Below, piece by piece: positions 1 through 23,378 of a stretch of 23,378 nucleotides of DNA. The stretch's first letter is position 1; each line of letters opens with the position of its first letter. Below the pieces are notes generated by a model, which saw nothing but the letters and a program-made list of their open reading frames with translations, was not told the DNA's origin and did no database searches. The DNA comes from a virus. Where the stretch lies: IMG/VR virus record IMGVR_UViG_3300017992_000087, positions 1 through 23,378 of that record. The stretch is one strand, 5' to 3'. Both the position numbers and the translations under genes were made by a program.

Positions 1-1
1 A

Positions 2-175
2 GACGGAACATATAGTAATAAAGTTGAAGAGATAATCTATACATATAATTCAAATAAATTAATGGGTTATACAATAAAAAAATATTGGATGGATGGTACA
101 GTTAGATTAGAAGAAAATTATCAATATTCAACTCTTTCTGGTGATTTTGAAGCTATAGATTTAAAAAGAATATAA
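2..175 (+). CDS. C-terminal fragment of an unidentified phage protein
   Basis: An open frame enters from the left edge and ends at TAA 173-175, leaving 57 visible residues that finish with DFEAIDLKRI. The start lies outside the window. The fragment is rich in Tyr, Lys and Asn (for example KKYWMDGTVRLEENYQYS), with alternating polar and hydrophobic residues that suggest beta structure. No family is recognised. The next gene begins 16 bases later behind its own GGAG site, so it is probably part of the same head-gene operon. The frame is open throughout and the codon use matches the neighbours. Confidence 0.6.
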   Translation, partial: DGTYSNKVEEIIYTYNSNKLMGYTIKKYWMDGTVRLEENYQYSTLSGDFEAIDLKRI

Positions 176-191
176 TGGAGGATATAATAAA

Positions 192-677
192 ATGGCAGAA
201 GAAGAAGGAATAAATTTTCCCAAATTTACAGAAGATGGAAATCAAATAGTTGCTCCAACTTATGAAACTACTCCGAATGATCCTTTATGGAAGGGATTTA
301 GAGGTATAGCACAAGCTGGTGTTGAATCATTTAATGATTTCGAAATAGATACTGAAATAGCGCTACAAGGTGGAATTATAAAACTCATCAATAATAGCGA
401 TATTCATGAAGATGATATTTTGGATTTTTATGTAATTGATAAAGATGATGTATTAGGTCTATTTTCTATTTATGGATTGACTGTAGGTGTTGATGTTCTT
501 GAACTAGGTCATTTTGTAAGAAATATATATGTATATGATGAGAAAGAAATTGAATTTGTTAGAAGAGGAAAATTCGATATTTATCAAGGTCTTTTTTTAA
601 GAATAGGCTACAAAAGTAGCGGTCAAAATAATATAAATTTTCATTTTAGAATAGTTGCTGAAGAAAAGATTGATTAA
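192..677 (+). CDS. Hypothetical virion (head region) protein
   Basis: This 161-residue acidic protein starts at ATG 192 behind a GGAGG site at 177-181. It has no signal peptide, membrane segment or cysteine. The N-terminal 40 residues are rich in Pro and Thr and probably extended (FPKFTEDGNQIVAPTYETT). The rest alternates hydrophobic and charged residues, as in a beta-sandwich (IALQGGIIKLINNSDI, LGLFSIYGLTVGVDVLEL, IYQGLFLRIGYKSS). It sits just upstream of the head-tail connector gene, where phages often encode capsid, decoration or head-completion proteins. A structural role is inferred from position only, and I do not recognise the family. Confidence 0.7.
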   Translation: MAEEEGINFPKFTEDGNQIVAPTYETTPNDPLWKGFRGIAQAGVESFNDFEIDTEIALQGGIIKLINNSDIHEDDILDFYVIDKDDVLGLFSIYGLTVGVDVLELGHFVRNIYVYDEKEIEFVRRGKFDIYQGLFLRIGYKSSGQNNINFHFRIVAEEKID

Positions 678-686
678 GGAGATATC

Positions 687-842
687 ATGAGTATATATAT
701 AAATGGAGAAGAAATAAAAAAATACGGTAAAAAATTAAAAATTAGTACTATATTAAAAGATAAAAAATTGAAAAAAAAATTGCCGTTTAAATGTTTAAAC
801 AGAAATCAATTTTTAAAAAAGGCCTTAAAAAATAAGGAGTAA
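687..842 (+). CDS. Small very basic hypothetical protein
   Basis: This 51-residue protein starts at ATG 687 behind AAGGAG at 677-682, which begins on the last base of the upstream stop codon. The product (MSIYINGEEIKKYGKK to LKKALKNKE) has about 18 lysines, no acidic cluster and a single Cys. It opens with a short beta-hairpin-like stretch (IYINGEEI) and continues as a basic, probably helical tail. The size and charge would suit a nucleic-acid-binding or head-completion accessory protein, but no family is recognised. Its 3' end contains AAGGAG at 834-839, which acts as the ribosome binding site for the next gene, so translation of the two is probably coupled. Confidence 0.55.
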   Translation: MSIYINGEEIKKYGKKLKISTILKDKKLKKKLPFKCLNRNQFLKKALKNKE

Positions 843-847
843 ATTAG

Positions 848-1726
848 ATGGCAGAATGTAGAAAAGGATATGCATTTAATGATCCCGATTTAGTCTCAAA
901 TGGAGGATGGGGTGCTATAATAACACCTGATGAATTAAGATATGTCTATTCGTTCGGTAATGAATTAGTTGCTCCAAATTCTCAAGTAATAACTGATGAT
1001 ACTTTAAAGTGGTATATAGATAATGCTGTAGATGCTTGTGAAAGAGATTTAAATGTTAAATTATTAAAAAGAATATATAAATATAGGCCTGCTTTTGGAG
1101 TTGTTCGCGATGATCTTTCTGGAGAAGAAGGTATAGATTACGAATGGGACGAACCTTATGATTTTAATAGAAAAGAGTTTAATGAATATATATTCATTAA
1201 ATTGAGGCACAGACCTGTTATAAATGTACAAAACGTAAAATTCAATGATGTTGCTAGTAATCAAATTTTAGATATAACAAATTGGGTTAAAATAAATCAT
1301 GAAAAAGGAAGTTTGCAATTTTTTCCAAATCAGGGTTCTTTAGAATCGTTGCCTATATTTTTAGGACAGACTTTTTTAGCAACAACATTTGGAGCAGGAG
1401 TAGAATATTATCCAGATGCTTTTTCTGTAGACTTTACATCAGGATTTGAAACAGTAAGACATTTAAGAAAAAAATGGAAAGAGATGTTTAGTATTATAGG
1501 CATGTTAGCAGCAATAAATCTTTTAAATGATTATGGAGATGGTAGAGCAGCGGCGATTGCATCTAGTTCGATTGGGTTAGCAGGAGTTTCAGAAAGTTAT
1601 AGTACGACTATGTCTGCAACTAACGCGCTTTTTGGTGCACGCATAATTTCATACAGAGAAGAATTAAAAAGATTTTATAAAGCAAATAAAAATAAATACG
1701 GAGGAGTTTTATTCACCGCATTATAA
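848..1726 (+). CDS. Head-tail connector (adaptor) protein
   Basis: This 292-residue protein has an N-terminal helical part with DDTLKWYIDNAVDACERDLNVKLLKRIYKYRP (about residues 50-82). This resembles the helical bundle of phage head-tail adaptors that dock on the portal ring. A central beta-rich part carries FIKLRHRPVINVQNVKF and DFTSGF. The C-terminal part has a Gly/Ser-rich region, LAAINLLNDYGDGRAAAIASSSIGLAGVSESYSTT, then SATNALFGARIISYREELKRF. The IGLAGVSESYSTT...SATN..FGARI pattern recurs, from memory, in connector proteins of Bacillota phages. Its place after head genes and before neck genes agrees. The role in sealing the portal is inferred. The start is fixed by AAGGAG at 834-839. Confidence 0.65.
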   Translation: MAECRKGYAFNDPDLVSNGGWGAIITPDELRYVYSFGNELVAPNSQVITDDTLKWYIDNAVDACERDLNVKLLKRIYKYRPAFGVVRDDLSGEEGIDYEWDEPYDFNRKEFNEYIFIKLRHRPVINVQNVKFNDVASNQILDITNWVKINHEKGSLQFFPNQGSLESLPIFLGQTFLATTFGAGVEYYPDAFSVDFTSGFETVRHLRKKWKEMFSIIGMLAAINLLNDYGDGRAAAIASSSIGLAGVSESYSTTMSATNALFGARIISYREELKRFYKANKNKYGGVLFTAL

Positions 1727-1738
1727 GGAGGAAAAATA

Positions 1739-1885
1739 ATGAAACAGTGTGTAAATTGTGGTAAAGTTCATAGTGATAGGGTTGATGTTTGTGATAATTG
1801 TGGCAGTGTAGATTTTCAGGCTTATGTTGAAGATAAAAAGGAGCCTAGAAAAGAAAACAAGAAAGATAAAAAGAAGGACGACTAA
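1739..1885 (+). CDS. Zinc-ribbon microprotein
   Basis: A 48-residue product starts at ATG 1739 behind AAGGAGG at 1725-1731. It contains two CxxC pairs, C4/C7 (CVNC) and C18/C21 (CDNC), separated by ten residues. This is the classical spacing of a short zinc ribbon and should bind one zinc ion. The C-terminal third is an extremely charged Lys/Asp/Glu tail (from about residue 31) that is probably disordered. The stop overlaps the next start by one base (TAATG at 1883-1887), so the two genes are translationally coupled. Zinc binding is well supported by pattern. A role in head-tail joining, or in partnership with the next Cys-containing protein, is only inferred from position. Confidence 0.7.
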   Translation: MKQCVNCGKVHSDRVDVCDNCGSVDFQAYVEDKKEPRKENKKDKKKDD

Positions 1886-3084
1886 TGGGTAGAAATACAA
1901 GCGCATACGCAAATCAAACTTTTGCACGTATAGAAGGTAGACCAGAAGAACATGAAGCTGTTATAAGACGTCATGGTCAATATGCTCGTTTAATACAAGC
2001 AAAAAAATGCCCTTGTATTAAAAATGGAAAGCCCAGTTTATTTTGTAATCTATGTAATGGAAAAGGTTATATTTTAAGTTTTCAGGAAGATTATGAGATT
2101 ATAGATGAAAATAGCCCTCATGGGTGCTCTTCTTTGAATGAAGTGAAGCCATTTTGGAATCCTATATCTAAAGTTATTAAAATACAAAGAGCTGTTAAAG
2201 ATTTTTGCGGAGGAGATCAAATATTGTATGATGTTTTAAATTTTACTGATGACACTATAACATTAGTTGATAATGGGTCTTTACCAAAAATGTATGAGCC
2301 ATTAAAAGTAACTTATAGATACAGGATTCCAGAAGAAGTTTTAAATGAAAATTCTATTCATGATGGAACTTTTATAATTCATACTATCGAGACTGAAGTA
2401 GAAATAGACGCAGAAAATTCAAATCCGTTTAATATTCATGGAGATATAAGTTCTGTTTCTAGGGTATATAATGTAACTCAGAATTATACATATACAGTTC
2501 TATCGTTCAAAAAACAATCAATAATATTAGATGATAATGGAGGTGCCGCGCCTATTCCAGATGTATTGGACGTTTTACAAGTAGATTATGAATACATCAA
2601 ACCTATAAAAGTAATTGTTGGTAGAGTAAATGTTGTAAATGCTTTGACAAAATGGGGAGAAGATCTTAAACAAGGAGATTTAGAATGTACTTTAGCAGGC
2701 GGACATTTTGTAAAAAGAGGGAATATATTAAGTTTATTGACATCTTTTTTGAATGAAAGTACAGTGATTACAAGAGGTGCAGGGACTAAAGATGAAATTC
2801 CTCAATTTGATGTTGTTGAATTAGTTGGAAATATATTAGATGAAGATGGCGTAGAATATATAAATGATACAGATTTTATGTTATCAGAATATAATGATTT
2901 GATTTGGATATTAAACAAACCAATACAAGGAAAAAAATTTACTGTTGTTTATAGATATCATCCATCTTATATTGTTTATAAAAGAGAGGTTGAATTAATG
3001 AATGCTGAAGATAAAAGATTTCCGCAAACAATGTTATTAAGAATGTTCAATAAATTTACATCTAAGGAGTTAGATATACTGTGA
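1885..3084 (+). CDS. Neck-region structural protein with an N-terminal Cys cluster
   Basis: This 399-residue protein starts at ATG 1885, overlapping the zinc-ribbon gene by one base. Near the N-terminus, C42, C44, C54 and C57 form CPC-x9-CNLCNGKG. The second half is an exact CxxCxGxG motif as in DnaJ-type zinc modules, so a structural zinc site is likely. The remainder is beta-rich and has two similar-looking stretches, LKVTYRYRIPEEVL (about 136-149) and LQVDYEYIKPIKVI (about 231-244), plus a third, FTVVYRYHPSYIVYKREVELM, near the C-terminus. This hints at repeated beta-domains. The protein lies between connector and tail-completion genes, so a virion neck role is probable. The family is not firmly recognised. 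Confidence 0.6.
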   Translation: MGRNTSAYANQTFARIEGRPEEHEAVIRRHGQYARLIQAKKCPCIKNGKPSLFCNLCNGKGYILSFQEDYEIIDENSPHGCSSLNEVKPFWNPISKVIKIQRAVKDFCGGDQILYDVLNFTDDTITLVDNGSLPKMYEPLKVTYRYRIPEEVLNENSIHDGTFIIHTIETEVEIDAENSNPFNIHGDISSVSRVYNVTQNYTYTVLSFKKQSIILDDNGGAAPIPDVLDVLQVDYEYIKPIKVIVGRVNVVNALTKWGEDLKQGDLECTLAGGHFVKRGNILSLLTSFLNESTVITRGAGTKDEIPQFDVVELVGNILDEDGVEYINDTDFMLSEYNDLIWILNKPIQGKKFTVVYRYHPSYIVYKREVELMNAEDKRFPQTMLLRMFNKFTSKELDIL

Positions 3085-3866
3085 AAATATATTTGACACA
3101 AGAAGGAACTCCATTAAGTGATCTTATCTCTATACTTGGGTCTAAAAGACTTCCTGGATTAGTACAATCTATAAGAATTGCAACGAATGAAGTGATGAGA
3201 GAATGGGTTAAATCTGTGGAGAATTCAAATGCTAAAGATGGTTGGAAAAGAAAATATAAAGAAAGTATTAATATAGATAAACAAACAGATCCAATGGAAG
3301 CATCAGTATCTGCTAAAGGGATGTTTGTAAATTTTGTAGAAAAAGGTGTTAAAAGATTTGATATGAAGCCCGGTCTTTTGCATGGTCCGCATGCAAGAAG
3401 AAATGAGAAAGGAGAGCCATATAATATAATATTCATGAGAAAGTTTACTCCTGCAGCTCATCAAGTTTCTGCAATGCCTAAAGCTGTGTATGCTGTTGTA
3501 AAAAAACTAGATAAAAACGATATAAGAAAAAGATATAGAGTGACGGGTATTCACGGAACAACCCCGTTAATGTCAGGAACTTCTTTACAAAGTAGAGTAT
3601 ATACAAAGCCTGCAGTTTATAAAGGAGCAAGTGGAAAAGATATCTATGGAGGATTAGTAAAGACGGGATCTCCAAGACATACAGTATATGGTACTTTTAG
3701 AATTGTAAGTAAAAACTCAACAGGATGGATATATCCGGGTGCTCAAGCAGTACCAATATATCCGAATTTAAAAAGAAGAATGAATAAAAAAGTTAAAGAT
3801 ATATTACAATCAGGTTTAAAATTAGATATAGAAGAAGGATTAAATTTTATAAAGGAAAATACATGA
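3081..3866 (+). CDS. HK97-gp10-like tail completion / neck protein
   Basis: This 261-residue protein begins at GTG 3081, overlapping the upstream TGA by four bases (GTGA), with AAGGAG at 3064-3069 upstream. The N-terminal part contains SIRIATNEVMREWVKSV followed by FVNFVEKGVKRFDMKPGLLHGPHARRNEKGEPYNIIFMRKFTPAAHQVSAMPKAVY. That 'in plane of the tail, G-rich, MP' pattern resembles HK97-gp10/neck proteins that connect the head completion complex to the tail. The second half is rich in Gly, Arg and Lys and looks beta-rich. Genome position before the tail terminator and sheath supports this. The exact homologue (gp10-like versus another neck family) is uncertain. Confidence 0.6.
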   Translation: MKIYLTQEGTPLSDLISILGSKRLPGLVQSIRIATNEVMREWVKSVENSNAKDGWKRKYKESINIDKQTDPMEASVSAKGMFVNFVEKGVKRFDMKPGLLHGPHARRNEKGEPYNIIFMRKFTPAAHQVSAMPKAVYAVVKKLDKNDIRKRYRVTGIHGTTPLMSGTSLQSRVYTKPAVYKGASGKDIYGGLVKTGSPRHTVYGTFRIVSKNSTGWIYPGAQAVPIYPNLKRRMNKKVKDILQSGLKLDIEEGLNFIKENT

Positions 3867-3955
3867 TGGAATTAATAATGTTAATTTTTCTTATTATATT
3901 ACTGATTTTTGGAAAAGAAATTATAGAATTTATTTTTAAAAGGTTTAAATTTTAA
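3863..3955 (+). CDS. Single-helix membrane microprotein
   Basis: A 30-residue open frame starts at ATG 3863, overlapping the previous TGA stop in an ATGA arrangement. A second in-frame ATG lies at 3866. The AAGGA at 3852-3856 can serve as the ribosome binding site. The peptide is one hydrophobic helix (LIMLIFLIILLIFG, residues 4-17) followed by a basic amphipathic end (KEIIEFIFKRFKF). This is the layout of a small inner-membrane protein with its C-terminus in the cytoplasm. It ends two bases before the next gene. Such a membrane peptide is unexpected in a neck/tail gene cluster. It could be a real protein of unknown role or a coupling leader for the next gene. Confidence 0.5.
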   Translation: MMELIMLIFLIILLIFGKEIIEFIFKRFKF

Positions 3956-3957
3956 TT

Positions 3958-4743
3958 ATGAGTAAAATACATTTTACACAATTTATTATTGACGAAGTAA
4001 AATATTTTATTGACTTTATAACTGCAAATATCGCAGAATATAAATTAAGTGAGCTTACAAACGGCAACGCGGGTGATATTCCGTCTATTCAAGGAGCACA
4101 TCCATTAGCTATAGAATATGGAAATGCATTAGCAGCAGATGAAGAGGGAAATTATACATCGATACTTCCTGCAATTGGAGTAGAACTTTTAGATGATGAT
4201 CTTTTTGAAAGACAATTATTAGGAGCTGGATATAAGAATGAAGAAGTAACTCAAGATTTTATAGATGAAGTATCTGCAATTCAATTGAAAGATAGATTTA
4301 ATAATGGTACGATAATGAGTAACACAGTTTTGAATAATATACAAGATGCTAAGACCGCAAAAGGTTCTGAAAAACTTTGGGCATCGTCTGATAGATATTT
4401 AGAAAGAATATCAATAAATATTTCTATATGGAGTGAACATATAGAGGTAACTAGAATATTATATATGATATTAAGAAGTATATTAAAAAGAGCTAAAAGA
4501 GATTTATCATCTAAAGGTATAAAAAATTTAATGATAAAAGGACAAAATGCTTTATATAATTATGAATTTGGAACTACATTATTTGGAAGTGAGTTTAATT
4601 TATCATTTATAAATTTACATAAAAATGTTGAAATAGATACTGATCTTGAAACTTTAAAAATTATTGAACATCATTTAGAAAATGAAAAAAGTGGGCCAAA
4701 ATTAACTTCTATAGGTGGAGAAGGGCAGTATCCTGAAACATAA
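3958..4743 (+). CDS. Tail terminator / tail completion protein
   Basis: This 261-residue protein carries a C-terminal half typical of tail terminator proteins: RISINISIWSEHIEVTRILYMILRSILKRAKRDLSSKGIKNLMIKGQ (about residues 149-195). The 'I.IWSEH.EVT..LY..L.SIL.RAK..L..KGI..L.I.G' pattern describes a helix over a beta sheet that forms a ring capping the tail tube. The N-terminal half has FIIDEVKYFIDFITANIAEYKL, an acidic middle and no cysteine. No strong Shine-Dalgarno is seen before ATG 3958, so translation may depend on the overlapping genes upstream. It lies directly before the sheath cluster, as expected for this role. The assignment rests on motif memory and synteny. Confidence 0.6.
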   Translation: MSKIHFTQFIIDEVKYFIDFITANIAEYKLSELTNGNAGDIPSIQGAHPLAIEYGNALAADEEGNYTSILPAIGVELLDDDLFERQLLGAGYKNEEVTQDFIDEVSAIQLKDRFNNGTIMSNTVLNNIQDAKTAKGSEKLWASSDRYLERISINISIWSEHIEVTRILYMILRSILKRAKRDLSSKGIKNLMIKGQNALYNYEFGTTLFGSEFNLSFINLHKNVEIDTDLETLKIIEHHLENEKSGPKLTSIGGEGQYPET

Positions 4744-4753
4744 GGAGAAAATC

Positions 4754-4960
4754 ATGGCGAAAAAGAAAACAAAAAAAATTGCAGAAGTTGATCAGGAGTT
4801 AAATTTAGAATCATTTATTGATTCAAATAATGAAGATAATGGAGTGAAAAATGGATTTAGAATATGGTATATTATTATTGAAAAGAAAAGCGCTTTAGAA
4901 AGATTTAAGATAGATTATTGGAAAAAACAAATGAAGAACTTTCTTAAACATAAAGTTTAA
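4754..4960 (+). CDS. Small Lys-rich hypothetical protein upstream of the sheath
   Basis: I choose ATG 4754, because AAGGAG at 4742-4747 sits ideally before it. The in-frame ATG at 4715 would overlap the previous gene by 29 bases and lacks a good site. The 68-residue product starts MAKKKTKKIAEVDQELNLESF, with a basic tip, an acidic middle (DSNNEDN), a hydrophobic patch (GFRIWYIIIEKKSALERF) and a basic helical end (YWKKQMKNFLKHKV). It has no cysteine. It lies between the tail terminator and the sheath genes. No family is recognised, and it may be a tail accessory or chaperone. Confidence 0.55.
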   Translation: MAKKKTKKIAEVDQELNLESFIDSNNEDNGVKNGFRIWYIIIEKKSALERFKIDYWKKQMKNFLKHKV

Positions 4961-4985
4961 AAATTTACTATAGGAGGTAAATACA

Positions 4986-6764
4986 ATGGGTGTAGAAGCC
5001 AAAAGATTTGATGGAAAAGATCTTTACAGGCCAGGATATTACGGAAAAAGAAATATATCTGGCTTAGATGTTGGTGCAGCAACAGGATCTAGATTATTAC
5101 TTCTTGGTGAATGTAAGGCAGGAATTCCTTATAACGCTAGTACAGAATATCCAAATGTTGAAGATAGAATTAATTGGATATCTAATAGTGAGGAATTAAA
5201 TAGAATATTAAGAGATGGCCCTGCTTATTATGGAGCTTTATTTGCACTTACACCTTCCAACCAGCCTGGAGTTAATGGAGCTCCTTCTGTTGGAGTTATA
5301 AGAGTAAATCAAGCTACAAAAAGTACATTGACAATTCAAGATGTAGATACTGATGATGTGCTAGATGTAAGTAGTAAAGATTATGGACTGTATACAAATC
5401 AAATAAGATTTAAACTTTCAGCAGGAACAAACAAAGGGAAGAAAATATCAGTGAAGTTTGAGAACAATACTGTTGAAGGAGATGATATTGCTTATGAATT
5501 ATTTAGTGTACAGTATACCGGTACTGGAAGTGCTTGTGTATTAACGATCGATCCAACTGGAAATCTTAATGCTGTAACAGTTGGTGGAGCATCTGGAGAT
5601 GATATTTCGATTGCAATAGCAACTTATGATACAATAGCAGAACTTGTAGCATATTTTAATGCATATCAAAATACAGGTGGAACAAATGTATATTCAGCAA
5701 CTTTATTGGGAGATGGAACATTTGATTCTACAAAACTTGATAAAATAGTAGTTGGCGATGCTATTGATATTAAAACAGCTAAAACTATTTCTGCAATTCT
5801 TCAAGCATGTGAAGATTGGTTTAATGGAAGTTCTACTTATTTAATTGCAGATTTAGCAACAGCAGCAGAAAGAAGAGTACCCGCAAACATGACAGGATAT
5901 GAATATATTGTTGGGGGTTCAGAAGGAGCAGCTGTTGTGACACAAGATTATACAGATTCTCTTAGCCAAATTGCTGCTTTAACTGATGCTTCTTTTGTTG
6001 GTGTAATGACAGGAAATGCAGCTATTCATGCAGTTCTTTCAACACATTTAACAGAACTTTCATCTTCTGTAGGAAGAAATGAAAGGCAAGGTTGTGTTGG
6101 AGGATTAAGTACTGATTCAAAATCTGTAAAAATAGCAGCAGCAGCTTCACTAAATAACTCTTTAGTTGGATTTTATGGAAGTGAAATAAAGAGATATGAT
6201 AAAAATGGTGATTTACAAACATGGGCGGGTTTTTATGGAGCTTGTGAGATCATGGGAATGTCAGCAGGAAATGCAATTAATTTTGCACCTACAAATAAAA
6301 TGATCAATGCAGTCGGAATAAAGACAATTCTTTCTTCTACTGATATTGACGATTACATTAAAGCTGGAATTATTGTATCGCAGCCAAGTCCTCTTGGAGG
6401 AATAAGAGTTATAAGGTCAGTGACAACTTATCAAGCATCGAACTTGATAGCAAATGAATGGAGTGCAATGAGAACGGCACTGTACATCACTAAAGATCAT
6501 AGAGTTTTTGTTGAGAGCTTAGTAGGTGAGCCGGGAGATAACACTATTCTTGAAAGTATAAAGAATAGAGCAAAAACGAGATTAGATTTTTATGTAGAGC
6601 AAGGATGGCTAGTTGTTGACCCTGCTTTAGGAAATGCATACAGAAACTTCAAATTTTCTGTGACAGGAGATACTGTTGAGATAACTTATGAGGGTACATT
6701 AGTTGTACCAGTTAATTTCATCTTTGTAACACATAATTTTACTGTAGTTGGGTTTAAAAAATAA
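4986..6764 (+). CDS. Contractile tail sheath protein
   Basis: This 592-residue protein polymerises around the tail tube and contracts during injection. ATG 4986 follows AGGAGGT at 4973-4979. The N-terminus, RFDGKDLYRPGYYGKRNISGLDVGAATGSRLLLLGECKAGIPYN, is a typical start for myophage sheaths. It is followed by a variable beta-rich insert (about 100-270). The conserved C-terminal domain contains GGIRVIRSVTTYQ, NEWSAMRTALYITKDHRVFVESLVGEPGDN, RAKTRLDFYVEQGWLV and FKFSVTGDTVEITYEGTLVVPVNFIFVTHNFTVV. The last strand probably makes the handshake contacts between subunits. The length is normal for larger sheaths. The tube, chaperone and tape measure genes follow immediately, which makes this the most secure anchor for a contractile tail. 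Confidence 0.93.
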   Translation: MGVEAKRFDGKDLYRPGYYGKRNISGLDVGAATGSRLLLLGECKAGIPYNASTEYPNVEDRINWISNSEELNRILRDGPAYYGALFALTPSNQPGVNGAPSVGVIRVNQATKSTLTIQDVDTDDVLDVSSKDYGLYTNQIRFKLSAGTNKGKKISVKFENNTVEGDDIAYELFSVQYTGTGSACVLTIDPTGNLNAVTVGGASGDDISIAIATYDTIAELVAYFNAYQNTGGTNVYSATLLGDGTFDSTKLDKIVVGDAIDIKTAKTISAILQACEDWFNGSSTYLIADLATAAERRVPANMTGYEYIVGGSEGAAVVTQDYTDSLSQIAALTDASFVGVMTGNAAIHAVLSTHLTELSSSVGRNERQGCVGGLSTDSKSVKIAAAASLNNSLVGFYGSEIKRYDKNGDLQTWAGFYGACEIMGMSAGNAINFAPTNKMINAVGIKTILSSTDIDDYIKAGIIVSQPSPLGGIRVIRSVTTYQASNLIANEWSAMRTALYITKDHRVFVESLVGEPGDNTILESIKNRAKTRLDFYVEQGWLVVDPALGNAYRNFKFSVTGDTVEITYEGTLVVPVNFIFVTHNFTVVGFKK

Positions 6765-6784
6765 GGAAGGAGGTATAAAACAGT

Positions 6785-7270
6785 ATGAAATCGACAAAAT
6801 TATCCTTGCTTTTTCTCTTATTATTTAGTAAAATAAGAGGAGCAGAAGACCCAGATTTACCTGTTGTTGCCGGTTTGGATGCTATTGTAAAACTTGATGG
6901 AAAAGTTATTGGATGGGCTACAAATGTTTCATTTGATGAAGACTTTGAACTTCAAGGAATAAGAACATTAGGATTTCACGGCGATAGAGGGTATAAATCT
7001 CAGGGTTATAATTGTACAATAACAGTTGGGACGTTCGTTTTACAAGGCGATGTTTCTGATAGTCTTCCAGTACCAACTAGAAGAACAATTTTAACTTCAG
7101 GATTAGTTGACTTTGAGCTTATTGATTTAATTACTGGTGGAACACTTTACATATTAAGACAATGTAAATGTGCTACTTCTGGAGTTAATCTTGATAGTGG
7201 AAGTCTATCAACGAAGAATACAACATGGCGTTGTAGAGAAGTATTGCCACAAGAAGGAAATGTTTCATAA
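6785..7270 (+). CDS. Tail tube protein with an odd hydrophobic N-terminus
   Basis: This 161-residue protein lies between the sheath and the tail assembly chaperone, the usual place of the tail tube. From about residue 28 the sequence is beta-rich and fits a tube subunit: GLDAIVKLDGKVIGWATNVSFDEDFELQGIRTLGFHGDRGYKSQGYNCTITVGTFVL. The 'V.LDG..IG.A..VSFDEDFEL' opening is common in Bacillota myophage tubes. The C-terminal half has three cysteines (CKCATSG, WRCREV). Unexpectedly, ATG 6785 adds MKSTKLSLLFLLLFSKIRGAED, which looks like a signal peptide. The AAGGAGGT at 6767-6774 is 10 bases from this ATG, a little far, but no better ATG, GTG or TTG start exists in frame. Confidence 0.75.
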   Translation: MKSTKLSLLFLLLFSKIRGAEDPDLPVVAGLDAIVKLDGKVIGWATNVSFDEDFELQGIRTLGFHGDRGYKSQGYNCTITVGTFVLQGDVSDSLPVPTRRTILTSGLVDFELIDLITGGTLYILRQCKCATSGVNLDSGSLSTKNTTWRCREVLPQEGNVS

Positions 7271-7304
7271 TTCGAATGTATGAATGAAATGAAGGAGGAA
7301 CGTT

Positions 7305-7655
7305 ATGAACGAAGACGAAAAAAATTCAAGTTTAGAAGTAACTGAAGAAGAGAGAACATTCACGAAGAATTTTGATAAAAGGGGGAGGTTTTCAATTTTG
7401 ATGCCTCTCCCATATCAAAAGGCTAATATCATTTCTTCAACATCTAGAGCATTAGGTGGAGCAAGCCTTGATAGTATAAAGGCGGAAGAATATGAATATA
7501 TAAGGATGATAATAACTCTCAATTTTGTTTTAAATGATACACCCAAATGGTGGAAAGGTGCAGATAACTGTGCTGATGAAGAGTTTTTATTTAAATTATG
7601 GGAATTCTTTTTAGATTCTGAGAAAAAATTTCAAGATTTATTAAAAAAAAAATAG
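7305..7655 (+). CDS. Tail assembly chaperone, short form
   Basis: This 116-residue acidic protein starts at ATG 7305 behind GAAGGAGGA at 7291-7299. It ends in KKFQDLLKKK at TAG 7653-7655, immediately after a run of ten A. The position between tail tube and tape measure, the small size and the -1 open frame that follows are the hallmarks of lambda G/GT-type chaperones, which coat the tape measure during tail assembly and are absent from the virion. Visible blocks include GRFSILMPLPYQKANIISSTSRALGG and EEYEYIRMIITLNFVLNDTPKWW, a pattern often seen in such chaperones of Bacillota myophages. The function is assigned mainly from context. The frameshifted extension is listed separately. Confidence 0.8.
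   Translation: MNEDEKNSSLEVTEEERTFTKNFDKRGRFSILMPLPYQKANIISSTSRALGGASLDSIKAEEYEYIRMIITLNFVLNDTPKWWKGADNCADEEFLFKLWEFFLDSEKKFQDLLKKK
7643..7652 (+). other. Poly-A slippery site for -1 programmed frameshift
   Basis: Ten consecutive A residues are read as AAA AAA AAA in the chaperone frame, directly before TAG 7653-7655. A -1 slip keeps perfect A-A pairing and enters a frame that is open from the slip to TGA 8021-8023. A mixed population of short and long chaperones would result. No clear downstream hairpin or upstream internal Shine-Dalgarno stimulator was seen. Long A runs can also slip on their own, including at transcription. Confidence 0.75.
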
Positions 7656-8023
7656 AGATATCAGAATTTAAAGACCCATTAACGTTCATTGATTTTTGGA
7701 TATTAAGTAAGTTCAATATTTTGCCTACTGATATAAAGTTTCAATCTTTATATTTAGAGCAGAAAATTGCGTTATTTGAAGGTGTTAATAATTTACCAGA
7801 TCATAAAGAGATCTCTAAGCACCTTAAAATAACAAAAGCTCTTGATAGAATAAAGAAAAAGAAACCGAATGAATTAGTATCTTTAGGTTTAATAAAGAAT
7901 ATGAGAAATGCATTCAAACAACAAGGAATGCAAGATGAAGAAATCGAAAGAAGAATCAAGGAGCATTGTGAAAGAATGAAAAAGCTTGAAATTAAAAGTT
8001 TGGAGAAATCGTTAAATGGCTGA
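7649..8023 (+). CDS. Tail assembly chaperone, -1 frameshift extension (T part)
   Basis: After a -1 slip on the A run the frame reads KKIEISEFKDPLTFIDFWILSKFNILPTDIKFQSLYLEQKI and continues to TGA 8021-8023. It adds about 124 residues, giving a fusion of about 239. No ATG with a ribosome binding site starts this frame. The first usable codon is TTG 7721, which has no good site and would lose a conserved-looking helical part, so independent translation is less likely. The C-terminal part is strongly charged and helical (RRIKEHCERMKKLEIKSLEKSL), suited to binding the tape measure. Its stop overlaps the tape measure start by eight bases, so the ribosomes that shift frame may feed tape measure translation. 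Confidence 0.78.
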   Translation, partial: KIEISEFKDPLTFIDFWILSKFNILPTDIKFQSLYLEQKIALFEGVNNLPDHKEISKHLKITKALDRIKKKKPNELVSLGLIKNMRNAFKQQGMQDEEIERRIKEHCERMKKLEIKSLEKSLNG

Positions 8024-9818
8024 TGAACTAAAATTTAAAATTGGAGCCGTTGATGACACTAAAAAGGCATTTGAATCTGCTAAAAAGAGAGCAGGGGAAA
8101 TGCTTGAAAAATACAAGGATCTAGCTAAAGCTGGATTAACTCCATCTGGTGAACATAAATCTCTTAAGAAAATGGAGAATCAATTTAAGAAAATAGTTGA
8201 TCAGATGAAAAACGCTGGAAAAGAATCTCAAAAAATGTTTAGAAGGCCTTCCGGAACTGCTGGAAGAGGTGCAGGATTAGAAGGACAAATATCTGGAGCA
8301 GAAGCGTTAACGACTGGTAGAGAAGATGTATTTCTTGCATCTAAAATAGGTGATCTAGGAAAAGCATTAAAAGCAAGTTCTAATACGTTTAAAGAGAATA
8401 TGCAATCTTCATCTAAAGAAATGGAAAAAATAAAATCTGGAGCTAAAGATTTAGGTGGAATATTTAAGAGAATTGGAATAGGTGGTGGTGGAGCGGGAAC
8501 TGGAGCAGGGATTGGAGGCAGAACTCCAATAGACGTAACTAATGAGCAAGCATCAGCGCTTCAAGAAGCAGGCAAAACATTACCCGCTGTGGGTATAGCA
8601 TTAGCAGCTGTTGCGGGTCTTTATAAAGTTATGTCAGCAATGTCAAATGCATTTAGACAAAGAGCTGGAGCTCAAATGACAGGTATTCAAACTTTAGGAT
8701 ATGCAGGTGGGGGAAAAGGCGGATTCTACGAAGGTGATCCATTATTGGGAATTCAGGGCGCAGAAAAAGTTAATTTAATGGCTGCGTATGCAAGACAAAC
8801 AATGGGAAGAACTGGAGAACAATTTGGCCCTGCAGGTTCTAGAGTTGATAAAATGATGAGAGCAATGGCGACTTATGGATTGTCTGCAGGTCAAGTTGGA
8901 GGGTATGCAGGAACTTTTGACAGATTTAGAAAACAAGAAGAAATAAAAAATAACACAATGATGATGTCATTAGGAGCTGCTGAAGAAGTAGGAATGGGAG
9001 GAGCAAGAACTGTAGAGTTTTTAGATAATGTGAAAAGTGCATTAAGTGATGCAGTATATTCGGGAACTAAAAGATCAAATAAAGATATTATAACTTCATT
9101 GATGGCTTTTTCAAGTAATTCAGATGAAAGAATAAAAGCTTTAGCTCCTCAAATAATGAGTGCATCTACAACTCTTTTTGGTAGAGCGGCAATGATGGAA
9201 GGAGGAGCGGCAGAATCTTTTGCAATGCAATCTGTATGGAATAAAATGAAAAGAGAAAAACAAGGCCCAGTTTCATTTTTTGATGTACAGAAACAAATGG
9301 TAAGAAATCCATTATATGGTACAAAATCAATGGTTGAAGAAGCTGAAAAACTTTTTCCAGGAAATAAAGATCTTGCTGCTCTTTGGTTGCAGAAATCAGG
9401 AGCATTTGGTAGAGTTCAAGATGTAGACGTCATGAAAAGTATAATGGAATCTGTTAAGACATTCGATGCTTCAAAAAGTGGTAAAATGACGCCAGAAGCT
9501 TTAGCAGCTAAAGGAGAAGGTGTTGTAGAATCTCGTCTTGAAAAACTTACTGGAGCAATAGAACTTACAAAAGCACAAGATGTAAGAGATTCAAATATCG
9601 CATTGATTGGCGTTAATGAAACTATGGTAAAAACAACTCAAGAATTAAAGACTTCTATACAAAATTTAATTAAAAGTCTTGATAGATATAGAGAAATGAC
9701 ACCAAAGCAACAAGTTCAAGCAGATTTAACAAACCCAATTAATCAATGGAGAATGATTTTCAGCCCTACTTATAGGAGTAGTTTAAAAAAGAAATTGACG
9801 GGAAATAGAGCACAATGA
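8016..9818 (+). CDS. Tail tape measure protein
   Basis: This 600-residue protein follows the frameshifted chaperone directly, overlapping it by eight bases, which is the standard tape measure position. The N-terminal 100 residues are charged and helical (VDDTKKAFESAKKRAGEMLEKYKDL, SLKKMENQFKKIVDQMKNA). A Gly-rich hinge follows (GIGGGGAGTGAGIGG, about 153-167), then a hydrophobic helix TLPAVGIALAAVAGLYKVMSAM (about 188-209) that could insert in the host membrane at infection. The rest is helical and rich in Ala, Met, Lys and Gly. There is no obvious peptidase or transglycosylase motif. With about 0.15 nm per residue, 600 residues would set a tail of roughly 90 nm, short for a myophage. This is an estimate, not a measurement. 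Confidence 0.82.
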   Translation: MADELKFKIGAVDDTKKAFESAKKRAGEMLEKYKDLAKAGLTPSGEHKSLKKMENQFKKIVDQMKNAGKESQKMFRRPSGTAGRGAGLEGQISGAEALTTGREDVFLASKIGDLGKALKASSNTFKENMQSSSKEMEKIKSGAKDLGGIFKRIGIGGGGAGTGAGIGGRTPIDVTNEQASALQEAGKTLPAVGIALAAVAGLYKVMSAMSNAFRQRAGAQMTGIQTLGYAGGGKGGFYEGDPLLGIQGAEKVNLMAAYARQTMGRTGEQFGPAGSRVDKMMRAMATYGLSAGQVGGYAGTFDRFRKQEEIKNNTMMMSLGAAEEVGMGGARTVEFLDNVKSALSDAVYSGTKRSNKDIITSLMAFSSNSDERIKALAPQIMSASTTLFGRAAMMEGGAAESFAMQSVWNKMKREKQGPVSFFDVQKQMVRNPLYGTKSMVEEAEKLFPGNKDLAALWLQKSGAFGRVQDVDVMKSIMESVKTFDASKSGKMTPEALAAKGEGVVESRLEKLTGAIELTKAQDVRDSNIALIGVNETMVKTTQELKTSIQNLIKSLDRYREMTPKQQVQADLTNPINQWRMIFSPTYRSSLKKKLTGNRAQ

Positions 9819-11473
9819 CAAAAGCAAATTATTCAGCACCATATATTGAAGTAACTTTTACGTCAGTCAAAGGAGATAAGTTTTCTGTTAATAGCGGAGA
9901 ATTTGGAGGAGATATAATCTCATTAAGAACTCAAAAAAATTTAGGAGTTTCAGCTGGAGGATTTTCAATACAATTAGTTGGAAGGCAAAGATATAAAGAT
10001 TTTTTTAAACTAAATGTTAAAGAAGATGTTCATGCTTTCGATATATTTAGGCCTATGGGATTAGTAGATATTTATATAAATGGTAAAGAACAAATGCTTG
10101 GAATAATTGATAGTGTTTCAAAATCAGAATCTTTTAGAGGAGATAAGCCTTCAAGAATCGTTACTATAATGGGAAGAGATATGACAGCATTATTATTAGA
10201 ACATAAAGTATGGTACGATAATAAATTGTCTAAAGGAAGATTATATAATTATGCTATGATGGGTGGAGCTCTTGCATTCGGTTTGATTGGAGGTGAAAGT
10301 CCAGCAAGATTAATAATGCAAATATATAATACTTGGATGGTTAAAGTAATGAATCAAATCCAACCTGATGTTGTAAATAGTAAGTTTGGATTTGTAGACG
10401 GAGATGAGATTCAGGATAAATTGATTGGAATAACAGAAAGTGATGGATTTTTTAATGTATTAGCAGATTCAGATGTTATGTATTATAATGAAAAAGGAAA
10501 GAGGCAGATAGTAAAAAAAGGAGATATATTAAGCACTGTAAAAGGATCTGGAGCTCTTTCTGAAATAACTTATGGAAACTATTATCCTATGCAATTTTCT
10601 GTATGGAATTATCAAGGTGATCTAATGAATTTCATTAAGCAATTCGCTTCGTATCCTTTTAATGAATTATATGTAGAAACAGGAGATACAGAAGTTGTAA
10701 TAGGAAATTTAAGAGAATTCTCTGGAACAATATGGACAGAGGCTAATAGCTTTTATGATGCGAATGCAAATGATGGAAAAGGAGAGAATATACAACTTTC
10801 AAGTACATCTACTTTAAAAAAAGGAAAGAGAACAAAAAAGCTTTTAAAAGGAAAAGCTTATATTGTTTTAAGGCCTACTCCTTATGATGATGATTCTGTT
10901 GAAAGTAATATATTTACAGGAATGGAAAGTTTATTGATGATGAAAGATCTTAATAAATATGTAGTTTATGATTCTTTAATTGTTGAAAAGAACTTAATGA
11001 TTGGACGGAATAACAAGCCTACATTTTATTCAGTTACTCCTAGCAATGGATTAATAACTGGAGATTGTGCAAAAATAGTTGCGAATGCAGAATATGATGA
11101 AAATGCTTTAAGAAGATATGGCTATAACTCATTAGAGGCTAAATTAGATGCAATGGATATTGGCAGTAAAAGTTATAAACACGGAGGAATTATCAGCACT
11201 TGTAATGTTTTTCAAAAGAAATTAAGAAGCTGGTATCAAAATTCAGATAGATATCTTTCTGGAACAATGACGATTCAAGGGAATGAAAAAATAAGAGTTG
11301 GGAATGTATTATCTTATGAAAGAGAATCTGGGCAGATTGATGATGATTATGAAGAAGGAAAATATTATATAACTGGGATCATACAAAATTATGTTTATGG
11401 CGGAATATTTGAGTCAACATTAACTTTAGAGAGAGGAGTCTCAAGTAAAATTTTAAAGAAGGGTGAGAATTAA
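9815..11473 (+). CDS. Baseplate hub protein (gp27/gpD-like)
   Basis: This 552-residue protein overlaps the tape measure by four bases (ATGA) and the spike gene by one base. The start SAPYIEVTFTSVKGDKFSVNSGEFGGDIISLRTQKNLGVSAGGFSIQLVGRQRYKDFF describes the first tube-like barrel. It is followed by DVHAFDIFRPMGLVDIYINGKEQMLGIIDSVSKSESFRGDKPSRIVTIMGRDMTALLLEH, a pattern typical of hub proteins that form the ring at the tail tip. The C-terminus has YLSGTMTIQGNEKIRVGNVLSYERESG...YYITGIIQNYVYGGIFESTLTLERG, the usual last barrel of gpD-type hubs. It joins the tail tube to the spike. Position between tape measure and OB-fold spike agrees. Confidence 0.82.
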   Translation: MTKANYSAPYIEVTFTSVKGDKFSVNSGEFGGDIISLRTQKNLGVSAGGFSIQLVGRQRYKDFFKLNVKEDVHAFDIFRPMGLVDIYINGKEQMLGIIDSVSKSESFRGDKPSRIVTIMGRDMTALLLEHKVWYDNKLSKGRLYNYAMMGGALAFGLIGGESPARLIMQIYNTWMVKVMNQIQPDVVNSKFGFVDGDEIQDKLIGITESDGFFNVLADSDVMYYNEKGKRQIVKKGDILSTVKGSGALSEITYGNYYPMQFSVWNYQGDLMNFIKQFASYPFNELYVETGDTEVVIGNLREFSGTIWTEANSFYDANANDGKGENIQLSSTSTLKKGKRTKKLLKGKAYIVLRPTPYDDDSVESNIFTGMESLLMMKDLNKYVVYDSLIVEKNLMIGRNNKPTFYSVTPSNGLITGDCAKIVANAEYDENALRRYGYNSLEAKLDAMDIGSKSYKHGGIISTCNVFQKKLRSWYQNSDRYLSGTMTIQGNEKIRVGNVLSYERESGQIDDDYEEGKYYITGIIQNYVYGGIFESTLTLERGVSSKILKKGEN

Positions 11474-12102
11474 TGCCAAATGATTTTATAGAAATAGATA
11501 ATGAATTTCCAGATAAAGAAGCTTATGAGTTATTTTTAGGTAGAGTTGTGAGAAGCAAACAGCAAATAGGAGAAGATACTGATAAAAAAAGACTTGTGGT
11601 TGATATAGAACTTGGAGTTGGAGGGTATCTAAACAATGTACCTTATTATGGAGGCGGAATAGACTTAGAAACTGAATATCCTCATGGATTATTTATACCT
11701 CCTAGGGAAAATCAATTGATAGGAATTTTATTTCTAAGAGGGAATTCTGAAAATCCCGTAGGATGTTTTCCATTGCCACATCCTTCATGGGAAGTTGAAG
11801 AGAAGGACGATTATAAATATAATGAAATTTTAGAAGATCTTGAAGACATTGCATTATTCCATTTTTCTGGAACAAGAGTATTATTGAAGAAAGATGGTAA
11901 GGTTGAAATAGGGAAAAAAGATGGATCGACGTATCGTAGATTAGAAATAGATTTTCAAACAGGAAAGATTGTTATAGATACTCCTAATAACGAAAGTATA
12001 GAATTTGGAGAGAACATAGCAAAACAATTAGTAAATAATTTGCCTAATTGTATTTATTCAGGCGCACAACATACAATAGGAAATACTAAAGTAAAAGTAT
12101 AG
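11473..12102 (+). CDS. Baseplate spike / OB-fold protein (gpV/gp5 N-terminal-like)
   Basis: This 209-residue protein starts at ATG 11473, overlapping the hub stop by one base. The central part (about 20-115) reads LFLGRVVRSKQQ...KKRLVVDIELGVGGYLNNVPYYGG...ENQLIGILFLRGNSENPVGCFPLPHPSW, as in OB-fold spike proteins that sit under the hub. The C-terminus has short repeated beta stretches (TRVLLKKDGKVEIGKKDGSTYRRLEIDFQTGKIVIDTPNNESIEF) that could form a brief beta-helix. It ends in GAQHTIGNTKVKV. The HxH iron-binding tip of P2 gpV type is not present, and only one His is found there. No lysozyme domain is present. Confidence 0.7.
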   Translation: MPNDFIEIDNEFPDKEAYELFLGRVVRSKQQIGEDTDKKRLVVDIELGVGGYLNNVPYYGGGIDLETEYPHGLFIPPRENQLIGILFLRGNSENPVGCFPLPHPSWEVEEKDDYKYNEILEDLEDIALFHFSGTRVLLKKDGKVEIGKKDGSTYRRLEIDFQTGKIVIDTPNNESIEFGENIAKQLVNNLPNCIYSGAQHTIGNTKVKV

Positions 12103-12111
12103 GAGAATATT

Positions 12112-12612
12112 ATGAAACAACCTTTTTTAAATGATGATGGATTTTTCAAATCAAACGCAGTCACTGAAGGTGGTGATTTAATGAAAGCTAAGTACGTCAA
12201 ACGTACTGGTGTTAAAGGTAACTATAAATACTGGTACAAAGATACAAAGACAGGAAAACTAGTATCTGATAAACAATCAAAAGATAAGAAAGAAAAAGGA
12301 GAAAGATTGAATAAATTAAAATCAAAAGGATGGGATTTTAATACAACTAGTAAAGTAGTCGGAATGGCAGATCCTACATCTGTTACTACTACTACATTAA
12401 AAAAAGATAATATTAAAATAATTGTAGAAGAATTTCAAGGAATAGAAAAAATTAAAATAAATGGAAAAGATTTTGGAACTTTTTCTACAATAGGTTTTAG
12501 CTCTGAAAAATCAAAAGATGAAATAAAAAAAATAAATACTATATTGAATAAATATGGTATAAATTATAACGATTTAAAAGAAATATATGATTTTGAAGAA
12601 GATCAATATTAA
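12112..12612 (+). CDS. Unknown baseplate-region protein with KYVKR/YKYWYKD motif
   Basis: This 166-residue Lys-rich protein starts at ATG 12112 behind AGGAGA at 12101-12106. ATG 12181, preceded by GGTGG, is a possible internal start. The sequence KAKYVKRTGVKGNYKYWYKDTKTGKLVSD (about 25-53) is a motif that I associate with many phage and integrative-element proteins, often at the N-terminus of packaged or exported proteins, without a known function. The middle is charged and low in complexity. The C-terminal half (LKKDNIKIIVEEFQGIEKIKINGKDFGTFSTIGF, then a helical end) may be a small alpha/beta domain. It sits between spike and wedge genes, so it may be a virion component or be delivered with the tail. 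That is inference. Confidence 0.65.
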   Translation: MKQPFLNDDGFFKSNAVTEGGDLMKAKYVKRTGVKGNYKYWYKDTKTGKLVSDKQSKDKKEKGERLNKLKSKGWDFNTTSKVVGMADPTSVTTTTLKKDNIKIIVEEFQGIEKIKINGKDFGTFSTIGFSSEKSKDEIKKINTILNKYGINYNDLKEIYDFEEDQY

Positions 12613-12631
12613 TAAATATTAGGAGAAAAAA

Positions 12632-12844
12632 ATGCCATTAGTTGGAGATGATTTAGCAACAGCAGTTCAAAATGCAATTGATGCTTTAAGTGAAGCGGAC
12701 AAACGAGATATGACAAAAGTAAGAAAAGCTGAAATGAATGCTATTGTAAATTATATAGTAGCTAATGCAGAAGTTTCTACAACTGTTACAGGGACGCTTC
12801 CAAACGGGCCGGTGGCAGCATCGGGTACTGGAGGAATATCATAG
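12632..12844 (+). CDS. Small baseplate-region protein
   Basis: This 70-residue protein starts at ATG 12632 behind AGGAG at 12620-12624. The N-terminal two thirds are helical (LVGDDLATAVQNAIDALSEADKRDMTKVRKAEMNAIVNYIVANAEV). The end, VTGTLPNGPVAASGTGGIS, is Gly/Pro/Ser/Thr-rich and flexible. Short proteins ending in 'VTG.....GPV..SGTG.I' are common next to spike genes in Mu-like and Bacillota myophages, but I know of no established function. It is followed by the one-helix membrane gene at a zero-base gap. A structural role in the baseplate is inferred from position. Confidence 0.65.
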   Translation: MPLVGDDLATAVQNAIDALSEADKRDMTKVRKAEMNAIVNYIVANAEVSTTVTGTLPNGPVAASGTGGIS

Positions 12845-13003
12845 ATGGATAAAGAATTTATTACTATAATGGTTTTATCTATTATTGGATTTGCAATATT
12901 TATATTTATAACTTCATATTTATTTAAAGACGCTATTATAGGAAAAGATAAAGATAAAAAAGAAGAGGAGGGCGACAATGAGTCTTTTAAAGCTCCTTGG
13001 TAA
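12845..13003 (+). CDS. Single-helix membrane microprotein embedded in baseplate operon
   Basis: A 52-residue frame starts at ATG 12845, right after the previous TAG (12842-12844), and ends at TAA 13001-13003. It overlaps the next gene by 26 bases in another frame. The product is MDKEFITIMVLSIIGFAIFIFITSYLF, one strongly hydrophobic helix at residues 6-27, followed by an acidic/basic tail (KDKDKKEEEGDNESFKAPW) expected in the cytoplasm. It has no separate ribosome binding site other than stop/start coupling. The AGGAGGGCG at 12966-12974 inside it serves the next gene, so it could be a coupling leader. Alternatively it is a real small membrane protein of unknown role. Confidence 0.5.
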   Translation: MDKEFITIMVLSIIGFAIFIFITSYLFKDAIIGKDKDKKEEEGDNESFKAPW

Positions 13004-14870
13004 CGAATACACTCCAACTGCAGCTTTTTCATTTGAATTCTTTGAGAGAACATCTTCTGGAGCTATAGGTTCAAAGTTAGGTGAAGAGATTTTCTTTTTA
13101 CTTCCTCCTGAAGAATACAGTATGTCAGAAGGATATAAAGTGACTGTAACGAAAACATCAGGTGGTGGTTGGGTAGATGATTTCGGAAACGATTTTAAAA
13201 CATTAAGATTATCTGGAAGTCTGCATAGTTATTATTCTGGATACCCGGTAAGTAAACCGAATATAGAATCAGGAGCTTTATCGAGTGCTAAAGATTTTGT
13301 AAAGAAAACAGGCGAGGGAATTATACAACAAGGAAAAAGACTAGGAAATAGTCTTCTAAATACTGTTGGGATAAATATTCCGGGTCTTGCAGGTTTAAGC
13401 GGATTAGATGAGTTTTTTAAATTGAGATGGATAGTTTCAAGATTAAGAGATGTTTACATTGGAGATCAAGGTCAACAAATTTTTTCAAAAGCACCAAATG
13501 ATATATCAGATCTAAATACAATTCTTAGTTTAGAAGGTGGGAATGCATTATACGATAAATTAGTAATTGTATATCATGATTATGATGATAATAATCATTA
13601 TGAAGTTATTTTTACTAACTTCACTATGAATAGGACGAAAGATGATCCTTTTACAATCAATTATACTATCGAAATGACTTGTATGAGGGAATTTAAAAAT
13701 ATCTATTTAGGTTTGGGAAAAGTTACTAAAAAAGAAAGTCCTTTTGAAATAATAGATGATTTTAGAAATACGTATAATACATTGTTAAATACATTTGAAG
13801 AGATAACTAATATTCCGAACCAAATTGTAAGCTATTTTACTGCATTGAAAACAGCAGCAAATAATTTATATAATGATCTTGTTTTATTTGGAGATAATGT
13901 ATCTGCAAACTGGAATAATTTTGTTTCTAAAATAAATGGTGTAGAAGAAAAGAATGATGATTTTGAAGAAAGACTTTTTACTTCAACTTCAGGATTACCT
14001 ATTACAGACTTAGAAAATGAAACAGCACAGCTTGATGAAGATCTTTTAAATATACAAGATGCATTAGAGCAGAATAAAATAAAATTGAATGAAATGAAGG
14101 GAACTGAAAAATATTATGGAATATCAGAACAAGAAAAAATATATAATGTAGATGATAAAACTTTAGAAGATACAGATTTTCTGTCTGATCAAATTCAAAA
14201 GCAAGAAAATGCTTTTATAAGTAGAAACAGAGTTTATTATGAAGTCCAACAAGGAGATACATTACCAAAATTAGGAAATAAATTCTATGGAGATTATACT
14301 AAAGGGAATATAATAGGTGAAGCTAATGATCTAAAAAATTCTGATTTTGAAAATGAAGTTTTATTAGGAAGAAATATAATTATTCCATTAGATTATAAGT
14401 CTCCATCTAAATTACTTGATAATAATTTAGTATATTATAAAAAATTAAAACAAGCTACTCCTAAAGAGAGGCAATTACAAATATTAGGAAACGATTTTGA
14501 TTTAAACAACAATAGAGAAATTGTTGTAGATGGAACTGGAGATTTGGGATTAGTATATGGAGAAAATTGTTATTTAGAAAATATAGAGGATAGATGCAAA
14601 TATTCTAGAGGAACACTTAATCCGATTCATCCAAATTGGGGAATAATGTTAGAAATAGGGAATGCTCCTTCGAGTGTTGCAATACAAAGAATATTTGAAA
14701 ATATAGAAACACAAGCATTAAGCGACCCCAGAACAAAACAAGCTTTTGTAAGTAAAGAAGAAGCCGATTTGACTGGAGATACATTAAGGATCCCATTACA
14801 TTTAAAACCATATTCTGGTAAAGAAGAAGTAATTGATGTGGGAGATGTAATTGCGGGTCTTTTAATATAA
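12978..14870 (+). CDS. Baseplate wedge protein with LysM module and gp25-like C-terminus
   Basis: This 630-residue protein starts at ATG 12978 behind GAGGAGGG at 12965-12972. The N-terminal 250 residues are beta-rich (EEIFFLLPPEEYSMSEGYKVTVTKTSGGGWVDDFG, YDKLVIVYHDYDDNNHYEVIFTNFTMNRT), then a helical acidic stretch (about 255-400). Residues about 419-475 form a LysM-type module (YYEVQQGDTLPKLGNKFYGDYTKGNIIGEANDL...LLGRNIIIP), as in gp53/XkdP-type wedge proteins. Residues about 510-630 (GTGDLGLVYGENCYLENIEDRCKYSRGTLNPIHPNWGIMLEIG...QALSDPRTKQAF) resemble gp25/W baseplate wedge proteins, which are usually separate. This looks like a fusion of two wedge parts. It probably joins hub and J-like protein. 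Confidence 0.72.
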   Translation: MSLLKLLGNEYTPTAAFSFEFFERTSSGAIGSKLGEEIFFLLPPEEYSMSEGYKVTVTKTSGGGWVDDFGNDFKTLRLSGSLHSYYSGYPVSKPNIESGALSSAKDFVKKTGEGIIQQGKRLGNSLLNTVGINIPGLAGLSGLDEFFKLRWIVSRLRDVYIGDQGQQIFSKAPNDISDLNTILSLEGGNALYDKLVIVYHDYDDNNHYEVIFTNFTMNRTKDDPFTINYTIEMTCMREFKNIYLGLGKVTKKESPFEIIDDFRNTYNTLLNTFEEITNIPNQIVSYFTALKTAANNLYNDLVLFGDNVSANWNNFVSKINGVEEKNDDFEERLFTSTSGLPITDLENETAQLDEDLLNIQDALEQNKIKLNEMKGTEKYYGISEQEKIYNVDDKTLEDTDFLSDQIQKQENAFISRNRVYYEVQQGDTLPKLGNKFYGDYTKGNIIGEANDLKNSDFENEVLLGRNIIIPLDYKSPSKLLDNNLVYYKKLKQATPKERQLQILGNDFDLNNNREIVVDGTGDLGLVYGENCYLENIEDRCKYSRGTLNPIHPNWGIMLEIGNAPSSVAIQRIFENIETQALSDPRTKQAFVSKEEADLTGDTLRIPLHLKPYSGKEEVIDVGDVIAGLLI

Positions 14871-14882
14871 AGGAGAAATAAT

Positions 14883-16001
14883 ATGGCTGAAATATATAAA
14901 CCAAAAACTTTTCTTCAGATACTAGATGCTATGAAGAGATATTTAGTTGGAGCTAGTTCTACATTGAATAATTTTAATGAAGGATCAAGATTATTAGTTC
15001 TACTAGAAGCTATTTCTCTAATAACATCTCAAACACATAATGATTTCTATCAAGGTTTAAAATTAGCAATTCCAACATCAGTTTATAATGCTTTTGATTT
15101 TGAACGAAAACCAGGGAATCAATCCTCGGGTTCTTTAGAATTCACCAGAGTCACTCCGGCGAGTCAAACATATACTATACCAATAGGGACTGCAGTGATA
15201 TTAAATGGTATACGATTTGAAACAATTGCAGCAGGAAGTATTCTAATAGGCAATACATCAAGTGGAAATATAAATGCGCAATGTACTCAAACAGGAGTTG
15301 ATGGAAATATTTCAATTGGAGCAATAAATACTTTAATAGGGCAAGGTAGTTTTGCAAATCAACCAGATGGAGTCGAAGCGTGTAATAACGCAACAGTCTT
15401 TGCAGGAGGAACTGCTGAAGAATCAGATGAAGATAGAATAGAAAGATTCCGATTATATGTAAGTTCATTAGCGAGAGCCACTGTTAATGGATTAATTGCT
15501 GGAGCTCTTTCAGTATCAGGTATTGTGTCTGCATCAGCAGTAGAGCATTCACCTACTCCGGGGTGGGTAACGATATATGCAGATGATGGGACTGGAACAA
15601 TATCAACAGTATTAAAAGAAGAAATTGAGAAAGTAATTAATGGAGATCCAAATGATGAAGCAAATTATCCGGGATACAGAGCTGCAGGAATAAAAGTAAG
15701 AGTAGTAGCTCCAATTGTTGAGACTATTAATGCGACTGTAGAAATAAAAATATTAATTGATAGTCTTGCTGATGATTCAGCTTTAGAAATCGCAGCACAA
15801 AATGCTTTAGAAACTTATATTAATACATTAAGATTAGGACAAGATGTTGTTGTGACTGAAATAATTAAAGTAATAAAATTAGCAGATGAAGAAATTTATG
15901 ATGTTGATGTAACTTTACCTGCAGCTAATGTAATTATAACAGATGAAAAAGTTGCAAAGACGGGAACTGTAATCGTAACAAGTTCAAGAGTAACGGAGTA
16001 A
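14883..16001 (+). CDS. Baseplate J-like protein
   Basis: This 372-residue protein starts at ATG 14883 behind AAGGAGA at 14870-14876. It shows the J-like layout: an N-terminal helical region (ILDAMKRYLVGASSTLNNFNEGSRLLVLLEAISLITSQTHNDFYQGLKLAIPTSVYNAFDFERKPGNQSSGSLEFTRVTPASQTYTIPIGTAV), the variable beta part with GTAEESDEDRIERFRLYVSSLARATVNGLIAGALSVSGIVSASAVEHSPTPGWVTIYADDGTG (about 175-240), and a C-terminal domain VRVVAPIVETINATVEIKILIDS with paired helices and the last strands. J-like (gp6-like in T4) proteins form the wedge ring around the hub. Its neighbours, gp25-like upstream and I-like downstream, complete the P2-like W/J/I order. Confidence 0.9.
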   Translation: MAEIYKPKTFLQILDAMKRYLVGASSTLNNFNEGSRLLVLLEAISLITSQTHNDFYQGLKLAIPTSVYNAFDFERKPGNQSSGSLEFTRVTPASQTYTIPIGTAVILNGIRFETIAAGSILIGNTSSGNINAQCTQTGVDGNISIGAINTLIGQGSFANQPDGVEACNNATVFAGGTAEESDEDRIERFRLYVSSLARATVNGLIAGALSVSGIVSASAVEHSPTPGWVTIYADDGTGTISTVLKEEIEKVINGDPNDEANYPGYRAAGIKVRVVAPIVETINATVEIKILIDSLADDSALEIAAQNALETYINTLRLGQDVVVTEIIKVIKLADEEIYDVDVTLPAANVIITDEKVAKTGTVIVTSSRVTE

Positions 16002-16004
16002 AAA

Positions 16005-16634
16005 GTGTCAGATAGAGCGATTGAATTATTAAATGATCTATTAAAAATATATAATAGAGAATCTGGAGAATATTTAAATCTTGTAGGAGACAGTAGTCTT
16101 GTAACTCCTTCGTTTTCTACTGAAGTTAAAATAAATAATATCAATACTGGAGCAATAAGTAATCCATTAGAATATTCAAGAAGGCTTTTTAGTTTCTTGA
16201 TTAATCAATTAGATTTAAGAAATACAGTAGATAGTTGGTTGGATTATATGGGTGGAGTAATATATAATGTTATAAGATTTTCTGGAGAAAGTGATACAGA
16301 TTATAGAAACAGGATCTTTACTAATACGACAACAGTAAAATGTTCTCCTATAGGGATAAAAATTCCTTTAGATGATTATGCTGATAATGTACAAATAATA
16401 GAAGGAGGAATGGATGGTGCTTTTGCTGATGTTTCATTTGCAGATAGTGATAGAGAATTCAATATACCTGGAGTTTGGGTAGTAAAATCAGCAATAACTA
16501 TGGAAGAGAATGGAAGTCCGTTTTTTATAATTATAATTATGGAGAATGTAGACCCGGGAGATTATGTGACAATATTAAATTTAATAAATGCTTATAGGGC
16601 ATGCGGTATTTTATTTACAGTTATAATCGTTTAA
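16005..16634 (+). CDS. Tail protein I-like baseplate protein
   Basis: This 209-residue protein starts at GTG 16005, with GGAG at 15995-15998 in front. It follows J-like directly, the position of gpI in P2-like order, and has the helical start AIELLNDLLKIYNRESGEYLNLVGD. The middle reads RLFSFLINQLDLRNTVDSWLDYMGGVIYNVIRFSGESDTDYRNRIFTNTTTVKCSPIGIKIPLDDYADN. 'GESD..YR.RI' with a downstream adhesive beta part is common in DUF2612- and gpI-type wedge proteins that carry tail fibres. The C-terminal part is hydrophobic beta (SPFFIIIIMENVDPGDYVTILNLINAYRACGILFTVIIV). Assignment rests on synteny and the motif. Confidence 0.65.
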   Translation: MSDRAIELLNDLLKIYNRESGEYLNLVGDSSLVTPSFSTEVKINNINTGAISNPLEYSRRLFSFLINQLDLRNTVDSWLDYMGGVIYNVIRFSGESDTDYRNRIFTNTTTVKCSPIGIKIPLDDYADNVQIIEGGMDGAFADVSFADSDREFNIPGVWVVKSAITMEENGSPFFIIIIMENVDPGDYVTILNLINAYRACGILFTVIIV

Positions 16635-16651
16635 AGGAGGGAGAAAGATAG

Positions 16652-17974
16652 ATGAAAGATTTTATATTTTTAAAACATAACGAATTTCAAAGAATTGCTG
16701 CTAATAGAACTCTAACTCGAATTGGAGATCTTGCTAGAGATAATTTAAGCTCATTAGTTTCTGGTTTAATATCTGAAGAAAATGCAGTATTTAGAGGTGG
16801 AAATTTTGAAAACCCTTCTGGATGGACGTTTGAGTTAGAAGCAAGCGGATTTTTTATTCAGAAAAAAGATACTGAGCAAGTTTATTGTATAGCACAACAA
16901 GATAAAAAAGTGATTACAGTAGATGCTGCACATGCAACGCTTGATAGATATGATCTTATTGAAGCAAGATATAGCGTCACAGATGAAAATGCGTCAACAG
17001 TAGATATAATAGATCCTTCTACTGGAACGTTGACTCAACAATCTAAAAATATAGATAGAAGGATAGAACTAGAAGTTCAAGTTACAAAAGGAACTGCGGG
17101 TGCAGGAGTCGCACCGTCATTAACAGGAGGAGATGCTGCAACGATAACAGGAATTCCAGTAATAACAACAGTTGATTTATCAACAAATTATAATTTAAAA
17201 TTTGATATAGATGAAAGTGGAAGTCCTGTAACGATAGATTGTAGAGGAGGAACGCCATCGGCAACAACAATAGCAGAAGTTATAGCTCTTATTAATGCAG
17301 CAGGATTTGGAGTAATAGCAACAAATGATGGATCAGATCACTTAGTTATAACGTCAACAACGGTTGGCGGCGATTCACATGTAACGTTCTACCCCTCAAC
17401 AGCTGACGATGCATTGAATGATCTATTGGGATTAACGATAATACCCAACTACGAATACGATTACGTAGGAGGCGTCGCTTTCTTTAAATTAGGAGAAATA
17501 AGAACACAAGGAGGTTCTGCAAATTTAGTTTCAGCTGATTTAAGAGATGTAGACGATAGAGGAAGTTGGACCGCTGATGTAAACAACATAATAAGACTTG
17601 AAGATCTAAGAACATTTCAATTAAATGCTGGAAATTTAAGATTAACAGCGCAAGCGGTTGATGTAGGTGCTTCAGTTAAAGATCCTGTATATTATAATAA
17701 TAGTACTGGTAAATGGGAAAACGCGTCATTTGCAAATCCTCCAAGTGCAATGTATACAGATTCAAGCTCAAATGAAGTGACATTAAGAGGATGGAAGTCG
17801 GGACTTTCTGGTTTTATTGCTAATACATGGTATTATATGGATAGTTCTGGAAATTTAACAACAAGTAGAACAAAAATTCAAATTGGATATGCTGCATCTA
17901 CAACAGATTTTATTGTTGATATACAAATAGATAATGAAGATGATGCAATATATTTCGGATATTTTTACAGTTAA
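16652..17974 (+). CDS. Tail fibre / baseplate fibre-attachment protein with inserted domain
   Basis: This 440-residue protein starts at ATG 16652 behind AAAGGAGGGAG at 16633-16643. The N-terminus (residues 1-150) contains LVSGLISEENAVFRGGNFENPSGWTFELEASGFFIQKKDTEQVYCIAQQDKKVITVDAAHATLDRYDLIEARY and RRIELEVQVTKGTAGAGVAP, a baseplate-anchoring domain common in phage fibre proteins. The usual continuation GVAFFKLGEIRTQGGSANLVSADLRDVDDRG resumes at about residue 273. Between them lies an extra domain (LSTNYNLKFDIDESGSPVTIDCRGG...TTIAEVIALINAAGFGVIATNDGSDHLVITSTTVGG...DLLGLTI) that resembles flagellin/hook IN-type domains. The C-terminus (from about 350) is a beta-rich tip. It likely binds the host surface or carries other fibres. 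Confidence 0.72.
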   Translation: MKDFIFLKHNEFQRIAANRTLTRIGDLARDNLSSLVSGLISEENAVFRGGNFENPSGWTFELEASGFFIQKKDTEQVYCIAQQDKKVITVDAAHATLDRYDLIEARYSVTDENASTVDIIDPSTGTLTQQSKNIDRRIELEVQVTKGTAGAGVAPSLTGGDAATITGIPVITTVDLSTNYNLKFDIDESGSPVTIDCRGGTPSATTIAEVIALINAAGFGVIATNDGSDHLVITSTTVGGDSHVTFYPSTADDALNDLLGLTIIPNYEYDYVGGVAFFKLGEIRTQGGSANLVSADLRDVDDRGSWTADVNNIIRLEDLRTFQLNAGNLRLTAQAVDVGASVKDPVYYNNSTGKWENASFANPPSAMYTDSSSNEVTLRGWKSGLSGFIANTWYYMDSSGNLTTSRTKIQIGYAASTTDFIVDIQIDNEDDAIYFGYFYS

Positions 17975-17987
17975 AAGGAGGTAAGAA

Positions 17988-18326
17988 ATGTCAGTTGAAG
18001 CAAAAGTTTATCAATTAGATTCAACGACTCCTGGTGCTGGAGTTGATGAAGATGTATTTCAAGTTGGAGCAAATAAGGAATTTCAGTTTAAGTTAATAAT
18101 TTCTAATAGGTCGACTACTCCAGCAATGGTACGGATTTATTTGAGTACGGCTGGAAAAGCAGGATTATTAGCTAAAGAGAATATTGCGTATGATGTTCAA
18201 ATAGATCAGGATAATCCGAAAACTTATGAAGATCTTATTTTAAATTCAACAATAAGCTATTTGACAGTAAGAGCTTCAACAGTAAATGTTTCGTTTAATG
18301 CTGTTGGATTAGAAAGAGATGTATAG
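17988..18326 (+). CDS. Small beta-rich tail-associated protein
   Basis: This 112-residue protein starts at ATG 17988 behind AAAGGAGGT at 17974-17982. The sequence alternates polar and hydrophobic residues throughout (EFQFKLIISNRSTTPAMVRIYLSTAGKAGLLAKENIAYDVQIDQDNPKTYEDLILNSTISYLTVRASTVNVSFNAVGLERDV), which suggests an immunoglobulin-like or jelly-roll sandwich. No Cys, His cluster or membrane segment is present. It lies between the fibre protein and the Gly-rich adhesin, so it probably belongs to the fibre or receptor-binding complex. The family is not named with certainty. Similar small beta proteins are common beside fibre genes in Bacillota phages. Confidence 0.65.
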   Translation: MSVEAKVYQLDSTTPGAGVDEDVFQVGANKEFQFKLIISNRSTTPAMVRIYLSTAGKAGLLAKENIAYDVQIDQDNPKTYEDLILNSTISYLTVRASTVNVSFNAVGLERDV

Positions 18327-18337
18327 GAGGAAATAAA

Positions 18338-18967
18338 ATGAAAGAATGGTTAAGTCCAGGAAAATCAAAATCAATATATTTTACAACTAGTGGCAATTTT
18401 ATTGTACCAGCAGGTGTATCGCTAGTATGGGTTACTATATGGGGGGGTGGCGGCGGTGGTGCAGATAATGATGTGTCCGCAGAAGGAGGAGGCTCAGGGA
18501 TGGCGATTGTCAGAGAATCAGTAACAGTAACTCCAGGAGAAACTATAGCTGTTGTAGTTGGTGCAGGCGGTGCTGGTAGCTCTTCTGGTGGGCCGAGTGC
18601 AGGTAATGATAGTACTTTTGGTTCCTATATAACTGCTGATGGAGCGCAGGCTGGTGGTATTGGTGGCGGAAGATTAGGTGGTGCGCTTGACACTGAAGGA
18701 GACAATATTAATAATATAGTATTTGGTTCTGGTGGTGGTTCTGAAGGAAATGATGGTGCTGGGATGCATTTATATAATGGTGGCGCCCTTACTGTCAATT
18801 CTGGTGGTGGTGCTGCTGGATTTAATGGTGACGGGGCTGATGGCAGTGAAACTTCACCCGCAAATGATGCTGATGCTAATAGTGGAGCTGGCGGTGGTGG
18901 TGTGAACCAAAATGCTGCTGGTGGCGATGGTGGTTCTGGTGGATGTATTATAGAATTTATAAGATAA
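18338..18967 (+). CDS. Glycine-rich tail adhesin
   Basis: This 209-residue protein starts at ATG 18338 behind AGGAGG at 18325-18330. The N-terminus has the pattern SIYFTTSGNFIVPAGVSLVWVTIWGGGGGG (residues 12-41), a beta-sandwich start common to glycine-rich phage surface proteins. It is followed by many Gly motifs: VVVGAGGAGSSSGG (72-85), AQAGGIGGGRLGG (103-115), FGSGGGSEGNDG (129-140), NSGGGAAGFNGDGADG (154-169) and NSGAGGGGVNQNAAGGDGGSGG (181-202), ending CIIEFIR. Such glycine blocks form polyglycine II sandwiches in the S16 gp38 adhesin, with variable loops that bind the receptor. It is probably the distal host-recognition protein. The DNA is repetitive and richer in GC (many GGTGGT). Confidence 0.72.
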   Translation: MKEWLSPGKSKSIYFTTSGNFIVPAGVSLVWVTIWGGGGGGADNDVSAEGGGSGMAIVRESVTVTPGETIAVVVGAGGAGSSSGGPSAGNDSTFGSYITADGAQAGGIGGGRLGGALDTEGDNINNIVFGSGGGSEGNDGAGMHLYNGGALTVNSGGGAAGFNGDGADGSETSPANDADANSGAGGGGVNQNAAGGDGGSGGCIIEFIR

Positions 18968-18977
18968 GGAGAAAATT

Positions 18978-19634
18978 ATGATAATAGCTTTAATAAATAA
19001 TGGAATTGTTGAAAATGTAATTATATCAGATTCTTTAGAATTTGCTGAAAGTCTTGGTTATGATAATATTGTGGATATAACTAATGAAGATCCACAACCA
19101 AGTAAAAGATGGACGTATGACGGTCAGAATTTTACTTCACCCGAAAATGAAGTTTTAATTAACAAACCATTGACAAAATGGGCGTTTAGAAAATTATTCA
19201 CTATTATTGAAAGAGCCTCAATTATAACAAAATCAAAAACGGATGATATCGCAGAAACTATAATTCAAGATTTCAATTCAGTTCTTGAAGTAGATTTAAG
19301 TGATGCAGACGTTGAAGGTTCTTTAGATTATCTTATTTCTGTTGGCGTTTTGATTGCTAAAAGGAAATTACAGATTTTAGCAAAAGAAAATCCAAACACA
19401 TTTATAACAAATTATTCAACTAATAAATTAACATTAGATAATATTATAGCAGAAAATACAAAAGTAGAAGTATTTAGCGATGATACTCTTCCTGCTGGGT
19501 TGAGTGAAGATACTGACTATTATATTATAAATGTTTCTGAAAATGAATGTAAGTTAAGCACTTCACAAGGTGGCAGTGCTGTTTCTATTAGTGATAATGG
19601 AGCTGGGAACCATTATATAAGAATAAATGAATAA
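18978..19634 (+). CDS. Fibre-associated protein with C-terminal beta domain
   Basis: This 218-residue protein starts at ATG 18978 behind AAGGAGA at 18966-18972. The N-terminal part, MIIALINNGIVENVIISDSLEFAESLGYDNIVDITNEDPQPSKRWTYDGQNFTSPE, fits phage fibre-assembly or tip proteins ('ALI.NG.V.NVI..D..EFA...GYD.VVD'). Residues 60-135 are helical. Residues 145-218 (NTFITNYSTNKLTLDNIIAENTKVEVFSDDTLPAGLSEDTDYYIINVSENECKLSTSQGGSAVSISDNGAGNHYIRI) fit a beta domain seen as repeats in many phage tail proteins, with the pattern 'TLPAGLS..T.YYIIN......KLS.S..G.AV...D.G.G.H'. It follows the adhesin and may help its assembly or sit at the fibre tip. Confidence 0.65.
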   Translation: MIIALINNGIVENVIISDSLEFAESLGYDNIVDITNEDPQPSKRWTYDGQNFTSPENEVLINKPLTKWAFRKLFTIIERASIITKSKTDDIAETIIQDFNSVLEVDLSDADVEGSLDYLISVGVLIAKRKLQILAKENPNTFITNYSTNKLTLDNIIAENTKVEVFSDDTLPAGLSEDTDYYIINVSENECKLSTSQGGSAVSISDNGAGNHYIRINE

Positions 19635-19660
19635 TACAATTTATATCTTGGAGTAAAACA

Positions 19661-19942
19661 ATGAGTAATGGTAATAAAATTGATGGAAAAGATGTTGGTA
19701 ATGCTATTGATTATGTTTTAAAAGCTAACTTTGAAGATGTCCGGAAAAAACAGAAAGAGCATGAAGATAAAATTGATGCAATCAACAGCACACTTAATCG
19801 ACATGATACTGCCATTAAACTAAATAGACAGTCAATTGATAATATGAAAGAAACAATTAAAGGCTATTTTACTGTTGCTGTTATTATATTGTCTGCAATA
19901 ACTTTAATTGTTAATATTGTTATAGCAATGGTAAACAAATAG
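19661..19942 (+). CDS. XhlA-like coiled-coil/membrane protein (lysis accessory)
   Basis: This 93-residue protein starts at ATG 19661. Upstream, TTGGAG at 19649-19654 is a usable binding site. Residues 22-66 form a charged coiled coil (FEDVRKKQKEHEDKIDAINSTLNRHDTAIKLNRQSIDNMKETI), followed by one C-terminal membrane helix at 69-90 (YFTVAVIILSAITLIVNIVIAM) and NK. This is the layout of haemolysin XhlA-type proteins, which work with holins in Bacillota phage lysis. It opens the lysis cassette directly after the fibre genes. Fibre-associated or superinfection-exclusion roles are alternatives. Confidence 0.65.
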   Translation: MSNGNKIDGKDVGNAIDYVLKANFEDVRKKQKEHEDKIDAINSTLNRHDTAIKLNRQSIDNMKETIKGYFTVAVIILSAITLIVNIVIAMVNK

Positions 19943-19957
19943 TAGGGAGGGTTTATT

Positions 19958-20182
19958 ATGAAAATATCATTTAGTAATTTATGGGACGATTACAAATTAA
20001 AAGTATTATACAATTTTATCAATATTAGATTAAAGTGGCTGTATCGTATTGAGCTTATAATATGTTTATTTGGTGTCAACTTTATTTCTTTTAGTTATTT
20101 TGTTGAAAAGAAAAAAGACAAAAAATCAACTAAGAAGATAAATTTTTCTATTTTAAATTTTATGTTAACATTAGTTTTTTAA
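19958..20182 (+). CDS. Small membrane protein of the lysis cassette
   Basis: This 74-residue protein starts at ATG 19958 behind AGGGAGGG at 19944-19951. A first part with basic and aromatic residues (NLWDDYKLKVLYNFINIRLKWLYR) is followed by a hydrophobic helix at 31-49 (IELIICLFGVNFISFSYFV), a Lys-rich stretch (EKKKDKKSTKK) and a hydrophobic end (INFSILNFMLTLVF, 61-74) that could be a second membrane segment. It lies between the XhlA-like gene and a two-helix membrane gene. It may be a holin, antiholin or other membrane component. No family is recognised. Confidence 0.55.
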   Translation: MKISFSNLWDDYKLKVLYNFINIRLKWLYRIELIICLFGVNFISFSYFVEKKKDKKSTKKINFSILNFMLTLVF

Positions 20183-20194
20183 TGAGGCATACAT

Positions 20195-20446
20195 ATGAAA
20201 AAAATAGAAGCACCACAAGATAAAATATTTGGTAAAAGAAAATGGATATATGGGTTTGTTTTTGCTTTTCTTGAATTGTTACTTTTATTTTATATTATTT
20301 TACGATTTAAAACTGAGTCAGTGAAAATTGTTGGAAAATGGTATGTTTATTTAAATGCAATAGTTCTTATTGCATATCCATTTCATAATGTTTTAAATAA
20401 ATTTTTTGTAGATAAAATTTCAAAATGGTTACATAAAGATGATTAA
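20195..20446 (+). CDS. Two-helix membrane protein, holin candidate
   Basis: This 83-residue protein starts at ATG 20195 with only a weak GAGG at 20184-20187. It has two hydrophobic helices: 18-37 (IYGFVFAFLELLLLFYIILR) and about 49-65 (WYVYLNAIVLIAYPFHN), separated by a charged loop (FKTESVKIVGK). A charged tail follows (DKISKWLHKDD). Size, two helices, charged ends and placement before two cell-wall enzymes agree with a class II-type holin, which lets the enzymes through the membrane. It overlaps the next gene by eight bases. The holin role is inferred from layout only. Confidence 0.55.
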   Translation: MKKIEAPQDKIFGKRKWIYGFVFAFLELLLLFYIILRFKTESVKIVGKWYVYLNAIVLIAYPFHNVLNKFFVDKISKWLHKDD

Positions 20447-20876
20447 AATTTCTAAGAAAGATAAGAAAAATATTGAACGAGAAATTACACGACAAATTAA
20501 AGAAGATGGTAAAGTTGTTGAACTTTTAAAAAACAATAAAAAAGCTTTTAAAAAAGCAGGGATGAAAATAAAAGCAACGACATGGATTGATCCAATAACT
20601 AATGAAAAAAAATTTGGTGGATGTGTAGAAATTTTTGAAACAGATACTGACATTAAAATTCTTGATGGTATAAATATTGATGTAGGTGTTAATAATGACT
20701 TTGATGTTATGTTAGGAATATCAAAAGATTTTAAAGTTTCAGGAGATAAAGAGTTTTCGTTAGGTGGTTATATAGATGTAATTGATACTGGAAAACAATT
20801 ATATAAAAAGATATTTAAAGATTCAAATGAAAAAGTAAATATAAAAGTTAAGGTAGGATTAAGCAAAGTTTTTTAG
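20439..20876 (+). CDS. Hypothetical protein in the lysis cassette
   Basis: This 145-residue protein starts at ATG 20439, inside the end of the holin candidate and without a clear ribosome binding site, so translation is probably coupled. The N-terminal 45 residues are a strongly basic helix (KISKKDKKNIEREITRQIKEDGKVVELLKNNKKAFKKAGMKI). The rest alternates in beta fashion: ATTWIDPITNEKKFGGCVEIF, TDIKILDGINIDVGVNNDFDVMLGISKDFKVSGDKEFSLGGYIDVID and VNIKVKVGLSKVF. There is no signal peptide or membrane helix. I do not recognise it. The terminal Phe and beta stretches recall outer-membrane barrels, but the absence of a signal peptide argues against that. Confidence 0.65.
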   Translation: MIKISKKDKKNIEREITRQIKEDGKVVELLKNNKKAFKKAGMKIKATTWIDPITNEKKFGGCVEIFETDTDIKILDGINIDVGVNNDFDVMLGISKDFKVSGDKEFSLGGYIDVIDTGKQLYKKIFKDSNEKVNIKVKVGLSKVF

Positions 20877-20885
20877 GAGGATTTT

Positions 20886-21722
20886 ATGAACAAATTTGAA
20901 GCAGCAAAAATTATTGAAAAACATTCAAAAGAAGGAGATGTTATTAATATTTCAAATCATCCTGCTTTCTGGAAGCTACATATAGTAATCGCAGGATGGG
21001 GAATAAGACGTGCTCAAAAAAAATTATTTAAAGATGCAAAAATAACATTATCAAATGGTTTTAAATTTACACCTAATGATGATACTCATTCTATGGTTAA
21101 ATTTAAAAAAGAGACTATAGTGAAATGCATATTGAATAATGTTAAAGTTTCTGATAAAGATAAAGATAAAGTAATACAAATATTTTCAAAAGAAAAATAC
21201 GCGAAGACTTTTTCTGTAGAGCCTCCAAAAGCATTATATATCCCTACAGAAGAATACGCTTTAGATGATATAACTATTTACAGATATAAAAATAAAGAAC
21301 TCGACGAAAATGATATTGAAAGAATACTTTTAGCAACACTTCCTATTTTATTAACTGATTATGATTATGGCCAGCTTATGAATATTCTTGTAAATCAGAC
21401 GCTTGGATATCCTTATGATGAAAAAGTAAAATGGTTCGATTTAGGATCTAAAAGAAAAGTATGTTCAGTAGGAGTTGCAGTTGTTTATCAAAAATGGAGA
21501 AAAGATATAGAACAAATTCAAGAATTTCCAAGATTATTTTCTAAATTAAATAAAAAAAGATGGGACAAAGAATTCATTAAGAAATTCGAAAAAGATGGGA
21601 GTAGATGGAATGTTGAAAACACATATCCGTGTATGTTTGGACTTACGAAAACTCATTTTAATAATGAATTCGAATTAATTCTTAAAATGAATAAAGGTAA
21701 AATTCAATATTTGAAAAGTTAG
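20886..21722 (+). CDS. Permuted NlpC/P60-like (YiiX-type) cysteine hydrolase
   Basis: This 278-residue protein starts at ATG 20886 behind AGGAGG at 20875-20880. The N-terminus reads EKHSKEGDVINISNHPAFWKLHIVIAGWGIRRAQKKLF, which is the 'GD.I' start of YiiX/YebB-type permuted NlpC/P60 enzymes. H68 (DDTHSMVKF) would be the catalytic His. The C-terminal half has YDYGQLMNILVNQTLGYPY (159-177), then KRKVCSVGVAVVYQKW (189-204), where C193 would be the catalytic Cys ('.CS..VA..Y'). The permuted order (His before Cys) is the hallmark. It may cut peptide bonds in peptidoglycan or act on lipids or acyl groups. The lysis cassette location favours a cell-wall target. No signal peptide is seen. Confidence 0.6.
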   Translation: MNKFEAAKIIEKHSKEGDVINISNHPAFWKLHIVIAGWGIRRAQKKLFKDAKITLSNGFKFTPNDDTHSMVKFKKETIVKCILNNVKVSDKDKDKVIQIFSKEKYAKTFSVEPPKALYIPTEEYALDDITIYRYKNKELDENDIERILLATLPILLTDYDYGQLMNILVNQTLGYPYDEKVKWFDLGSKRKVCSVGVAVVYQKWRKDIEQIQEFPRLFSKLNKKRWDKEFIKKFEKDGSRWNVENTYPCMFGLTKTHFNNEFELILKMNKGKIQYLKS

Positions 21723-21735
21723 AAAGGAGGATCTT

Positions 21736-22404
21736 ATGGATAAGAAAGAAGGATATAAAAAGTATAAGAATCAAATTGAACTTATGTCAGAAAGATGGAA
21801 TATGTCACAAGAATTAATATGTGCATTTTGTTATCAAGAGAGTAGATTTGAAGAAAAAGCAAAAAGATATGAGCCTGCATTCTATAAAAAATATGTTGAA
21901 AAATTTAATATTCCTCAAGAAGAGAAAACATGGAGAGCAACAAGTTGGGGATTAATGCAACTGATGGGACAAACAGCTCGTGAAATTGGATATAGAGGAT
22001 ATAGAGACGATTTAGTAGATCCAATAATAAATCTTTATTATTGCTGTAAATTTTTTATTAAACTATTAAACAGATATAAAGGAAGCGAAACAGATGCAAT
22101 TGCAGCTTATAATCAAGGAAACAATAGATTTAAAGATCTGGATAAAGATGGTATTAAAGACGAAAATGAAGTTTATAATAATCAAAAATATGTTGATAAT
22201 GTTTTAAAATATGAAAAAGAATTCAATAAAATAATAAATGAAAACAATATAATAAAAGAAGATTCAGTGTATGTTGTGAAATCTGGAGACACGTTAACTA
22301 AAATTGCTAATTCATTAGGAACGACAACGATGGAATTATCTAAATTGAATGGTATAAAAAATCCCGATTTTATATATATAGGACAAAAAATAAGAATAAA
22401 ATAA
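21736..22404 (+). CDS. Endolysin: SLT-type lytic transglycosylase with C-terminal LysM
   Basis: This 222-residue protein starts at ATG 21736 behind AGAAAGGAGGA at 21721-21731. The catalytic domain shows the SLT motifs: E35 in CYQESRF (general acid), SWGLMQLMG (70-78) and AAYNQG (123-128). A charged loop with DLDKDGIKDENE at 134-145 follows, resembling a calcium-binding EF-hand/TSP3 loop. The C-terminal LysM module spans about 178-221 (YVVKSGDTLTKIANSLGTTTMELSKLNGIKNPDFIYIGQKIRI), which binds peptidoglycan. No signal peptide is present, so release would depend on the holin. It cuts the glycan chain while the previous gene may act elsewhere in the wall. It is the last gene before the terminator. 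Confidence 0.9.
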   Translation: MDKKEGYKKYKNQIELMSERWNMSQELICAFCYQESRFEEKAKRYEPAFYKKYVEKFNIPQEEKTWRATSWGLMQLMGQTAREIGYRGYRDDLVDPIINLYYCCKFFIKLLNRYKGSETDAIAAYNQGNNRFKDLDKDGIKDENEVYNNQKYVDNVLKYEKEFNKIINENNIIKEDSVYVVKSGDTLTKIANSLGTTTMELSKLNGIKNPDFIYIGQKIRIK

Positions 22405-22433
22405 CACTCTACTCTTTCATAGTTTCATCCTTT

Positions 22434-22476
22434 AAGAAGGCGTCTTTTGCTTAATTGCAAGGACGTCTTCTTTTTT
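22434..22476 (+). terminator. Rho-independent terminator of the late operon
   Basis: A strong hairpin starts 30 bases after the endolysin stop. The 5' arm is 22434-22450, the loop TTAATT is 22451-22456 and the 3' arm 22457-22472 ends in GACGTCTTCTT. The arms pair over about 16 positions with G-T pairs and one bulge, followed by six T at 22471-22476. It ends the long late transcript and separates it from the next unit. A run of seven A follows the T tract, so weak termination from the other direction is possible. Confidence 0.85.
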
Positions 22477-22487
22477 AAAAAAATTTT

Positions 22488-22518
22488 TTGTTTATAAACT
22501 AAAATATGTGTATATAAT
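22488..22518 (+). promoter_or_regulatory. Probable sigma70-type promoter of the next operon
   Basis: A perfect -10 TATAAT lies at 22513-22518, 29 bases before ATG 22548. A possible -35 TTGTTT is at 22488-22493 with a long 19-base spacer, so it is weak. Upstream A/T tracts (22477-22489) could act as an UP element. The position directly after the terminator and before a regulator gene supports it. In this AT-rich DNA, a TATAAT match alone is not strong evidence. Confidence 0.55.
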
Positions 22519-22547
22519 TTATATAAATGAACTAAAAAGGAGGGAGT

Positions 22548-22736
22548 ATGGAAACTCATTATATTGAAAAGCCCGAAAGCGATATAAAGAAACTCTATCC
22601 GTTTATGTTTCCAAAAAAATTGAAAATGCAAGCAAGAGTAATATGTGCTAAAAGAGATATTACATTAGCTAAGTTTGTAAGAGAATCTATTGAAAAAAAT
22701 ATTAAAAATTACAATAAAATATTTATAGAAAAGTAA
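22548..22736 (+). CDS. Ribbon-helix-helix type small regulator
   Basis: This 62-residue basic protein starts at ATG 22548 behind AAAGGAGGGAG at 22536-22546. The sequence FPKKLKMQARVICAKRDITLAKFVRESIEKNIKNY (about 21-55) fits a ribbon-helix-helix protein: a basic strand (LKMQARVICAK), then helix 1 beginning at ITLAKFVRESIEKNI. The typical 'R.I....FVRE.IE..I' spacing is present. Such Arc/CopG-type dimers bind operator DNA. It is the first gene after the late terminator and precedes a winged-helix protein, so it may regulate the early or replication operon, possibly its own promoter. This role is inferred. Confidence 0.65.
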   Translation: METHYIEKPESDIKKLYPFMFPKKLKMQARVICAKRDITLAKFVRESIEKNIKNYNKIFIEK

Positions 22737-22743
22737 GGGAAAT

Positions 22744-23378
22744 ATGGTTCAAATTAATGATTTTTTGATAGAAAAAAGTATAAAAGTGATAGGAACTACT
22801 GCATTTTCTATCTTCTGTTATATTAAATCTAAATCAAAAGGAAAATTCAAAATGTTTCGGTTAAGAAACTTTACCGAAACCTTAAACGTATCTAAGCCTG
22901 TTGTTATAGAATATCTAAAAAAGCTTAAAAAAAGTCAATTTATTGATATAAAAATAGTTATAGAAAATGGAAAAAAATCTCTTTACGTAAAAAATAACAA
23001 GATAGGTAAAGAAACTTTACCATCGTATAATAATATATATATTAAACTATATATAAATAATAAAGATACTAATAACTTATATAAATATTCTAAGTATAAA
23101 GATATATATTATAATATTATTAAGAGAGCTCTTGATTATCAGAGATATAATAATAAATATTATAGAAGTAGAAAATTTAAGTTTGGAAAAAGAGAAATTA
23201 TGCATGTAAAAACACTTTTGAAGAATGTAGATTCTATTGAAGATTATTTAGACTGGTGGTTGAAGAATAAATCAAATAAAATTTCAGGATTGAATATTGG
23301 AATAATAGCTTGCATTCCTATTATAGAAGAGTACAAGATAAAAAATAAAAGAAATATATCAAAAAGTAAAGATAGTTC
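22744..23378 (+). CDS. Winged-helix replication-type protein, 3' end beyond the window
   Basis: The frame starts at ATG 22744, seven bases after the RHH gene, behind a weak AAGGGA at 22734-22739. It stays open to the window end (211 residues seen). Residues 1-85 suggest a winged-helix domain: IKVIGTTAFSIFCYIKSKSKGKFKMFRLRNFTETLNVSKPVVIEYLKKLKKSQFIDIKIVIENGKKSLYVK, with NVSKPVVIEYLKKLKK as recognition helix. A long Tyr/Asn/Lys-rich low-complexity linker follows, then a conserved-looking part SIEDYLDWWLKNKSNKISGLNIGIIACIPIIEEYKI. The layout recalls phage and plasmid replication initiators or DnaD-like replisome organisers. The product is incomplete, and this could also be a transcription regulator. 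Confidence 0.6.
   Translation, partial: MVQINDFLIEKSIKVIGTTAFSIFCYIKSKSKGKFKMFRLRNFTETLNVSKPVVIEYLKKLKKSQFIDIKIVIENGKKSLYVKNNKIGKETLPSYNNIYIKLYINNKDTNNLYKYSKYKDIYYNIIKRALDYQRYNNKYYRSRKFKFGKREIMHVKTLLKNVDSIEDYLDWWLKNKSNKISGLNIGIIACIPIIEEYKIKNKRNISKSKDS

Follow-up and report, generated by a model that had tools for sequence, protein, structure and literature searches.

The window analysed here is a 23,378-nucleotide virus record of 31% G+C that carries structural genes of a contractile-tailed phage. On the + strand, a tail sheath gene (4986..6764; phrog_279, E 5e-45; Pfam PF04984, E 3e-6, under its cut-off) is followed by a tail tube gene (6785..7270), which we assigned from its position after the sheath and its alignment with LE1 and Leptospira proteins in the same place; its product is 55-84% identical to its counterparts in close relatives. 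Next on this strand lie the two halves of a putative tail assembly chaperone: a 116-amino-acid N half in frame 0 (7305..7655) and a C half in the -1 frame (7652..8023) that would be reached by slippage on a run of ten A's (7643..7652, +; A9 in all relatives found to carry it). The following + strand gene (8016..9818) overlaps the end of the C half; it stands in tape-measure position and had no PHROG or Pfam match. After it comes a tail protein gene (9815..11473, +) related to the 'tail protein with lysin activity' family (phrog_1015, E 6.5e-24), and further structural genes of the window include baseplate J and tail fibre genes. A run of seven G's (18441-18447) inside a tail-fibre-type gene (18338-18967) is compositionally unusual at 31% G+C and is possibly a slippage or phase-variation site. 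An Rfam scan of the window gave no match, and tRNA genes were absent from the phage contigs scanned.

Read directly from the window sequence, the run is exactly ten A's. Frame 0, from ATG 7305, ends in TTA AAA AAA AAA TAG, with the stop (7653-7655, +) abutting the run. No stop interrupts the -1 frame between 7622 and TGA 8021-8023, which gives a fused reading of 239 amino acids. A preliminary description of this DNA had given the same run, the same three AAA codons before the TAG and the same open -1 frame with a fusion of about 239 residues, all of which were reproduced. Its junction peptide, LLKKKK followed by IEISEF, has to be corrected, as a -1 slip yields FQDLLKKK-IEISEF. It had also pointed to A9 and A11 transcript variants: an A11 transcript does join the two frames, whereas an A9 transcript enters the third frame and reaches a stop 17 nt after the run. 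By the same frame reading, an A8 transcript would likewise fuse the window's frames. The A10 recurs in two further IMG/VR records whose DNA is 100% identical, although the samples may be related; three records agree and the run is not the fault of one contig, so a sequencing error is disfavoured.

Both halves resemble the chaperone of Bacillus phage SPO1. The N half matched the SPO1 gp10.2-type N half (hhalign 98.1%, E 1.3e-13) as well as phrog_1038, a tail assembly chaperone family (E 5e-5), and the C half matched the gp11.1-type C half (hhalign profile E 4.9e-8, 41% identity over 34 columns). A further family, phrog_25000 (tail-assembly-chaperone), spans the junction of the fused protein at residues 34-159 (E 7e-8). 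The locus also occupies the SPO1-type position, after sheath and tube and before the tape-measure region. A fold search with the N half placed 2ob9, the HK97 chaperone, as the top PDB match, at a level that is not significant (E 0.25, TM 0.34). From these sequence comparisons we identify the locus as an SPO1-type tail assembly chaperone homologue that does not use the SPO1-type +1 site. Because both halves are homologous to gp10.2 and gp11.1, a functional fusion of the two is likely. The proposal of a tail assembly chaperone with an out-of-frame C half thus held, borne out by the usual sheath-tube-chaperone place and the profile matches. The lambda G/GT-type context that was proposed with it stood for the chaperone, the two frames and the gene place, but the sequence kinship is SPO1-type rather than lambda G/T.

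The C half could instead be translated from its own start, or the junction could reflect plain gene decay without a functional fusion. LE1 gp33 is indeed annotated as a separate gene. In the window, however, the first ATG, GTG or TTG in the C frame lies 78 nt past the start of the run, within the conserved domain, and no C-frame start codon precedes the conserved IDFWI motif; the other loci resemble the window, with a few near candidates at most. The C half is conserved across all relatives, none of which offers a start codon from which an entire C half could be made in place of the fusion, and the SPO1 counterpart is expressed solely as a fusion, per its record. Homologues with an independently started second frame and no run, to which the preliminary description had looked for contrary evidence, did not occur among relatives in the A-run group. 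We regard separate translation or decay as very improbable.

Single-protein searches with the chaperone halves reached identical contigs only, and useful close relatives were obtained through searches with the tube and sheath proteins. Exactly nine A's mark the junction in Leptospira phages and prophages of the LE1 type, whose C half is in +1; this set comprises five GenBank records together with 15 IMG/VR loci, of which LE1 itself is one. Among the other relatives, L036, L037 and L042 carry A9 with the C half in -1, as in the window, and L043 and L045 carry A9 with the C half in +1. In a tree built on the tube plus the N half, the four -1 phages group in a single clade (support 93/96) that sits within +1 phages carrying the same A9, and only one change of direction is resolved; the direction therefore flipped while the run stayed. 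The -1 direction given in the preliminary description accordingly holds for the window's clade and is not general, since close relatives are +1 from the same A9.

The positions of stops place the shift at the run. In the +1 phages the T preceding the run gives rise to a TAA, which blocks the C frame; this frame becomes open 2 nt into the run, and the shift must therefore occur inside the run or immediately beyond it. Frame 0 of the -1 phages meets its stop 1-5 nt downstream of the run. These readings correct gene models in Leptospira LE1-type phages, in which the C half was missed or annotated separately. The GenBank proteins of LalZ, LnoZ and LbrZ (L007:6528-7181, L008:6447-7085 and L009:6295-6918) continue in frame 0 for some 100 codons beyond the A9 and therefore omit the conserved C half, which is in +1; the KF114876/877/879 records annotate frame 0 as a single protein of ~207-217 amino acids that lacks it. 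Five Leptospira prophage loci (L022, L023, L028, L029 and L031) have a second in-frame A9 (TAC AAA AAA AAA GAG/GAA) ~32 nt upstream of the junction run, and in L022 a +1 slip at this second A9, in the N half, would hit a stop ahead of the junction.

The window's tenth A occupies a position held by C or T in its relatives. The run plus the spacer to a conserved Asp, counted from the printed sequences, measures 48 nt in every phage of the -1 clade, compared with 44 or 50 nt for L043 and L045. Because this length is constant within the clade and the relatives have C or T there, the tenth A fits an origin by substitution rather than insertion. The same observations bear on DNA-level phase variation, in which genomic run length would differ between virions and toggle the fusion. 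A homopolymer at a frame junction, A9 in some species and A10 in another, is what such a switch might look like; yet the 48 nt are kept in all four -1 phages, the tenth A reads as a substitution and not an indel, the three records of the window phage are all A10 and no fused A8 or A11 genome was seen. We consider phase variation exceedingly improbable.

A run of this length is unsurprising by composition, as synonymous shuffles of the window yield ~2-3 coding runs of A9 or longer. An argument from the rarity of A10 was set aside for this reason, and the significance of the run rests on its conservation in relatives. The junction reads Leu(TTA/CTA)-AAA-AAA-AA(T/C/A) in 14 of 14 representatives chosen below 85% identity, with A9 throughout except for the window's A10, and all reach the homopolymer length of at least 8-9 nt associated with transcriptional slippage. 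Most of the other conserved residues have a codon identity of ~0.2-0.6, and synonymous sites away from the junction are scrambled. From each phage's codon usage, the chance of such conservation is ~10^-6.4, a figure that assumes independent third positions and is overstated by shared ancestry. This pattern argues that the A run is a programmed recoding site and a conserved element of the junction.

Elsewhere in the phage contigs long A runs are avoided. We counted 9 coding runs of A9 or longer against 41.1 expected, a ~4.5-fold depletion (the minimum of 200 shuffles was 30), and the depletion is seen in each of the three codon phases. The ratio of observed to expected coding runs falls with length, from ~1.0 for A4-A6 to 0.83 for A7, 0.58 for A8, 0.31 for A9 and 0.18 for A10, with no run of A11 or longer against 8 expected. 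Chaperone junctions account for 4 of the 9 surviving runs. A 1128-amino-acid open reading frame to the left of the window (L066:10778-14161) has two A9 runs (11783 and 12473) and is an exception to the avoidance. Depletion of A and T runs, with avoidance from about nine nucleotides, is a signature used for transcriptional slippage (PMC1088944), and the length-dependent depletion found here matches it; it could alternatively stem from ribosome slippage or replication errors. Borrelia, among AT-rich bacteria, shows no A-run avoidance and may suppress slippage (PMC1088944); two scans of genome contigs for a bacterial or prophage copy of the window phage, which could have pointed to its host, found none.

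Ribosomes that slide along the poly(A) run and resume in several frames would be as free of direction as a slipping polymerase. On poly(A), sliding E. coli ribosomes do enter several frames, and genes avoid iterated AAA codons (PMC4363877). The minimum in that E. coli system is 11 A's, against the nine conserved here (PMC4363877), and the depletion of long runs extends to all codon phases; sliding is thus an improbable account of the junction.

Classical -1 ribosomal frameshifting is the main rival to polymerase slippage. Two Lys-tRNAs would step back by one on A_AAA_AAA in the window's clade, and the +1 relatives would put the run to use for a different ribosomal event, either +1 or -2. The heptamer (X_XXY_YYZ) is present in phase at the window site, and the rule is satisfied in all four -1 phages; tail genes have known examples of ribosomal shifts by -1, +1 and -2, unstimulated low-level shifts are known in tailed phages (PMC5009743), comparable slips occur in lambda-like phages and IS elements, and the record of SPO1 itself gives +1 ribosomal slippage. 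Downstream folding in the window gave z scores of -0.4 to +0.05, nothing above shuffles, and no common downstream structure was found among relatives, in keeping with the earlier remark that no pseudoknot was evident. A pseudoknot or stem-loop stimulator was rejected as not conserved; L037 alone has a downstream hairpin that beats shuffles (L037:2776-2875, z -2.9). The missing stimulator does not discriminate between mechanisms, because some tailed phages frameshift without one (PMC5009743). What weighs against ribosomal slippage is that seven A's would suffice and yet nine are kept, and that a heptamer gives one direction, leaving the same A9 in the +1 phages unexplained. Those phages have no frame-0 stop after the run to drive a +1 shift there, and the homologues that share the site conserve neither a structure nor a direction. 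We therefore consider ribosomal -1 slippage a possible but rather unlikely explanation.

Opposite directions from one A9 favour slippage by RNA polymerase, since bases would be both added and removed, and we infer that transcriptional rather than translational slippage on the run is probably what joins the frames. The preliminary description had raised transcriptional slippage as a possibility; the +1 relatives on the same A9 promote it to the preferred reading, with ribosomal -1 slippage as its chief competitor. There is precedent in the A9 of Thermus thermophilus dnaX (PMC3711429), where polymerase slippage is documented, with mRNAs of 8, 10, 11 or 13 A's as examples (PMC1088944). A phage-encoded multisubunit RNA polymerase was rejected, with no PF00562 match in five contigs. 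In the proposed sequence of events, RNA polymerase would slip on the A10 and produce a mixed mRNA population. Faithful A10 transcripts would encode the short chaperone of 116 amino acids, and A11 or A8 transcripts, longer by one A or shorter by two, would encode a long form of 239 or 238 amino acids, presumably the minority product. The lambda pair gpG/gpGT suggests roles for both products: the short form may coat the tape measure, and the long one may recruit tube protein (PMC5009743).

We lean, with somewhat less confidence, towards a history in which this contractile-tailed phage family swapped a +1 ribosomal chaperone frameshift for polymerase slippage on A9, after which the C frame flipped from +1 to -1 without functional loss. 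SPO1, PHB04, ST4, Dolphis and the Thermus phages Cumys and Lalka8 have the C half in +1 and no junction A run. Direction would be evolutionarily free because slippage makes both longer and shorter runs. The clade would then show that a recoding mechanism can be exchanged while its products persist, and a constant slip site with a flipping direction is a natural experiment for telling slippage of the polymerase apart from that of the ribosome. Programmed frameshifting has some of its most widespread examples in frame-fused tail chaperones, and those from tails that we found in the literature are credited to the ribosome. Provisionally, in the open-access PMC literature, we found no published tail chaperone credited to polymerase slippage.

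Several known systems can be compared with the locus. With SPO1 gp10.2-gp11.1 it shares homologous halves, gene order and fusion through a frame change at the junction, but the SPO1 record annotates a single chaperone whose parts are linked through +1 ribosomal slippage, at a site that is not a homopolymer, whereas the window's clade would shift -1 on A10 or A9. Leptospira phage LE1 gp32/gp33 and the LE1-type prophages share homologous halves and the conserved junction A9, and differ in having the C half in +1 instead of -1. Lambda gpG/gpGT likewise has a short and a frame-fused long chaperone between the tube and tape measure genes, made by a -1 ribosomal slip on GGGAAAG instead of an A run. 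Programmed transcriptional slippage (Thermus dnaX A9, Shigella mxiE/spa13, IS elements and Citrobacter tssM A11) offers the likeness of a homopolymer of ~9-11 nt, no stimulators, a conserved run and depletion elsewhere. The present family would differ from the cases found, none of them a phage tail chaperone, both in its product and in a direction that is not fixed among relatives.
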